A stretch of DNA of 64,000 bases from assembly GCF_024714475.1 (NCBI RefSeq), contig NZ_JAMZMI010000002.1, forward strand, positions 620,001 through 684,000. The letters are read 5' to 3'. Below are positions 1 to 64,000 of this stretch, piece after piece. Every line of letters starts with the position of its first letter. The first letter of the stretch is position 1. The notes below the pieces were generated by a model. That model did no database searches. It was given only the letters and a program-made list of their open reading frames with translations, and had not been told where the DNA came from. This stretch comes from Marinoscillum sp. MHG1-6. GTDB lineage: Bacteria > Bacteroidota > Bacteroidia > Cytophagales > Cyclobacteriaceae. The translations under genes and the position numbers were made by a program.

Positions 1-443
1 GGTGGAAAAAGCAGCAAAAGGAGCGTATTAAACTTCAGGTAAAGATGCCTCACCTGACTGACCTTGAAATTCAGGGAGCCTGCGATGGCGATGTGATTGG
101 ATTCGATGAAGAACAGATGAATATTACTATTGAAGGAGTTTCTGACCTTTATGTGAATGTAAACGTCACTGATCTGGATATTGATCTTGAGGGCATCGCT
201 TCTATTGATTTAGTGGGTAAGGGCTTAAGCCTCGATGCTAACGTTGAAGGGGCCTCCAACCTGAACAGCCTGAATTATTTGGTAGATCACATTGACATTG
301 AAGCAGAGGGGGCTTCCAAAGCCACTGTATTTGGCTCGAAATCAATTGAAGCGAGAGCCGATGGAGCCAGTACCATTCGATACAAAGGAAACTCCAATAT
401 CAATATAGAAGAAGATGGTAATGGATCAGTAAAACGCTATTAG
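1..443 (+). CDS. GIN-domain (DUF2807-type) surface protein, C-terminal part
   Basis: The reading frame is open from the window edge (codon phase begins at base 3), so this is the 3' part of a longer gene; the first in-frame ATG at 45 is internal. The visible ~146 residues start with a strand resembling the GIN-domain opening (KLQVKMPHLTDLEIQG) and continue as a beta-helix with recurring EGAS/EGIAS turns. GIN domains (putative auto-transporter adhesin head) are common in Bacteroidota secreted proteins; function is unknown. The signal peptide would lie upstream of the window. A strong terminator follows 28 bases after the stop. Confidence 0.75.
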   Translation, partial: WKKQQKERIKLQVKMPHLTDLEIQGACDGDVIGFDEEQMNITIEGVSDLYVNVNVTDLDIDLEGIASIDLVGKGLSLDANVEGASNLNSLNYLVDHIDIEAEGASKATVFGSKSIEARADGASTIRYKGNSNINIEEDGNGSVKRY

Positions 444-470
444 AAAATACTGTTCACCTCGTGATGAAAG

Positions 471-493
471 CCTGCTAATTGCAGGTTTTTTTT
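471..493 (+). terminator. Rho-independent terminator after the GIN-domain gene
   Basis: CCTGC, a five-base loop TAATT, GCAGG, then eight T residues (486-493). It sits 28 bases after the stop of the plus-strand gene ending at 443 and before the next plus-strand gene. Confidence 0.85.
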
Positions 494-638
494 ATGGAGC
501 AGTTTTATGAGAATGTTAATGATATTTCTGCCATTTAACCAATTACTTACCAACCAGTTAATAAATCGTTAAGCTCTTCAATTGGGTTTGAATGCCTCCC
601 GTAACCCGGTAATTTCATGCACATAATTCTGTTAGATC

Positions 639-1178
639 ATGCAATTACTCACCGCGCTACTGGCACTAACCCACACATTCATCTCCCCTTCCGAAGCTGA
701 CGAAACTACCACCACAGGCTACTCCAAAGGCCTGGTTATACTGGAGCAGGATACACTTAAAGGCATAATTCAAATCAAAATGGATCAAGACCACCTCGTA
801 TTGAAAAATGGATCAAGGTACCGGGTGGTTACTGCACGCGAAATCACCAAAGCGGTCACTCCGGAAGGAACGTACGTTGGATTGGACGCCGGGGAAAACC
901 CTCGACTATTTGAAATGTTATGTGCGCAAAACGGAATGATGATCGTATACCGGGAAAATTTTAAGTACTTCCCTACCGATATCGAAACAACACCTCCATT
1001 TTTTATCTTCGAAAAAGGAAAACTGGAGCCAATCTTCAAAAACAAAGACATCTTGAAGGTCTTTGGGGATGATGACAAATGGATGGCTTATCACATAAAA
1101 ACAAAAAACCTTGACCTGAACTCAAAAGAGGACATGATCAAGGCCTTTGAATATTATGAATCAGAAAAAATCTTTTAA
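639..1178 (+). CDS. Secreted protein of unknown function
   Basis: 179 residues starting at an ATG, with a short hydrophobic N-terminus ([14 protein letters not shown]) that looks like a signal peptide. The mature part contains a [16 protein letters not shown] segment of the kind seen at the start of small beta-rich Bacteroidota periplasmic proteins that carry a repeated 'x-L-x-G-x-I' strand, but I do not recognise a named family. It is a single-gene unit: a terminator lies upstream and its last four bases overlap the convergent leuA stop. Coding status is supported by length, a plausible signal sequence and absence of any better frame; the antisense frame inside it is a shadow. Confidence 0.6.
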
Positions 1179-2695
1179 ACCGTACCGGCCAGAGACTTAT
1201 TCTTTATGGAAGCAATCTTATTAATGGCATCAATATATGCTTTGATTGAAGCAATTACGACGTCCTGGTGCACTCCAAATCCAATATACATTTGCTCCTG
1301 GTACTTCACCCTTACGTGAACTTTTCCAGCATCGCTTCTGTCTCCTATTGATTGCACCAAAAACTCATCAATGTTCACTTTCTCACCAATGATTTTGTCA
1401 ACAGCATTATAAGAAGCCTCCACAGAACCTTCACCAGTCGCAGTGGCTGTCATCTCTTCACTTCCCACCTTCATGGTGATCGTTGAAGTTACCTGTCCAT
1501 TGCTTTCATACGACAGCTGAACATTTTCAAAACTGAAGCCACCTTCAGGAAGTTTTCCATCTACCAATACAATCAAGTCATCGTCTGAGATGTCCTTTTT
1601 CTCATCGGCTAGCTTTAGAAACTCTTCGTAAACTTGCTCTACCCTTTCGTTTGATAGATCGTAGTTCAGTCGCTCCAAATGATATTTCAAGGCGGCCTTA
1701 CCACTTCTGGCAGTCAGAATGATGGAGTTTTGAGGAACCCCAACATCTGCCGGATCCATGATTTCATAACTCTCTCTATGCTTGATCACTCCATCCTGGT
1801 GAATACCAGAACTATGAGCAAAGGCATTTCTACCAACAATCGCCTTATTAGGCTGCACTGGCATTCGCATCATTTTGCTCACCAAAAGGCTCAAGGCATA
1901 TATTCTGTTACTCTGAATGTTCGTGTGTAGATCTACATCCTTATGGGTCTGAAGAATCATGGCAACTTCTTCTAGTGAAGTGTTACCTGCACGCTCTCCG
2001 ATACCATTGATGGTCACCTCCACCTGGCGCGCTCCATTCAGCACCCCAGAAATAGTATTAGCTGTAGCCAATCCCAAATCGTTATGGCAATGACATGAGA
2101 TAATTGCCTTATCGATGTCCTTTACATTATCCTTAAGGTATTTGATCTTAGCACCGTATTCCTCAGGAAGACAGTATCCGGTAGTGTCCGGGATATTCAC
2201 AACCGTAGCTCCGGCAGCGATTACTGCCTCTACCATACGAGCCAAATATTCATTATCGGCTCTACCCGCATCCTCACAGTAAAACTCTACATCCTCAACA
2301 TACTTCTTCGCATACTTCGTAGCCTTTATCGCACGTTCCAAAATACCCTCACGGTTACTTCTGAATTTGTATTTGATATGATAATCTGACGCCCCAATAC
2401 CGGTGTGAATTCGCTTGTGTTTTGCAAATTTCAAAGCATCCGCAGCAAAATCTATGTCCTTTTCTACGGCTCTTGTCAGCGCACATATGGTAGGTTCACT
2501 TACCGCCTTAGAAATCTCTATTACCGAATTAAAATCCATCGGGCTGGAGATTGGAAAACCAGCTTCAATGATGTCAACTCCCAGTATCTCAAGCTCTTTC
2601 GCAATTTCGATTTTTTCCGGAGTAGACAACTGGCAACCTGGCACCTGCTCACCATCCCTAAGGGTGGTATCAAAAACATAAACTTTATCGCTCAT
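1175..2695 (-). CDS. leuA: 2-isopropylmalate synthase
   Basis: Condenses acetyl-CoA with 2-oxoisovalerate, the first committed step of leucine synthesis. The 506 residues have the usual full length: a catalytic TIM barrel opening with [13 protein letters not shown] (residues 9-21), the metal ligand motif [10 protein letters not shown] (about 202-211) and GERAGN (about 233-238), then a C-terminal leucine-binding LeuA dimer domain from about residue 390 ([17 protein letters not shown] onward), so feedback inhibition by leucine is expected. The gene stands alone, without leuBCD beside it, and its end overlaps the convergent upstream neighbour by four bases. Related citramalate or homocitrate synthases are possible in principle, but the motifs fit leuA best. 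Confidence 0.93.
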
Positions 2696-2809
2696 ATAAT
2701 ACTGTTTTTAACTTTTTATATAACCCAATTCAGACCCTACAACGTTCCTGTTAATCCCTTTTTTATGACGCAGCTATCCTGTCACACAAATCTTGAATTT
2801 GGGCTTCAA

Positions 2810-2817
2810 CAAAAGTA
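2810..2817 (-). promoter_or_regulatory. Candidate leuA promoter (-7 element)
   Basis: Read on the minus strand the bases are TACTTTTG, a full match to the Bacteroidota -7 consensus TAnnTTTG. A TTTG that could be the -33 element lies at 2843-2846 but the spacing (25 bases) is too long, so the call is tentative. Transcription would start near 2803, giving leuA a leader of about 105 bases in which I see no obvious leucine-rich leader peptide. Confidence 0.35.
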
Positions 2818-2937
2818 TGACTCTTTATAGCCCATTAGAAACCAAATTAGATTTTAATTACGATTTCTAATGCAAGTACCTATTCAATAAAGTTCGCAAT
2901 ATTTTAATATCATTACAAATGAATCGATTTAAGTACA

Positions 2938-4479
2938 ATGTCTAAAGAACGGTCAGATCATTTATTCACCCTCATCAAATCACTGAAGAAGAGTGAGAAA
3001 AGATACTTTAAATTACGAAACAGTCCTGTAAGCGGATCTGACCATAAATACCTGAAACTCTTTGATGAAATGGACAACATGAAGGAGTTCAATGAGGAAA
3101 AGGTACTGAAAGAAAATGAGTGGATCAGGAAGGACCAATTCAGTAATCTGAAAGCCAATCTTTACAAGAAAATTCTCCAAAGCCTAAAAGAGTATACCAC
3201 CAGCACAAACGAAGATATATCCATCAGGGAAAACATCGATTATATACAAATCCTTTTTGATAGAAGTTTGTACAGCCAAAGCATGCAGCTACTGCAGAAG
3301 GTCAAAAAGGCAGTTAAGAAAAGCGATAATCAGGAGCTGCACCTTGAAGTGCTAAAATGGGAGAAAAACCTCCTCCCTTATTCCCTGGGGAAAAATAATC
3401 AGGAACGAGTAAAGCAGATCGTTGATGAAAGCAACGAAGTAAACGAACGTATCTCGCGTATCAACCTGCTTACAAACCTGACCGTGGAGCTCAATGCCAT
3501 CTACATCAAGTTGGGCTACCTTAGAAACAAAGAGGATTTCTTACATATCAACGAGATCTTCGTAGACAAGCTTCCAAAGTATGACGAAGCCGTCCTCTCC
3601 TTTTCGGAAAAGCTGATTTGGTATGACATTCATTTTAGCTACTACAACTTCATCCAGGATTTTGAGCAGGCACATGAATTTGCTTATAAATGGGTAAACT
3701 TATTTCCCGTGGTTCCTTCCTCCTCTCACAACTTCGAAAAGTACCTGAGAGGATTAAATCACCTCCTCAATATGCAGGAACGACTTTATCTAAGTTCGGA
3801 TTTTGTCCAAACGCATAGACTGTTGAGGGAGTTAGCCAACCACAGGGTTGTTAAGATGAATGAAAACATCCAGATACGTCTGTTCAAATACTCCTACGCA
3901 CATCAGTTCAATGGGTATATAATGACCGGAGAGTTCAAAAAGGCCGTGAAACTTCTAAGAAAAATCGAGAAACGATTGGAAGGTTTTATCGGCATGCTGG
4001 ACAAGCACTCCGAGTTAGTGCTTTTCTATAAAATCGCCAGCCTCTACCTGGGAAATGATGATCACAGGGATGCGCTTAAATGGCTCAATCGTATCATCAA
4101 CTCTGAAGATCAGGACATACGAGAGGATGTGCACTCCTTCGCAAGAATCCTGAACCTCATAGTCCATTATGAGCTAGGGAACAACGATGTGATTGAATAT
4201 TACATTCGATCTACCTACCGTTTCCTTTTGAAAAAACACGACATGCACTTGTACCAGCAGTATATTCTGGATTTCATTCGGAGCCTAAGCAAAGACACCA
4301 CAACAAGCCTTTTAGAGCGTTTCATTTGGCTAAGGAAGAAAATGGTTGAGCTCTCAGCGAGCAAATATGATAAGCGACCATTTGTATACTTTGACATTAT
4401 TTCCTGGCTAGACAGTAAAATTGAAAACCGTCCGGTTGCTGAGGTGATCAAGCAAAAGGCACACAACCTCATTAAATAG
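2938..4479 (+). CDS. Large helical-repeat protein of unknown function
   Basis: 513 residues, almost entirely predicted alpha-helical and rich in Lys, Glu and Leu, with no signal peptide, so probably cytoplasmic. Recurrent helix pairs such as YSQSMQLLQKVKKAVK, EFKKAVKLLRKIEKRL and DHRDALKWLNRIIN look like TPR-type repeats spread over roughly residues 100-420. The N-terminus (SKERSDHLFTLIKSLKKSEKRYFKLR) is basic and is typical of a protein conserved in Cytophagales and relatives whose role is unknown to me. It is divergent from leuA and has no obvious operon partner; a scaffold role is inference from the fold only. Confidence 0.8.
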   Translation: MSKERSDHLFTLIKSLKKSEKRYFKLRNSPVSGSDHKYLKLFDEMDNMKEFNEEKVLKENEWIRKDQFSNLKANLYKKILQSLKEYTTSTNEDISIRENIDYIQILFDRSLYSQSMQLLQKVKKAVKKSDNQELHLEVLKWEKNLLPYSLGKNNQERVKQIVDESNEVNERISRINLLTNLTVELNAIYIKLGYLRNKEDFLHINEIFVDKLPKYDEAVLSFSEKLIWYDIHFSYYNFIQDFEQAHEFAYKWVNLFPVVPSSSHNFEKYLRGLNHLLNMQERLYLSSDFVQTHRLLRELANHRVVKMNENIQIRLFKYSYAHQFNGYIMTGEFKKAVKLLRKIEKRLEGFIGMLDKHSELVLFYKIASLYLGNDDHRDALKWLNRIINSEDQDIREDVHSFARILNLIVHYELGNNDVIEYYIRSTYRFLLKKHDMHLYQQYILDFIRSLSKDTTTSLLERFIWLRKKMVELSASKYDKRPFVYFDIISWLDSKIENRPVAEVIKQKAHNLIK

Positions 4480-4553
4480 GCTCATTTGGTTAAAAAGGCA
4501 TTAGAATTTTAATCGTTTTTTCGCTAACTTATTAGTACCATTCAACGCCTATC

Positions 4554-5042
4554 ATGACAATCAACGAAACCATTAAGGATCTTAATGAGGTCTTTGAAGG
4601 AACCCCATGGTTTGGTCAAAGCCTATCCTCTTACATCCAGGAGATAAAGGGTGATGAGCTCAATTTCTCAATTGATGGAGGAAATTCTATTGGCGAAATA
4701 CTGAACCATATGATTCATTGGCGGCAATTTGTGATAGACAAAATCCAAAACCCTCATGGTGGCACTGAAACCTGGTCCATAGGGCAAACCAATGAAGCTG
4801 ACTGGCCGAAAAAGAAATACCTACCATCCGATAAAGACCTACTGGTGGGTAAACTTCGGGAAACTCAAAAGATACTTATACAGACCCTGGAAGAAACACC
4901 GGATGATCTGCTAAAAGAAAAAGTTATCGGAAGGGACTATAACTTCGAGCATATGCTGAAGGGAATTATCCATCATGACATCTATCATCTCGGCCAACTC
5001 TACATGCTCATTTCTCATACAAAGCATTACTCAAAAGCTTAG
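4554..5042 (+). CDS. DinB-family four-helix protein
   Basis: 162 residues with the layout of the DinB/YfiT superfamily of putative metal-dependent enzymes: an N-terminal helix, LNHMIHWRQF carrying His52/His55, and a C-terminal IIHHDIYHLGQ with His140/141 and His145. The classical metal triad is one His from the first motif and two from the last, so it is intact. Members include bacillithiol transferases and uncharacterised proteins; the substrate cannot be read from sequence. It lies 11 to 17 bases upstream of the cysteine-cluster gene and is probably co-transcribed with it. A second, distinct DinB protein occurs at 23990. Confidence 0.85.
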   Translation: MTINETIKDLNEVFEGTPWFGQSLSSYIQEIKGDELNFSIDGGNSIGEILNHMIHWRQFVIDKIQNPHGGTETWSIGQTNEADWPKKKYLPSDKDLLVGKLRETQKILIQTLEETPDDLLKEKVIGRDYNFEHMLKGIIHHDIYHLGQLYMLISHTKHYSKA

Positions 5043-5059
5043 AGAGTCTATCATTGCAT

Positions 5060-5542
5060 ATGATTTACCAGAAAGACCTGGAGCAAGCAGACAAAAACAG
5101 AAAGCCCAATCGTTCGCTTCTAAAAAAACTAAAGAAGCAAAAGCCTAAAGATCTGGATGATCAATTTCATGCCTTGCACGAAGAAGTGTTTCAGGAAATT
5201 GACTGCCTTGAATGTGCTAACTGCTGCAAAACCACTTCCCCTCTATTTCTGGAATCTGATATTGAGCGACTTTCGAAAGCGCTGAAAATGAAAGTTCCTG
5301 ATTTTATTAATAGTTACCTCCAGCGGGACGAAGAGGGAGACTATATCCTACAACAGGCGCCTTGCCCCTTTCTGGGTGATGACAATAAATGCATCGTTTA
5401 TGAAAGCAGACCTAAAGCGTGCCGAGAATATCCTCACACTGATCGTAAAAGAATGTTTCAGATCACAGACTTAACTTATAACAACACGCTGATCTGTCCC
5501 GCAGTCAGCAGGATAGTGACACAGCTTTACAATATTTACTGA
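5060..5542 (+). CDS. YkgJ-type cysteine-cluster protein
   Basis: 160 residues with the zinc- or iron-chelating YkgJ (CxxCxxxCC) pattern: DCLECANCCK, then PCPFLGDDNKCIVYESRP and KACREYP, together eight conserved cysteines. The family is predicted to bind metal; biochemical role is unknown. The longest frame begins at a TTG at 5054, but the ATG two codons in (5060, MIYQKDLEQ) is the more likely start. The N-terminal 40 residues are very basic (KKLKKQKPK). The stop overlaps the convergent lipoprotein gene by seven bases. Confidence 0.88.
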   Translation: MIYQKDLEQADKNRKPNRSLLKKLKKQKPKDLDDQFHALHEEVFQEIDCLECANCCKTTSPLFLESDIERLSKALKMKVPDFINSYLQRDEEGDYILQQAPCPFLGDDNKCIVYESRPKACREYPHTDRKRMFQITDLTYNNTLICPAVSRIVTQLYNIY

Positions 5543-6726
5543 ATGAATGATTTTAGCTGATCTGCACTAAGCTTCTTTAAAAATGCCCGCTCAAACCTTC
5601 CTGAAACATAGGTTGAGCCAAGAACCAACAGAGCATTCTCATCATCAACTTTTATTGAAGAGAGTGTAAACGCATTTTGATAACCAATTCGCTCAATGCC
5701 CACCATCTGACCAGAGGCGTAATCATAGATATATAGCACGACTTGTCTGTTCTGAGTCTCAGCAGCTACAACTACATATTGATTGCCCCCGTTTTCCCAA
5801 AGGACAATATCCGCTTTGCTTCTTGATTTAAGTTCCGAAATGGTCCCTTGAGCCAAATCAATACTTGAATTGATCCCATTAGGATCCAGGGTAGCCGCAG
5901 GTGTGACAAAATTGTCATTGAACTGGAAGCCCACTAGCGAGAAGTTGCTACCTATTACCGGCATGGCTGCAGAAACTCCACCATCAGTTGCCTGGCCTTG
6001 CAACACGCCATCAGGCGCATCTCCAAAACTGCTGAACACCAAGGAAAGTGTATAGTTATAAAAGCCATTAAAGTACACCTGACCAGTACCCGCTAATTCC
6101 CCGCAGAAAAATGGGAGTCCTGATCTTTCATTATCTACGAAATGTGAAATAATTTGAGCTTCAACATCACTCCCTGCCCCGATGGTATAGCCAATACCCT
6201 GCAAGAAAGTTCCATCAGCGGAGACCCTTGAAATGACCGTCTGAAGTGCTTCCGGATTATAAGTAAGCACCAACAACTCATCCGCATCGTTAACCGAACC
6301 CGCCAATGGATAAGATGGTCCGGCCACAGCCGTCGCGATATTAAAGCCTGACAATGTAGGAGTCACTGATATCAATACAGTTGACAACGTGGGTTCATGC
6401 ATGGCAAAGAAGAAATACCCGGTATCTACTTGCATGAAACCACCCACAGGAGCCACATATTCAACATCGGCAGTTTGCTCAGCCACGAAATCTCCCTTCT
6501 CATCCAATTGTATCACTTGGACACCGCTAAAATCAGATTCATCTAACTGGGTAGCTGCAAGAATCAGAAAGCCCTCTTCAGTCTTCACCATGTCAATAGG
6601 GTGATAAGCGACCTCAGCTGAACTGTGATCATATATTTTGGTAAATGAGTCAGTTGCATCAAAGCTTTCATCCCCACATGACCAGAAACCGTAAGCGGCA
6701 AGCAGAATTATATACGCTCTTCTCAT
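5536..6726 (-). CDS. Lipoprotein, probable beta-propeller-like
   Basis: 396 residues with a lipoprotein signal ending in GFWSC (Cys17), so anchored in the envelope. The mature part repeats short strands of the form 'GFLILAATQ', 'GYFFFAMHE', 'ELLVLTYNP', 'ALLVLGSTY', each followed by a turn, as in bladed propellers of the delta-60 or SBBP kind, but I do not recognise a named family. It is the last gene of the minus-strand run DUF1800, DUF1501, barrel, lipoprotein, two bases after the barrel gene, so a shared envelope role is likely. Confidence 0.75.
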   Translation of the reverse strand: MRRAYIILLAAYGFWSCGDESFDATDSFTKIYDHSSAEVAYHPIDMVKTEEGFLILAATQLDESDFSGVQVIQLDEKGDFVAEQTADVEYVAPVGGFMQVDTGYFFFAMHEPTLSTVLISVTPTLSGFNIATAVAGPSYPLAGSVNDADELLVLTYNPEALQTVISRVSADGTFLQGIGYTIGAGSDVEAQIISHFVDNERSGLPFFCGELAGTGQVYFNGFYNYTLSLVFSSFGDAPDGVLQGQATDGGVSAAMPVIGSNFSLVGFQFNDNFVTPAATLDPNGINSSIDLAQGTISELKSRSKADIVLWENGGNQYVVVAAETQNRQVVLYIYDYASGQMVGIERIGYQNAFTLSSIKVDDENALLVLGSTYVSGRFERAFLKKLSADQLKSFIQ

Positions 6727-6728
6727 GA

Positions 6729-7601
6729 TTAATAAGGTTGAAAGGTTTTGTCAATATATCGCAACGGAAACACCAGGCTGACCGAGACATTGATATTATT
6801 CAAATTGATCTTATCATTTGCTTCACCTAAAGAGGATAGTTCATTATCCCGGTATTGCTTTTCCCTGTCCGTTATAGATCTAAAGGACTGTTGATAGGAC
6901 GCAGCCAGTATCGTCCTCACATTGAAGTAATCAAAAGCGGCTCCTAGTCCACCAAGGGCTCCAAAATAGTTCTGAAACTCCTTTGTCACTCCAATGGAAA
7001 ACTGCCCACCCGGGGACTCTACCCCACCACCTGAGCTGTAATCAAAATAGGTAACCTTAGCATCCTTTCCGGCTGAGATAACAAACGAATAAAATAAGCC
7101 TCCAAAGACAAAAGGACTAATTTGACCTCTTCTGTAAATCTCATATTGCAACACCAGCGGAATCTCCAGAAAGTTGACATACTGACTCACATCATATTGC
7201 GTGGCAAATTGTGTCTCCCCACCTGTCCCAAACCATTGTCGTTCGCTTGTGTACGAGTAGTTAACATGTTTGTAAGAAGGTTGCAGTCCAATGGAAATGC
7301 CCTTATGATAAAAAGAGATATCCATGCCTGCCATGGCTCCGATATCCTGAAAATTATGATAATCCTTTTCCAACTCGCTTGTCTCATAATCTATTGGACT
7401 AAAGGCACTCACTTTATCACTCGGAAAAGGTTGAGAGAAATTTGCCCCAAATCGAATACCAAGCCACCACTGTGTATCCAGGAAAGAATCAAATGATGAC
7501 GGCATCTGCTTGGGACGCTGAGCCAGGAGACTTAATGTAAACAGGCAGCAAACGATGGTTAGCAGACCTCTATTTGCGGATAAATAGACGCTTCGTGTCA
7601 T
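6729..7601 (-). CDS. Outer-membrane beta-barrel protein (PorT-like)
   Basis: 290 residues with a signal peptide (GLLTIVCCLFTLSLLAQ) and a mature region of alternating aromatic/polar strands (IRFGANFSQPF, ISIGLQPSYKHVNYSY, FGGLFYSFVIS), the pattern of the small outer-membrane barrel families of Bacteroidota. The C-terminus (SVSLVFPLRYIDKTFQPY) ends as a barrel strand. The start ATG lies inside the 3' end of the DUF1501 gene, so the two genes overlap by 32 bases; no later Met gives an intact signal peptide, so this start is kept. It may form the membrane partner of the two large exported proteins upstream. Confidence 0.8.
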   Translation of the reverse strand: MTRSVYLSANRGLLTIVCCLFTLSLLAQRPKQMPSSFDSFLDTQWWLGIRFGANFSQPFPSDKVSAFSPIDYETSELEKDYHNFQDIGAMAGMDISFYHKGISIGLQPSYKHVNYSYTSERQWFGTGGETQFATQYDVSQYVNFLEIPLVLQYEIYRRGQISPFVFGGLFYSFVISAGKDAKVTYFDYSSGGGVESPGGQFSIGVTKEFQNYFGALGGLGAAFDYFNVRTILAASYQQSFRSITDREKQYRDNELSSLGEANDKINLNNINVSVSLVFPLRYIDKTFQPY

Positions 7602-9273
7602 TCAGTTTTTGAGATTTGGCTTTAACAAAATAAATACCCGGGCGGGCGTTGTTCAATTGGAAAGTCACAATATGCTTTCCCGGACTCATATTACGCACTG
7701 TTCGCATCACCACCTTCCCCTGCATATCGATCAACTCAACAGTCACCGCTTGGTAGTCATTGACCACAATATTAGCCTGGGTATAGTTGCTAGCTGGATT
7801 GGGATATAAAGAATCAATTTTATATTTCGCTCTTAAAAAATCAGAACCTGAGGTAATGGTTTCTTTTATCAAATCCATTGGTTCGTAATTAGACCCATCA
7901 GGCGCAGGACCAGAAATAAAGTCCCTGAAGAAAATATGATCTGTAATCACCTGGGGCTCAACTCCCATCCATTCGTTCAGGACATTGGCATAGATCTGCC
8001 TGTAATCAAACTGCATCTGAACATTATTCTGACTTAAGTCAGGGTTGGTCCCGTACACCCCCGGTTTCACACCAGCTCCGAACATCATCACCGGACCTCC
8101 GGTCCCATGATCAGTCCCGTAGCTACCATTGCTGTGTATTCGTCTTCCAAACTCAGACATCGACATTGTCAGTACCCTCTGGGCAAGTCCCCTTTGACTA
8201 AGATCTGCATCAAACGCCCGCATGGCCGAAGAGATATGGTACAGTAAGGCTCCGTGAGCTCCCATTGTAGAATCATACGACTCACTCTGATCTGCATGCG
8301 TATCAAATCCACCAATTTTTACCAGAAAAACCTTGGTTTTAATGCCCCCTTCGAGCAAACGAGCAATTAACTGAAGTTGTCCATTAAGATTGTTTCTTCT
8401 GCTTCCTGCCGGGGCATTAAATGGGTAATATTCAGGATAGGTGACTTTGGTCTCGCTCGCACTTTCATAGATAGCCGCAAGACGCTTGATATAATACTCA
8501 GATTTATCCTCCAGCCCCAAAATCCAGTTCATCTCCTTACCGTAGGCGCTATTATTCAAAAAAGCAGGTGGAGTCCCGCGCGGGTCGATCCCTTCATCGG
8601 TAAATCCTTCCAGGTTTTCCACCAGAGCTGCGAGGCCCGAGGGTCCGCTACCGAGGCTGATTGAAGTTGGAATGTTTCCGGTCTGATGAAACAAAAGTGA
8701 TACGTCATTTCCCATCTCCAACGCTAAAGGGTCAAGCATATCAGCAGAAGGAAAATCATCAGGGTAAGAAAGCGGCGCATATTCCTGGTTGAGATAACGT
8801 CCTATCCAACCTGATGAGAAGTAATCATCTGCATCACCTCCCATGAACCAAATATCTCTTCCTCGGAAATGCGATCCATTATTATTTTCGTATGAAACAC
8901 CTTGAAAAACGGCTGCCTTACCCCGATCGTACATTTCCTTAAAATCCTGCATATCAGGGTGTAGCCCTATCTGATCGGAGTCGGCTATGGTACTATCCAA
9001 GGGAATGACCGTCCTCAATCCGGACTTATAAGGCAAAGCAATATTGGCTCTTCGGCTGTAGTATTCATCATAGTTTGCTAGTGGAATAAAGGTATTTAGA
9101 CCGTCATTTCCACCATGCATTTGTAGAATGATCAGTACTCGATCATTGGAGCTTTGCGCTGCCAGTTCCTGTAAGTTTCTATGAGAAGCCAGAATCTGTA
9201 GAGGAACCCCATGGAACGCGATGGGAGCTCCCGCCGCAAAACCTAGTCGCTTGATAAAATTTCGTCTTCGCAT
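7570..9273 (-). CDS. DUF1501 exported protein with T9SS sorting domain
   Basis: 567 residues. The N-terminus MRRRNFIKRLGFAAGAPIAF is a twin-arginine-like signal. Residues of about 40-470 show the DUF1501 (sulfatase/alkaline-phosphatase fold) pattern, for example QMHGGNDGLNTFIPL, GGFDTHADQ and EFGRRIHSNGSYGTDHG, with conserved Asp/His metal-ligand candidates. The last ~75 residues (SLYPNPASN ... GIYFVKA) are a type A T9SS C-terminal domain, so the protein should be secreted and attached at the cell surface. It follows DUF1800 by one base, the usual partner. The substrate is unknown; enzymatic activity of DUF1501 proteins has not been firmly shown. Confidence 0.92.
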   Translation of the reverse strand: MRRRNFIKRLGFAAGAPIAFHGVPLQILASHRNLQELAAQSSNDRVLIILQMHGGNDGLNTFIPLANYDEYYSRRANIALPYKSGLRTVIPLDSTIADSDQIGLHPDMQDFKEMYDRGKAAVFQGVSYENNNGSHFRGRDIWFMGGDADDYFSSGWIGRYLNQEYAPLSYPDDFPSADMLDPLALEMGNDVSLLFHQTGNIPTSISLGSGPSGLAALVENLEGFTDEGIDPRGTPPAFLNNSAYGKEMNWILGLEDKSEYYIKRLAAIYESASETKVTYPEYYPFNAPAGSRRNNLNGQLQLIARLLEGGIKTKVFLVKIGGFDTHADQSESYDSTMGAHGALLYHISSAMRAFDADLSQRGLAQRVLTMSMSEFGRRIHSNGSYGTDHGTGGPVMMFGAGVKPGVYGTNPDLSQNNVQMQFDYRQIYANVLNEWMGVEPQVITDHIFFRDFISGPAPDGSNYEPMDLIKETITSGSDFLRAKYKIDSLYPNPASNYTQANIVVNDYQAVTVELIDMQGKVVMRTVRNMSPGKHIVTFQLNNARPGIYFVKAKSQKLNDTKRLFIRK

Positions 9274-9274
9274 A

Positions 9275-11056
9275 TTACATCAATTGGTATTCGGGGCTCT
9301 GCAACAGTGCATTGAACAAATTAGATAATTGCATTGACATGGTCTCCAGGTCAGTTTGATTATCATACCTGAACGTCCATGAAGCTTCAGGATCTACATC
9401 TATGTTATCTCTGTACAAGAAAGCATCCAGGAAATAATTAAGTCTTTCGGGAGTCAGCTCGCTTGTGGATGGTGTGCTGAATGATAGACTGTCGGATACC
9501 GGAAGAAAATATTCTGCCAGTGAGATAATCAAATCCTGCCCAACCCGAGCCGTACTATCGGGAATATTGGCTCTCACAAAAGCATACAGGTCAACCCCAT
9601 CCATTCCTCCGATTCCATTCGCCAGGGTTTCCGCCACAAAATCATATCGTGAGGTCAGGTAATTCGTTGTGATCCAGCTCCGGTTGTAGATGGGGAATTG
9701 ATGATAAGCCGGATATCCAGCCACCTCGAAAGGCTCATAATAATCCATCCCCTGCAGTGAGGTCGCACTGAGTAGTTCCCGTGCAAATTCATATTCCGTC
9801 CCAACCTCAGTACTAAAATCAGGAATGGTTATTTCAAAATTATTCACAAAGCCAATTACTACATCCAATGGTGACTTAATGATACTACCAAACTGGTCAT
9901 CATCATATCCGACTCCTCCTCCGTAAAATTCCTCACTGGTAAATAAAGCTTCCAGAACGGGATAGATCTTAAAGTTATTAGCAACGAAAACATCCGCCAT
10001 ATCCTGAATGACACCTGCTTGTATTACATCATTGATCTCGTGATAAACAAAGAACCGATATAGCCTGCGACAAATATTAATTGCCGTCTCTTCTTTAGAA
10101 TAAATCAAATCCACCAGCTGGCTGATCTCCTCCAATGCACTGTCCTCCGTAGCTGCACCATTCACCAAAAGATTAGGGTCTGGACTAATGGTGGCGCCAT
10201 CCAATCTGGCACTGAAAGTTTTGGTGCCGTTATCATGCTGAATGGCTTCTTCCGCGTCGCCCCGAACCACGCCCCTTGGCAGATCTGTATCCAAATCAAG
10301 ATTCGAAAAGGTATCGTCAAAATTGAACCCTGAAAACACTCTCGCGGCCTCCTGAACATCAGTTTCAGTATAGTTGTAATAATCTCCATCAAATTCCGGC
10401 TCGGGAACAAACCCCTCCAGGCCCCTGCCTATACTAAACAGCTCCAGCATTTCTCGGGCATAATTCTCATTTGGGCTTCCTTTCACATTATAGCGCCCAT
10501 CGAGAAACACCAACATGGCGTTCTCTACAGAAATTTTGTTGGTCAACGCCTTCAGGTTTACTGGCACATCCACATCCGGCAGTAATGGATCTTCAGCGGG
10601 CCTTGTCCCGTCTTCACGATCAAAAGCGTACTTCCTAAATAGCGCACTTTGATAATAAAGTGACCGACTATTGGCCACGATTGATTGCTTGGTAGTAAAC
10701 AAAGTGTGCAGAAAAAAGACCAGTCGTTCTCTAAACTTATATGCCAGTTGCTGGGCATCAGGAACATCCGCCGCCAACATCTGCCTAACTTGCCATGCAT
10801 TCAGAAACCTGCGCAAATCAAATTCCTCACTATTGGCATCTGTGGTGCCCGTGGTAATCCATTCCGACCCTGTAGCAGGATCAATGGGCAATGGCACTGA
10901 CGGCAAATTGGTATCATAAATCTGTGCGAATGCCTGAGCAGGAGTGAGTGCTGCAAAGGTGTCAATATCTGTGATAGACGCTCCAAAGCAGGTTCTTCTC
11001 AAAAAATGGGCGGCTCTCTTTTTACCGAGCGGATCGGCTAAGGGAGTGAACGGCAT
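9275..11056 (-). CDS. DUF1800 protein
   Basis: 593 residues from ATG 11056 (a TTG at 11068 would add four). The opening KKRAAHFLRRTCFGA and the later NENYAREMLELFSIG are DUF1800 hallmarks. The family nearly always sits beside a DUF1501 gene, as here with a one-base gap. No clear signal peptide is seen, although the family is commonly found with exported partners. It heads a four-gene minus-strand operon ending at 5536. Function is unknown; the conserved pairing suggests that the two proteins act together. Confidence 0.92.
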   Translation of the reverse strand: MPFTPLADPLGKKRAAHFLRRTCFGASITDIDTFAALTPAQAFAQIYDTNLPSVPLPIDPATGSEWITTGTTDANSEEFDLRRFLNAWQVRQMLAADVPDAQQLAYKFRERLVFFLHTLFTTKQSIVANSRSLYYQSALFRKYAFDREDGTRPAEDPLLPDVDVPVNLKALTNKISVENAMLVFLDGRYNVKGSPNENYAREMLELFSIGRGLEGFVPEPEFDGDYYNYTETDVQEAARVFSGFNFDDTFSNLDLDTDLPRGVVRGDAEEAIQHDNGTKTFSARLDGATISPDPNLLVNGAATEDSALEEISQLVDLIYSKEETAINICRRLYRFFVYHEINDVIQAGVIQDMADVFVANNFKIYPVLEALFTSEEFYGGGVGYDDDQFGSIIKSPLDVVIGFVNNFEITIPDFSTEVGTEYEFARELLSATSLQGMDYYEPFEVAGYPAYHQFPIYNRSWITTNYLTSRYDFVAETLANGIGGMDGVDLYAFVRANIPDSTARVGQDLIISLAEYFLPVSDSLSFSTPSTSELTPERLNYFLDAFLYRDNIDVDPEASWTFRYDNQTDLETMSMQLSNLFNALLQSPEYQLM

Positions 11057-11256
11057 ATTAAGTAACAATAAAGGTGGATGACTAATTTAAATCATCGGAA
11101 GCAGATTTTATTATAAAAAATCTTGAAATAATTAAAACATAACAAAACCTACCCATCCGGATTATTTTTAGTTTTAGGCACGAAATTCGCCTGTAGATCA
11201 AAACGATATACCGCCGACACTAAAAGGAATCATTTGGAATCTATTAAAATTGAGGT

Positions 11257-11799
11257 ATGCTAAAGAAATTCATTATCCCACTACTGTTTGGTTTGGTTTG
11301 CGTTGCACAAGCACAAACCGGAGATATGTTCCCTAATCTGGACGGTGAAAGCCTGGTACACGGCGCTGTCAATATCCCTGAAGATACCAAGGGCAAGTAC
11401 ACGCTTATTGGGTTAGCCTTTTCAAAAAAATCAGAGACCGATCTTAAAGGTTGGTTTAACCCTGTCTATCAGCAGTTGATAAAAGAACCAAGCCCGAATG
11501 AACTGTTTGCGATGGATTATGATGTGAACGTATTCTTCGTACCTATGCTGACGGGTGCGAAGCGACCGGCCTATGAGCAGGTTATGAAAAAAGTAGAGGA
11601 AGATGTGGACAAACAGCTTCACCCACATGTACTCTTTTATAAAGGAACATTGAAAGAATATAAAGACGCATTGGGCATTGATGATAAGAACCTTCCTTAC
11701 TTCTACTTGTTGGATGATAGTGGCAAGATCGTTTATGCTACAAGTGGAGGCTATTCCGATCGGAAAATGCAAAAGATAGTTGATCTGCTTCCGTTCTAA
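11257..11799 (+). CDS. Secreted thioredoxin-fold-like protein without CxxC
   Basis: 180 residues with a signal peptide (FIIPLLFGLVCVAQAQ). The mature part has a GKYTLIGLAFSKKSETDLKGW segment at the place where thioredoxins have their first strand and active site, a later HPHVLFYKG and a YFYLLDDSGKIVYATSGG strand pair. There is no cysteine in the mature protein, so redox activity is not expected. The layout resembles the thioredoxin-like ATP10 group, but that is only a resemblance. It ends 12 bases before murI and is probably co-transcribed with it. Confidence 0.7.
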   Translation: MLKKFIIPLLFGLVCVAQAQTGDMFPNLDGESLVHGAVNIPEDTKGKYTLIGLAFSKKSETDLKGWFNPVYQQLIKEPSPNELFAMDYDVNVFFVPMLTGAKRPAYEQVMKKVEEDVDKQLHPHVLFYKGTLKEYKDALGIDDKNLPYFYLLDDSGKIVYATSGGYSDRKMQKIVDLLPF

Positions 11800-11811
11800 T
11801 TTGCTCACCTG

Positions 11812-12633
11812 ATGAAAAAAGGCCCGATTGGCATCTTTGACTCCGGTTATGGTGGACTCACTGTGATGAAAGAAATTGTATCCACCATGCCGGAATATGA
11901 TTATATCTATCTAGGTGACAATGCAAGAACACCCTACGGGACCAGATCATTTGAGACTATCTATGAATACACGCTGGAATGCGTGAAGTTTCTTTTTGAT
12001 CAGGGATGCCACCTGGTCATATTGGCCTGTAATACCGCTTCCGCGAAAGCCCTTCGAACCATTCAGCAACGCGATTTACCCGGGATCGACCCGGATAGGC
12101 GCATACTTGGAGTGATCCGCCCAACTGCGGAAATGATTGGCAAAATCTCTAAAAGTGGCCATGTCGGTGTCCTTGGAACCTCGGGCACCATTCAGTCTGA
12201 TTCTTATGTTATCGAGATCGAAAAGCAGACACCGGGGATTGCGGTCTATCAACATGCCTGCCCAATGTGGGTACCGCTGGTGGAAAATGGAGAGTACGAA
12301 GGAGATGGCGCGGATTATTTTATTCAAAAAGACCTCAATGCCATTCTCAACCAATCAGAAAAGGTTGACACCCTATTACTGGGATGTACACATTACCCCC
12401 TCCTACTTTCCAAAATCCAGCAATTTCTTCCCAAGCACATTCAAATTATTAGTCAGGGAAAAGTCGTTGCGGACAGTCTGAAAGATTACCTAAGCAGACA
12501 TCCTGAGATGGTGGAAAAATGTTCTATCGGAGGCACACAGACGTTTTTAACCACCGATTCCACCACTAACTTTGATCAGCACGCCGTTCATTTTTTTGGT
12601 TCAGAGGTCAGGTCAAGATTTGTGCATATCTAG
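11812..12633 (+). CDS. murI: Glutamate racemase
   Basis: Interconverts L- and D-glutamate for peptidoglycan. The 273 residues carry both catalytic cysteines, ACNTAS with Cys73 and GCTHYPLL with Cys192, the N-terminal IGIFDSGYGGLTV with the catalytic-site Asp and Ser, and the loop YLGDNARTPYG. Length is normal. It follows the secreted thioredoxin-like gene by 12 bases. No second racemase is visible in the window, so it is presumably the housekeeping copy. Confidence 0.96.
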   Translation: MKKGPIGIFDSGYGGLTVMKEIVSTMPEYDYIYLGDNARTPYGTRSFETIYEYTLECVKFLFDQGCHLVILACNTASAKALRTIQQRDLPGIDPDRRILGVIRPTAEMIGKISKSGHVGVLGTSGTIQSDSYVIEIEKQTPGIAVYQHACPMWVPLVENGEYEGDGADYFIQKDLNAILNQSEKVDTLLLGCTHYPLLLSKIQQFLPKHIQIISQGKVVADSLKDYLSRHPEMVEKCSIGGTQTFLTTDSTTNFDQHAVHFFGSEVRSRFVHI

Positions 12634-12768
12634 GTTGTCAGGAGAAAATAAGTTATCTTCAAACAAACCTGCATCACCGTTTCTTAAAATACCCTTAAAG
12701 CTTGATCATGCTTCAAAATTGTTGACACTCCTTGAAGTGAGATTGCATAGGCTTGTTATTTTCGCGCC

Positions 12769-13236
12769 ATGGATTTAAGTGAGTTAAGAATTAGCAAAAT
12801 GGATCATTCAGAAAGTCTGCCCATGGACCTGCTCCTTGTTGGCGACCCTTCTGAGGATCTCATTGAAAAATACCTCCCCTTTAGTGAGGCATTTTGTGCT
12901 AAGCTGGGTGAGACAATCGTGGGCGGATTTCTTATGGCCCCAATATCTGACGATGAATTAGAAGTCAAAAATCTTTCTGTATATCCTCAGTTCCAGGGAA
13001 AGGGCATTGGGATGGAATTGATTAAGTATGCTATCAGACAGGCGCGTATGGAAACGTACCAGTCTCTAATCGTGAAGACGGCCGATGTAAGTGACCATCA
13101 AATCGAATTTTACAAAAAGTTAAAATTCGAACATGAAACCACCGTAAAGGGACATTTTATCCAATATTATAAGGAGCCGGTATTTGAGAATGGGAAAGAA
13201 GCCGTGGATCAGCTTGTATTTAGAAGAAAATTATAA
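12769..13236 (+). CDS. GNAT-family N-acetyltransferase
   Basis: 155 residues from an ATG. The acetyl-CoA binding motif A is visible as VKNLSVYPQFQGKGIGMELI (QxxGxG type, residues about 66-85), followed by HQIEFYKKLKFEHE, the usual last strand region of GNAT enzymes. The substrate cannot be read. The start context lacks a strong ribosome-binding site, as is usual in Bacteroidota. It lies 44 bases upstream of a small outer-membrane protein gene and may not be functionally linked to it. Confidence 0.88.
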   Translation: MDLSELRISKMDHSESLPMDLLLVGDPSEDLIEKYLPFSEAFCAKLGETIVGGFLMAPISDDELEVKNLSVYPQFQGKGIGMELIKYAIRQARMETYQSLIVKTADVSDHQIEFYKKLKFEHETTVKGHFIQYYKEPVFENGKEAVDQLVFRRKL

Positions 13237-13280
13237 ATAAATTGATCCCTCATAATTCAATTTCAACTCAACCATCAGAA

Positions 13281-13829
13281 ATGAAAAAACTCTTTATTTA
13301 TTTAACGCTGAGCGTAGCATTGCTAGCAACAGTATCAGCTCAAGACAAGAAAGTACGCGTAGGACTAAAGTTTGGTTTCCCTAACCTGGCCGGCTTAACT
13401 GGGGAATATGTACTCCCTGTTCTTGGTGGGAGAATCGCCCCCAATGTTGACTTTACGAAAATGCCAACAATCTCATTGTTCGGTGCAGAATTCGATTACT
13501 CATACTTTAGCCTGGGAGGCAACGTTTACCTAAGAAAAGGCAAAGGTCCATACGCACATGTCGGGTATGGTAATCAAAGTTTTAAAGGATCTTACACTAA
13601 AAGTGGTTTGGAAGGATCTGGTAGCGTAAATCTTAGCTATCTCAACTTTAAGCTTGGCGTAAAATCCGGAGGTACATTCTATTTCATGTCTGAAATCGGG
13701 TATGCTGCCTTATTGGGTGATTCAGAATTTAAGGTGAAATATCCGGATGGATCGACAGACACCGAAGCAGTACCAAGCATCTTGTCCAAAGGATTAATGA
13801 TCAATTCTGGTTTTGGCCTTGCCTTTTAA
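13281..13829 (+). CDS. Small outer-membrane beta-barrel protein
   Basis: 182 residues from ATG 13281; the frame is open from a TTG at 13242, but MKKLFIYLTLSVALLATVSAQ is a clear signal peptide beginning at 13281. The mature protein is glycine- and aromatic-rich (KVRVGLKFGFPNLAG, YFSLGGNVYLRKGKGPYAHVG, KGLMINSGFGLAF) and ends in Phe, as outer-membrane barrels do. No named family recognised. A lipoprotein gene follows 12 bases downstream, so the two may form a pair at the cell surface. Confidence 0.75.
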   Translation: MKKLFIYLTLSVALLATVSAQDKKVRVGLKFGFPNLAGLTGEYVLPVLGGRIAPNVDFTKMPTISLFGAEFDYSYFSLGGNVYLRKGKGPYAHVGYGNQSFKGSYTKSGLEGSGSVNLSYLNFKLGVKSGGTFYFMSEIGYAALLGDSEFKVKYPDGSTDTEAVPSILSKGLMINSGFGLAF

Positions 13830-13841
13830 TAAAAAAAGAAA

Positions 13842-14321
13842 ATGAAAAGATCCCGACAGAATACAACCAGAATACCCGTCCCTTTTGTCGGGATTTTTTG
13901 CTTAATGCTTTTAATTGTGGGCTGTGACTGGCAGGAAGATCAATGCCGTGAAGATCCGGTACCACAATACTTTAACCTTTACATTGTTGACTCAGCTTCC
14001 AATCCTGTTATCGGGGATTTAGGAATTTACGATCCTGATTCGATTGAAATCTGGAATAGTGAAACGGGCAACGATATACCTTTTCAGGAAAACCTGGGAG
14101 GCAGCTTTCCGGGAGCTCTTGCTATTTATTTTGATACGGAAGGCGACTCCAGTCTCTATAATATACAGTTGGCTGATACTGCCGATGTGCTGGAAATGAC
14201 CTTAAAATATGCTACCGTACAAGGTAATTGTGGGGAAATTATTCTGTTAGACAAGCTTCTTATTAATGGCTCTCAAGCCACAGAAACTTCAGATAACTAT
14301 TTCCGGTATACTTTGAATTAA
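13842..14321 (+). CDS. Lipoprotein of unknown function
   Basis: 159 residues. The N-terminus is a lipoprotein signal with the lipobox LIVGC (Cys28), so the mature protein is lipid-anchored. It contains only three further cysteines and a beta-rich, Asp/Asn-rich mature part (YFNLYIVDSASNPVIGD). I see no known domain. It follows the barrel gene by 12 bases. The 31156 lipoprotein has a similar size and beginning, but similarity beyond the lipoprotein signal is not clear by eye. Confidence 0.65.
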   Translation: MKRSRQNTTRIPVPFVGIFCLMLLIVGCDWQEDQCREDPVPQYFNLYIVDSASNPVIGDLGIYDPDSIEIWNSETGNDIPFQENLGGSFPGALAIYFDTEGDSSLYNIQLADTADVLEMTLKYATVQGNCGEIILLDKLLINGSQATETSDNYFRYTLN

Positions 14322-14327
14322 GACGGA

Positions 14328-14531
14328 TCAGGCCGCGATCAGCTCCCTCACTTTCTCAGACATACGAATATTCCGCTGTAGTCTCAGATTCTTGAGTACG
14401 TTGGTCATTATTTTCATCTCTGACAACTCAAATTCATAAAGAACCTCAACGTCCTCAGCGTTATCAATCTTATTTACAAGATCTAATTGGTAGTCATTAG
14501 TGCGGTAGGAATAAACAAGTATGTATTTCAT
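14328..14531 (-). CDS. Small conserved-looking protein, 67 residues
   Basis: 67 residues starting at ATG: MKYILVYSYRTNDYQLDLVN begins with a beta strand of a ferredoxin-like fold and ends in an amphipathic, charged helix (LRLQRNIRMSEKVRELIAA). There is no signal peptide or membrane segment. It is convergent with the lipoprotein gene ending at 14321 and 99 bases downstream of the lysS terminator. Codon use looks normal for the window; the function is unknown and the call could still be a chance frame. Confidence 0.55.
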   Translation of the reverse strand: MKYILVYSYRTNDYQLDLVNKIDNAEDVEVLYEFELSEMKIMTNVLKNLRLQRNIRMSEKVRELIAA

Positions 14532-14630
14532 CTCTGTATGATTTGGTTTCCCAGACGGGCCTAAATAATATTTGATAGCCTTAACCCAACTATCGTTCCA
14601 ACTTTTAATATTGAAACGGACAGAAATGAA

Positions 14631-14657
14631 AAAACCCTACCATAGGCAGGGTTTTTA
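14631..14657 (-). terminator. Terminator of lysS (works in both directions by sequence)
   Basis: The bases AAAACCCT, loop, AGGGTTTT form a near-symmetric stem; read on the minus strand it is followed by T residues 5' of the next gene, 22 bases after the lysS stop. A+T-rich flanks on both sides would allow termination of either strand. Confidence 0.75.
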
Positions 14658-14678
14658 GAATAAAAATATTTTTAATCG

Positions 14679-16400
14679 CTATTGAGCCGGCTCTACAAAT
14701 AAGCCTTCATCCGTTTTTTCTACTTTAGCGTAACCTCCTCGGGTAAGCCCTTTGATTGCTTTATCCCATTTCTTATTCGAAAGACCTGTCTGATCTTTGA
14801 TGACATTCAAATCCGAGCGTCCGGCTTTTTCAATCAGCTCAAAAACCAGCTTTTCATCACCATTCAACTCTACAGCCTTTTGCTTTTTCTCAGGCCTCAT
14901 TTGAGGGAAAAATAAAACATCCTGAATAGAGTTGGAATTCGTCATGATCATCGCCAAACGGTCAATACCCAATCCAACACCAGCTGTTGGAGGCATTCCA
15001 AATTCAAGAGCTCTTAGGAAGTCTTCATCCATCGCCATGGCTTCCTCGTCTCCTCGTTTCGCCAATTCCAACTGCTCCTCAAATCTTGTGCGCTGATCTA
15101 CCGGGTCATTCAACTCGGAATATGCGTTCATTATCTCCTTACCATTACAGATCGCTTCAAAACGTTCTACAAGCCCGGGCTTGCTTCTATGCTTCTTAGT
15201 CAGGGGAGACATTTCCTCCGGATAATCAATGATAAAGGTTGGCTGAATTAATAGCCCTTCACATTTCTCCCCGAAGATTTCATCAATCAATTTTGCCTTC
15301 CCCATCGTATCGTCTACAGGCACATCTAATTTCTTGCAAGTCTCTCGAAGCTGTGCTTCATCCATCTCAGAGATATCGATACCTGTGAAATGTTCTATCG
15401 CTTCGAACATCGTGAATCGCTTCCACGGTCTTTGGAAGTCAATGACATTATCACCTACCTGCACTTTGGTGTCTCCGTGAAGGTTCATGGCGATTTTTTC
15501 CACCATTTCTTCCATGAAGTCCATCATCCAGAAGTAGTCCTTGTAAGCCACATACAGCTCCACCTGGGTAAACTCCGGATTATGAAAACGAGACATCCCC
15601 TCGTTTCTAAAGTCTTTGGCAAACTCATATACCCCATCAAATCCACCGACAATCAATCGCTTCAGGTAAAGCTCATTCGCGATACGCAAGTAAAGCGGCA
15701 TGTCCAGCGTGTTGTGATGCGTCTTAAAAGGGCGTGCAGCTGCTCCCCCATGAATCGGCTGAAGGATAGGAGTCTCCACTTCCAGGTATCCATGGTCGTT
15801 CATGAAATCTCGAATGGTATTTACCAATACCGTTCTTTTCTTGAAAGTCTCCTTGATATGCGGGTTTACAATGAGGTCAAGGTAACGCTGACGATATCGT
15901 TGTTCAGGATCTGTGAAGGCATCCCATGTTTTCTTATTTCCCTCTTCATCCTCAGCTTCTTTTACAATTGGGAGTGGACGAAGTGATTTAGTCAATAGCT
16001 TTAGATCGGTAACGTGGATAGAAATCTCTCCCACCTGTGTGGTAAAAACATATCCTTTGATCCCAATGATGTCACCTATGTCCAGTCTCTTCTTGAAGAT
16101 GTCGTTGTAAAGGGATTTGTCCTCTCCTTCACAAATATCATCGCGACGGATATAGACCTGAATACGGCCAGTGCTGTCCTGAATTTCAGCGAAGGAAGCT
16201 GAACCCATGATCCTACGACTCATCAAACGTCCTGCGATAGAAATATTTTTGTAATCGCTTTTTCTTCGCTCGTAGTTTTCCTTGATGTCCGCGGTGGTGA
16301 CATTCACCTCAAAAGTGGGCGCCGGATATGGATCCACCCCCGATTTCATCAATTCCTCACGTTCTTGTCTTCTTTGTAGTTCCTGTTCGCTTAACTGCAT
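14679..16400 (-). CDS. lysS: Lysyl-tRNA synthetase, class II, with C-terminal extension
   Basis: Charges tRNA-Lys. 573 residues: an N-terminal OB-fold anticodon domain (about 60-150, SIAGRLMSRRIMGSASFAEI), the class II motif 2 (FRNEGMSRFHNPEF) and motif 3 (GVGLGIDRLAMI). The canonical enzyme is about 500 residues; here the last ~70 residues beyond the FPQMRPEKK end form a basic helical domain (KLVFELIEKAGRSDLNVIKDQ ...) reminiscent of a winged helix, a feature I associate with Bacteroidota LysS. The proline dehydrogenase gene lies 13 bases upstream and the two appear co-transcribed. Confidence 0.95.
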   Translation of the reverse strand: MQLSEQELQRRQEREELMKSGVDPYPAPTFEVNVTTADIKENYERRKSDYKNISIAGRLMSRRIMGSASFAEIQDSTGRIQVYIRRDDICEGEDKSLYNDIFKKRLDIGDIIGIKGYVFTTQVGEISIHVTDLKLLTKSLRPLPIVKEAEDEEGNKKTWDAFTDPEQRYRQRYLDLIVNPHIKETFKKRTVLVNTIRDFMNDHGYLEVETPILQPIHGGAAARPFKTHHNTLDMPLYLRIANELYLKRLIVGGFDGVYEFAKDFRNEGMSRFHNPEFTQVELYVAYKDYFWMMDFMEEMVEKIAMNLHGDTKVQVGDNVIDFQRPWKRFTMFEAIEHFTGIDISEMDEAQLRETCKKLDVPVDDTMGKAKLIDEIFGEKCEGLLIQPTFIIDYPEEMSPLTKKHRSKPGLVERFEAICNGKEIMNAYSELNDPVDQRTRFEEQLELAKRGDEEAMAMDEDFLRALEFGMPPTAGVGLGIDRLAMIMTNSNSIQDVLFFPQMRPEKKQKAVELNGDEKLVFELIEKAGRSDLNVIKDQTGLSNKKWDKAIKGLTRGGYAKVEKTDEGLFVEPAQ

Positions 16401-16413
16401 GGGTACTTATTAT

Positions 16414-17610
16414 TTAATTCAGAGCCTTTTGGGCCTCCTTTCTTCTTTTTAACTCTTTTTTAATGAGTGAAAATTCGCGTCCGCTTTGTCCGGCGATCGA
16501 AGTGTTTTCTTCGGCTCTTCGAAACAAATAGGGCAACACCTTGTCTACAGGACCATATGGAACGTATTTCGCCACATTGTATCCTAGAGATGCCAGCTTG
16601 AAGCTGATGTTATCACTCATCCCTAAAAGTTGCGCAAAGTAAACTCTTTCATCGCTTTTATCCATGCTATAAGCGTCCATAAGATTGATCAGGTACTGAC
16701 AAGACTGCTCATTATGCGTTCCGGCACATACAGAAAACCGATCAATATGCTCTACCGCAAAGGTCAGTGCGGCATTGTAATCCCGATCAGTTGCCTCTTT
16801 ATTAGGCTGTATAGGATCTTTATACCCTTTGTCTTCCGCACGGTCCCGTTCCTTTTCCATATAGGCCCCTCTTACCAGCTTCGCCGCGAAATGGTATCCT
16901 TCACCCGTAATTTCATGAAAGGCTTTTTTCATATTTTCCAAAGCCTCATGTCGGTAGAGTTGATAGGTATTATAAACCACGGGTCTTTCCTTATTGTATT
17001 TCCTCATGAGCGAATAAGCGATCTCATCGACTACGTCCTGAATCCAGCTTTCCTCTGCATCAATCATAAAATGCATACCATTCTCTGCGACCCGTTCCAC
17101 GATGCGATCAATGCGGTCAAGTATTTTCTCATACTTAAGCTCCTCCAGTTCGCTCAGCTTTTTACCTGCCTGTTTTTTAGCCATCAGGTCTACTGATCCC
17201 AGGCCTGTCATTTTTATCACGCAAAAAGGAATGCTCACATGAGGTTTGGAATAATCCGCTACCCGAAGTGCCTCTTCCATCGTGGCATCGTAACTCGCTT
17301 CGGACCCTTCTCCCTCTACGGAATAGTCCAATATTGTTTTTACTTTTCGCTCAGCCAGCTTACGCATGCGGGGCTCACTTCCTGCGTAAGATTCCCCTCC
17401 GCAGAACTGATCAAATAACGTTTTTTTGATTAATCCCTTTACCGGAAAATGCACCTTTAATGCAAGGCTCGTCATGAAGGTTCCCGTTTTGACTAACCAC
17501 GGATGATTCATGGTAGAAAAAACGAAATGTGACTTCTTTAACTCCCAGTTGCTCTTATGAGCAAAGGCCACTGCCGTATCTTCAAAATTGATATTTGAAT
17601 TTTCTGTCAT
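16414..17610 (-). CDS. Proline dehydrogenase
   Basis: Oxidises proline to pyrroline-5-carboxylate with FAD, passing electrons to quinone. 398 residues from ATG 17610 (MTENSNINFEDTAVAFAHKS); the frame is open for 15 more codons upstream, but the family N-terminus fits 17610. Motifs include HFMIDAEESWIQDVVD, the substrate site KLVRGAYMEKERDRA and the YVPYGPVDKVLPYLFRRAEEN tail with the two conserved arginines. It is the monofunctional enzyme without the P5C dehydrogenase half. It precedes lysS by 13 bases and is divergent from aroB. Confidence 0.93.
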   Translation of the reverse strand: MTENSNINFEDTAVAFAHKSNWELKKSHFVFSTMNHPWLVKTGTFMTSLALKVHFPVKGLIKKTLFDQFCGGESYAGSEPRMRKLAERKVKTILDYSVEGEGSEASYDATMEEALRVADYSKPHVSIPFCVIKMTGLGSVDLMAKKQAGKKLSELEELKYEKILDRIDRIVERVAENGMHFMIDAEESWIQDVVDEIAYSLMRKYNKERPVVYNTYQLYRHEALENMKKAFHEITGEGYHFAAKLVRGAYMEKERDRAEDKGYKDPIQPNKEATDRDYNAALTFAVEHIDRFSVCAGTHNEQSCQYLINLMDAYSMDKSDERVYFAQLLGMSDNISFKLASLGYNVAKYVPYGPVDKVLPYLFRRAEENTSIAGQSGREFSLIKKELKRRKEAQKALN

Positions 17611-17685
17611 AGCTTTGAACACTAAAACATAAAGATAGTGGTCAAAAGGCCACAATCTTCCTCAATTTTTGATAGACGGAATCCT

Positions 17686-18720
17686 GTGAATTTACCTGAA
17701 TCAATCTTGTTTGTTTCTAACCCAAATGAAGGGTTGAAACAAGTCCTGGCTGAACTAAAACCTGATAAGGTTGCATATCTCGTGGACGAGAATACCCGCG
17801 CGCATTGCCTCCCGCTTTTTGATCTTCCGGCAGATGCGAATATCATCGAAATCAAAAGCGGTGAAATCAATAAGAACCTTAATACCTGCGCTGAAATATG
17901 GACTGCGCTCACCAATTGGGGATTTAGCAGAAAATCTCTTTTGGTAAATATTGGTGGTGGGGTGATCGGTGATATGGGCGGATTTTGTGCCTCCACTTAC
18001 AAAAGGGGCATCCGATTCGTTAACTTTCCGACTACGCTGTTGGCCATGGTTGATGCTAATATTGGTGGAAAACTGGGGATAGACTTTATGGGCTTCAAAA
18101 ACCACCTGGGCGTATTTCAGGATCCGGCAAAGGTTTTGATCAACGTTGAGTTTTTGAAAACGCTTTCACCGCGTGAACTTCGTTCTGGTTTTGCAGAAGT
18201 GATCAAACACGGACTCATTCACGATAAACCTTACTGGGAAACGATCGAGAATGGGAAATTCCCGGAATTTGACTGGAAAAGTATTGTCGCCACTTCCGTG
18301 GAAATCAAGCACCAGGTAGTAACAGAAGACCCAAAAGAATCCGGGTTAAGAAAAATTCTGAATTTCGGACATACTTTGGGGCATGCTATCGAAACCTGGC
18401 ATCTCAACCATAACATCAGTTTGCTTCACGGTGAGGCCATTGCGGTAGGCATGATCCTGGAAGGACATCTGGCTATGCAACAGAATACGCTGACTGCGGA
18501 TGAACTGGAAAGCCTTACGGCTTATATTGACACCACGTATGATCGGATTGCGCTCCCTGAGCTGGATGTGCTTTTCCCGCTTATGCTTCAGGATAAAAAG
18601 AATATCGGGAACGAGCTGAGTTTTTCTCTGTTGGACGGAATAGGCAAATGCCTCTTTGATCAAAGGGTAACTGAACCAATGATCATTGCAGCAATGAATT
18701 ATTATTCAAATCTTAAATAA
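17686..18720 (+). CDS. aroB: 3-dehydroquinate synthase
   Basis: Second step of the shikimate pathway, NAD- and zinc-dependent. Visible motifs are GGGVIGDMGGF (NAD site), FPTTLLAMVDANIGGK (substrate loop), and the zinc ligands in GFAEVIKHG, FGHTLGHAIE and HGEAIAVGM. The longest frame starts with GTG at 17638, but the family N-terminus (VNLPESILFVSNP) fits the GTG at 17686, giving 344 residues. It is divergent from proline dehydrogenase with a 75-base shared upstream region. aroA is 230 bases further down, after a small convergent gene. Confidence 0.95.
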   Translation: MNLPESILFVSNPNEGLKQVLAELKPDKVAYLVDENTRAHCLPLFDLPADANIIEIKSGEINKNLNTCAEIWTALTNWGFSRKSLLVNIGGGVIGDMGGFCASTYKRGIRFVNFPTTLLAMVDANIGGKLGIDFMGFKNHLGVFQDPAKVLINVEFLKTLSPRELRSGFAEVIKHGLIHDKPYWETIENGKFPEFDWKSIVATSVEIKHQVVTEDPKESGLRKILNFGHTLGHAIETWHLNHNISLLHGEAIAVGMILEGHLAMQQNTLTADELESLTAYIDTTYDRIALPELDVLFPLMLQDKKNIGNELSFSLLDGIGKCLFDQRVTEPMIIAAMNYYSNLK

Positions 18721-18874
18721 ACAGATTTTCTTTGTCCCCAATATTACTATCCAGTTTAGCTTTGGCAGCTCTATTTTTGAATTTACTGGATTTACGAGGT
18801 GTCGCAATGAAAAAAGTTAGAGCACCCAAAAGGAGCGCGATAACAAACGAACCGAATGATCGATAAATAGACAT
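18713..18874 (-). CDS. Small membrane protein, 53 residues
   Basis: ATG at 18874 to a TAA at 18713: an N-terminal hydrophobic segment (SFGSFVIALLLGALTFFIA, residues 7-25) then a basic, Lys/Arg-rich tail. The layout, one membrane helix followed by a positively charged cytoplasmic tail, resembles small YtxH-like Bacteroidota proteins that flank core genes. It overlaps the aroB end by eight bases on the opposite strand. An AACAAAATG context precedes the start. It is short and may be spurious, but the membrane-helix pattern is coherent. Confidence 0.5.
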   Translation of the reverse strand: MSIYRSFGSFVIALLLGALTFFIATPRKSSKFKNRAAKAKLDSNIGDKENLFI

Positions 18875-18949
18875 TTTGTTTAAAAATTATATTCCTTAAA
18901 ACGAAAAAGGTAGGTCCACTGTTCTACCCGCTATAAAAATATTTTTCAA

Positions 18950-20170
18950 GTGAGAATCCAACTAAAAACTTTCGACAAACCCCTTCACGGGCACGTCCAA
19001 CTGACTTCATCAAAGAGCGAAAGCAACAGAGCCTTGCTTATAAACGCACTTAGCGGTGGAAAATTGCAACTAAACAATTTGTCTGCCGCCAGAGATACTC
19101 AAACCATGATGAGATTACTTAGCAATAAGGATGCCAATGTATGGGATGTGCTCGATGCAGGAACGACCATGAGATTTTGCACGGCATACCTTGGCACTAT
19201 GGGTAGCGGCCAGACCATCACGGGTACTGACCGTATGAAGCAGCGCCCCATCGGTTTGCTCGTAGATGCATTGAGAGATTTGGGTGCTGAAATTGAATAC
19301 CTGGAAAATGAAGGGTACCCCCCACTTAAAATCAATAAGATAACAGAGCAGAAAACGATTGTGCTCAACATCCCTGGAAACATTAGCAGCCAGTTCATCA
19401 GTGCACTTTTGATGATTGGCCCTTCATTGCCCAATGGGCTTCAGATCAACCTGACAACCGAAGTGTTCAGTCGTCCTTATATTGAAATGACGCTTGGTCT
19501 AATGAAGAAATTTGGTGTTGATTCAGTTTGGATGGATGACACCATCACGATTCAGCCACAACCCTACCAGGGAGGAGCATATATGGTGGAAAGCGACTGG
19601 TCAGGGGCCAGCTATTGGTACTCTATGGCCGCCTTAAACCCTGATGCGGACATTACGCTTGGAGGACTTAAGTCTGATAGCCTTCAGGGTGATCAGGAGA
19701 TTGCTACCATCATGGAAAAACTTGGTGTCAGTACAGTCTATGAAGACAACGGAGCCCACCTGAAAAGCAATGGTCGACTGGATGAAGTGATTGAAATCAA
19801 TTTCAAAACCTGCCCAGACCTTGCTCAGACGGTAATGGTAACAGCTGCAGCTAAAGGTGCTACTTTAAAAATGACCGGGCTCGAAAGCCTTCGCATCAAA
19901 GAAACGGACAGAATCGCAGCAATGGCTGCAGAGCTTAAGAAGATTGGAGGATCCTTAACCGAGCCGGAAACCGGCCTGTGGGTGATGAGTCCGGGAACCT
20001 TACCTGCGTCTACTGAGCCTATTGAAACTTATGATGATCACCGTATGGCCATGGCCTTCGCACCACTGAACCAAGTGATGCCGTTGACCATCCTTGACCC
20101 GGAAGTAGTGAATAAATCTTATCCTGCATTCTGGGATGACATGAAGTCCATGGGAATGGAAATGGAGTAA
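18950..20170 (+). CDS. aroA: 3-phosphoshikimate 1-carboxyvinyltransferase (EPSP synthase)
   Basis: Sixth step of the shikimate pathway. 406 residues starting with GTG. The N-terminal LTSSKSESNRALLINAL carries the Lys-Ser-Glu-Arg substrate motif; GTTMRF and GTDRMKQRPIG follow, and the C-terminal LRIKETDRIAAMAAEL and TYDDHRMAMAFAPL contain the catalytic Asp/Glu/Arg set. It is slightly shorter than the ~430-residue bacterial form, as in other Bacteroidota. Upstream is aroB; downstream the arsenosugar genes begin after 45 bases, so readthrough is possible. Confidence 0.95.
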   Translation: MRIQLKTFDKPLHGHVQLTSSKSESNRALLINALSGGKLQLNNLSAARDTQTMMRLLSNKDANVWDVLDAGTTMRFCTAYLGTMGSGQTITGTDRMKQRPIGLLVDALRDLGAEIEYLENEGYPPLKINKITEQKTIVLNIPGNISSQFISALLMIGPSLPNGLQINLTTEVFSRPYIEMTLGLMKKFGVDSVWMDDTITIQPQPYQGGAYMVESDWSGASYWYSMAALNPDADITLGGLKSDSLQGDQEIATIMEKLGVSTVYEDNGAHLKSNGRLDEVIEINFKTCPDLAQTVMVTAAAKGATLKMTGLESLRIKETDRIAAMAAELKKIGGSLTEPETGLWVMSPGTLPASTEPIETYDDHRMAMAFAPLNQVMPLTILDPEVVNKSYPAFWDDMKSMGMEME

Positions 20171-20215
20171 TTTGTCGCTAGGATTACTCCTTTACCACAG
20201 GAAAGCTCATGGTTA

Positions 20216-20899
20216 TTGTCTTTCTTTAAAGGAGTGATTCAGGACAGTGATATTGCCATACTTTTTTTCAGTCGATCCGCACAAGCTGAGTCGACCTCCA
20301 AGCACTGGTTTAATAATAAGAATCAGGACACGAAGTTTGCGAATTACCTGGTTCAAAGAACTTATCGTCACCTAAAGACATCCGGGCTTCAGGTAATACA
20401 CCTGAATGAGCATCAGCAAGTCGGCAAGACCTTTGGAGAGCGCATTACCAATGCTTTCGAATGCGTTTTCCAAAAAGGTTATCGCACAGTAATCTGTGTT
20501 GGTAATGATGCTTCTGCAATCGATCAGCTTAATTGGACACAAATCACTGCTTCACTCAAACAAGGAAATAATGTCATTGGGCCTGATCTTAGAAAGGGAG
20601 CCTATCTAATCGCCCTCCGGCAAGAACATTTTAATAGAGCTCAATTCGAAAACCTTTCCTGGCAGACAAGCGGGCTGCTAGCGCAACTTTCATCTCTTGG
20701 GCCGACAGCTTTCCTGAACAATCAAAAAGACCTGAACAACCAACAGGATGTATTGCAACTAAAAAAGATGCGATCAGCTATTAGGAAGTTTCTCTTCCGA
20801 CTATTTGGAAAAGCTGAAACCTCGGACATCCCGAACATTCTGGTTCAGGTAATTCCTATTCAAAGCCTGAGCTTAAGGGCACCGCCATCCATCTACTGA
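20216..20899 (+). CDS. DUF2064 (TIGR04282-type) glycosyltransferase-like protein
   Basis: 227 residues. The segment QQVGKTFGERITNAFECVF and GYRTVICVGNDASAIDQ matches the glycosyltransferase-A-like core of DUF2064 proteins, which in arsenosugar clusters are annotated as arsenosugar biosynthesis glycosyltransferases. The start is unusual: the frame opens with TTG at 20216, while a nearby ATG (20209) is in another frame and terminates after six codons; AGGAAAG at 20200-20206 could serve the TTG. It is 70 bases upstream of the AhpD-like gene and probably belongs to the same unit, but its N-terminus lacks the usual strong nucleotide-binding motif. Confidence 0.7.
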   Translation: MSFFKGVIQDSDIAILFFSRSAQAESTSKHWFNNKNQDTKFANYLVQRTYRHLKTSGLQVIHLNEHQQVGKTFGERITNAFECVFQKGYRTVICVGNDASAIDQLNWTQITASLKQGNNVIGPDLRKGAYLIALRQEHFNRAQFENLSWQTSGLLAQLSSLGPTAFLNNQKDLNNQQDVLQLKKMRSAIRKFLFRLFGKAETSDIPNILVQVIPIQSLSLRAPPSIY

Positions 20900-20968
20900 T
20901 TTCAGTCCGTATTTCAATTATTATTTAACATTTCCTGACATTTCGGAGTTAGGCAACCATTACTTTAT

Positions 20969-21313
20969 ATGAAAGAAACATACTACAATAGAGAAGATCT
21001 TAAAAAATTTGGCAACATAACTGAATGGCAGCAAGAACTCGGTGACAAGTTTTTCGATTATTACACCAGCGTATTCAAAGAGGGTGCCTTGAGTGCAAGG
21101 GAAAAATCACTCATAGCACTTGCCGTGGCTCATACTATCCAATGTCCTTACTGTATCGATGCTTATACATCGGATGGTCTCAAAAGAGGTATTGATGAGG
21201 AAGAAATGATGGAAGCGCTTCACGTGGCCGGAGCCATTCGTGGGGGTGCATCTCTGGTTCATGGTGTGCAAATGATGAACCAGGTGAAAGAAAAAGTAAT
21301 GCAAGGTGGGTAA
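20969..21313 (+). CDS. Arsenosugar-associated AhpD/carboxymuconolactone-decarboxylase-like protein
   Basis: 114 residues of the CMD/AhpD fold, with HTIQCPYCIDAYT carrying the Cys59-x2-Cys62 pair and His55 of peroxidase-like members, then a GASLVHGVQMM helix. Alone it could be any AhpD-like reductase, but its position directly before arsS and arsM, overlapping the next frame by eight bases at the longest start, makes it the 'arsenosugar biosynthesis-associated peroxidase-like' protein known from such clusters. Its exact role in arsenosugar chemistry has not been established. Confidence 0.85.
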   Translation: MKETYYNREDLKKFGNITEWQQELGDKFFDYYTSVFKEGALSAREKSLIALAVAHTIQCPYCIDAYTSDGLKRGIDEEEMMEALHVAGAIRGGASLVHGVQMMNQVKEKVMQGG

Positions 21314-21344
21314 CCCCTCCTCTTCAATCAAAAAAACAGATAAG

Positions 21345-22391
21345 ATGTCTGAGGCAACCCTAAAACGCCAAAAACACCGACTTTCCTCCTCTGAAAGACA
21401 ATTGGAAATATTGGACAATCACGAAGCCGTCGAAATCCCTGCTTTTCAGCAAAAAATGGAGAAAATCGACCTATTCCCATTAAGACCAAAAGGCATTGAA
21501 ATTTTCCAGGTAAACGTGGGTAAGATGTGCAACCAAACCTGCAAGCATTGTCATGTCGATGCCGGTCCTGATCGGCAGGAAATCATGTCGAAAGAAACCA
21601 TGCAGCAATGCCTGGACGCTCTAAGTCAAATAGATGCTGCCACTGTGGATCTTACAGGTGGTGCCCCTGAGATGAATCCCAACTTTCGGTGGTTTGTGGA
21701 AGAGATTTCTAAGCTGGGAAAAGGAATCATCGTTCGATGCAACCTGACCATTATTCTTTCCAATCCAAAATACCACGACCTTCCTGAGTTTTTCAAAAAA
21801 CATAGAGTTAATGTAGTATCCTCTCTTCCTTATTTCAACGCACGCAGGACTGATGCGCAGCGCGGAGATGGTGTATTTGAAAAATCTATCAAAGCCCTTA
21901 AAATGCTCAATGCAATTGGGTATGGCATGCCAGACTCGGATTTAAAGCTGGATTTGGTGTACAACCCCTCTGGAGCGTTTTTACCTGGAGATCAAATAGA
22001 GCTTGAGAAACAGTTTAAACGCAAATTGCAACGGGGTTTTGAGGTAAAGTTCAACAACTTACTGACCATCACGAACCTTCCGGTTAGCAGATTTCTGGAC
22101 TATCTGATCCAATCCGAAAATTATGAGGATTATATGAATGAACTTGTTAATGCATTTAACCCCGTTGCCGCAAAAGGAGTGATGTGTCGCAATACTTTAA
22201 GCATTGGCTGGGACGGACATTTGTATGATTGCGACTTCAATCAGATGCTTGAACTGAAGGTTGCCGGAGACTCGAAGCATATTTCAGAGTTTAACGAATT
22301 GACTCTGAGCAAGCGAAATATTAAAACAAGTCAGCACTGTTATGGTTGCACTGCCGGAGCGGGATCCAGTTGTGGAGGAGCAACCACTTAA
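21345..22391 (+). CDS. arsS: Arsenosugar biosynthesis radical SAM protein ArsS
   Basis: 348 residues from ATG 21345; the frame is open to a GTG at 21306, which is less likely. The radical SAM cluster motif is VGKMCNQTCKHCHVDAG, with Cys62, Cys66 and Cys69 binding [4Fe-4S], followed by DLTGGAPEMNPNF. The C-terminal CYGCTAGAGSSCGGA holds the extra cysteines of the family, here Cys where some relatives use selenocysteine. In known arsenosugar producers ArsS transfers the 5'-deoxyadenosyl group of SAM to dimethylarsinous acid. It lies between the AhpD-like gene and arsM. Confidence 0.92.
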   Translation: MSEATLKRQKHRLSSSERQLEILDNHEAVEIPAFQQKMEKIDLFPLRPKGIEIFQVNVGKMCNQTCKHCHVDAGPDRQEIMSKETMQQCLDALSQIDAATVDLTGGAPEMNPNFRWFVEEISKLGKGIIVRCNLTIILSNPKYHDLPEFFKKHRVNVVSSLPYFNARRTDAQRGDGVFEKSIKALKMLNAIGYGMPDSDLKLDLVYNPSGAFLPGDQIELEKQFKRKLQRGFEVKFNNLLTITNLPVSRFLDYLIQSENYEDYMNELVNAFNPVAAKGVMCRNTLSIGWDGHLYDCDFNQMLELKVAGDSKHISEFNELTLSKRNIKTSQHCYGCTAGAGSSCGGATT

Positions 22392-22431
22392 CTGTAATCA
22401 GCATTGTGGGTTTACAAAATCCATCGGTAAA

Positions 22432-22454
22432 AACTGATAACTGATAAACTGATA
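22432..22454 (+). repeat. Three AACTGATA copies directly before arsM
   Basis: AACTGATA occurs at 22432, 22439 (one base shared) and 22447, ending at the arsM ATG. It is a 23-base imperfect direct repeat in an otherwise unremarkable 63-base gap between arsS and arsM. It may be a ribosome-binding or regulator-binding element, or just slippage; nothing decides this. Confidence 0.6.
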
Positions 22455-23426
22455 ATGGAAAGATACCTAGACGTTACAAAAGACATTTATAAAGATGCTG
22501 CGGAGACTCCCAATGTAGGGCTTTGCTGTACCACGACACCAGTTTGGGCATTTCCCGGTCTGGAGGTCCCGAAGATAATGCAACAAATGAACTACGGATG
22601 CGGGAGCACCGTCAATCCAAGGGATTTGATCAATAACCCTAAAATTCTCTATGTCGGTGTTGGTGGGGGCATGGAATTACTGCAATTCAGCTACTTCAAT
22701 AGACAAACAGGAGGAGTTATTGGAGTCGATGTCGTAGACGAAATGCTGGAAGCCAGTCGTAACAATTTCATAGAGGCAGAGCCACAAAACCCATGGTTCA
22801 AATCAAAATTTGTTGATCTGCGTAAAGGTGATGCCCTCAGCTTACCTGTCGAAGATAGCTCCATTGATGTGGCCGCACAAAATTGCCTGTTCAACATCTT
22901 TCACGAAGAGGACCTTAAAAAGGCCCTTGAAGAAATGTACCGTGTCCTAAAACCGCATGGCAGACTAGTTCTTTCTGACCCCATATGCGATCAGCCGATG
23001 CCTGATACATTGAAAAACGACGCGAAACTCAGGGGACTATGTCTGAGTGGGGCGATTCCATTGAAAGAATATGTCAAAATGATTACGGAGATTGGATTTG
23101 GAACGGTGGAGATCAGAGCCAAAAGACCCTATCGCATTTTGGATTCTGCACATTATGATACTGAGGAAAATCTTTTCATCGAAAGTGTGGAAGTATGCGC
23201 CATTAAGGATCCGATGCCAGAGGATGGTCCCTGTGTTTTCACTGGAAAAACGGCCATATATTTTGGGGATGAAGAATATTTCGACGATCACAAGGGCCAT
23301 GTGCTAATGCCTAATCAACCCCTGGCAATATGTGATAAGACAGCCGGGAATTTGGCAGCGATGGGGAGGAAAGATATTTTCATATCGGAGAGTACATTCT
23401 TCTATGACGGAGGTGGTTGTTGCTGA
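22455..23426 (+). CDS. arsM: Arsenosugar-type arsenite S-adenosylmethionine methyltransferase ArsM
   Basis: 323 residues with a Rossmann methyltransferase core, ILYVGVGGGMELLQF (SAM motif I) and VIGVDVVDEMLEASR. Arsenic-binding cysteines are in place: the Cys144 of NCLFNIF and Cys196 in RGLCLSGAIP correspond to the two essential cysteines of ArsM, with Cys24/25 and a terminal GGGCC as further metal-thiolate candidates. Together with ArsS it should convert inorganic arsenic through dimethylarsenite to arsenosugar precursors. It starts 63 bases after arsS. Confidence 0.9.
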   Translation: MERYLDVTKDIYKDAAETPNVGLCCTTTPVWAFPGLEVPKIMQQMNYGCGSTVNPRDLINNPKILYVGVGGGMELLQFSYFNRQTGGVIGVDVVDEMLEASRNNFIEAEPQNPWFKSKFVDLRKGDALSLPVEDSSIDVAAQNCLFNIFHEEDLKKALEEMYRVLKPHGRLVLSDPICDQPMPDTLKNDAKLRGLCLSGAIPLKEYVKMITEIGFGTVEIRAKRPYRILDSAHYDTEENLFIESVEVCAIKDPMPEDGPCVFTGKTAIYFGDEEYFDDHKGHVLMPNQPLAICDKTAGNLAAMGRKDIFISESTFFYDGGGCC

Positions 23427-23469
23427 TTTTCAGGCAAGTATTTTTTATTAAAAGCAAATAATGTAGGTA

Positions 23470-23496
23470 TTGATGAATAATAAACACCTACCTTTG
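23470..23496 (+). promoter_or_regulatory. Candidate promoter of the cold-shock gene
   Basis: TACCTTTG at 23489-23496 is a full TAnnTTTG -7 element; a TTG at 23470-23472 lies 16 bases upstream as a possible -33 element. Transcription from about 23503 gives the cold-shock gene a leader of about 190 bases, typical of temperature-responsive csp mRNAs. Confidence 0.45.
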
Positions 23497-23694
23497 CCCA
23501 GTCAATTAGTAATGTTGGAGTAACCTTTACTTAGATTATCTTACAAGGTTCTACTTAATTTTTTACCCCTCCCTTATTTAAGACTGGTCATCATAAACTT
23601 CCTTTTGGAATTCAAGCCGATTTCCTAACGTGCTTTTTTATCCTTCTGGTTGGCTTATCTGGCTATATTTTATTTTTTATACAATATCAATACA

Positions 23695-23889
23695 ATGCAA
23701 GAAGGAACAGTAAAATTTTTTAACAACACTAAAGGATTCGGTTTTATCAAACCTGCAGATTCTGGTGATGACATCTTTGTTCACTCAAGTGGTCTTGTTG
23801 ACGAAATTCAAGAGAACGACAGAGTGAAATTCGATGTAGAGAGAGGAAGAAAAGGAATGAATGCTGTCAACGTAGAGTTGATCGACTAA
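23695..23889 (+). CDS. Cold-shock protein
   Basis: 64 residues from ATG 23695 (MQEGTVKFFNNTKGFGF); the frame is open further upstream but only from a TTG at 23650 and without homologous sequence. The RNA-binding motifs RNP1 (KGFGFI) and RNP2 (DIFVHSS) are complete. Binds single-stranded RNA/DNA as a chaperone. The long leader of roughly 190 to 268 bases upstream, U-rich, is the feature expected to fold in the cold. A strong terminator follows 26 bases after the stop. Confidence 0.95.
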   Translation: MQEGTVKFFNNTKGFGFIKPADSGDDIFVHSSGLVDEIQENDRVKFDVERGRKGMNAVNVELID

Positions 23890-23915
23890 TTCAGAAAATA
23901 TTCTGATTCAAAATG

Positions 23916-23944
23916 AAGGCCGAGCAAATGCTCGGCCTTTTTTT
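23916..23944 (+). terminator. Terminator of the cold-shock gene
   Basis: AAGGCCGAGC, loop AAAT, GCTCGGCCTT followed by more T residues (23938-23944): a GC-rich ten-base stem with a T run, 26 bases after the stop. Confidence 0.9.
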
Positions 23945-23989
23945 ATTCCCTCGTTTGAATCTTGGTTATATAAAGTCGTAAATTTATAT

Positions 23990-24487
23990 ATGGACCTATC
24001 ACTAACACTCCAATCAATTCTGGACACAGCCAGAACTCCTCTCGAAGCACTTACAGATGAACAGGTCAAAACACCAAGATCTCCAGGAAAATGGAGTCCT
24101 ATCCAAATCATCGGCCACCTGTGCGATTCGGCCATCAATAATGTAGGGCGCATCATCCACGCTCAAGAAACAGATGAACTCATCTTTGATGGATATTCTC
24201 AGGATTTTTGGGTGGAAGCCAATGACTACCAAAATGCAAACTGGTCTTCTATTCTTGAATTGTTCTTTCACCTAAATCATCGGATGTCCGAAATTGTGAA
24301 AAACATTCCGGAAGAAACCCTCAATCTTCCAAGAAAAAAGCACAACATCACTCCTCCATCCTACGCCTACTGGGAACCTTACGAATTACCTACTTTGGGT
24401 TTTTGGATCCGGGATTACATGGGGCATATGGAGCACCATCTAAAGCAAATTCTTCCTGACTATGAGCCTGTAGTTTGGAATCACTGA
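23990..24487 (+). CDS. DinB-family (DinB_2) protein
   Basis: 165 residues of the DinB superfamily: IGHLCDSAINNVGR with His43, LFFHLNHRMSEIVKNIP and HMEHHLKQIL with His146 and His149/150, so the metal triad is intact. It is clearly distinct from the DinB protein at 4554. Function of this subgroup is unknown. It lies between the cold-shock terminator and an SDR gene 67 bases downstream, with which it could be co-transcribed. Confidence 0.85.
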   Translation: MDLSLTLQSILDTARTPLEALTDEQVKTPRSPGKWSPIQIIGHLCDSAINNVGRIIHAQETDELIFDGYSQDFWVEANDYQNANWSSILELFFHLNHRMSEIVKNIPEETLNLPRKKHNITPPSYAYWEPYELPTLGFWIRDYMGHMEHHLKQILPDYEPVVWNH

Positions 24488-24554
24488 CATTCGCTGAAAT
24501 AAGCCTTTCTAGAAATTCCCAACAACTTGCTATCAGGTTAGTTTATAATCTGAA

Positions 24555-26006
24555 ATGAAAATCTTATTGACCGGCGCTACCGGATACATAGGAAAAAGGC
24601 TGCTTCCTGTCTTGGTAAAGGAGGGGCATCAGGTAATCTGCTGCGTAAGGGATCGCTCCAGGTTTAATCCGGGCCCAACCCTATTGAATCAGGTCAAGGT
24701 GATAGAGATTGACTTGCTAGTACCAGAAACCCTGGAAGCAATTCCTAATGACATCGATGCTGCCTATTACCTGGTCCATTCAATGTCAGCTTCACGCCAA
24801 TACGATCAGCTCGAACAACAGTCCGCGATTAACTTTCGGGGCAGGCTCAATGAAACATCAGCGAGACAGGTGATTTTCTTAAGTGGCATCACCAATGATC
24901 ATCAACTTTCCAGGCATCTCAGTTCAAGACAAATGGTAGAGGCTGAATTGAGAAAAGGGGCATACTCTTTAACAACATTTCGTGCCGGTATCATCATTGG
25001 ATCAGGTAGTGCTTCCTTTGAGATCATCAGAGACCTCGTGGAAAAGCTTCCGATTATGATCACTCCCAAATGGCTTAATACACGATGCCAACCCATAGGG
25101 ATCAGAGATGTAGTTAAATACCTTATAAAAGGCTTGCTCAATGATGATTTTTATGATAAAAACTACGATATCGGTGGACCTGATATTTTGACGTATAAAG
25201 AAATGCTGCTGGGGTTCGCCCGCATCCGAGGACTCAAACGAACGATTATTACCATTCCGGTGATGACCCCTCGCCTTTCCTCCTATTGGCTCTATTTCGT
25301 TACATCCACCTCCTATCGACTTGCTGTAGCGCTGGTTGACAGCATGAAAGTAGAAGTCGTTTGTCAACCCAATGACCTCTCCGAAATCACCGAAATCACG
25401 CCCCTGAGCTATGAAGAGACACTTAAGGCCGCTTTTGACAAAATTGAGAATAGTGTAATCATTTCCAGTTGGAAAGATTCCCTGGTAAGCGGACACATGG
25501 GCACCCAATTCTCCGAATTCATAGCGGTTCCAAAGCATGGCTGTTTTGTTGATCAGCGATCCAAGACATGCTCCAATAAATCCTCGACCATTAATAAAAT
25601 CTGGGGTATCGGCGGTTCCAATGGCTGGTACTATGCCAATTTTTTATGGAAGTTGCGAGGGGCGCTTGACAAAATGGTCGGAGGGGTGGGGCTACGTCGT
25701 GGACGAACCAACAAGCATCACCTAAACGCCGGAGATGCACTGGATTTTTGGAGGGTACTCTTTGCTGATAAAGACCATGGAAGATTGCTGTTGTTTGCCG
25801 AAATGAGGCTTCCCGGAGAGGCATGGTTGGAATTCAGGTTCCAAAACAACTTACTTACTCAAACAGCCACATTTAGGCCGAAAGGTCTCCTGGGAAGACT
25901 GTACTGGTATGCCGTGTACCCATTTCATGGATTAATTTTCAATGGCCTGATTACCTACCTGGTGAAAGATGGCAACTCAAATGAAGATAATAGCCGTATT
26001 TGGTAA
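24555..26006 (+). CDS. NAD(P)-binding SDR protein with DUF2867 C-terminus
   Basis: 483 residues. The N-terminal ~300 residues are an atypical short-chain dehydrogenase (NmrA/YbjT-like): ILLTGATGYIGKRLLPVL is the dinucleotide-binding Gly motif, AAYYLVHSMSASRQYDQ follows, and YDIGGPDILTYKEML is a family signature. The last ~180 residues with GLRRGRTNKHHLNAGDALDFW are the DUF2867 domain. Such proteins are nucleotide-diphosphate-sugar epimerase-like but have no assigned reaction. The stop overlaps the longest frame of the next lipoprotein gene. Confidence 0.88.
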   Translation: MKILLTGATGYIGKRLLPVLVKEGHQVICCVRDRSRFNPGPTLLNQVKVIEIDLLVPETLEAIPNDIDAAYYLVHSMSASRQYDQLEQQSAINFRGRLNETSARQVIFLSGITNDHQLSRHLSSRQMVEAELRKGAYSLTTFRAGIIIGSGSASFEIIRDLVEKLPIMITPKWLNTRCQPIGIRDVVKYLIKGLLNDDFYDKNYDIGGPDILTYKEMLLGFARIRGLKRTIITIPVMTPRLSSYWLYFVTSTSYRLAVALVDSMKVEVVCQPNDLSEITEITPLSYEETLKAAFDKIENSVIISSWKDSLVSGHMGTQFSEFIAVPKHGCFVDQRSKTCSNKSSTINKIWGIGGSNGWYYANFLWKLRGALDKMVGGVGLRRGRTNKHHLNAGDALDFWRVLFADKDHGRLLLFAEMRLPGEAWLEFRFQNNLLTQTATFRPKGLLGRLYWYAVYPFHGLIFNGLITYLVKDGNSNEDNSRIW

Positions 26007-26031
26007 TTTGCCCACTAGCAAATACCGCAAT

Positions 26032-26400
26032 ATGAAGAAAATTGTACCAATCCTTATTCTCCTGATAGGTTGTTCATCTCCACAAACAGAACAATCCATA
26101 ACCGGTAACACCTCATCCTTATTGGGTCAATGGTATGCAGAAGGCAACTCTCAAAATGTAAGCAGATGGTTCTCTTTTGAAGAGGATAGCACCTACCACA
26201 CCTGGCTCAAGAATCAACTCAGGCCGGTGAAGCCAACGGGGACATTCATTATCACTGAAGAGGGTTTATTAGAATTAAAATTTGCTCCCAATGCTAAGGG
26301 TCGACTATTTCGATTGGATTCAGTTAGTGAAAATTATTTGGAGCTAGCCCTGAAAGATTCTGAGACAGAAAAGATTGTACTCATTCGAACCTCTGAATAA
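26032..26400 (+). CDS. Lipoprotein, lipocalin-like
   Basis: 122 residues from ATG 26032; the longer frame starts inside the SDR gene and is not used. The N-terminus MKKIVPILILLIGCSSP has lipobox LIGC. The mature protein (LLGQWYAEGN, SWFSFEEDSTYHTWL, GTFIITEEGLLELKFAPN) has the 'G-x-W' and short beta-hairpin pattern of small lipocalin-like lipoproteins. No specific ligand is evident. It is 26 bases after the SDR gene and convergent with the GH2 gene. Confidence 0.7.
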   Translation: MKKIVPILILLIGCSSPQTEQSITGNTSSLLGQWYAEGNSQNVSRWFSFEEDSTYHTWLKNQLRPVKPTGTFIITEEGLLELKFAPNAKGRLFRLDSVSENYLELALKDSETEKIVLIRTSE

Positions 26401-26451
26401 TGTCAAAAGACAATACGCCTTTTTCAATGCTGACAATGCCTGAGATTAAGA

Positions 26452-28878
26452 TTATCTCACTGATCTTAACTCGATCCGCTCCTTTTTCAATCCATTACCA
26501 GAGACAGTTAATTCAATATCGCCCACTTTTTGAGTGGACTGCACGAGTACTACAAGCTTGCCACTAAACGCCTTCATGGTTGGTTGGTGAAATACTTCTA
26601 ATGACGTCGCATCCCCATTACATGCTGCCCGGTAGCTCCCCGCTCCTTTGACTTTGAAATTCAGTCTATTATCTGCCATTGGACAGGGATTACCATTTTT
26701 ATCTACTATTGTAGCCGTGACATAACATAAATCTTCTCCATCCGCAGCAACAACCAATCTATCTGCTTCCAATTGTATGTGATGGGGCGTTCCGGAGGTA
26801 ACGATACTTCTTTCGGCAGCTATATTACCCTGATCGCCGAAAGCCACTACTTTCACTCTACCCGGTTCGTACCTGACATCCTTCCACATAAGTCGGTACC
26901 TACTCTGCTTAGTAGAATCGTTTTTAGTTCTAACTCCGTGGCTCCTGCCATTAATAAATAGCTCTGCGGAGTTGTAGTTGGTATAAACGAAAACCGGGGT
27001 TATTTCCCCCTCTCTCCCCTTCCAGTTCCAATGAGGCAATATATGCAGGGTTTCATCCTCGGTGTTCCATCTGCTGCGATAGAGATAATACCTATCCTTT
27101 GGCAACCCGGCTAAATCACATATCCCAAAATAGGAGCTGCGAGAGGGCCAGAAATTATCGTAAGGAGTAGGTTCTCCAAGATAGTCAAAGCCTGTCCAGA
27201 CAAATTCCCCGATCACCCAGGGCTTGTCATCCTGCATAACAAAATCATCTTCCGGCAGGTTGGACCAGTTGCAGTATTCCAGATCATATGAAGAACATTG
27301 CATATCTTCATACTGCTTCTCAGCACCCTTCTCAACCGGAAACTTGTAAACACCCCGGGAACTCACTGTAGAAGCTGTCTCGGATCCCAGTAATATTCCC
27401 TGAGGGAATTTATCATAGGCTTCCTCGTACAAATGAACACGATAGTTTAGCCCCGGAACATCCAAGATAGCTCCAAAACCACTCTCCATGACAGCCTTCA
27501 CTCGGTCCATCCCCACAGTTACCGGACGAGTCGGATCTTCCCGATGAAATACATCCTGAATCCGCTTAGCCCGTTTTACACCCTCGCTTCCCCATTGATC
27601 GGGCACCTCATTTCCGGCGCTCCACATCACTATAGAAGGATGATTTTTGATGGCCTTCACTAGATTCACCACATCTTGCTCCATCCATTCATCGAAGTAA
27701 AGATTGTAACCATTTTTTACCTTGGGCTTTTTCCACTCATCAAAACTTTCTGCCAACATGAAAAATCCCATTTCATCACACAGCTCCACTTGCTCCAGCG
27801 ATGGCATATTGTGAGCAGACCTAATGGCATTACAACCCATGTCCTTCAATATGGTCAATTGCCTCTTTAAGGCTGCACGATTAACTGCGGTTCCAATTGG
27901 ACCAAGATCATGATGCAAACAAACACCCTTAAATTTTACAGTTTCACCGTTCAATTGGAAGCCCTTTTCGGAAGTGTAACTTATTGCTCTTATTCCGAAC
28001 CTTACTTCTTCAGAGTCAACTAATTGATCATTTTCATAAAGTTTCAACTCCGCTGTGTAGAGATATGGGCTATCAGGGCTCCAAAGCTTCGGGTGCTTTA
28101 CCTCCAGATTTTGCTCTATTTCATCGCCGAACCTTTCGCCGTAGTTTTTTTCAGTAACCACATTTCCATCAGCATCCTTTACTGTTGCCTTGATGGTCAG
28201 ATTTTCACCCACAACAAGTGACCGGATATTTACCTTAGCAGCCTCTACTGAAATGAATGGAGTAGTAATCGTATGCCCCCAATGCTGGAAACTGGAAGCT
28301 TTTTTAATGATCAGCTGAACCTTTCGATACAATCCGGCACCCGGATACCATCTTGATGAAAACGGCAAGTTTTCCAATCGTACAGCTACGATGTTTTGCT
28401 CGTCGAGCTTCAAATATTCGGCTATATCAAAATAAAAATAGCTGTACCCATAGGCTCTGGATCCCACTTTTTGGCCATTAACAAATACCTCAGCATTGCT
28501 CATCGCTCCATCGAATGTCAGAAGTGCCTGATTACCCCTACTAAAACCAGAAACATCCAATACAGTTCTGTACCAGCCGACTCCGATAAATGGAAGTGAG
28601 CCTGTTCTTCCTGTCTTTTCAGTAGCCGCCTTTTCATTGTTCTGCTCTATGGCCACTACCTGCTTATCAATTTCCTTGTCAAATGGCCCGTAAATGGCCC
28701 AATCGTGTGGAACTTTTACTAACGCCCATTCCGAATCATCAAAAGCGATCTGATAAGCCTGTTCTGCATCTCCTTTCCAGAACTTCCAATCCTTTATCTC
28801 CCGGACAATCCTTTGAGAAAAGGCATTATTGCAGATAATTAACATTAAAACAACAAGCAGTCTTTGGGAGAGCATCAT
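26452..28878 (-). CDS. GH2 beta-galactosidase (DUF4982 type)
   Basis: 808 residues, secreted (MMLSQRLLVVLMLIICNNAFSQ). An N-terminal sugar-binding domain (residues ~30-190), an Ig-like domain and a (beta/alpha)8 barrel follow; the general acid/base is Glu424 in MWSAGNEVPD and the nucleophile Glu500 in LLGSETASTVSS. A WTGFDYLGEPTPY segment and a C-terminal DUF4982/Ig-like part follow. It cleaves terminal beta-linked galactose or galactosamine-like residues; the exact substrate is unknown. It stands alone with no SusC/SusD pair or sulfatase nearby, so it is not part of a visible polysaccharide locus. Confidence 0.93.
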   Translation of the reverse strand: MMLSQRLLVVLMLIICNNAFSQRIVREIKDWKFWKGDAEQAYQIAFDDSEWALVKVPHDWAIYGPFDKEIDKQVVAIEQNNEKAATEKTGRTGSLPFIGVGWYRTVLDVSGFSRGNQALLTFDGAMSNAEVFVNGQKVGSRAYGYSYFYFDIAEYLKLDEQNIVAVRLENLPFSSRWYPGAGLYRKVQLIIKKASSFQHWGHTITTPFISVEAAKVNIRSLVVGENLTIKATVKDADGNVVTEKNYGERFGDEIEQNLEVKHPKLWSPDSPYLYTAELKLYENDQLVDSEEVRFGIRAISYTSEKGFQLNGETVKFKGVCLHHDLGPIGTAVNRAALKRQLTILKDMGCNAIRSAHNMPSLEQVELCDEMGFFMLAESFDEWKKPKVKNGYNLYFDEWMEQDVVNLVKAIKNHPSIVMWSAGNEVPDQWGSEGVKRAKRIQDVFHREDPTRPVTVGMDRVKAVMESGFGAILDVPGLNYRVHLYEEAYDKFPQGILLGSETASTVSSRGVYKFPVEKGAEKQYEDMQCSSYDLEYCNWSNLPEDDFVMQDDKPWVIGEFVWTGFDYLGEPTPYDNFWPSRSSYFGICDLAGLPKDRYYLYRSRWNTEDETLHILPHWNWKGREGEITPVFVYTNYNSAELFINGRSHGVRTKNDSTKQSRYRLMWKDVRYEPGRVKVVAFGDQGNIAAERSIVTSGTPHHIQLEADRLVVAADGEDLCYVTATIVDKNGNPCPMADNRLNFKVKGAGSYRAACNGDATSLEVFHQPTMKAFSGKLVVLVQSTQKVGDIELTVSGNGLKKERIELRSVR

Positions 28879-29037
28879 ATTCGATTGGCATAAATCTTAT
28901 TGTGGTAAAAATACCCAAACACATAACTTGCCTGGGACTCATTTTGATCAAATGAGGAGGGGACTTTCGGATGTTGAGATAAAATGAAGCATCCTTAAAG
29001 GGAAGATGATAGAATATTAAAACCCTATGCCTTAAAC

Positions 29038-30171
29038 CTATTCCAGGCCCCGCCACCAGTCCCGGGTTATAGTTTCTTCTCCCAAAACAATGGGCTGACC
29101 AAGTATTGGGGTCACCAATTGGATGTCCTTACCCTCCAGAGCCTTTGCAACACGGTCTATGGAGTCGTCCCAATCATGAACAGCTAACCTGAAAGCACCC
29201 CAATGAATAGGAATCACTCGTCTGCCTTTAACATCCAAAGAAGCTTGTGCGGTTTCCTCAGGCATCATATGTATGTCTTTCCAAAGCAGATTATACTGAC
29301 CACATTCCATGAGACAATAGTCAAACGGACCATATTGCTCCCCGATGTCCTTAAAACCCGAAAAATAGCCCGAGTCACCACTAAAGAAAATTTTGAAGGC
29401 CCCATCTATCACCCATCCTGCCCACAATGTACATTGCCTGTCTCCGACCCCACGTCCGGAAAAATGCTGCGCCGGCGTGCAGGAAAACTTGATATCTCCC
29501 AGATTCGTTTCTTCGCCCCAGTATAGCTCCTGAATTAAGTCCGGATCTACTCCCCACGACTCGAGGTGAGAACCTACTCCCAGTGGAACAATAAACTGTC
29601 TGGTCTTACCCATCAATTTTTTGATCGTTCCGTAATCCAAATGATCATAATGATCATGTGAAAGCAGTATCAAATCTATCTGCGGAAGTTCCTCAATATC
29701 AATGGGAAAAGTAGTATTAAAACGTTTGGCCACCAGGTAGGGTAATGGGGAAGGATAGTCTCCAAACATCGGGTCAATGAGAATATTCATCCCATTCATC
29801 CTAAGGTAAAAGGAAGAGTGCCCGAACCATACCAGTTGATCTTGCTTTTCCAGTTCGCTTAGTTGCGCTTCCTTCCATTTGATCATAGGAAGTGGTTCCT
29901 TTGGAATACCCCGGGGATTACCCTTAAGCATCATAGGGATCATCCTTTTATAATCATCCCAGGTAAAATCCTCTTTTATCGGCTCCAGATTTTTAAACCT
30001 GCCTTCGCTAAAATTTGCAAGCTCACTGAAACTTTCCAACCGTTTGCCTGATGGCTTTTTGCCGAAGGGCGGATAAAATTGAAGCATAAGCGTAATAATT
30101 AATACCAGGAATAGAATGATCCCCAGGAATCCAATCAAAATATTTCTGATAATACGTAAAAATTTCTTCAT
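29038..30171 (-). CDS. MBL-fold hydrolase, NAPE-PLD-like, membrane anchored
   Basis: 377 residues. Residues 8-30 (IRNILIGFLGIILFLVLIITL) are an uncleaved N-terminal anchor. The metallo-beta-lactamase signature is LLSHDHYDHLDYG (HxHxDH), preceded by LVWFGHSSFYLRMNG and followed by FFSGDSGYF and VIPIHWGAF, giving the full set of zinc ligands; this is the N-acyl-phosphatidylethanolamine phospholipase D-like branch. Activity on membrane lipids is inference. It lies 22 bases upstream of, and in the same direction as, nothing on its 3' side, but shares its 5' side with the DUF72 gene (22 bases apart), so the two may form an operon. Confidence 0.9.
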   Translation of the reverse strand: MKKFLRIIRNILIGFLGIILFLVLIITLMLQFYPPFGKKPSGKRLESFSELANFSEGRFKNLEPIKEDFTWDDYKRMIPMMLKGNPRGIPKEPLPMIKWKEAQLSELEKQDQLVWFGHSSFYLRMNGMNILIDPMFGDYPSPLPYLVAKRFNTTFPIDIEELPQIDLILLSHDHYDHLDYGTIKKLMGKTRQFIVPLGVGSHLESWGVDPDLIQELYWGEETNLGDIKFSCTPAQHFSGRGVGDRQCTLWAGWVIDGAFKIFFSGDSGYFSGFKDIGEQYGPFDYCLMECGQYNLLWKDIHMMPEETAQASLDVKGRRVIPIHWGAFRLAVHDWDDSIDRVAKALEGKDIQLVTPILGQPIVLGEETITRDWWRGLE

Positions 30172-30193
30172 TTAATTCAACGAATATCCTACC

Positions 30194-31090
30194 TTAAAAC
30201 AAGGTGCCGGACTCAGCTTGCCCTTTTGATGCAGGCACTTTTAGGTCTGTTCCAAATTCCGCATTAAAATGCTTAATGAAATGTGTTGAAAGTAACGGAG
30301 ACGCCTTCTCAAGGTTTTGATGTACGAAAAAATAAAGTTTTTCAAGGCCCTGCTCTTTCCAAATCTTTATTCGCTCAATCCAATCATCCAGTCTAGTATA
30401 ATCGCTACTGTGATTGGCCCCAACATACCGGACAAAAGCCACCGGACTCGTTAACCGCATGTGCAACAAATCTCTTCGACCTGCAGTATCCGTAATAATA
30501 TTTGCCACTCCGTGATTCTCAAACGTGTGATATATCCATTCGGCCTCCCTTTGGTCATTAAACCAATCAGTATGGCGCATTTCTACAGCCAAAGGCAAAT
30601 CTTTAGGCCACATTTCCAAAAAGGCTTCCACGCGTTCCCGGTTTTTTGGGGAGAAATTGTCATGTAGCTGGAGAAAGATCATTCCCAGTTGATCTCCAAA
30701 ACTTCGGGTATTTTCACAGTACTCTTCCAGCGTTTTCTCCACATCAAGTAGTCGTTTAAAGTGACTAATGGTCTGATTTACTTTAGGAAAAAACACGAAG
30801 TCAGGACCCGTCTTATCTTTCCACTTTTCAATCTGTTCAGGACCATACATGCTGTAGAAGGTCGCATTGAGTTCAATGGAATTGAATTGAGAAGCATAAT
30901 AGGCCAGTTCATCTTTGGTGCCTCTTGGATAAAACCCTTTTAAATCTTGCTTGTTCCACTTTGCGCAGCCCACATAAAAATACCGAAGACCTCCTCCTCC
31001 CTTTTGATACAGTACTACGGCAGTATCCGGATGGTCAGCCGGAAGGGTAAAATCTACCAGGCTGGGATCATCAACTTTTCCAAACTTCAT
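30194..31090 (-). CDS. DUF72 (YecE-like) protein
   Basis: 298 residues with YVGCAKWNKQDLKGFYPRG, EMRHTDW and FFVHQNLEKASPLL, the hallmark pattern of the DUF72 TIM-barrel family. Function is unknown in all bacteria. No signal peptide. It is 22 bases upstream of the MBL-fold gene on the same strand, and they are likely co-transcribed; what links the two is not evident. The N-terminal 30 residues lack homology I can see and the ATG at 31090 is taken as start. Confidence 0.88.
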   Translation of the reverse strand: MKFGKVDDPSLVDFTLPADHPDTAVVLYQKGGGGLRYFYVGCAKWNKQDLKGFYPRGTKDELAYYASQFNSIELNATFYSMYGPEQIEKWKDKTGPDFVFFPKVNQTISHFKRLLDVEKTLEEYCENTRSFGDQLGMIFLQLHDNFSPKNRERVEAFLEMWPKDLPLAVEMRHTDWFNDQREAEWIYHTFENHGVANIITDTAGRRDLLHMRLTSPVAFVRYVGANHSSDYTRLDDWIERIKIWKEQGLEKLYFFVHQNLEKASPLLSTHFIKHFNAEFGTDLKVPASKGQAESGTLF

Positions 31091-31155
31091 TGGGTCTACA
31101 TTTGATTTATCAAATTCAATTTAAACCAATTAACCTTTTGAATGGTCTTTGTGTT

Positions 31156-31512
31156 ATGAAGCAGATGCTCATCCCCCTTCTTTTTATTATCATCCTTTAC
31201 AGTTGCAGCGAGGAACCTGACCCTCATAACTGCCCTACAGATATCGTATGTACTAAGATTTTTGCGATGGTGACCACACAGGTTAAGGATCAAGCTGGCT
31301 CTAATGTTGAATTGGACAGTGCCCTGGTTACTAACATGAGTACCGACAAAACACGTCACTCAGAATATCATGACCTAGGAGGAACTTACTCCTATTATGT
31401 GATAGCAACCGATTCGGATAAAGATGAGATTGCTTTTGAAGGAACAACTTTTCTGTTTGAAGGTTGGATAAAAGGCCAACAGGTTCTGGAAACCACTTTT
31501 GTTGTTGGCTAA
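31156..31512 (+). CDS. Small lipoprotein, 118 residues
   Basis: The frame opens with a TTG at 31090, but the lipoprotein signal MKQMLIPLLFIIILYSC begins at ATG 31156 and places Cys17 at the cut site. The mature part begins EEPDPHNCPTDIVC and is acidic and beta-rich, with paired cysteines. No domain recognised. It is divergent from DUF72 with a short 65-base gap and ends before a 260-base stretch that carries the pseudoknot-like element. Confidence 0.65.
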   Translation: MKQMLIPLLFIIILYSCSEEPDPHNCPTDIVCTKIFAMVTTQVKDQAGSNVELDSALVTNMSTDKTRHSEYHDLGGTYSYYVIATDSDKDEIAFEGTTFLFEGWIKGQQVLETTFVVG

Positions 31513-31696
31513 GACTGCTGCCATATCAATAAAATCACGGGAGACGGTGAAATTATTTTGAATTAGCATTTTTTAGTGCTAAATTTTAGATAACGGAACA
31601 TTCGTCCACTCTTTTTATTCGCTCGTCGAATAAAGTATTGGCCAAATCCCGTTTCCCTCCAGTTTTAGACTCTATTTACGGCTCGTAGGTCTTTAA

Positions 31697-31767
31697 CCAG
31701 CACTGTAAGTCGGAACTGTGAGGAATGTGAGATGGCCCGTGCTGGACCACCTCACTCCTTAACAGTT
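31697..31767 (-). ncRNA. Candidate pseudoknot RNA element downstream of the BtuG-like gene
   Basis: In minus-strand RNA, GTGAGGTGG (31755-31747) pairs with CCATCTCAC (31735-31727) with one G-U; the 11-base loop holds CCAGCAC (31745-31739), which is complementary over seven bases to GTGCTGG at 31703-31697: an H-type pseudoknot with loops of 1, 3 and 23 bases. AACTG (31767-31763) and GTGAGG could alternatively pair with CCTCACAGTT (31723-31714), so two structures compete. The plus strand has an A-C mismatch where the minus strand has G-U, favouring the minus strand. It matches no RNA family I can recall; function unknown. Confidence 0.35.
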
Positions 31768-31772
31768 ATATC

Positions 31773-32816
31773 TTAATTAAATATCAAACCTCCCGGTAAC
31801 AGGCCTGTCTCAAACTCGTCTAACAGCGTACCATTCGTTTCATACCTGTAAACCGAACCATTTTGGACGTAATCACTGGCATCAGCTACGTAGATCGTTC
31901 CGTCACCGGATACTCCAATGCCGTAAAAGCTGGTCACACTGGTAAATGCCGTTTGCGGAGCTGACTGTGCATCTACCTGAAGTACATATATACTACCACT
32001 ATTGTGGTAATAGATTTCATCTCCCGCCGGGCTTATCGCAATTTTACCTGAGATATTCGCTCCTAGCTCTATTGACTTCTTTACTTGAAGGGTTGTTGGG
32101 TCAATTTCATAAAAAGCACCGTCATTAGCAGGATCCCAGTTTTGATCGTAACCTCCGGCACATACTATCCAAATATCTCCATCCTGATCAACGACCATCT
32201 GTCCGGGAGAACTACCAACAGATATCGTATCAGTAACCTCTTCGGTAGATAAAGAAACGACAAAAACATTAGCTGAGCCATTGTTTGACACGAATAGCTG
32301 ATCTCCATTTTTCAATACTCCTTCTGGCTGGTAATCCATCGCAATAGTATTTGTAACCTCACCAGAAGTCAGATCAAACACAGAAAGCTTACCTTTTTCC
32401 GCATAGCTTACTGTTTCGGTTACATACCCTTTACTTCCGGATGTTGTCAAATATCTTGGCTGCTGTACACCGCTTAAAATGTACTTTTCTGAAAGCTGAT
32501 TATCCAAATCCAGTGCTATCACTTTATTACTGTTATTGACCACAAGAAATAACAAATTGTCATTGATATGACCGGATTGAAGCACGTCTCCGAGGTCCTG
32601 CCCCGACGCATTATTGTACTGTGCACTGTAAACTTTTTTGCTGACTGGTTCAAAATAAGAGAGGGAGGCATTGGCTGATCCAAAATTTCCTTCATTCAGG
32701 ACAAACACACCTCCATCAAAGCTCTTTGGCATTGATGGGTCGTTCTCTTCCTCTGAACACGATATCCAGACAAAAGCCAACGCAATCATTAATAACTGAT
32801 TTAGACTTCGTTTCAT
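31773..32816 (-). CDS. btuG: BtuG-like surface beta-propeller lipoprotein, predicted cobalamin binding
   Basis: 347 residues from ATG 32816 (the longer frame's first nine codons overlap the TonB receptor gene). Signal MKRSLNQLLMIALAFVWISC, lipobox WISC. The mature protein repeats YncE-type blades: ALDLDNQLSEKYILSG, SVFDLTSGEVTNTIA, FVVSLSTEEVTDTISV, EIDPTTLQVKKSIELG, an array of about seven. In Bacteroides, BtuG of this kind binds cobalamin on the cell surface and closes BtuB. The gene starts seven bases after the TonB receptor stop, and both lie behind the cobalamin riboswitch, so a BtuG role is well supported by context. Confidence 0.85.
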   Translation of the reverse strand: MKRSLNQLLMIALAFVWISCSEEENDPSMPKSFDGGVFVLNEGNFGSANASLSYFEPVSKKVYSAQYNNASGQDLGDVLQSGHINDNLLFLVVNNSNKVIALDLDNQLSEKYILSGVQQPRYLTTSGSKGYVTETVSYAEKGKLSVFDLTSGEVTNTIAMDYQPEGVLKNGDQLFVSNNGSANVFVVSLSTEEVTDTISVGSSPGQMVVDQDGDIWIVCAGGYDQNWDPANDGAFYEIDPTTLQVKKSIELGANISGKIAISPAGDEIYYHNSGSIYVLQVDAQSAPQTAFTSVTSFYGIGVSGDGTIYVADASDYVQNGSVYRYETNGTLLDEFETGLLPGGLIFN

Positions 32817-32823
32817 AGTTAAT

Positions 32824-34665
32824 TTATAGTTTGAATAATACATTTATTGAATAATTCCGACCGGGCATAGCCAGGTTGTTATAGTTTTCATAGTCCTCAT
32901 TGAGCACATTTTTCACCTGCGTTCCAAGGGTTATCTGATGCTCTCCTAATTCGATTTCATAATTCAGTATCAGGTTAAACACTGCAAAAGGTTCCACTGA
33001 ATCCCGCATCTCATTATTGAGTGTTGTAAACCGTCTGCCGGTATACACTCCATCCGCACCAAAAATCCAATGAGCAACGGCCAATTGGTAAGAAACACTT
33101 CCTGAGTGTAGCGGTACATAAATGAGTTGATTTCCAACATTGGTCCCTGACCTGTTTTGAGACTCGTTCAGACTATAACTTCCGATAAGCCTGTGATTTA
33201 CCATTAGCCCCTTGTAAGTCCAGGCAACCTGAGATTCTAGTCCCCTAACCCTAACATCTCGGAGGTTTTGGGGTGTTGAAATCCCCCCCAGTGGCACCCA
33301 ATAAATCCAATCCTCACTCCAGATGCCAAATCCCGTCGCAGAGGCCGTAAGTTTAGAGCTAGAATAATCCCATTCTGCTGCTAAACCTGCATCCAGAGAA
33401 ATGCTTGTCTCAGATCGCAGGTCAGGTTTGCCTCCCGGTCTCCAGTAAAGTTGATTTAAAGTCGGATACCTGAAACCATAAGAAGCACTCTGATAAGTCT
33501 TCAACTGAAAATGCTCCTTGACAATGAGTTGAATTTCATTTCCCAGGGAAGGAGTAAAAGGAATACGACCTTTATAAATGGATTGTCGCAAGTTCAAGCT
33601 GGTCTCCCAAAAGGTTGACCATCGCGTATTTAGGGAAGTAAAGAAAGCCCCCTGAACGTCATGAACCTCACCTGCATAATTGCTGGAATGTGCTTCAAAA
33701 TAGTTTAGGTTCCCGCCTGCTCTAACTTCAATATCATCAGACAGACCCCACGAATAGATACTTAAAGCGGAAAGCTGCCTGCTTGTGGTTCTAAGCGAAT
33801 CATTAAATAGCGTGCTATTGCTCAAATAGGATACCGTATTATTCCAGCATTCTGACTTGCGGTGAGAATTATGGACGAGCGCTATACGAGCATTTTCTGT
33901 TTCAATCGTATTTCGTGTAGAAAGGCTGCTTTTATTGGGTTGTATCTCCCGATCATTGAAGGTATACATACCATCAAGTAGGAACTTGTGACTTCTAACC
34001 TTATAACCAACTTTTTGCTGAAGTCCGTAATTGCTATTAGAAGCGTTTGTCTGAACGTGCTTTTCACCCTGATAATTGAAGCTGAAGTTATTTTTTAACC
34101 TATCCCAGTAGGCATTTGTAGATGCATAAAAATTGCCCTCCTCATAATTGGTCTTGATCCCAGTAAATTGTCTACCGAAACTACCTAATTCCAATCCAAC
34201 AGAGAGCGGACTGGATTCATTCGTATTGGAGATGTCAGTATCCAGGAGTATTGTTCCGCCTATAGCCCCACTCCCATAAAGTGCTCCCCCACTTCCCGGC
34301 TGCACAGCTAAGTCCTCTAAAAACCAACCCGGCCATTGTGAAAAGTCCATTTCACCCAGCGTGGGATAGTTAGAAGGGATGCCATGCCATAGCACAGCAG
34401 TATGACCAGCAGTAGTTCCCCGAAAGGCGATAGAACTCAACTGTCCATTTCCATAAGTTTTGAAGTAGATAGACGGCTCTCCTGTAAGAATACCATCAAG
34501 AGATTGCGGCTCATCAGCTAACTGAACAGACCTGACTCCTGTACCCGTAGTAAACGGCCGATACCACGAGCCACTTACCTCGACAGCATCGAGATAGGTC
34601 GTATCAGTTTGCGCCAAAAGCACACCATATCCAAGACCAAAGGTCAATAGTAAAACAAATCTCAT
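32824..34665 (-). CDS. btuB: BtuB-like TonB-dependent outer-membrane receptor, predicted cobalamin transport
   Basis: 613 residues from ATG 34665 (a TTG at 34680 would add five). Signal MRFVLLLTFGLGYGVLLAQ, a TonB-box-like region DTTYLDAVEV, then a plug with IAFRGTTAGHTAVLWHG and PGSGGALYGSGAIGG, then a 22-strand barrel ending AMPGRNYSINVLFKL, with a final Leu. At ~600 residues it has the size of BtuB, much smaller than SusC-type receptors, and it has no SusD partner. The cobalamin riboswitch at 34791-34952 directly precedes it, so its substrate is almost certainly cobalamin or another corrinoid. Confidence 0.92.
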   Translation of the reverse strand: MRFVLLLTFGLGYGVLLAQTDTTYLDAVEVSGSWYRPFTTGTGVRSVQLADEPQSLDGILTGEPSIYFKTYGNGQLSSIAFRGTTAGHTAVLWHGIPSNYPTLGEMDFSQWPGWFLEDLAVQPGSGGALYGSGAIGGTILLDTDISNTNESSPLSVGLELGSFGRQFTGIKTNYEEGNFYASTNAYWDRLKNNFSFNYQGEKHVQTNASNSNYGLQQKVGYKVRSHKFLLDGMYTFNDREIQPNKSSLSTRNTIETENARIALVHNSHRKSECWNNTVSYLSNSTLFNDSLRTTSRQLSALSIYSWGLSDDIEVRAGGNLNYFEAHSSNYAGEVHDVQGAFFTSLNTRWSTFWETSLNLRQSIYKGRIPFTPSLGNEIQLIVKEHFQLKTYQSASYGFRYPTLNQLYWRPGGKPDLRSETSISLDAGLAAEWDYSSSKLTASATGFGIWSEDWIYWVPLGGISTPQNLRDVRVRGLESQVAWTYKGLMVNHRLIGSYSLNESQNRSGTNVGNQLIYVPLHSGSVSYQLAVAHWIFGADGVYTGRRFTTLNNEMRDSVEPFAVFNLILNYEIELGEHQITLGTQVKNVLNEDYENYNNLAMPGRNYSINVLFKL

Positions 34666-34790
34666 CAGACTCAGAATCAATTATTCCAATCAATTCCAAA
34701 GCCCACGGATCAACCTAGTAACAATGAGAAACAATATGTCTTTCACCATCCTACGCTTTCACCCGAAGCTCAGAATAAAACAATTGATTT

Positions 34791-34952
34791 TGGCAGGTCT
34801 CCTGGCTCTTCCATGTGCACCGCCTTCCCGTCCCTAATGACAGTGGCAAGATGTGATACACATACAGTTCGGAATTACAGTTGCGGGGACAGCCCTCGAT
34901 TTTCACGAGATTCCCTTTTAATCTCATCAGCATGGGTAGCTGGTGAGAACCA
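34791..34952 (-). promoter_or_regulatory. Cobalamin (AdoCbl-type) riboswitch
   Basis: Read on the minus strand, the canonical blocks occur in order: a GGGAATCTCGTGAAAATC block (34899-34916), GCTGTCCCCGCAACTGTAA (34875-34893), GCCACTG (34841-34847), GGGAAGGCGG (34820-34829) and the B12 box AGCCAGGAGACCTGCC (34792-34807). All match the class consensus. The downstream region to the TonB receptor start (34665) is the expression platform; a GCTT/AAGC hairpin at about 34757-34772 is visible, but a classic terminator with a T run is not, so translational control is possible. Cobalamin should repress btuB and btuG. Confidence 0.97.
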
Positions 34953-34961
34953 TAATCAAGA

Positions 34962-34969
34962 CAAAATTA
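34962..34969 (-). promoter_or_regulatory. Candidate promoter -7 element for the riboswitch transcript
   Basis: On the minus strand the bases read TAATTTTG, a full TAnnTTTG match, about ten bases before the first conserved riboswitch base. The -33 region would fall inside the end of the DUF6580 gene and shows no clear TTTG. A promoter here lets the riboswitch-btuB-btuG transcript be made independently of the upstream genes. Confidence 0.45.
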
Positions 34970-34973
34970 GAAA

Positions 34974-35531
34974 TTATTTTTTCACGGGAACTGCTACCAC
35001 CTCTTTTTTATCTTCAGATAAATAGATGGCCAGGAAGTAGGTTCCAAATACCAGCGCAGTGTAGAACAAATCTCCCATGATTGTCTGTCTGAAAAATGGA
35101 ATAGCTAGCACATAGCATTCAATGAGTCCGGTAATATTAAGGGTATACATACCTGAAAACAGCCATACACCCAGGTTGGAGATCAGGTAGAATGACCCTG
35201 ATGCCATTAACGCTTTTCCAGCTAGTTTCAGAACTGTGCCCATTCTGGTCTGTGAGGTTCCCCAGTTCCATCGGCCAATCATCATGGTAAGAACCCATGC
35301 GCCATAAACCAAAACCATTACACCCGGAGAATAGAACCCAATGAACAGGTCAGAAATAAATACCGCTGCTAAAGGCACTATGGCCGACCAATAAGAACGA
35401 AAATAGAATCCGCTAAACAATGCTACCGCCGCCAAAGCCGTAAAATTAGGAGTATGCAATCCCACACGTGAAAATACCGCTACGAAAACCAGCAGCGCTC
35501 CTAAAAGAATGTCTTTAAAATACTTATTCAT
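34974..35531 (-). CDS. DUF6580 membrane protein, ECF S-component-like
   Basis: 185 residues from ATG 35531. About six membrane segments: ILLGALLVFVAVFSRVG, LAAVALFSGFYF, AIVPLAAVFISDLFIGF, VMVLVYGAWVLTMMIG, a middle pair ending in NLGVWLFSG and a C-terminal TIMGDLFYTALVFGTYFLAIYL. This is the size and topology of substrate-binding (S) subunits of energy-coupling factor importers, and DUF6580 is named as a putative transport family. It starts four bases after the DUF4430 gene and is followed directly by the cobalamin riboswitch, so corrinoid transport is likely. No EcfA/EcfT genes are in the window. Confidence 0.85.
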   Translation of the reverse strand: MNKYFKDILLGALLVFVAVFSRVGLHTPNFTALAAVALFSGFYFRSYWSAIVPLAAVFISDLFIGFYSPGVMVLVYGAWVLTMMIGRWNWGTSQTRMGTVLKLAGKALMASGSFYLISNLGVWLFSGMYTLNITGLIECYVLAIPFFRQTIMGDLFYTALVFGTYFLAIYLSEDKKEVVAVPVKK

Positions 35532-35535
35532 ATTC

Positions 35536-35961
35536 TTAATTTTTATTGCAAGGTGTATCACCGTCAGTGTAGTACCAATTCACGACATCTCCGTCCTTCA
35601 GTTCCATTATATCTACTCCCTTATTTGCCTTTTTACTGTTAAGGCAATAGATCCAGTAATATGGCTTCTCATTTCTCACCGTATCAAAGCCAACAATTAA
35701 ATGCCCCATGCCTTCATACAATGTATCCGACACATTGATTCCGGCCTCACTGGCATCTAAGGAAACCAGAACATCATAAAGAGACTTATCTGAATCCAAA
35801 GAGAGACTATCAAACGTCAACTCCTCTTCACCAAAATTAACCACTATTGTTGCATATCCACCTGCAACATCTTCTTTACTTTCCTCCTTACTACCTGACG
35901 AGGAACAGGAAGAAAACATCAGTAAGCCTAAAAAGAATACAGGAAGTATCGATTTAATCAT
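35536..35961 (-). CDS. DUF4430 lipoprotein, transcobalamin-like domain
   Basis: 141 residues from ATG 35961. The signal MIKSILPVFFLGLLMFSSC has the lipobox FSSC. The mature part, TIVVNFGEEELTFDSLSL ... SLYDVLVSLDASEAGINVSDTL ... GMGHLIVGFDTVRNEKPYYWIYCLNSKKANKGVDIMELKDGDVVNWYY, is DUF4430, the beta-rich domain that is also the C-terminal cobalamin-capping domain of intrinsic factor and transcobalamin. The final pattern 'YWIYCLN...GDVVNWYY' is typical. It leads the DUF6580 gene by four bases. A periplasmic or surface corrinoid-binding role is inferred from the domain and the riboswitch context. Confidence 0.85.
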   Translation of the reverse strand: MIKSILPVFFLGLLMFSSCSSSGSKEESKEDVAGGYATIVVNFGEEELTFDSLSLDSDKSLYDVLVSLDASEAGINVSDTLYEGMGHLIVGFDTVRNEKPYYWIYCLNSKKANKGVDIMELKDGDVVNWYYTDGDTPCNKN

Positions 35962-36081
35962 AGCACAAAGAAAGAGCATAATTACCTTTATGAAAAGAGA
36001 ATCTCTAAGGAGTATGAGGTGTTTCGAGTTTTACAACCATGGATTAAGCAACGAAAACTGACTCAACTTCATCTATCAGCT

Positions 36082-37347
36082 ATGAATCACAACCTTTTTC
36101 TCCCACTTTTACTTCTAATCCTATCCTTTCAGCAGCTACCCGCTCAGGAAAAGGCTCAGATCAAAGGAAAGCTTATTGATGCAGAATCAAAAGAGCCACT
36201 GGCCTATGCCACCATTGGATTTGACCAGGTTCCTATCGGTACGGTGTCTAATCAGGACGGTCTATTTCAATTTCAATTTCCTGATTCACTTCTTGGCCAC
36301 CCCATCACGATTAGCTCCATGGGCTATGAAAGCCGTACTTTTTCTGACACACGTGATGATGGCTACTACCTCATTAAATTGCCCCCTGCCATTCGCCAAC
36401 TGGATGAAGTGGTTGTTCGGCCATTAACCCCTCAGGCCTACATCAAAAAAGCAGTCAACAATTTTGACAATACATTGCCTCAGGACTCATACGGATCAAG
36501 GTCTTACTACAGGGAGTTACTGAGAGAAAATGGAGCTTATGTAAGCTATACGGAGGGAGTGTTTAAATCGTATTATCCCGCCTATAGGGATACTTCCAAA
36601 AATCAGCACCAGCTCCTACTTTACAGAAAGGAGGAAAATCCAAAGCGCATCGAGTTCATGCGCAAGAAAATAGATAAGGAAAAACGCAAAGAACAAAAAA
36701 AGGCTGAAAGAAAAGGAGAAGAGTTTGAAGACCCTGAGGTGGCTTTGGTAGAATCCACATTTGGAGGACCTAATGACATCTTTAGCCTGGCCATTAATCA
36801 TCATCGACTTCCAAGTTTTCTGGACAGCACGAAATTCAAACTCTACCGATATTCCTTCGATGAGTCCGTGCAATACAATAATAAGGAATTGTTGAACATC
36901 CGATTCAAAGCCAAAAATCCGGTCGAACACCAGCTTTCTACCGGAAATATCTATATCGATTTGAGCACCAATGCCGTCTCGCTGATCACACTGGAATCTG
37001 AACTTGTAATTCCTGCCCTTATCAAACCATTGCTTTTCCTTTACGGCCTAAGCATCAACGATATCGACCGTCAAATCCAAACCCGCTATCAGTATGTCAA
37101 TGGAAGATGGTTTCCTGAGTACTTCTATTTCTATCTCGAAGCCGACATGAAAAAGCGTCACCTGTTTGATGAGAATGAAAAAAGTCACTTTGAAATGGAG
37201 ATACTGATCAAATTAAATGAAATTCAATTTAGTGAAGTCAGCGAGATACCTGAGGATAAAAGGTTTAAACCAGGAGAGAAATTAAGTGAGCAAGTCTTTA
37301 ATAATGAAGGATTAAGCTGGGAAGAGATTAATACGGTTATCCAATAA
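36082..37347 (+). CDS. Secreted protein with carboxypeptidase-like regulatory domain
   Basis: 421 residues from ATG 36082 (a GTG at 36019 would add 21 residues and no signal sequence). Signal FLPLLLLILSFQQLPAQ, then an N-terminal CarboxypepD_reg-type domain: IKGKLIDAESKEPLAYATIGF and VSNQDGLFQFQFPD, followed by SSMGYESRTFSD. The rest includes a Lys/Glu-rich coiled insertion (about residues 210-240) and beta-rich segments. Such domains normally precede a TonB receptor barrel; here there is none, so it is a free-standing envelope protein. It is divergent from the cobalamin genes. Confidence 0.8.
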   Translation: MNHNLFLPLLLLILSFQQLPAQEKAQIKGKLIDAESKEPLAYATIGFDQVPIGTVSNQDGLFQFQFPDSLLGHPITISSMGYESRTFSDTRDDGYYLIKLPPAIRQLDEVVVRPLTPQAYIKKAVNNFDNTLPQDSYGSRSYYRELLRENGAYVSYTEGVFKSYYPAYRDTSKNQHQLLLYRKEENPKRIEFMRKKIDKEKRKEQKKAERKGEEFEDPEVALVESTFGGPNDIFSLAINHHRLPSFLDSTKFKLYRYSFDESVQYNNKELLNIRFKAKNPVEHQLSTGNIYIDLSTNAVSLITLESELVIPALIKPLLFLYGLSINDIDRQIQTRYQYVNGRWFPEYFYFYLEADMKKRHLFDENEKSHFEMEILIKLNEIQFSEVSEIPEDKRFKPGEKLSEQVFNNEGLSWEEINTVIQ

Positions 37348-37352
37348 ACAGT

Positions 37353-37384
37353 GGAGCCCGACGAATAAATCGTCGGGCTCCTTT
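37353..37384 (+). terminator. Terminator-like hairpin after the 36082 gene
   Basis: GGAGCCCGACG, loop AATAAAT, CGTCGGGCTCC, then TTT. An 11-base perfect GC-rich stem with a weak T tail, five bases after the stop codon. Confidence 0.75.
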
Positions 37385-37488
37385 GATGGGCTTTTGTCAC
37401 TTAACCTAACCTATTCTGAATACTTATCAATAACCCATCAAGACTCTGTCTAACTTGAACCTATCAACTATGAAAAAATCAACTACTT

Positions 37489-38190
37489 CTATTCATTGAG
37501 TGACCAATCATAAGTGTAGTAATCCACTTTAGATCGTTCATTTATTTTATCCTTTCGGTACTGGTTAATAAACGAGATTACTGACCCTTTTGATTTGATA
37601 AAATCATCTTTGTACCAGTTAAAAATCTCGGATACCTGCACCTTTCCAGTATTAACACGAATAAACCAATTGAGGTTCAATACATAACTAGTTCTTTCTG
37701 TAAGCATTTTTTCGAGGGAAGAAGGTATATATCCAAAATCTGCCAACGGCGGACATCCTTTTGCCGCACAGACCAAAACGAAATGCAGTCTCGGATCAGG
37801 AAATCTCGAATAAAGCAAATCCTTTTCCAGCTGATCAAGGGTCACCTCCTGGCCCATTACCCCATGTTTAAAGTCGGAGAAAAACCCATCAATAGTCAGT
37901 GGGCCTGAAACCGGATACCTGTCAACCACTTGTTTAATCACCAGAATATTATAAGCATTGATGTAAAATGCCTTAAGATAATCCTGAGTCACTCGCTTAT
38001 TGGAAATGTCATGATCGCGAATTTCCCGAACAAGATCATTCAGCATTTTCGGTTCTCGTTTCAAAAGCTGATAGTTCACCTGACCGTCATCAACATATTT
38101 TGTGAAAAACACATCCGCCTGCTCAAAAAACGACTGAGCCGGGGAAATGGTAACGCTCAACATAAAACCTACAATGAACAGCCACTTCAT
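37489..38190 (-). CDS. DUF547 secreted protein
   Basis: 233 residues from ATG 38190 (MKWLFIVGFMLSVTIS signal; an upstream ATG at 38214 gives an extra eight residues). The family marks are LKAFYINAYNILVIKQVVDRYP, FFSDFKHGVMG and HFVLVCAAKGCPPLADFGY with the conserved cysteines, typical of DUF547. Function unknown; the fold has been related to papain-like enzymes. It is convergent with the 36082 gene and has no other close neighbour. Confidence 0.88.
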   Translation of the reverse strand: MKWLFIVGFMLSVTISPAQSFFEQADVFFTKYVDDGQVNYQLLKREPKMLNDLVREIRDHDISNKRVTQDYLKAFYINAYNILVIKQVVDRYPVSGPLTIDGFFSDFKHGVMGQEVTLDQLEKDLLYSRFPDPRLHFVLVCAAKGCPPLADFGYIPSSLEKMLTERTSYVLNLNWFIRVNTGKVQVSEIFNWYKDDFIKSKGSVISFINQYRKDKINERSKVDYYTYDWSLNE

Positions 38191-38347
38191 ATATTTTTTT
38201 TGTACGTTTAACATAAGTTCATAAGACTCAATTTACGAAAATAGCTTGGCCATGGATTGTCAATTGATTGACAATAATGATTCAAATAATTAACGCCAAT
38301 AAGCGTACCAAAGATCTCTGGCTAACTTTTCGTTTCATAATTCTCCA

Positions 38348-39667
38348 ATGAAGCACATTGTCATTCTAGGTAATGGAATAGCCGGGATCACGGCAGCTCG
38401 TCATATCAGAAAGCTGTCTGACCATAAAATCACGGTGATTTCCGGTGAGTCCGAACATTTTTTCTCCCGCACCGCGCTCATGTATATCTACATGGGACAC
38501 ATGAAATATGAACACACCAAACCCTATGAGGACTGGTTCTGGAGAAAAAATAACATTGACCTGAAAATGGGTTGGGTGGAGCAGGTTGACTTTGATCGTC
38601 GCGAACTTCAATTCAACAATGGTGAAGCGATCAATTATGATCAACTAATTCTTGCCACGGGCTCAAACTCAAATAAGTTTGGCTGGAAAGGGCAGGATTT
38701 AAAAGGAGTACAGGGATTGTACTCCCTGCAAGATCTTGAACTGATGGAACAAAATACCCAAAATATTGAACGGGCAGTGATTGTGGGAGGTGGCCTCATT
38801 GGTGTGGAAATGGCCGAAATGCTTCACTCAAGGAACATTCCGGTGACCTATTTGATACGAGAATCGCATTTCTGGGATATCGTCCTCCCCGATGAAGAAG
38901 CCAGCATGATTGACAGGCACCTAAGAGAACATCATATCGATCTCAGAACAAATACAGAGTTGCTGGAAATCATTGATGACGGTGAAGGAAAAGTCAAAGC
39001 AGTTAAAACTAATGATAACGAAACCATACCCTGTCAGTTTGTTGGGTTGACCGTGGGCGTTCATCCTAACATCAACCTTTTTAAATATTCTACCCTGGAA
39101 ATAGACAAAGGAATCTTGGTGGATGAGCTCCTAAAAACAAACCTTCCGGATGTCTATGCTATCGGGGACTGTGCGCAATTAAAGAGTCCATCGCAATACC
39201 GAAAGAGTATCGAAGCAGTTTGGTATGTCGGTAGAAAAATGGGTGAAACGGTGGCGAAAACAATCTGTGGCACTCCAACTGTTTATAATCCGGGTGTATG
39301 GTTCAACTCAGCTAAGTTTTTTGATATTGAGTACCAAACCTATGGCTCCGTTCCTCCATACCACTCATCTTCGTTTTACTGGGAACATGCAGATGGAAAA
39401 AAAGCCATGAGAATTGTTTTTAACGAAAATTATGAGGTTGAAGGAGTCAACTTTATGGGTCTTCGTCAACGACATGAAGTCTGGGATAGATGGATCCGCG
39501 ACGGAAAAACCTTGCAATATGTCATGGAACACCTGACGGACGCCCATTTCGATCCCGAATTGTTTCGAAGGCATGAACAGGAAATTCAATCAAAATATAA
39601 TGGCGCGTTCCCTGATCATCAGGTCACCATCCGCAAGAAGGGCTTCTTAGAAAAAATACTGAACTGA
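38348..39667 (+). CDS. FAD-dependent NAD(P)H oxidoreductase
   Basis: 439 residues. Two Rossmann folds: VILGNGIAGITAARHIR (FAD, residues 5-21) and VIVGGGLIGVEMAEMLH (NAD, around 145), with the ATGSN motif between them and DVYAIGDCAQL near residue 275 completing the FAD site. This is the pyridine-nucleotide-disulfide reductase class, but there is no CxxxxC redox disulfide, so it resembles rubredoxin/ferredoxin reductases. The stop overlaps the start of the next gene by one base (ATGA), so they are translationally coupled and probably work together in electron transfer. Confidence 0.9.
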   Translation: MKHIVILGNGIAGITAARHIRKLSDHKITVISGESEHFFSRTALMYIYMGHMKYEHTKPYEDWFWRKNNIDLKMGWVEQVDFDRRELQFNNGEAINYDQLILATGSNSNKFGWKGQDLKGVQGLYSLQDLELMEQNTQNIERAVIVGGGLIGVEMAEMLHSRNIPVTYLIRESHFWDIVLPDEEASMIDRHLREHHIDLRTNTELLEIIDDGEGKVKAVKTNDNETIPCQFVGLTVGVHPNINLFKYSTLEIDKGILVDELLKTNLPDVYAIGDCAQLKSPSQYRKSIEAVWYVGRKMGETVAKTICGTPTVYNPGVWFNSAKFFDIEYQTYGSVPPYHSSSFYWEHADGKKAMRIVFNENYEVEGVNFMGLRQRHEVWDRWIRDGKTLQYVMEHLTDAHFDPELFRRHEQEIQSKYNGAFPDHQVTIRKKGFLEKILN

Positions 39668-41181
39668 TGAAAAATCTTGGATTGACTTTCTTTCTAGTAG
39701 GCCTGGGACTCTTTTTGAGCCTGTTCTTCATGTCAGATTATCAACTTAGCAATGAGGACTTCAAATCAATTGTCAAACAAGAGCATCAGGAAAGCTTGCT
39801 TCCTGAAATAGCGAACATTCTTGAAAAGCCATTTAGCAATGCCATTTCATTTGCAAATGCCATTGACCATGCTGTCAATACGGTTAATGAACAGATGCGT
39901 GCTACACAGCAATGGGATCAGGTAATCTATGATAACTACACCGCCTCATTAACGAGGGCCGCAACCAAAGGAATCATTACTGAACACCCCACAACTTTGT
40001 TCTTACTCATCTTCGGACTGGTCATCGGTGGAGGAGTAATTTTTAGTTTAGCTGGTAAGAACAGTCCTCCAGGGATCAAAAACAATGGGATTTTCTTTAA
40101 TGCACTTAATAACCGTGGCTGGATAGGTATACTGGTGGGCACAATCCTCATCGCTTTTTACATCCTTTTGTACTTCTATGATGCCCACATTATGAACTGG
40201 ATCATACTGGTCGATCCGCTTCAAAAATGGATCAATCCCAGTGCTACTTCTAGCCAGTGGTTCCTATATGGATTTCTTTATACCATCGCTGTCACCGTCA
40301 TGGGCGTGAGATTCATTATGAAGTATCGTCACAGCAAATACCAGATAGTCAGAACTATTTCGGTCATGTTTTTTCAACTGGCGTTGGCGTTTCTTCTGCC
40401 CGAAATACTCGTCCGTCTGAATCAGCCCTATTTTGATTTTAAAAACATGTGGCCGCTGGACTATGATTTCTTTGACGCCTGGCACATCAACATGCTCACT
40501 TCCGCTGGAGGTATTGGCATCTTTATGTTTGCCTGGGGGATCACCCTTTTCATGGTAGGCGTACCGGTGCTGGTATATTTCTTCGGCAAAAGATGGTACT
40601 GTTCCTGGGTCTGCGGTTGTGGTGGCCTCGCAGAGACTGCGGGCGACCCATTTAGACAATTATCAGATAAGTCCCTGCGAGCCTGGAAAATAGAACGCTA
40701 CCTCATTCATGGCGTGCTTGTTTTCGCCATCGTGATGACAGGAGCCGTACTTTACAACTTCATATCTTCTACGAACACCATTTTTGGTCTGGATACCTAT
40801 ACCTACTTACGAAAGCCATATGGCTTTATGATCGGCTCGATTTTTAGCGGAGTCGTTGGAACCGGGTTTTATCCTTTGATGGGGAACCGGGTATGGTGCC
40901 GTTTTGGCTGCCCATTAGCGGCTTACCTGGGATTTATTCAAAGATTCAAATCCAGGTTTAGAATCACGACGAATGGAGGCCAGTGTATTTCCTGTGGAAA
41001 CTGTTCCACCTACTGTGAAATGGGCATCGATGTAAGGTGGTATGCCCAGCGCGGACAAAATATCATACGATCATCATGTGTTGGTTGCGGGGTTTGTAGC
41101 TCGGTTTGCCCTCGGGGGGTGCTCAATCTGGAAAACAGGGATGAAGAAGGGCGGTTTGTGAAAAACTCTTTTATAGAGTAG
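39667..41181 (+). CDS. Membrane 4Fe-4S protein, NapH/NosR-like
   Basis: 504 residues with several membrane segments (FLVGLGLFLSLFF, LFLLIFGLVIGGGVIFSLA, ILVGTILIAFYILLYFY, GIFMFAWGITLFMVGVPVL). The cytoplasm-facing KRWYCSWVCGCGGLAET and WCRFGCPLAAYLG resemble NapH/NosR cluster-binding regions, and the C-terminus has two ferredoxin motifs, CISCGNCSTYCEMG and CVGCGVCSSVCPRGV. Coupled by ATGA overlap to the FAD oxidoreductase, it probably moves electrons between NAD(P)H and a membrane acceptor or a periplasmic partner. The acceptor is unknown; it is not accompanied by nitrate or nitrous-oxide reductase genes. Confidence 0.9.
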   Translation: MKNLGLTFFLVGLGLFLSLFFMSDYQLSNEDFKSIVKQEHQESLLPEIANILEKPFSNAISFANAIDHAVNTVNEQMRATQQWDQVIYDNYTASLTRAATKGIITEHPTTLFLLIFGLVIGGGVIFSLAGKNSPPGIKNNGIFFNALNNRGWIGILVGTILIAFYILLYFYDAHIMNWIILVDPLQKWINPSATSSQWFLYGFLYTIAVTVMGVRFIMKYRHSKYQIVRTISVMFFQLALAFLLPEILVRLNQPYFDFKNMWPLDYDFFDAWHINMLTSAGGIGIFMFAWGITLFMVGVPVLVYFFGKRWYCSWVCGCGGLAETAGDPFRQLSDKSLRAWKIERYLIHGVLVFAIVMTGAVLYNFISSTNTIFGLDTYTYLRKPYGFMIGSIFSGVVGTGFYPLMGNRVWCRFGCPLAAYLGFIQRFKSRFRITTNGGQCISCGNCSTYCEMGIDVRWYAQRGQNIIRSSCVGCGVCSSVCPRGVLNLENRDEEGRFVKNSFIE

Positions 41182-41485
41182 CCATCTTTTTCACAGGACA
41201 TTGAATTGCACCCGATTCTCTAAAATTAAAAAAGGCCAGTATAGAGGTACACTGGCCAGTAACAAGTACAATATGAAGAGGAGAAAGCTACTACCCTAAC
41301 TCCTTTCAATTGCAAAGAAAGTCGAAATACATTTTCCACAAATAGTTACGGGGAAATAAACCACGTAAATACCCATAATTAGGTATGTTTTTTCATTTAT
41401 CTCCGTGATTTTCCACCAAACACTGAAAAAAACCGTTTATATCTTGACACTGTACTTACTTAATTATTATTTGTAAACTAGAATT
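41182..41485 (+). other. Intergenic stretch with terminators and a possible promoter
   Basis: No convincing gene. It holds the minus-strand terminator described at 41228-41257, a weak ATACC/GGTAT hairpin with a T run (41369-41393) that could end the plus-strand 4Fe-4S transcript, and a TTGACA at 41444-41449 followed 18 bases later by a TATTATTTG box that may be the TerB promoter. A nine-codon frame at 41273-41299 is too short to call. Confidence 0.5.
41228..41257 (-). terminator. Minus-strand terminator with no adjacent minus-strand gene
   Basis: On the minus strand GGCCAGTGTA, loop CCTC, TATACTGGCC (with one G-U) is followed by TTTTTT: a textbook Rho-independent terminator. The plus-strand version has an A-C mismatch and no T run. 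The nearest minus-strand gene upstream of it is the zinc-ribbon gene ending at 41877, across the plus-strand TerB gene. Confidence 0.75.
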
Positions 41486-41875
41486 ATGTTGGACTATGAG
41501 AAAAAAAAGCAACTGAGCATCCTTGTCAACATTGCCATGGTGGATGAGGAATTTGCGGACTCTGAGAGAGCTGCAATTATGAAAATAGGTCGGAACTACG
41601 GTGCCTCAGATGAGGAAATTCACAGCATCTTTAATTCACATGATTTTCAGGACAGTCTTGCTCCCATGACCGTCATAGATAAGATGGAATTTATCATGGA
41701 TTGCATGCTTGTGATTTTAGCAGACAATGTCGTAACTAAAGCTGAAGAAGCTTTTGCCCTGGGTATGGCCAAGAAGTTGGGATTCCGAAAAGAAACCATC
41801 GGGTTCCTGATTGAAAACAAAGACATTGGTCGATCTGAAATGAAGGAACTACTTATTCCTTATATGGTACACTGA
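41486..41875 (+). CDS. TerB-like protein
   Basis: 129 residues, all helical, with LSILVNIAMVDEEFADSERAAIMKIG matching the TerB (tellurite resistance) N-terminal helix pair with its acidic metal-binding side, and a second VILADNVVTKAEEAFALGMAK helix repeat. TerB-like proteins bind metals and occur widely; resistance to tellurite is not implied. There is no terZ/terC set around it. The stop is followed two bases later by the convergent zinc-ribbon gene stop. Confidence 0.82.
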   Translation: MLDYEKKKQLSILVNIAMVDEEFADSERAAIMKIGRNYGASDEEIHSIFNSHDFQDSLAPMTVIDKMEFIMDCMLVILADNVVTKAEEAFALGMAKKLGFRKETIGFLIENKDIGRSEMKELLIPYMVH

Positions 41876-41876
41876 T

Positions 41877-42032
41877 CTAGAATAAAAGCAGGTATAGCAG
41901 AAGCATTATGAGCAGTACCGCAATCGAGCGGATGGCTTTGCTTTGCCTCGGAAACTCATACCCACAAATCGGACATTGCTCCTCATTCCTTCCTACCTCC
42001 ATCGCACATGATGGACACTCCATTTTTTTCAT
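41877..42032 (-). CDS. Zinc-ribbon membrane protein, about 51 residues
   Basis: From ATG 42032 (a start at 42059 would add nine residues): ECPSCAMEVGRNEEQCPICGYEF is a two-CxxC zinc ribbon, followed by a basic stretch and a terminal membrane helix (RSIAVLLIMLLLYLLLF). The tail-anchored zinc-ribbon layout is common in Bacteroidota and its function is unknown. It is convergent with the TerB-like gene, with which it shares a two-base gap. Confidence 0.8.
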   Translation of the reverse strand: MKKMECPSCAMEVGRNEEQCPICGYEFPRQSKAIRSIAVLLIMLLLYLLLF

Positions 42033-42120
42033 ACCACAAAAATAATCTTCTTCATTCAAAATTTATTTTCTACCACATTTTGGGTATATTGGAGTGTTAA
42101 ACCAACCAACTTTTTAAGTT

Positions 42121-42234
42121 ATGACTAGGAATTCTAAAAGAACCATCTTCCAGCTATGTCTTGTTATTGGAGTTTTGATTGCTACAGCCTTTCTGGTTGA
42201 ATCTCCTGAATTTATTACTGCATACCTGAAATAA
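42121..42234 (+). CDS. Small membrane protein, 37 residues
   Basis: ATG at 42121 to TAA at 42232-42234: a basic start (MTRNSKR), a membrane helix (QLCLVIGVLIATAFLV) and a short tail (ESPEFITAYLK). It sits in a 240-base gap between the zinc-ribbon gene, divergent, and the M42 peptidase gene, convergent. No family is recognised; the coherent charge and hydrophobicity pattern makes it plausible but not certain. Confidence 0.45.
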   Translation: MTRNSKRTIFQLCLVIGVLIATAFLVESPEFITAYLK

Positions 42235-42309
42235 GCCAAAGTTTTAAGATTCTATTTTTTAACCCTATCAATTGAACTCGTCAAATGATAGGGCAATACT
42301 TTCTTATGC

Positions 42310-43377
42310 TTATTTAATATACCTGAAGTCATGTCCTGATGGCAGCTGCACGACTGTTTCATAGATCAGATCAATAGTCTGTTCCAGGTCATCGTACGCA
42401 CACATCTCGACGGTGGTATGCATGTACTTTAAAGGAATGGAAATAAGTGCCGACGCTACACCTTCATTAGAATAGGCAAAAGCATCCGTGTCTGTTCCGG
42501 TAGACCTCGAAGAAGCTCTTCGCTGAAAGGGGATTTCCTTTTTCTCAGCCACTCCAATTATCATATCCAGCAAATTATTTTGGACTGCTGGTCCATAACA
42601 GACCGTCGGACCTTTTCCACAACTAATGTCTCCACTGGTGATCTTATCATACATGGGAGAATTCGTATCATGTGTGACATCCGTCACGATAGCCACATCC
42701 GGTTTGATTTTGTGAGCAATCATTTCTGCCCCGCGTAAACCAATTTCTTCCTGCACAGCATTGACCACATAAAGTCCAAAAGGCAGATCAATCTTATTTT
42801 CCTTGATCTTGCGTGCGACCTGTGCAATCATAAAACCTCCAATTCGGTTATCCAAAGCTCTTCCGACCAGGTACTTCTCATTCAACTCCATCAACTCATC
42901 ATCAAAAGTGATGACAGTACCCGGGTGAATCCCCATATTTTCAACTTCTTCCTTGGAACTGGCTCCCACATCTACAAAAATGTTTTTCAGGGTTGGAGCA
43001 TCTTCCTTCTCCTTTCTTACATGTATTGCAGGCCAGCCAAAGACCCCCTTAACAATTCCTTTTTTTGTATGAAGGTTGACCTTTTTAGATGGGGCAATTT
43101 GATGATCAGAACCACCATTCCGAATCACATATATATATCCCTGATCGGTGATGTAATTCACAAACCAACTGATCTCATCCGCATGTGCTTCGATAACCAC
43201 TTTGTATTTGGCCTCTGGATTGATTACCCCAACCAAACTGCCATAGGTATCTGAAATATAATCATCGATATACGGCCGGATATAATCCAGCCAAAGTTTC
43301 TGGCCCTCAGCCTCAAAACCGGTTGGGGACGCATTATTCAAGTATTTAAATAAAAATTCTTTGCTATCCTTATTCAT
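42310..43377 (-). CDS. M42-family metallo-aminopeptidase
   Basis: 355 residues from ATG 43377 (MNKDSKEFLFKYLN); three extra codons precede it. The family motifs and metal ligands are visible: VVIEAHADEI, GRALDNRIGG, NAVQEEIGLRGA with the catalytic Glu, IVTDVTHDT and PLKYMHTTVE. M42 peptidases are cytosolic, tetrahedral dodecamers that remove N-terminal residues from peptides, related to endoglucanase-annotated CelM and FrvX proteins. No signal peptide. The region upstream (43378-43708) separates it from the divergent ppx-like gene. Confidence 0.93.
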   Translation of the reverse strand: MNKDSKEFLFKYLNNASPTGFEAEGQKLWLDYIRPYIDDYISDTYGSLVGVINPEAKYKVVIEAHADEISWFVNYITDQGYIYVIRNGGSDHQIAPSKKVNLHTKKGIVKGVFGWPAIHVRKEKEDAPTLKNIFVDVGASSKEEVENMGIHPGTVITFDDELMELNEKYLVGRALDNRIGGFMIAQVARKIKENKIDLPFGLYVVNAVQEEIGLRGAEMIAHKIKPDVAIVTDVTHDTNSPMYDKITSGDISCGKGPTVCYGPAVQNNLLDMIIGVAEKKEIPFQRRASSRSTGTDTDAFAYSNEGVASALISIPLKYMHTTVEMCAYDDLEQTIDLIYETVVQLPSGHDFRYIK

Positions 43378-43708
43378 ATTAATCATTCTGTTTGCTCATA
43401 CAAGGCTCCTAATTTCGCATGAAATTGGCGATCTCCAATGAAGCCAACACATTAATCTCTAATTTCAGTTGATTGATCCCCCATCTACCCGCATTGGTCG
43501 TATTCTATTGAAGAATTTCCAAACTCGCCACAACTGGATCAGGATTTACAGTGTCAGAATTAATGGCTCCCTTCAAAAAACATGTTCAACGCATTATTTC
43601 ACCGTTGATACTGTTATATGATAGTCCTATCAGGAATTGTACTTATTATGCAATGGGACATAATTATTTTAGGAGGAGTTCAAGTATATTGCGGCTGATT
43701 TAACGACT
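43378..43708. other. Divergent intergenic stretch without a supported gene
   Basis: 331 bases between the divergent M42 peptidase and the Ppx/GppA genes. A 46-codon frame, ATG 43563 to TAA 43703, ends five bases before the phosphatase start; its composition (MAPFKKHVQRIISPL) shows no signal, domain or membrane helix, and I do not call it. AGGAGG occurs at 43671-43676 but is 33 bases from the start. No repeat or riboswitch is seen. Confidence 0.5.
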
Positions 43709-44653
43709 ATGAGAATCGCGGTTATAGACATGGGTACTAACACTTTTCATCTGCTTATTGTAGATGTAAAGGATGAAGAGTGGAAGATCGTTTATAGAGA
43801 AAAGGCGGCAGTAAAAATCGGGAAGAATGGCATCAATCAAGGCCGAATCACTCCCGAGGCAGAACAGCGTGCACTCGATACGCTTAATGGTTTTAAAGCA
43901 ATCATTGATGCCGAGAATGTTTATCGTGTTTTCGCAACAGCTACCAGCGCCATCAGAAATGCTTCGAATGGTCAGGACATTGTCAAAAGAATATTGGAAG
44001 AGACCGGAATCGCGGTGAGAGTAATATCAGGACTGGAAGAGGCAGAACACATTTATTACGGTGTTAAAAAAGCCATGCCGCTTGGTTCCAGAACCTCCCT
44101 AATCATGGATATTGGCGGGGGTAGTATTGAATTCATTATCGGAAATGAAAATGAAATCCTCTGGAAGCAGAGTTTCGAAGTAGGTGGACAGCGATTGGTT
44201 GAAAAGTTTCACAAAACAGACCCAATTACTGACCAAGATATTGCAGACCTGAAGAGCTACCTTGAAATTAAGCTTGATGAACTCTTCACTGCGTACTCCA
44301 AATATCAACCAACAACGCTCATCGGAAGCTCCGGAACATTTGATACACTAAGCGACATCTATTGTATTGCTGAGGGAATCGACAGGGATCTGGAAATGAC
44401 TGAATACCCACTGACCATTACTGCATTTCACAAGATTCTTCAGGATTTAAAGGTGAAAAATCGTGAAGACCGACTGAAAATCCCGGGCATGATCCCTTTA
44501 AGGGTGGACATGATAGTGGTGGCTTGTTTACTCATTGAATTTGTGATTGAAAAGCTACAAATCAATCATATTCGAGTCTCGGCCTATGCCCTGAAAGAAG
44601 GTGTACTTCTCAATACACTGAGAAATTTAGAAAAGGAAAATACGCTTAACTGA
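43709..44653 (+). CDS. Ppx/GppA-type phosphatase
   Basis: 314 residues with the ASKHA-fold phosphate motifs: VIDMGTNTFHLLIVD near the start and MDIGGGSIEFIIG around 131-143, plus GLEEAEHIYYGV between. Exopolyphosphatase or guanosine pentaphosphate phosphohydrolase activity is expected; which one cannot be read. This short, single-domain length matches bacterial Ppx-like proteins without the C-terminal HD-like domain of E. coli Ppx. It is followed 49 bases later by the Ldh-family gene. Confidence 0.92.
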   Translation: MRIAVIDMGTNTFHLLIVDVKDEEWKIVYREKAAVKIGKNGINQGRITPEAEQRALDTLNGFKAIIDAENVYRVFATATSAIRNASNGQDIVKRILEETGIAVRVISGLEEAEHIYYGVKKAMPLGSRTSLIMDIGGGSIEFIIGNENEILWKQSFEVGGQRLVEKFHKTDPITDQDIADLKSYLEIKLDELFTAYSKYQPTTLIGSSGTFDTLSDIYCIAEGIDRDLEMTEYPLTITAFHKILQDLKVKNREDRLKIPGMIPLRVDMIVVACLLIEFVIEKLQINHIRVSAYALKEGVLLNTLRNLEKENTLN

Positions 44654-44674
44654 TCATCGATTGAGGCAATCTTT

Positions 44675-44682
44675 TATTTTTG
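44675..44682 (+). promoter_or_regulatory. Candidate -7 element before the Ldh-family gene
   Basis: TATTTTTG matches TAnnTTTG fully and lies 20 bases before the ATG at 44703. A clear -33 element is not seen; the same bases also form part of a weak GAGGCAA/TTGCCTT hairpin after the Ppx-like gene. Confidence 0.3.
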
Positions 44683-44702
44683 CCTTCTGAAAATCCTATT
44701 CG

Positions 44703-45785
44703 ATGATTATATCTTACGACGACCTATTTCAGTTTGCCAAGGCCATTCTTAAGGCCAACGGATGTTCGGACAGCCAGGCAAGAAAAAGCGCAGAAGTATT
44801 GCTAAGTGCAGACCTAAGAGGGGTTGATTCTCATGGTGTGGCAAGATTGTCCGGGTATGTTCGTCTGATGGACAAAAATCGTGTGAATACCAGCCCGAAA
44901 ATCAAAGTAGTCCACGAAACACCAAGTACCGGAGTGATTGACGGAGATAGCGGCCTGGGACTCACTGTAGGTCCGGAAGCCATGAAACTGGCTATTGAAA
45001 AAGCTAAAACCGCTGGATCCGGCTGGGTATCAGTAAGAAATTCAAATCATTACGGCATTGCTGGTTACTATGCAATGATGGCTTTAGAACATGATTGCAT
45101 AGGAATTGCCATGACCAATGCCAGTCCATTGGTGGCTCCCACGTTTTCAAAAGAGCGACTACTAGGGACCAACCCAATTGCTGTTGCCATACCGGCAGAC
45201 AAAGAACCTCCATTTGTTCTTGATATGGCAACCACTACCGCCGCAAACGGAAAACTGGAAATACTTCAAAGAAAAGAGATTCAGGCTCCTAGTGGATGGA
45301 TTCAAAGTGCCGACGGTGAACCTACCACTGACCCCTATGGGGTCCAAAACGGAGGCGCATTACTCCCGTTAGGTGGGGATAGGGATCATGGGTCTCACAA
45401 AGGATACGGGCTTTCTGCAGTGGTTGATATTTTCTCAGCTGTTTTATCAGGAGCGAACTATGGTCCATGGGTACCACCATTCGTAGCTTTCCTTGACCCT
45501 CCAAGTGATCCGGTAGGAAAAGGAATAGGTCATTTCTTTGGTGCAATGAGAATTGATGCCTTCAGGCCTGCTGGAGAGTTTAAAACGCATATGGATAACT
45601 GGATCAGCCGTTTCAAAAATGCCGAACCTGCGATGAAAGGACGTCAGGTATTGATCCCGGGTGACCCGGAAAGGGAAATGGAAAAAGAAAGAAGGACCAA
45701 TGGCATTCCTCTTCTTGACAAGGTAGTCGACGACTTAAAATCCCTGGGTGAAAGATTCGAAGTGAAAATGCCGGAAGGCAGCTGA
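44703..45785 (+). CDS. Ldh-family NAD(P)-dependent dehydrogenase
   Basis: 360 residues of the malate/L-lactate dehydrogenase (YlbC/ComC-type) family: DLRGVDSHGVARLSGYVRL, SVRNSNHYGIAGYYAMMALEHD, TNASPLVAPTFS and LLGTNPIAVAIPA are hallmark segments; the conserved Ser-His-Gly and Asn-His-Tyr-Gly sites bind substrate. These enzymes reduce 2-oxoacids or imines; the substrate cannot be told. The Pif1-like helicase gene starts one base after its stop, so the two are transcribed together although functions seem unrelated. Confidence 0.93.
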   Translation: MIISYDDLFQFAKAILKANGCSDSQARKSAEVLLSADLRGVDSHGVARLSGYVRLMDKNRVNTSPKIKVVHETPSTGVIDGDSGLGLTVGPEAMKLAIEKAKTAGSGWVSVRNSNHYGIAGYYAMMALEHDCIGIAMTNASPLVAPTFSKERLLGTNPIAVAIPADKEPPFVLDMATTTAANGKLEILQRKEIQAPSGWIQSADGEPTTDPYGVQNGGALLPLGGDRDHGSHKGYGLSAVVDIFSAVLSGANYGPWVPPFVAFLDPPSDPVGKGIGHFFGAMRIDAFRPAGEFKTHMDNWISRFKNAEPAMKGRQVLIPGDPEREMEKERRTNGIPLLDKVVDDLKSLGERFEVKMPEGS

Positions 45786-45786
45786 C

Positions 45787-47511
45787 ATGAATCAGCAGAC
45801 CGCACTTTCCATACTCAAATCAGGACATAACATCTATCTAACGGGGTCAGCGGGTACAGGTAAGACCTATCTGATCAACGAATATGTCAACTACTTAAGA
45901 GAAAGAGAAGTACCTGTAGCTGTCACGGCTTCTACCGGTATTGCCGCAACACATATCGGAGGACAAACGGTACACTCATGGTCAGGAATTGGCATCAAGG
46001 ACCAAATATTTCCTAGAGATCTTGAGAAAATCGGGTCAAACAAGCAGAGAAAAGATCGCCTTGAACAGGTTGAAGTGCTGGTCATAGACGAAATCTCTAT
46101 GCTCTCAGGTCAGGTACTCACGGGAATCAGTGATATCCTGAAACATTTTAAAAAAAGCCACCTCCCGTTCGGAGGAGTGCAGGTCATATTATCAGGAGAT
46201 TTTTTTCAGCTGCCCCCCGTTTCAAGGGATAAGCTTAGCAATCGCGAGAAATTCGCTTTTATGGCCCCGATATGGGTTGAAGCAAATTTAAAAATATGCT
46301 ACCTAACTGATCAATATAGACAAGGGGAGGATACGCTTAGTAGAATACTTAGCGAAATAAGAGGTAAAGAACTTTCTGAAGAAACCCAATTCCTTATTCA
46401 GGATAAGTTACTGGAGGAAATGCCTGATTCAGATATCATTAAACTCTATACGCACAATGCGGACGTGGATGAGATGAATGCAGAACGGCTGAAGGAAAAT
46501 CCTAACCCTCCAAAAACATTTGAAGCCAAGACCAAAGGGAACTCCAGACTGGTAGATACACTAAAACAAACAGTGTTGGCTGCCCCGGCTCTTGAATTGA
46601 AGAAGGGAGCAAAAGTCATGTTCGTTCGTAACAATCCTGAAAAAGGGTACTTCAATGGCTCAACCGGTACTGTCGAGGATTTTGACGCGAAGGGTTGGCC
46701 AAAAGTGAAACTTTCTTCCGGACAACATATTCTTACTCTACCCGAGGAATGGACGGTAGTCGATGAAAAGGAAAATATTCTCGCCTCCTACGAACAAATC
46801 CCTTTGCGTTTGGCATGGGCCATAACCGTGCATAAAAGCCAGGGAATGACGCTGGATGCAGCTGAAATTGACTTGTCCAAGACTTTTGAGACCGGCCAGG
46901 GATATGTGGCATTGTCACGTCTCAAAGATTGGAATGGATTGTACCTCAAAGGGATGAACAATCGAGCTTTAATGGTCGATGATTTGGCGTTCAAGGCAGA
47001 CAGACGTTTCCAGGAACTGTCATCGGACTATGAGCAGCAAATCCAGGAGATACCGGAAGCTCATTTAAAAATTGCTTTTGAAAAATTCATAGAAAAATGC
47101 GGTGGTACCAATGATCCGGACATTATTGAAAATAACAAGTCACGGGTCAGAGAGTTTCTTAAGAAACCTGCAAAAGAAAGCACCTACCAAAAAACCAGAA
47201 AGCTCATCGAAGAGGGAAAGTCTCTTGACCTTATTGCCTTTGAGCGCGATTTGTCTTTTGGCACCATTATAGGGCATCTTGAGAGAATCAAAAATGATCA
47301 TCCTGAGTTGGATCTCTCCGACTACCAACCAGATCGCAAATCCATGGAAAAAGTAGAAAAGGCCATGAGTAAGCTAAAAGGTCAGGGCAACGAGGAATTC
47401 TATGATAAAGAAGGTCGCTTGAAAATAGGCTTTATTCATAGCGCGCTAAATGGCAAGGTAGATTATGATGAGATAAGACTTGCCCGGTTATTTCTGTTAG
47501 AGGTGAAATAG
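45787..47511 (+). CDS. Pif1-like DNA helicase with C-terminal helix-turn-helix
   Basis: 574 residues. Walker A is LTGSAGTGKTYL (residues 19-30), TASTGIAATHIGG is the Pif1/RecD-like motif Ia region, LVIDEISML is Walker B and GDFFQLPPV is motif III; a RecD-like C-terminal half with YRQGEDTLS and AITVHKSQGMTLDA (motifs V/VI) follows. The last ~130 residues with STYQKTRKLIEEGKSLDLIA form a HTH_40-like domain known from such bacterial helicases. 5'-3' unwinding of DNA and R-loops is expected. One base separates it from the Ldh-family gene. Confidence 0.92.
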   Translation: MNQQTALSILKSGHNIYLTGSAGTGKTYLINEYVNYLREREVPVAVTASTGIAATHIGGQTVHSWSGIGIKDQIFPRDLEKIGSNKQRKDRLEQVEVLVIDEISMLSGQVLTGISDILKHFKKSHLPFGGVQVILSGDFFQLPPVSRDKLSNREKFAFMAPIWVEANLKICYLTDQYRQGEDTLSRILSEIRGKELSEETQFLIQDKLLEEMPDSDIIKLYTHNADVDEMNAERLKENPNPPKTFEAKTKGNSRLVDTLKQTVLAAPALELKKGAKVMFVRNNPEKGYFNGSTGTVEDFDAKGWPKVKLSSGQHILTLPEEWTVVDEKENILASYEQIPLRLAWAITVHKSQGMTLDAAEIDLSKTFETGQGYVALSRLKDWNGLYLKGMNNRALMVDDLAFKADRRFQELSSDYEQQIQEIPEAHLKIAFEKFIEKCGGTNDPDIIENNKSRVREFLKKPAKESTYQKTRKLIEEGKSLDLIAFERDLSFGTIIGHLERIKNDHPELDLSDYQPDRKSMEKVEKAMSKLKGQGNEEFYDKEGRLKIGFIHSALNGKVDYDEIRLARLFLLEVK

Positions 47512-47624
47512 TCCATTATTCAACATTTAACTGTTCGAAACTGGATAGCTACATTACCACCTCAATTTCTACTCAACTGAAAACCAATCAGATATATATC
47601 TTGGCTTTTAATTTGAGCAATTTC

Positions 47625-47840
47625 ATGAAACGCATAATTATGAAATTGATCATTGCCATCATTCTTTGGTTTATTCTGTTCAGTATTGCATGGCCAATCG
47701 CCATCATCCTTCTTTTTGCCCTTCCTCTCCTTTGGCTCTTGTTACTGCCATTCAAAATTATTGGGCTGACAATAGAACTGGTATTTCAGGTGGTTGGAGC
47801 TATACTTCTGTTTCCTTTTCGGGTGGTCAGAGCACTTTAG
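47625..47840 (+). CDS. Small hydrophobic membrane protein
   Basis: 71 residues from ATG 47625 (a second candidate is ATG 47640; the frame is open to a TTG at 47601). Nearly the whole protein is hydrophobic: ILWFILFSIAWPIAIILLFALPLLWLLLL and a second segment IIGLTIELVFQVVGAILLFPF, two helices with a short loop. No family is recognised. Its stop abuts the convergent exonuclease stop with no gap. Confidence 0.65.
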   Translation: MKRIIMKLIIAIILWFILFSIAWPIAIILLFALPLLWLLLLPFKIIGLTIELVFQVVGAILLFPFRVVRAL

Positions 47841-48350
47841 TCAGTTAAACAGCATACCCGTCCTTGGCAAATTCACATGCTTCAGGTGCTTGAGGTAAAG
47901 CATAGCGCATGCATTGGCATCACTGAGTGCGTCATGGTGGTTTAGTGAAATCTTATGTTTCTTACTCAAATAGGCCAACCCCCGTCTATAAATGCGAAGG
48001 GTACATTTCCCCTCATATTCCGGTTGTATTTCATCGTAATATGCCAGGGCATGTTTTAAGCACGTAAAATCAAAGTTGGCATTGTGAGCAACTACCACCT
48101 GATCTATGATCCAGTGTTTGAATTGATGCCAGACGACTTCGAAGGTCGGTGCATCCATGGTATCCTCTGGTTTGATCCCATGCACACCAATATTCTGGTA
48201 GAAATAATAGTTATCAGGAGGGCGTACCAGCTCATTGAATGTCTCCACTACCACCCCATCTTCAACTCTCACCAGCCCCACCTGACAAATGCTGGCCGGG
48301 TTCCTTTGAGCCGTTTCAAAATCAATCGCTGTGAATGTTTCAGGTACCAT
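47841..48350 (-). CDS. 3'-5' exonuclease of the DEDDh family
   Basis: 169 residues. Exo I is FTAIDFETA (Asp and Glu), Exo II HNANFDFTCLKHAL and Exo III HHDALSDANACAM with the catalytic His, all four acidic residues present. This is a stand-alone proofreading-type exonuclease of the DNA polymerase III epsilon-like group. No dnaQ-like neighbours. ATG 48350 starts it and the region upstream of it contains the His-rich protein gene on the plus strand. Confidence 0.93.
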   Translation of the reverse strand: MVPETFTAIDFETAQRNPASICQVGLVRVEDGVVVETFNELVRPPDNYYFYQNIGVHGIKPEDTMDAPTFEVVWHQFKHWIIDQVVVAHNANFDFTCLKHALAYYDEIQPEYEGKCTLRIYRRGLAYLSKKHKISLNHHDALSDANACAMLYLKHLKHVNLPRTGMLFN

Positions 48351-48503
48351 AGATCAATATTGCAATCTACCTAAAGATCAAAACTCATACAATCAGATAA
48401 AAATAAAAACAACTCAACTTATTGATTATCAGTAAATTAACTCTTTGACACAAGTTTTGGCACGCATATTGTCTTTAACCCAATAAATCAAACAGAGGAA
48501 ATC

Positions 48504-49256
48504 ATGAAAAAGACAATCATACTTTCGTTCGTTATCGCCTTCGCCTCCATTACTGTTACAAAAGCCCAATGGTCATTGACCACATCCTTTGGGGTGACCC
48601 AAAGCTGGTCTATGCCTTATGAGGTTTATCAGACAGTACACCATGACTACTATGGATATGAGGTAGTACATACATCAAGAATCCCTACTACAGGAGTTGG
48701 ATACTTCGAAGTTGTCTTACAAAGAGGTAATGTATTCGTACAGGTGAATATTGACAGGTATGGACATGTTCATAGAAGAGTGGTACATTCTTATAACCCT
48801 ATCGTAAACCATAGCTGTACTGCTCATTGTGGTTTCCATACTGATTACTATAGAAGTCACCACAACCATTTCAATAGAAATGTATACGTATATAGTGGTC
48901 ACAACCATGGTCATTCTCACCACGGACATCACAAATACGACAAACACAATCATGGCGACAATGGCTATAGAAATGGAAACAAACATAATTACCAGGGACG
49001 CGGAAATGGCAACAGACATGATCACTACGAAGGAAGAGGCAATGGAAATGCATATGGCCACTCCAAGGGTAATAATGGAAACGCATATGGAAAAGGACGA
49101 AATGGAAATAACGGACAAGGAAATGGAAGAGGTAATGGCAATGGAAATGCCAGACCATCCAATAGCCGAAGTTCAAGCGGTAGATCAATGGTAGCTTATG
49201 ACAATTCAGGTTCGAGAGGATCTTCAGCTAGCAGCTACCCATCTCGCAGACGATAA
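48504..49256 (+). CDS. Secreted His/Asn/Gly-rich protein
   Basis: 250 residues with a signal peptide (IILSFVIAFASITVTKAQ) and two parts. Residues ~25-115 form a beta-rich head with paired cysteines (NHSCTAHCG). Residues ~120-225 are low-complexity: a His block (HNHGHSHHGHHKYDKHNHG) then GNGN, RGNGN and NGNAYG runs, and a Ser-rich end. Such His/Asn tails often bind metals or form a surface network; this is inference. It is followed by a strong terminator. No family is recognised, and long open frames on the other strand over this block are compositional shadows. Confidence 0.85.
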   Translation: MKKTIILSFVIAFASITVTKAQWSLTTSFGVTQSWSMPYEVYQTVHHDYYGYEVVHTSRIPTTGVGYFEVVLQRGNVFVQVNIDRYGHVHRRVVHSYNPIVNHSCTAHCGFHTDYYRSHHNHFNRNVYVYSGHNHGHSHHGHHKYDKHNHGDNGYRNGNKHNYQGRGNGNRHDHYEGRGNGNAYGHSKGNNGNAYGKGRNGNNGQGNGRGNGNGNARPSNSRSSSGRSMVAYDNSGSRGSSASSYPSRRR

Positions 49257-49275
49257 TCACCGCGCATTCAAAATG

Positions 49276-49305
49276 AAAAGGGCCCCATAACGGGGCCTTT
49301 TTTTT
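49276..49305 (+). terminator. Terminator of the His-rich protein gene
   Basis: AAAAGGGCCCC, loop ATAA, CGGGGCCTTTTTTTT: a GC-rich stem of about ten pairs and eight T residues, 20 bases after the stop. Confidence 0.9.
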
Positions 49306-49455
49306 ATGCTGTTGGCTATGTAACAAAAGGCACAAATCATCAGCATTTCTCTATCTAACTTGACCTCAAAGAAGAATGAAACTATAGGATGCCTATAGAT
49401 CTGAGTTTCGCTCTAATTCTTCTATAAAAGTTTTTATTAATTAAACTATACTGAG

Positions 49456-49662
49456 ATGAAAAAGAATATGGGACCATCAGACAGGATCATCAGACTGATC
49501 CTCGCTATTGCCATGACCGTACTTTACTCCCAAAATGTGATTACCGGAGCTGTGGGAATTGCCCTTTTGGCTTTATCAGCCATTTTCGTTTTAACCAGCT
49601 TGCTTAGCTATTGCCCGATCTATGCCCTGTTTGGAGTAAAAACCTGCAAGACCAGTTCTTAG
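49456..49662 (+). CDS. YgaP-like membrane protein (DUF2892)
   Basis: 68 residues with two membrane helices (LILAIAMTVLYSQNVIT and VGIALLALSAIFVLTSLLSYC) and the family-typical KKNMGPSDRIIRLI opening and CPIYALFGVKTC ending, which match DUF2892, the membrane part of YgaP. No rhodanese domain is attached here. It overlaps the convergent pntB stop by four bases. The role of stand-alone DUF2892 proteins is unknown. Confidence 0.85.
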   Translation: MKKNMGPSDRIIRLILAIAMTVLYSQNVITGAVGIALLALSAIFVLTSLLSYCPIYALFGVKTCKTSS

Positions 49663-51068
49663 CCAAGAGTCTTCACCTCATCGATAAGTGACTGGATCGA
49701 TTGCTTTGCATCACCGAAGAGCATCCTGGTTTTCTCATGGAAGAATAGTGGGTTTTCAATTCCTGAATAACCTGCACTCATCCCTCTTTTTAGAACGATC
49801 ACGTTTTTTCCCTTCAGAATTTCCAGTATTGGCATACCGTAGATAGGTGAAGAAGGATCATCCAGAGCAGCAGGGTTGACTACATCGTTTGCTCCAACAA
49901 CAAGCGTAACGTCAGTCTCCGGAAGTGCATCATTAGCATCTTCAAGATCCAACAGCTTTGGATAGGGCACGTCAGCCTCCGCAAGCAGCACATTCATGTG
50001 ACCCGGCATTCTTCCCGCCACCGGGTGGATGGCATAATGCACATTCACTCCATGTTCGGATAATAAATTATCGAGCTCTTTAATTGTCTTCTGTGCCTGG
50101 GCCACCGCCATTCCATAACCTGGAACAACCATCACATTATCCGAATAGCGTAACATAATAGCCACGTCATTCGAAGTAGCCTCCTTCACTACTTGCTCTC
50201 CAGCATCTTGTCCTGATGCTGCCGAAGCTCCAAATCCTCCAACAATAACATTGAAAAGCGACCTGTTCATCGCCTGACACATCACTATGGTCAGAATGGT
50301 TCCCGAAGACCCAACCAGAATTCCTCCTATAAGCATCATTTGATTGTCGTAAACAATTCCTGCAAGGGCCGCCGCAACACCTGTCAAGGCATTAAGTAAT
50401 GAAATAACTACCGGCATATCAGCACCTCCAATTGGCTGAACGAAAGTCACTCCATAGACCAGGGATAAAACAAGTATGAGCATTGGCAAAAAGAAGGATG
50501 CATCAGGGGAAAGAACCCTAAAAATGATCAATCCCACAATGGCCACCACCAATGCGATATTCACAATGCCTGCAGATGGTATTTTCCAATCCTTAATTTT
50601 TCCGGCAAGCTTGCCATAGGCTATGATACTTCCTGTGAATGCCACCGCTCCGATAAACATCGCCAGCTGTGTGGTCAAATGTTTTGAGACCTCAACTTGC
50701 TGAAACAAGTTGAATTTACGGCTGAATAATTCCTGATATTGATAGAGCTCGATAATCGAAATGGCTACAGCACAGGCTCCACCCAATCCGTTAAATAGAG
50801 AAACCAACTCCGGCATAGCAGTCATTGCCACCCTTTTGGACATGGTCCAGCCAATAAAAGCTCCTGCTATGAGGGCCAGGGTAATAATAAAGTAGTTATC
50901 ATCTCCGACGCTAATAGGCGTAACCAAAGAAGCTACGATTGCCAGCCCCATCCCCAGCGCTGCCACAATATTCCCATTTTGAGCAGTAGAAGGATGGCTA
51001 AGTCTTCTTAGTCCGGTGATCAATAAAATTACAGAAACGAGGTATGAAAGATTGACTATTGCCTGCAT
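49659..51068 (-). CDS. pntB: NAD(P)(+) transhydrogenase, beta subunit
   Basis: 469 residues. The N-terminal ~290 residues form about nine membrane segments (YLVSVILLITGLRRL first) of the proton-translocating domain; the C-terminal ~175 residues are the NADP-binding domain III, with VPGYGMAVAQAQ and GYSGIENPLF. Together with the two alpha genes upstream it makes NADPH from NADH with the proton gradient. Gap to pntAB is 24 bases. Its 3' end is convergent with the DUF2892 gene. Confidence 0.96.
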   Translation of the reverse strand: MQAIVNLSYLVSVILLITGLRRLSHPSTAQNGNIVAALGMGLAIVASLVTPISVGDDNYFIITLALIAGAFIGWTMSKRVAMTAMPELVSLFNGLGGACAVAISIIELYQYQELFSRKFNLFQQVEVSKHLTTQLAMFIGAVAFTGSIIAYGKLAGKIKDWKIPSAGIVNIALVVAIVGLIIFRVLSPDASFFLPMLILVLSLVYGVTFVQPIGGADMPVVISLLNALTGVAAALAGIVYDNQMMLIGGILVGSSGTILTIVMCQAMNRSLFNVIVGGFGASAASGQDAGEQVVKEATSNDVAIMLRYSDNVMVVPGYGMAVAQAQKTIKELDNLLSEHGVNVHYAIHPVAGRMPGHMNVLLAEADVPYPKLLDLEDANDALPETDVTLVVGANDVVNPAALDDPSSPIYGMPILEILKGKNVIVLKRGMSAGYSGIENPLFFHEKTRMLFGDAKQSIQSLIDEVKTLG

Positions 51069-51092
51069 GGCGATATTAGAAGGTGATAATGA

Positions 51093-51398
51093 TTATTTCT
51101 TTTTAAACATTTCGAGCATCCGGTTGGTCACCGCGTGACCCCCAACGACATTGATCATGCCCAGGACAATTCCCAAAAATCCCAGGAACAAATTAAGGTA
51201 GTCATCAGATGCAGATTGTCTGACCAGCAAAATGGCCCCTATAATTACCACACCGCTGATCGCATTGGCTCCCGACATCAAAGGAGTGTGAAGTACCGTA
51301 GGCACCTTGGATATCAATTCGAATCCCAGGTAAATGGCCATAACCAACATGTAGAGAACCATTGGATTCTCCTCTAAAAATTGTATAATTTGATCCAT
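51093..51398 (-). CDS. pntAB: NAD(P)(+) transhydrogenase, membrane part of alpha
   Basis: 101 residues with three membrane helices: MVLYMLVMAIYLGFELIS, ISGVVIIGAILLV and LFLGFLGIVLGMINVVGGHAV, including the conserved GGHAVT. Corresponds to the C-terminal part of E. coli PntA, here a separate gene as in Rhodospirillum rubrum. It starts three bases after pntAA and leads pntB by 24 bases, so the order pntAA-pntAB-pntB is complete. Confidence 0.95.
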   Translation of the reverse strand: MDQIIQFLEENPMVLYMLVMAIYLGFELISKVPTVLHTPLMSGANAISGVVIIGAILLVRQSASDDYLNLFLGFLGIVLGMINVVGGHAVTNRMLEMFKKK

Positions 51399-51400
51399 AC

Positions 51401-52501
51401 TTATGAAGCTGTTTCTGCTAGTTTATAATCTGTTAGCAAAGTTTTTTGCACGATCTCGTGCTGATAAGGAATCGAGTTAGGACCCTCTTTTAGGATAAAC
51501 TTGATGAAATTGTAGAGGTTGGTACTGTACAGCCTACTCGCCTCCTTTGGAAGTTGGTGGAAAAGGCGTGAGTTACCAATAATCTTAACTCCCTTATGTT
51601 CTATTTCTTTATTGTCCTGAGTAAACTCACAGTTTCCACCAGTTGCGCTCGCCATATCAATGATGACACTTCCGGGCTTCATAGCTTCAACAGTTATTCC
51701 TTCAATAAGGACAGGGGCTTTCTTGCCCGGAATATTCGCTGTGGAGATCACCACGTCGGCTTTGTGGGCACGCTCGTGAATGAGTTCCTTTTGCTTTTGT
51801 ACGTATTCGGCTGTCTGAGTAACTGCATATCCTCCTGCTCCTTTATCCTCAACACTTCCTTCCACCTCGATAAATTTCGCTCCCAAGCTCTCAACTTCCT
51901 CTTTCACTGCACTACGAACATCAAAAGCTTCCACAGAAGCTCCTAATCGCTTAGCTGTTGCAATCGCCTGAAGACCCGCAACCCCAGCTCCCAAAACCAG
52001 CACCTTTGCAGGTGGAACAGTTCCCGCGGCAGTAGTCATCATTGGAAAATAACCTGGGAAACGCTCAGCAGCAGCAACCACAGCTTTGTATCCCGCCAAA
52101 GAGGCTAAAGAAGACAACACATCCATAGACTGTGCTATAGATGATCGTGGTACCAGATCGAGACTAAAAATCCTGAAGTTAAAAGGCTTTAACCGTTCGG
52201 CCAATTCCGGATGTGACAAAACGTTAAACTTTCCGATCAGGATAGCTTCTTCACTCATTGATTGGATTTCGTCATCCGAAATATTTTCATCAACTAAGAT
52301 GATATCGCTTTGACTAAGAACAGTAGCTCTTTTTTCAACTTTAACTCCTACAGATCGAAAGTCATCATCTGAAAAATATGATCCCATTCCAGCACCGGAT
52401 TCGATGGCTACATCGTACCCATCTTTAATGTACTTTATGGCAATTGATGGCACAATTGGCACGAGCGGAGTGGACTGTGAAGTTAGAATGCCAATATTCA
52501 T
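51401..52501 (-). CDS. pntAA: NAD(P)(+) transhydrogenase, NAD-binding alpha subunit
   Basis: 366 residues of the soluble domain I: a catalytic-lobe N-terminus with YDVAIESGAGMGSYFSDDDF and the NAD-binding VLGAGVAGLQAIATAKRLGA near residue 170, then VISTANIPGKKAPVLI. Lacks membrane helices. First gene of the three-gene transhydrogenase unit; a TAnnTTTG box lies 18 bases upstream of the ATG. It shares the fold with alanine dehydrogenase, but the two downstream membrane genes settle the call. Confidence 0.95.
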   Translation of the reverse strand: MNIGILTSQSTPLVPIVPSIAIKYIKDGYDVAIESGAGMGSYFSDDDFRSVGVKVEKRATVLSQSDIILVDENISDDEIQSMSEEAILIGKFNVLSHPELAERLKPFNFRIFSLDLVPRSSIAQSMDVLSSLASLAGYKAVVAAAERFPGYFPMMTTAAGTVPPAKVLVLGAGVAGLQAIATAKRLGASVEAFDVRSAVKEEVESLGAKFIEVEGSVEDKGAGGYAVTQTAEYVQKQKELIHERAHKADVVISTANIPGKKAPVLIEGITVEAMKPGSVIIDMASATGGNCEFTQDNKEIEHKGVKIIGNSRLFHQLPKEASRLYSTNLYNFIKFILKEGPNSIPYQHEIVQKTLLTDYKLAETAS

Positions 52502-52518
52502 TGTTAGAAGGTTTTGTG

Positions 52519-52526
52519 CAAAAGTA
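52519..52526 (-). promoter_or_regulatory. Candidate pntAA promoter (-7 element)
   Basis: Minus-strand TACTTTTG, a full TAnnTTTG match, 18 bases before the pntAA ATG; the same octamer precedes leuA. No clear -33 TTTG at a proper distance is seen. Confidence 0.35.
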
Positions 52527-52636
52527 GATAATCATAACTCATTGACCAGCTTGAGATTACAAATTATTGCCATAATGATACAAATCACCCCCTAATCGGA
52601 TACAAAGCACATTTCACAATGATTTCCATCATCAAT

Positions 52637-53962
52637 TCAAGGTTTAGCCATTAGCTTTTGTGGGTTGTTCGTTCGAACTGAAGCGATGGTCAAAACCAGG
52701 TAAATGAAAAAACAAATCCACCCTCCTACGGCATAATTCCCGAAGTGAGTGAGAGATTGACTCAGAATAATTGGCCCCAGCGCACTACCAAAAACGATCA
52801 CCATAATGGATTGGCCACTGATCGCGCCTAGATGTAAGCGACCAAAATACCTTGGCCAGGTCACGGAACTAAGGACGCTAAATAAACCACCCATGACACC
52901 ATGCCCGATTACCATTAGGTAATAAGACATCACAAAATCTGACAAAAATACCAGGCCAAGAATGCCCAGACATGCCCCGATTCCCATCAAAATGTAGAGG
53001 TATTTCAACTGAACAAAATCGCTCACACTGCTGAAAATTAGAGTGACAAGAACAGCAACTACTGCTGTTTGCGGGAAAACCGCTATTGCCTGCTCCTCAG
53101 ATAAACCTGCTGTTTCAAAAATGGAAACAACATGAAAAGTAAAGGCCGTAATGTAAAGCCCTTGCATGGCCAGCATAAAAGTATAAATCCAAAATGATGA
53201 ATTTCTCCGTGCTTCCTCCAACGTAAACTCATGAACGATCGGAAACAACAGCTTCTGCTTTTGGACGGAGGGCACATAAGCCCCGTCTGGTACAAGCCCA
53301 CTGTCTTCCGGCTTATTCCTGAAAAAAATCAGAATGATAATTGGAAAGGCAAAAAGCAGCACCAAGCCCATCACTTGCCAGGCACCGCTCCATGAATATT
53401 GATCCACCAGGTAAAACAACAAAACGGGGGAGCCTGAAAATGCCATCGAAATAAATATGTTACTGAACCCCGTCGCGAAGCCTCTCCTTTTGTCAAACCA
53501 CTGTACCATCATGTTTCTGGATGTCATAGTAATTACTCCCTGACCGAAAAAGCGCAGCAGCAAGAAGCAAACAAACATGACAGAGATGATGATAATGTTC
53601 GATTGAATATTGAGTAAGTCGAAGATGACTACATCAATATGACTTAGCAGAAACAACACTAAGCCCAAAGCAACCGAGGCCACCAGGGCCACTAACCTCA
53701 CCCCATGCTTATCATATTGCCTACCCGCCCAGGGGAGCATAAAGGAGCTGGCAATAGTGCCAAACATATATGACAGGCTCAGGTCATCACGCGAAATTCC
53801 AAGTACTTCAATAAGAGAATCTGTAAAGGCGCTCACTCCTATTGTCTGCCCAGGCACGCTCATGATCACGCCAATCGTACCCCAAACGAGGATCATCCAA
53901 CCATAAAAGAAAGGCCATTTCCCAGGGTGAAAAGGGACATTCGCCCAATTCCTAAGTGCCAT
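52637..53962 (-). CDS. MFS transporter
   Basis: 441 residues with twelve membrane segments, starting FFYGWMILVWGTIGVIMSVPG. Motif A-like regions GRQYDKHGVRLVAL and FDKRRGFATGFSNIF occur in each half, and the overall pattern resembles the monocarboxylate/oxalate-type branch of the major facilitator superfamily. The substrate cannot be predicted. It follows the outer-membrane barrel gene by 18 bases and ends before the pntAA upstream region. A role in organic acid uptake is inference only. Confidence 0.88.
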   Translation of the reverse strand: MALRNWANVPFHPGKWPFFYGWMILVWGTIGVIMSVPGQTIGVSAFTDSLIEVLGISRDDLSLSYMFGTIASSFMLPWAGRQYDKHGVRLVALVASVALGLVLFLLSHIDVVIFDLLNIQSNIIIISVMFVCFLLLRFFGQGVITMTSRNMMVQWFDKRRGFATGFSNIFISMAFSGSPVLLFYLVDQYSWSGAWQVMGLVLLFAFPIIILIFFRNKPEDSGLVPDGAYVPSVQKQKLLFPIVHEFTLEEARRNSSFWIYTFMLAMQGLYITAFTFHVVSIFETAGLSEEQAIAVFPQTAVVAVLVTLIFSSVSDFVQLKYLYILMGIGACLGILGLVFLSDFVMSYYLMVIGHGVMGGLFSVLSSVTWPRYFGRLHLGAISGQSIMVIVFGSALGPIILSQSLTHFGNYAVGGWICFFIYLVLTIASVRTNNPQKLMAKP

Positions 53963-53980
53963 AAAAAGAATTTATGATGA

Positions 53981-54526
53981 TTAAAATAAGCCTCCTACTA
54001 TCCCTACCCTAAAAACCAGTGGACTTGCATAGGGACTATTGGTCCCATCGGAATAAAGTAGATTATATAAAGCCGAAACATTGAAGGCTATGTTACGAGT
54101 GATAGGCTCAGAATACCCCAAACCAACGAACCAGCTATGGTAAGAGTCCCGCTCATTGAAATTGGGTATTTCGAAATTCAGGTATTCGTATTCCGTATAG
54201 GTAAAGAACTTCTCAGTGATGTTGTATCTGGCGAAAGGGCCTAATCCGTAATAATTAAATTTCAGGTCATTAATCTTCACGAATTGATAGGTAAAGCGAA
54301 GTCCTGTTGAAAACCTGTTAGTGATCTTATAACCAATCAACGGGCTAACACTGACATTCACATAATTGGTCCCTCCGCTAAATCCACCTCCACCTCCAAA
54401 ATAAATCCTGTCCTTTAGGCCCTTGGACGATGAGGTGTTAGTACTTCTTTGACTTTGCGGTTTATACTGTGCCTGTGCGACAAATACCAGGATAAAGCCT
54501 ATGAGGAATAAGGTGCTTCTTTTCAT
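53981..54526 (-). CDS. Outer-membrane beta-barrel protein
   Basis: 181 residues with signal peptide (LFLIGFILVFVAQAQ) and a glycine-rich start (FGGGGGFSGGTNYVNVS), followed by repeating aromatic strand pairs (FSTGLRFTYQFVKIND, FARYNITEKFFTYTEYEYLNF, WFVGLGYSEPI) and a C-terminal Phe (RVGIVGGLF). It is a small barrel of the OMP_b-brl group. It starts one base after the FtsB/DivIC-like gene stop and leads the MFS gene, so the three probably share a transcript. Confidence 0.85.
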   Translation of the reverse strand: MKRSTLFLIGFILVFVAQAQYKPQSQRSTNTSSSKGLKDRIYFGGGGGFSGGTNYVNVSVSPLIGYKITNRFSTGLRFTYQFVKINDLKFNYYGLGPFARYNITEKFFTYTEYEYLNFEIPNFNERDSYHSWFVGLGYSEPITRNIAFNVSALYNLLYSDGTNSPYASPLVFRVGIVGGLF

Positions 54527-54527
54527 A

Positions 54528-54827
54528 TTACTCTTCTACCACGATATAGACATCCTCATCCTCCTTCTTCATGAGATATTTTTCACGAGCGATCTCCTCT
54601 AGCAACTCCTTATCATTTAGGAGTGCTTCCTGATCATTTTTTACCTCGATAATCTTCTCTTCGTAGAAGGCTTTGCTATTTTCCAGCTCACTTTCCTTAC
54701 TGTTTAAACGAGCCTGAGTGATGATATCATTGGTGTCGAAAAACAACATCCAAATCAGAAAAAGAAAGGCTGCAAGGAAGTAAAAGTTCCTAAAGAAAGG
54801 TGGGATTTTTTGAAACAGCTCTTTCAT
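54528..54827 (-). CDS. FtsB/DivIC-like septum protein
   Basis: 99 residues: a short cytoplasmic start, one membrane helix (FYFLAAFLFLIWMLFF, residues 16-31), a periplasmic coiled coil (about 40-80, rich in Glu/Lys/Leu), and the terminal EEIAREKYLMKKEDEDVYIV, the DivIC signature 'E-x-x-A-R-E-x-Y'. Together with FtsL and FtsQ it is part of the divisome. It comes after eno and its terminator, as in other Bacteroidota, and leads a barrel gene. Confidence 0.9.
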   Translation of the reverse strand: MKELFQKIPPFFRNFYFLAAFLFLIWMLFFDTNDIITQARLNSKESELENSKAFYEEKIIEVKNDQEALLNDKELLEEIAREKYLMKKEDEDVYIVVEE

Positions 54828-54841
54828 ATTTGAATAAAGTT

Positions 54842-54870
54842 AAAAAAAAGAGCCGAATTAACGGCTCTTT
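54842..54870 (-). terminator. Terminator after eno
   Basis: On the minus strand AAAGAGCCG, loop TTAATT-type, CGGCTCTTT is followed by further T residues: a nine-base stem just 7 bases after the eno stop (54877) and 15 bases before the FtsB-like start. Confidence 0.85.
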
Positions 54871-54876
54871 ATATTT

Positions 54877-57263
<2,387 letters not shown>

Positions 57264-57335
57264 GTATGAGATAGTTCGCTTTGGAGCCTCGTGGACCTGC
57301 AGAAAGTAATTTCACGCCAGTCCTTAATTCGGAGG

Positions 57336-57343
57336 CAAAAATA
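57336..57343 (-). promoter_or_regulatory. Candidate carA promoter (-7 element)
   Basis: On the minus strand TATTTTTG matches TAnnTTTG. It is located between the rplQ terminator (57415-57449) and the carA start (57263), in line with an independent carA-eno transcript; no clear -33 TTTG is seen. The leader would be about 65 bases. Confidence 0.4.
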
Positions 57344-57414
57344 GTTCGCCACAACAGAAAAAAGAAGTGATCTTCAGATTGTTGTGAATCATGTTCTTAA
57401 TATCGTTTGAGCAT

Positions 57415-57449
57415 AAAAAAAGGGATAATGAAATCATTACCCCTTTTTC
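57415..57449 (-). terminator. Terminator of the ribosomal operon
   Basis: On the minus strand AAAAAGGGGTAATGA pairs with TCATTATCCCTTTTTTT (one mismatch, short loop) and is followed by T residues. It ends the rplQ transcript 22 bases after the stop. Confidence 0.85.
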
Positions 57450-57470
57450 TTAATATTTTATGAAAAATCA

Positions 57471-58070
57471 TTAATCTTTCTTCTCTTCAGAATCATCCGC
57501 TTTTGCCTCTGGAGCTTCCTCAGTAGTATCTGCTTCAGCTGCAGGAGCATCCTCCGCTACCGGTGCTTCTTCAACAACCGCTTCTGCCTTAGGCTCTTCA
57601 ATTACTTCTGCTTCTTCAACTACAGGAGCTGCAGCTTCAGTTTTCTTAGCAGTCGATCTTCTTGATCTTCTTGTTTTAGCTTTAGCTGAATCAGTAGATC
57701 CAAGAAGTAGTTCATTGAAGTCAACCAATTCCATCATGCACATCTCGGCATTATCACCCTGACGAATACCAGTTTTGATAATTCTTGTATAGCCACCCGG
57801 TCTTGCTGCCACCTTCTCAGCTACGGTACTGAACAATTCAGTCACCGACTCTTTATTTTGAAGGTATGAGAACGCTACCCTTCTAGAGTGAGTGCTGTCA
57901 TCCTTAGACTTAGTGATGATAGGTTCTATATATTTTCTTAGAGCCTTAGCCTTAGCTACAGTAGTATTGATTCTCTTGTGAAGGATCAAAGAAGTAGCCA
58001 TGTTGGAAAGCATCGCACTTCTATGAGATGCTGTTCTTCCAAGGTGATTAAATTTCTTCCCGTGTCTCAT
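57471..58070 (-). CDS. rplQ: Ribosomal protein L17 with acidic C-terminal extension
   Basis: 199 residues; the E. coli protein has 127. Residues 1-120 are the L17 fold ([20 protein letters not shown], then [33 protein letters not shown]). From about residue 130 comes a basic stretch ([12 protein letters not shown]) and then an Ala/Glu/Pro-rich acidic tail of about 60 residues ([17 protein letters not shown]). Such extensions are common in Bacteroidota and no function is known. It is the last gene of the operon, one base after rpoA (shared base at 58070). Confidence 0.97.
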
Positions 58071-59059
58071 TATTCTTCGTCCAATTTATATTTTGAAAGA
58101 TCCATACCGAATGTAAGGTTCTTCTCAGCAACTAGTTGCTCAAGCTCAGCCAAAGACTTTTTACCGAAGTTTCTAAACTTCATCATGTCTGAGATTTCAA
58201 GCGTAACCAGGTCACCCAAAGTTCTTACATCAGCAGCTTTCAAACAGTTATAAGCTCTAACAGACAGATCAAGATCATTAAGTGAAGTCTTAAGAAGCTT
58301 TCTCATGTGAAGAAGCTCTTCGTCTACTTGCTCTGGCTCTCCTTGCTCCTGAGATTCTAGAATCATATTTTGATCAGAGAACAACATGAAATGTTGGATC
58401 AAAATGTTCGCTGCTCCTTTAAGAGCGTTCTCAGGGTGAATTGAACCGTCTGTTTCGATATCAATAATCAACTGCTCGTAGTCAGTCTTTTGCTCTACCC
58501 TTGTGTTTTCAACACTATATTTCACGTTTTTGATTGGCGTGAAAATAGAGTCAATCGCGATATAAGCAAATCCCGCATCAGCTGGCTTATTCTCTTCAGC
58601 TGTCACGTAACCTCGTCCTTTCTCAACATTAAGTTCTACCTCAAATTGAGCCGACTCATCCAAATTACAGATTACCAAATCCGGATTTAAGATCTCGAAA
58701 GAGTTGGTTGCATTTCCTATATCTCCAGCAGTAAGCTGAGATTTGTTAGCTACTGAAACAGTGATAACATTGTCAACGGTATCAGCTATCTTTTTGAACC
58801 TTACCATTTTCAGGTTCAAAATAATCTCGCTTACATCTTCCACTACACCCTCGATAGTAGAGAATTCATGAAGCACACCAGGTATTTTCACACCAGTGAT
58901 GGCATAACCTTCCAAAGAGGAAAGCAAGATTCTCCTAAGCGCATTACCAATAGTAACACCATAACCTTTTTCAAGAGGCTTGAAAGTAAACAGACCGTGA
59001 AAGTCGTCTGCCTTCTCCATCACCACTTTTTCCGGCATCTGAAATGCAAGGATTGACAT
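58070..59059 (-). CDS. rpoA: RNA polymerase alpha subunit
   Basis: 329 residues with the N-terminal assembly domain ([25 protein letters not shown] split as usual) and the C-terminal DNA-binding domain with [18 protein letters not shown] and [13 protein letters not shown]. Core transcription machinery. It follows rpsD by 33 bases and overlaps the rplQ start by one base. Length is normal. Confidence 0.98.
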
Positions 59060-59092
59060 ATTGTTATTGTTAAAAAGTTTTGAGAAATACTC

Positions 59093-59695
59093 TTATTTAG
59101 AGTACAATTCTACTATTAATTGTTCTTTGATGTTTTCTGGAATCTCATCACGCTGAGGAGCATTCAAAAACTTACCGTTGTACTCAGTAGAGTCCCACTC
59201 TAACCAAGAGAATTTGTTAGCATTAGCTCCGAGACTTGATGTGATCGCCTCAAGTGATTTAGATTTCTCTCTAACACCAATGATATCATTGTTCTTTAGA
59301 GAATATGAAGGAATGTTCACGATCTCTCCGTTTACAGTGATATGCTTGTGCGATACCAACTGACGAGCCGCTCTTCTTGTTGGAGCAATACCCAATCTGT
59401 AAACAGTGTTATCCAATCTAGATTCCAAAAGTTGCAAAAGGATCTCCCCGGTAATACCACTCTTTCTGGAAGCTTTCTCAAATAGGTTAGAGAATTGCTT
59501 TTCAAGAACACCGTAAGTGTATTTAGCCTTCTGCTTCTCTGCAAGCTGAACAGCGTATTCAGACTGCTTTCTTCTTCTACCTCTACCGTGCTGACCAGGA
59601 GGATAGCTTTTCTTTTGTAAAGCTTTGCTGTATCCGAAGATAGGCTCTCCGAATTTTCTTGATATCTTGGTTTTAGGCCCTGTATATCTTGCCAT
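59093..59695 (-). CDS. rpsD: Ribosomal protein S4
   Basis: 200 residues: [16 protein letters not shown] opening, S4 RNA-binding domain with [11 protein letters not shown] and [17 protein letters not shown]. It lacks the N-terminal Cys4 zinc motif of E. coli-type C+ S4, as in other Bacteroidota. S4 is often a regulator of the alpha operon in E. coli; no such target was looked for here. Located between rpsK and rpoA. Confidence 0.97.
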
Positions 59696-59716
59696 CTTAT
59701 CTATTCAATTTAGATA

Positions 59717-60109
59717 TTAAACTCTTCTTCTCTTAGGTGGACGACATCCATTGTGAGGTAGTGGAGTAACATCTTTGATCATTGTTACTTCGATACCCAC
59801 ATTCTGGATTGTTCTAATAGCTGATTCTCTACCAGCACCAGGTCCTTTTACAAAAACCTCTACCTTTCTCAATCCAAGGTCGTATGCTGCCTGACCACAG
59901 TTCTGAGCAGCAACCTGAGCAGCATATGGAGTGTTCTTTTTAGAACCTTTGAAGCCCATTTTACCAGCTGAAGACCAAGAAATAACTTGACCCTGACTGT
60001 TCGTCATTGAGATGATGATGTTGTTAAAAGTAGCCTGGATATGTACCTGACCGATTGCGTCAACAGCAACAACTCTCTTTTTAGCTTTATCTTTTCTTTT
60101 CTGCGCCAT
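59717..60109 (-). CDS. rpsK: Ribosomal protein S11
   Basis: 130 residues: the core [21 protein letters not shown], then [17 protein letters not shown] and [15 protein letters not shown], ending with [13 protein letters not shown], all typical of S11. Nine bases after the rpsM stop, 22 before rpsD. Confidence 0.97.
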
Positions 60110-60118
60110 CTCTATTTA

Positions 60119-60496
60119 TTACTTAGTCGCTTTTTTCTTATTAGCTACAGTCTTACGCTTACCCTTTCTAGTTCGGGCATTGTTTTTAGTTCTTTGACCT
60201 CTTAACGGAAGACCTTTTCTATGTCTTAGTCCACGGTAGCATCCAATGTCCATCAAACGTTTGATGTTTAGTTGGACCTCTGATTTTAGAACCCCTTCTA
60301 CCTTGATTTGCTCGCTAATGATCGTACGAATAGCACCAGCTTCATCATCATTCCACTCAGAAACTTTTTTATCAAAATCAATACCTGCTTCGGTTAAGAT
60401 TTTTCGTGCTGTACTTCTGCCAATACCAAAAATATAGGTCAAGCCTATCTCTCCTCTTTTGTTATCCGGCACATCGACTCCTGCAATTCTAGCCAT
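60119..60496 (-). CDS. rpsM: Ribosomal protein S13
   Basis: 125 residues: [32 protein letters not shown] and [19 protein letters not shown], normal length and motifs. Followed by rpsK after nine bases, preceded by rpmJ after three bases. Confidence 0.97.
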
Positions 60497-60499
60497 GTC

Positions 60500-60616
60500 T
60501 TATCCTTGTCTTTGTTTAAACTTAGGGTTCTTCTTATTAATCACGTATAGCTTCCCTTTACGTCTGATTATTTTACAATCAGCACTTCGCTTTTTTATGG
60601 ATGCTTTAACTTTCAT
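60500..60616 (-). CDS. rpmJ: Ribosomal protein L36
   Basis: 38 residues, ATG 60616 to TAA at 60500-60502: [20 protein letters not shown] and the tail [17 protein letters not shown]. Only one cysteine remains of the usual Cys/Cys/Cys/His zinc site, so this is the zinc-free form typical of Bacteroidota. Three bases before rpsM; 53 after infA. Confidence 0.93.
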
Positions 60617-60669
60617 GTAAGTATATTTTTACCTTATCTATCTCAATCGGGTCACCCCGCTTAATTCAC

Positions 60670-60888
60670 TTATTTATATCTGTAAACGATTCTTCCTTTC
60701 GTCAAATCGTATGGAGACATTTCTAACTTCACTTTATCTCCCGGAAGGATTTTGATGTAATTCATCCTCATCTTTCCTGAAATATGAGCAATAACCTCAT
60801 GACCATTCTCCAACTCTACTTTGAACATCGCATTGGACAGCGCTTCAGTAATAGTACCGTCCTGTTCTATTGATGATTGTTTTGCCAT
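60670..60888 (-). CDS. infA: Translation initiation factor IF-1
   Basis: 72 residues forming the OB fold, with [19 protein letters not shown] and [23 protein letters not shown]. It starts at the secY stop (one base shared at 60888) and leads rpmJ by 53 bases. Confidence 0.97.
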
Positions 60889-62207
60889 TATGCTACTGCC
60901 GCGTTTGTTCTACCTTTCACTCTTCCAGATTTCATCATACCCTCATAATGTCTCATAAGAAGGTAGCTTTCAATCTGCTGTAAAGTGTCCAGAATCACCC
61001 CTACCATAATCAATAAAGATGTTCCTCCATAAAACTGTGCAAATGACGCCTGTACCCCTGCCATCATCGCGAAAGCAGGAAGAACCGCAACGATTGCCAG
61101 GAAGAAAGACCCAGGAAGTGTGATTCTTGTTAAAACATTATCTATAAAGTCAGCAGTTTGCTTACCCGGTTTTATACCCGGAACAAATCCGCCGTTTCTT
61201 TTCATATCATCAGCAATCTGATTTGGATTGATCGTGATCGCAGTGTAGAAGAACGTAAACAAGATGATCAATACCGCAAACAACAAGTTGTACTGCCATG
61301 ATTGAATATTTGAAAACGTTGTTCCGATGTACTGAGCGATATCGCTATCGTCAGCCCAAATACCTGCTAGCAACGCTGGTAAGAACATCAAAGACTGCGC
61401 AAAGATGATCGGCATAACTCCTGAAGAGTTCACCTTTAACGGAATGTACTGTCTTTGACCTCCGTAAACCTTATTTCCAACCACTTGTTTAGCATACTGA
61501 ACAGGGATTCTTCTTACCGCCTGAACCAATGCCACAGTTGCCATAATCACCACAAATAGTGCTACCAATTCCAGGATAGAAAGCAGTGCTCTATCTAACC
61601 CCTTTGTTTCAACAACCTCTAACCAGATAGAACCAGGGAATCTTGAAATGATGCCGATCATGATCAACATGGAGATACCGTTTCCAATTCCTTTATCAGT
61701 TATTCTCTCTCCTAACCACATACAGAAGATTGTACCTGCAGTAAGGATCACCATAGAGGACACATTAAACAAGAACTGATTATTCAAAATGATAGCCTCA
61801 GATGGAATGGTCGCGTTGATGTAACCTATCGATTGAGCAAGACAAATAAAGATGGTAAGGACTCTGGTGATTTGGTTGATTTTCTTTCTACCACTATCTC
61901 CTTCTTTCTGCATTTTTTGAAAGTAAGGAACAGCCACTGTCATCAATTGAAGTACAATGGATGCCGAGATATATGGCATAATACCCAGACCAAAAACAGA
62001 AGCACGGCTAAACGCACCTCCCAGGAATGTATTTAACAATCCAAAAATTCCAGAAGCATCCTCCGTCAACATTGATGGATCCACTCCAGGTAGCACCACG
62101 AAAGAGCCTAATCTGAAAATGATAAGGAATCCTACTGTGTTTAGGATCCTTATTCTTAGCTCCTCGATGGAGAAAATGTTCTTTATGGTCTGTATAAACT
62201 TATTCAT
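60888..62207 (-). CDS. secY: Preprotein translocase subunit SecY
   Basis: 439 residues with about ten membrane helices: [17 protein letters not shown] (first), [27 protein letters not shown] loop, [20 protein letters not shown] and so on to [14 protein letters not shown]. Forms the protein-conducting channel. It starts three bases after rplO. No methionine aminopeptidase gene (map) lies between secY and infA. Confidence 0.97.
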
Positions 62208-62210
62208 TTA

Positions 62211-62660
62211 TCAAGCAACTACTGTGATAGAACCACCGGCCTTTTCAATGGCCTCTTGTGCAGATTTAGAGAATTTGTGTGCGCTTACAGTCAATTTTGC
62301 TGCTAGCTCACCATCACCCAAAATCTTAACAACATCGTCTTTTCCAATCAATCCATTAGTCTTAAGAACTTCAGGAGTGATCTCTTTCAATTTTTTATCA
62401 TCGCTCAGTTTCTGAAGAACGCTAAGGTTGATAGGCTTCATTACCACCTTGTTGTTGTTCTTGAATCCGAACTTAGGGATTCGTCTTTGAAGAGGCATCT
62501 GACCACCTTCGAATCCGATCTTTCTAGAATATCCAGATCTGGACTGAGCACCTTTGTGACCTCTGGTCGCAGTACCGCCTTTACCAGATCCCTGACCTCT
62601 AGCTATTCTCTTTTTGCCTTTTGTAGCTCCGCCTGCCGGCTTTAGTGTACTTAATTGCAT
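62211..62660 (-). CDS. rplO: Ribosomal protein L15
   Basis: 149 residues, with GQGSGKGGTATRGHKGAQSR and GFEGGQMPLQRRIPKFGFKN. Normal length. It begins at the last base before the rpmD stop region (62662) and is followed by secY after three bases. Confidence 0.97.
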   Translation of the reverse strand: MQLSTLKPAGGATKGKKRIARGQGSGKGGTATRGHKGAQSRSGYSRKIGFEGGQMPLQRRIPKFGFKNNNKVVMKPINLSVLQKLSDDKKLKEITPEVLKTNGLIGKDDVVKILGDGELAAKLTVSAHKFSKSAQEAIEKAGGSITVVA

Positions 62661-62661
62661 C

Positions 62662-62841
62662 TTAAAGTTCCGTTACTTCAACTAAATGTTGAACCTTATT
62701 AATCATTCCAGAGATTTGAGGTGTCAATTCTTTCTCAACACTTCGATTAATCTTACCAAGACCTAAAGCTTCAATAGTTTTCACTTGTCTAGAAGGTCTC
62801 TTAATGGTACTCCTTACCTGAGTTATTTTAACTTTTGCCAT
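62662..62841 (-). CDS. rpmD: Ribosomal protein L30
   Basis: 59 residues, ATG 62841 to TAA at 62662-62664: [20 protein letters not shown] and [17 protein letters not shown], the L30 core. Between rpsE (5 bases) and rplO (1 base). Confidence 0.95.
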
Positions 62842-62846
62842 TTCAA

Positions 62847-63365
62847 TTAACCATTAAAAACTTTATCCAAAGTAACACCTCTTTGCTTAGCTACTGAGAA
62901 TGGATCTCTCATTTTGCTAAGAGCATCGAAAGTCGCTTTTACCACGTTGTGAGGGTTAGAAGATCCTTTAGACTTCGCCAATACATCATGGATACCAGCA
63001 CTTTCCAATACCGCACGCATCGCACCACCTGCGATAACTCCTGTACCTGGTGCAGCTGGTTTCAAAAGAACCAAACCACCACCGAATTTACCGATAGACT
63101 CATGAGGAACAGTTGACTTAAAAATTGGAACTCTTACCAAGTTCTTTTTAGCGTCATCAACTCCTTTTGTGATAGCATCGGTTACCTCATTAGCTTTACC
63201 TAAACCGTATCCAACAACACCATTTCCATCTCCAACAACTACGATGGCAGCGAAACTGAATCTACGTCCACCTTTCACAACTTTAGCTACCCTTTTGATG
63301 GCAACTACAGTTTCTTTCAGTTCAATATCGCTTGCCTTAACAGCCTTTATATTACTTTGTGACAT
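62847..63365 (-). CDS. rpsE: Ribosomal protein S5
   Basis: 172 residues: [40 protein letters not shown] and [19 protein letters not shown], standard S5 motifs. Between rplR (6 bases) and rpmD (5 bases). Confidence 0.97.
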
Positions 63366-63371
63366 AATTTC

Positions 63372-63719
63372 TTAGAATTTAAGACCTCCTTCTCGTGCAC
63401 CTTCTGCGAAGGCTTTCACTCTTCCGTGATAAGGATAACCGTTTCTATCAAACACTACTGAGTTGATACCTGCAGCAACCGCTTTCTCTGCTAATTTCTT
63501 ACCCACTTCTTTAGAGGTCTCAACTGTAAGAGAGTCTTTTCCAACTTCAGACAATGAAGCCGAAACCAACGTAACACCTTTAAGATCATCTATGATTTGA
63601 CCATAGATTGCCTTGTTGCTTCTAAAGACAGAAACTCTTGGAATCTCACCAGTACCACTTATCTTCCTGCGGATACCTTTCTTAATTCTCGCTCTTCTTT
63701 GTAGTTTAGTTACAGCCAT
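63372..63719 (-). CDS. rplR: Ribosomal protein L18
   Basis: 115 residues: [39 protein letters not shown] and [21 protein letters not shown]. Six bases before rpsE and eight after rplF. Confidence 0.97.
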
Positions 63720-63727
63720 CTCTCTTA

Positions 63728-64000
63728 TTATTTAGCTGCTGTTTTACCAGCTTTTCTTCTTACTTGCTCACCCAAGAATCTGATACCCTTACCTTTATAT
63801 GGCTCAACAGATCTTAGTGATTTGATTTTTGCAGCAATTTGTCCAACCAACTGCTTATCAATTCCTTCAACAGACACCTTAGGATTCTGACCCTTAGCAG
63901 TTTCCGCATTTACAGAAATACCTTCAGGAACAGCCAGGAAAATGTTGTGAGAGTAGCCAAGGTTTAGCTCCAAAACATTGCCCTGAACGGCCGCTTTGTA
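63728..64000 (-). CDS. rplF: Ribosomal protein L6, C-terminal part
   Basis: The frame stays open to the window edge, so this is the 3' half of rplF (91 codons visible). The segment [19 protein letters not shown] and [22 protein letters not shown] is the L6 C-terminal domain. The start lies beyond 64000; the Met at 63973 is internal. Confidence 0.95.

Follow-up and report, generated by a model that had tools for sequence, protein, structure and literature searches.

Our analysis of a 64-kb stretch of the Marinoscillum sp. MHG1-6 genome (the window) concerns a compact locus for cobalamin uptake. The initial annotation had described five elements of such a locus, and matches in Pfam, Rfam and the PDB place all five where it had put them, all on the minus strand. 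They are given here together with a promoter-like motif:

35536-35961, minus strand: DUF4430 lipoprotein (PF14478 in Pfam; 33.3 bits, cut-off 23.8)
34974-35531, minus strand: DUF6580 membrane protein, predicted to import cobalamin as a solitary protein of S-component type (Pfam PF20221, E 5.5e-42)
34962-34969, minus strand: TAATTTTG, read from the sequence, fits the -7 promoter element TAnnTTTG
34775-34969, minus strand: cobalamin riboswitch, leader of btuB-btuG (RF00174, 111.7 bits, E 3.7e-27, full model 1-189)
32824-34665, minus strand: BtuB-type TonB-dependent receptor (PF07715, Plug domain; reading frame open from TTG 34680)
31773-32816, minus strand: BtuG-type beta-propeller lipoprotein (DUF5074, PF16819, E 1.5e-18)

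The outer-membrane half of the locus is of a familiar type. The receptor and the DUF5074 propeller lipoprotein, whose reading frame is open from an ATG at 32843 and overlaps btuB, lie behind the cobalamin riboswitch, and we class them as BtuB and BtuG. The receptor matches TIGR01779 below the family cut-off (E 1.4e-25); its best PDB matches are 8p97_A, 8p98_A and 8bmx_C (E 5e-42 to 6e-42), with "Vitamin B12 transporter BtuB" among the titles. The best matches of the propeller are 8p97_B and 8okv_B (E 3e-48 to 5e-47), which we take to be BtuG, and its top match thus shares entry 8p97 with that of the receptor. BtuB-BtuG systems are reportedly known from gut Bacteroides (PMC10404256). Judging from the matches to 8p97 and 8okv, the outer-membrane half is the same here, whereas the inner half consists of DUF6580 (with DUF4430) and not of BtuFCD.

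The riboswitch is the sole Rfam match above the gathering score in the window. The initial annotation was right about its presence, but it does not stand upstream of the DUF4430/DUF6580 pair: it lies downstream of DUF6580, 4 nt past the stop codon, and is therefore the leader of btuB-btuG and not of the pair. With permissive Rfam settings, no further cobalamin riboswitch came to light ahead of DUF4430 between positions 34600 and 36500. The motif TAATTTTG at the 5' edge of the riboswitch fits what we assume to be the consensus of the Bacteroidota -7 promoter element, and may give btuB-btuG a separate promoter.

The AF2 model of DUF6580 (pLDDT 90.0) has the fold of an S-component. Its top PDB match is 8c7p, BtuM with cyanocobalamin (Foldseek probability 1.00, E 1e-3; VIA Z 15.1 over 166 of 185 residues, 20% identity), followed by another BtuM entry, 8ovv (Z 14.8), and then by the ECF S-components BioY, FolT, ThiT and RibU (best VIA Z 12.0-12.8), which share the fold. 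By sequence, no solved structure was found with a DUF6580 profile against the PDB. BtuM too is a small membrane protein of S-component fold in hosts devoid of an ECF module; PMC6072759 presents it as a substitute for BtuCDF that accompanies BtuB, with a cobalamin adenosyltransferase frequently close by, as DUF6580 does here. It is reported mostly from Proteobacteria, whereas we found DUF6580 mainly in Bacteroidota, Ignavibacteria and Patescibacteria. The two also differ in loop 3. BtuM ligates cobalt through Cys80 in loop 3, but only 2 of 153 aligned DUF6580 rows have a cysteine between residues 62 and 74 (loop 3, placed by position and not by superposition of coordinates), and 31 have none in the aligned stretch. 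BtuM-like cysteine-ligated chemistry was thus rejected for the family, and cysteine-ligated decyanation is not expected. The conserved residues are others: R22, D61, W123 and Y129 are kept in 150-152 of the 153 rows, N29 in 147 and H26 in 132.

The lack of BtuFCD remarked on in the initial annotation holds genome-wide for the permease, with no match to PF01032 (FecCD/BtuC) in the 4.10 Mb of Marinoscillum sp. MHG1-6. The search of the rest of the genome that it had called for also gave no match to PF02361 (EcfT), so that this DUF6580, unlike ECF S-components, has a host without EcfT. We consider it quite probable that DUF6580 imports cobalamin as a solitary carrier, independent of ECF modules, with DUF4430 as its extracytoplasmic binder, and that the inner-membrane step is not BtuFCD.

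The proposed binder has a lipobox (FSSC) and, given an alternative in-frame ATG at 35979, a length of 141-147 aa. Its AF2 model (pLDDT 84.7) superimposes on bovine transcobalamin at 1.4 A over 98 residues (VIA Z 15.7); transcobalamin, intrinsic factor and haptocorrin score Z 14.3-15.7, against at most 7.4 for the other listed beta-grasp proteins, and the matches include 5np4, a cyanocobalamin-bound structure of the human beta domain by itself. With phmmer, the window protein alone gave only chance matches. A profile of it and 24 relatives (A5) finds both haptocorrin (1.8e-8) and intrinsic factor (1.5e-6). Of the candidate rows, 64 of 73 entered alignment A4 and 24 of 28 alignment A5, in addition to the window row. 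The Pfam match above cut-off, the fold and the profile match identify a transcobalamin-type beta domain, and for both models, of DUF6580 and of DUF4430, the best or near-best matches are cobalamin-binding proteins. The fold is that of the beta domain of the animal carriers (SLBB superfamily, PMC1796856) at 1.4-2.3 A, with profile homology, but transcobalamin also has an N-terminal alpha/alpha toroid, absent from the window protein, which is a stand-alone lipoprotein consisting of DUF4430 only.

In Patescibacteria, the genes for DUF4430 and DUF6580 repeatedly occur as a pair next to those of B12 enzymes. DUF4430 occurs in 52 of 57 DUF6580-bearing genomes and in 5 of 154 others (211 genomes; Fisher 1.6e-37); five of the 211 have DUF6580 alone and five DUF4430 alone. 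The phylum of this set is inferred from its centre, G362 (Ca. Woykebacteria), which, like G366, had been found via DUF6580, and the count leaves out two matches under cut-off (DUF6580 in G493, DUF4430 in G435). DUF4430 lies directly upstream of DUF6580 in 40 of the 57, and a class II (B12-dependent) ribonucleotide reductase within 8 kb of DUF6580 in at least 33 of them (class II counts cover 124 of the 126 genomes with ribonucleotide reductase matches). The adenosyltransferases CobO or PduO were found in 12 of 33 named loci. DUF4430 takes stand-alone, split and toroid-fused forms in these bacteria, with fusions in loci L201-L206; toroids in other loci were called with a profile built from four proteins. 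The Pfam matches of these toroids are to general alpha/alpha toroids, and in L145, L199 and L204 none of them reaches a Pfam cut-off; PF01122 was seen in a single protein (L195; E 0.0045, under cut-off). A specifically eukaryotic cobalamin-binding family is thus not supported.

In Bacteroidota, DUF4430 turned up in no sampled genome other than this one (1 of 168; 1 of 194 in its order). DUF6580 without DUF4430 is therefore the general arrangement there. The co-occurrence put forward initially stands for DUF6580, which goes with cobalamin riboswitches and without FecCD, but not for DUF4430 in the other sampled Bacteroidota (0/167). DUF4430 was also found in none of the 72 other Bacteroidota DUF6580 loci, so that it is not essential to DUF6580 in them. 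Since DUF6580 works without it, DUF4430 might here be a bystander lipoprotein acquired with the pair, or a surface helper of BtuB/BtuG, DUF6580 remaining the importer. The divergence of the window protein (33.3 bits in Pfam) would also fit. We find this doubtful, because the DUF4430 stop codon and the DUF6580 ATG at 35531 (in a frame open from GTG 35561) are 4 nt apart, the beta-domain fold is predicted to be intact, and the pair is frequent in Patescibacteria, which are not known to have BtuB.

The reading of DUF6580 as an importer taking the place of BtuCD draws on the Bacteroidota survey. Of 168 genomes, 58 had DUF6580 without a strong FecCD match, 98 the reverse, 11 both and one neither, so that 167 had one or the other. 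"Strong" means a best E of 1.2e-63 or lower, a threshold chosen after the output had been seen. Ten weak matches (2.5e-5 to 2.1e-11), all in DUF6580 genomes, were taken as cross-hits; counting them, FecCD is present in 21 of the 69 DUF6580 genomes instead of 11. The exclusion gives a Fisher value of 1.4e-32 (3.6e-24 with the weak matches), among related genomes and with kinship ignored; G062, with DUF6580 under cut-off, was scored negative. These data support a replacement of FecCD/BtuC by DUF6580 in Bacteroidota.

Gene neighborhoods point the same way. A cobalamin riboswitch was present in 17 of the 72 Bacteroidota loci, frequently in the order riboswitch-BtuB-DUF6580; by the consensus pattern, the other 55, which make up most of the loci, had none within 7 kb, and many f21 loci adjoin MutS, YihY and YceI genes. 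The order is riboswitch-DUF6580-riboswitch-BtuB in L067, L133 and L173, and BtuG-BtuB-DUF6580-MetH in Ignavibacteria. Riboswitches were called with a custom consensus pattern. Outside the window it flagged 31 loci with DUF6580; 11 of these were submitted to Rfam, which bore the pattern out in every one and revealed an extra, missed copy in each of L133, L159 and L173. The expected tie of the pair to cobalamin riboswitches in other genomes was thus recovered for DUF6580 (17/72), while DUF4430 recurs with DUF6580 in Patescibacteria beside B12 enzymes.

Not every transporter under riboswitch control serves cobalamin, and S-component folds serve many vitamins. DUF6580 might then import another corrinoid-related compound, such as alpha-ribazole or dimethylbenzimidazole, as CblT does, or cobalt, with DUF4430 binding that compound or something else. 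This seems distinctly unlikely: the near-exclusive distribution of DUF6580 and BtuC-type permeases, the operons with BtuB and a transcobalamin-type partner suggest that the whole molecule is carried, and BtuM is the top structural match.

Cobalamin import by DUF6580 could also be energized by an unrecognized partner, such as an ATPase that serves another transporter as well, since an ECF module is the usual companion of S-components (PMC6072759). Yet EcfT, absent here, was found in 3 of 69 DUF6580-bearing Bacteroidota and was missing from the other 66 (PF02361), genes with an ABC-ATPase motif were near DUF6580 in 2 of 73 named loci, three genes off in both, and BtuM, according to the same text, functions in E. 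coli, a host without an ECF module. We regard such a partner as improbable. Finally, the genomes are related and the Fisher tests ignore kinship, but a phylogenetic accident, in which DUF6580 presence and FecCD loss follow deep lineages with no functional link, is very hard to credit when this genome has DUF6580 without FecCD and four of the same family the reverse, when DUF6580 occurs in 49 of 91 genera sampled with riboswitch-BtuB-DUF6580 synteny in several families, and when two phyla provide separate B12 contexts.

From the gene order, folds, FecCD replacement and co-occurrence computed here, we infer the ligand binding, hand-off, direction and energetics of DUF4430/DUF6580 import as follows. 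BtuG and BtuB, under riboswitch control, would bring cobalamin across the outer membrane, by homology with known systems. The DUF4430 lipoprotein, a lone transcobalamin-type beta domain, would bind it extracytoplasmically and present it to DUF6580, which would move it through the inner membrane with no ATPase module, probably through toppling, facilitated diffusion and trapping inside the cell, the mechanism proposed for BtuM. DUF6580 would stand in place of BtuCD in Bacteroidota. The whole importer of Patescibacteria appears to consist of DUF4430 (in some cases with an alpha/alpha toroid) and DUF6580, and to supply class II ribonucleotide reductase.

We lean, with some reserve, towards a broader view: DUF6580 proteins would be widespread solitary cobalamin importers that replace BtuFCD across much of Bacteroidota and supply B12 to Patescibacteria (CPR), partnered in the latter by a bacterial transcobalamin (beta domain with or without toroid), such that an animal B12-carrier module and an ATPase-free carrier make one importer, mirrored in this locus. 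Many B12-dependent Gram-negatives have BtuB and lack BtuCDF, according to PMC6072759. DUF6580 is a candidate inner-membrane route for such Bacteroidota and for Patescibacteria, whose genomes are small and whose B12-dependent ribonucleotide reductase often adjoins it. The view would tie a pair of bacterial genes to the B12 carriers of animals; it also predicts B12 import that needs no ATP hydrolysis.

Neither a role for DUF6580 nor its pairing with DUF4430 was found in print, in line with the novelty initially claimed for the pair. Bacterial transcobalamin-like SLBB proteins of the DUF4430 type were already predicted in 2007 as B12 scavengers, extracytoplasmic and including alpha/alpha toroid fusions, as here; in the available part of that report (PMC1796856) they go with CbiO/CbiQ genes and not with DUF6580, whereas the partner here is DUF6580, and EcfT (CbiQ family) is absent from this genome. 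We also weighed whether the pair had come from Patescibacteria by horizontal transfer. The window row of the DUF6580 tree falls on a long branch in a mixed set holding all 33 CPR rows (support 82/96, unstarred), and the fork nearest to it unites two Bacteroidota rows (94/74).

Our analysis supports a predicted family of BtuM-like, ECF-independent carriers with a transcobalamin-type partner. The initial annotation had proposed that DUF4430 hands corrinoid to DUF6580 as the inner step of cobalamin import, and computation now supports this hypothesis beyond the evidence first cited for it. All five elements claimed for the locus were confirmed, in this order of transcription:

35536-35961, minus strand: DUF4430 lipoprotein
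34974-35531, minus strand: DUF6580 membrane protein
34775-34969, minus strand: cobalamin riboswitch
32824-34665, minus strand: BtuB-type receptor
31773-32816, minus strand: BtuG-type propeller

PDB entry 8p97 is common to the best solved relatives of receptor and propeller; such entries are presumably Bacteroides BtuB-BtuG complexes, in agreement with the title of PMC10404256. The DUF6580 ATG (35531) lies 4 nt past the DUF4430 stop, a spacing at which the pair looks translationally coupled. The riboswitch begins 4 nt after the DUF6580 stop and its 5' start, TAATTTTG, fits the Bacteroidota -7 promoter element; it is thus the btuB-btuG leader. Upstream of DUF4430, no cobalamin riboswitch was found. 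Upstream of the locus, a plus-strand gene pair (38348-41181) encodes an FAD/NAD oxidoreductase and a membrane protein; the latter, assigned by eye, has ferredoxin-like cysteine motifs.

BtuFCD had been described as missing and, for the permease, this extends to the whole genome: neither a FecCD-type (BtuC-type) permease nor EcfT was found in its 4.10 Mb (100% complete as listed), which hold a single DUF6580 gene. The sole other cobalamin riboswitch precedes MetE, the cobalamin-independent methionine synthase:

6434-9141 of L193, a locus fetched from elsewhere in this genome: riboswitch and metE

This arrangement is the usual sign of a cell sparing MetE while B12 is available.

Among 168 genomes drawn from Bacteroidota, DUF6580 and the BtuC-type permease were nearly exclusive. 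DUF6580 was above cut-off in 69 and FecCD present at E 0.001 in 119, 109 of them strong (PF01032, best E 1.2e-63 or lower); 58 genomes had DUF6580 without strong FecCD, 98 the reverse, only 11 both and one neither (Fisher 1.4e-32, or 3.6e-24 counting weak FecCD matches, statistics that ignore kinship). Four same-family genomes without DUF6580 all have FecCD, and in G076 and G111, from the family of the window's genome, it lies ~1.3 kb from a cobalamin riboswitch. Such riboswitches occur in 165 of the 168 genomes, so B12 responsiveness is general in this sample, and EcfT was present in 3 of the 69 DUF6580-bearing genomes. The sole genome lacking both DUF6580 and FecCD (G136) also carries a cobalamin riboswitch.

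Predicted structures agree with a cobalamin carrier. The AlphaFold2 model of DUF6580 (window sequence and 64 relatives; pLDDT 90.0, pTM 0.82) retrieved from the whole PDB with Foldseek, on top and with probability 1.00, BtuM bound to cyanocobalamin (E 1.0e-3) and hydroxycobalamin (2.8e-3), followed by ECF S-components. VIA-align gave Z 15.1 for BtuM (166/185 residues, 20% identity), 12.8 for BioY, 12.4 for FolT, 12.3 for ThiT and 12.0 for RibU; the lowest S-component scored 9.2 and the row after it 6.5. The DUF4430 model (25 sequences, pLDDT 84.7) matched transcobalamin, intrinsic factor and haptocorrin (Z 14.3-15.7, rmsd 1.4-2.3 Å), and its top Foldseek match was the Ruminococcus protein 3u7z (VIA-align Z 13.9; following row 7.4). 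A sequence profile of this DUF4430 and 24 relatives also matches haptocorrin (1.8e-8), intrinsic factor (1.5e-6) and transcobalamin (2.2e-6). Because structures of this kind were in the training data of AlphaFold2, the fold alone does not prove function.

The pair recurs in Patescibacteria. A scan of named genomes with a DUF6580 alignment was limited to its best 80 hits among 560 confirmed places. By record title, 33 of these loci belong to this group; among the 33, DUF4430 lies immediately upstream on the same strand in 27 and is found somewhere in 30 of the 32 genomes concerned. No riboswitch was seen in the 33 loci by consensus pattern, and on the fetched stretch 18 encode class II ribonucleotide reductase or one of the cobalamin adenosyltransferases CobO and PduO. 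In a wider survey of 211 genomes (the phylum of genome G362), chosen to lessen selection on DUF6580, 57 genomes had DUF6580 above cut-off, 57 DUF4430 and 52 both (Fisher 1.6e-37). DUF4430 was directly upstream, at 2-301 bp, in 40 of the 57, a count that omits five genomes with an intervening alpha/alpha toroid gene (L194-L197, L199). Among the matches listed, at least 33 of the 57 have class II reductase no more than 8 kb from DUF6580, and the enzyme is present in at least 47 of the 57 versus at least 77 of the 154 others (p 1.7e-5).

The order DUF4430, toroid protein, DUF6580 was found in nine loci (L117, L135, L140, L145, L194-L197, L199), of which L117 and L140 are outside those titled Patescibacteria; the toroid protein carries its own further DUF4430 domain in L140 and L194-L197. 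This row would be a split or duplicated transcobalamin beside the carrier. DUF4430-toroid genes face DUF6580 in L125; L198, L200 and L207 contain DUF4430 and toroid genes, with DUF6580 absent from the fetched stretch. In L201-L206, from the Patescibacteria survey, single proteins of 453-613 aa have the toroid ahead of DUF4430, as animal transcobalamin and intrinsic factor do. The Pfam toroid was above cut-off in L117, L135, L195, L201, L202, L205 and L206, and only below it in L145, L199 and L204. Burroughs and colleagues (PMC1796856) had identified transcobalamin-like domains in bacteria, together with fusions to the alpha/alpha toroid and operons that include CbiO/CbiQ, and suggested that such proteins scavenge B12. 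Literature searches, thin for subscription journals and excluding bioRxiv preprints, found no mention of DUF6580 and, by title, nothing on DUF4430 in bacterial B12 uptake, nor any work that joins cobalamin either with Patescibacteria, transporter and ribonucleotide reductase or with candidate phyla radiation and adenosyltransferase.

The mechanism proposed for BtuM is toppling with facilitated diffusion, an adenosyltransferase providing the trapping step (PMC6072759). DUF6580 would act by the same logic, which fits because it has an S-component fold, no EcfT and, in Patescibacteria, adenosyltransferase neighbours. In its chemistry DUF6580 is distinct from BtuM, whose loop-3 cysteine it lacks: a Cys stands there in 2 of 153 alignment rows, and 31 rows are cysteine-free over the aligned stretch. 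The family signature is R22, N29, D61, W123, Y129 and G135. At the outer face, DUF4430 would increase the effective affinity. As a lipoprotein of a diderm, it could be exposed to the periplasm or the surface. Surface lipoproteins of Bacteroidota carry acidic residues right after the cysteine, as BtuG does; unlike BtuG, the DUF4430 lipoprotein has none so placed, and we therefore favour the periplasm.

In other Bacteroidota, the association with riboswitches held for part of the DUF6580 loci and did not extend to DUF4430, which occurs in one of the 168 genomes, the window's own, and in one of 194 genomes from the order of that genome. By the consensus pattern, whose hits Rfam bore out in 11 of 11 submitted loci (five from this set), a cobalamin riboswitch lies within 7 kb of DUF6580 in 17 of 72 Bacteroidota loci outside the window; the other 55 had none by this pattern, and many of them, for example in the genome group f21, show no visible B12 context. 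Recurrent orders are riboswitch-BtuB-BtuG-DUF6580 and riboswitch-BtuB-DUF6580, the latter with or without SIR2, a Diphthami_syn_2 (DUF71) protein and a Peripla_BP_2 protein with no evident signal peptide. The arrangement nearest to the window's is riboswitch-DUF6580-riboswitch-BtuB (L067, L133, L173), and Ignavibacteria loci such as L126 have BtuG-BtuB-DUF6580 then MetH. The BtuF-like Peripla_BP_2 proteins adjoining DUF6580 in B12 loci (L076 7573-8511, L075 7620-8585, L171 5992-6990), also with no evident signal peptide, are possibly cytoplasmic corrinoid binders. SIR2 and DUF71 genes stand within the riboswitch-BtuB-DUF6580 row at L077 8631-10047; DUF71 has been linked to B12 salvage. In f21 genomes (L033-L063) DUF6580 often sits in a YihY-MPG-YceI-DUF6580 context with B12 genes absent, and strong FecCD is absent in 15 of the 19 that bear DUF6580. 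Genomes G077 and G069 have a second DUF6580, behind a riboswitch, and outside the usual phyla the domain was found in Thermomonas hydrothermalis (Lysobacteraceae; L164).
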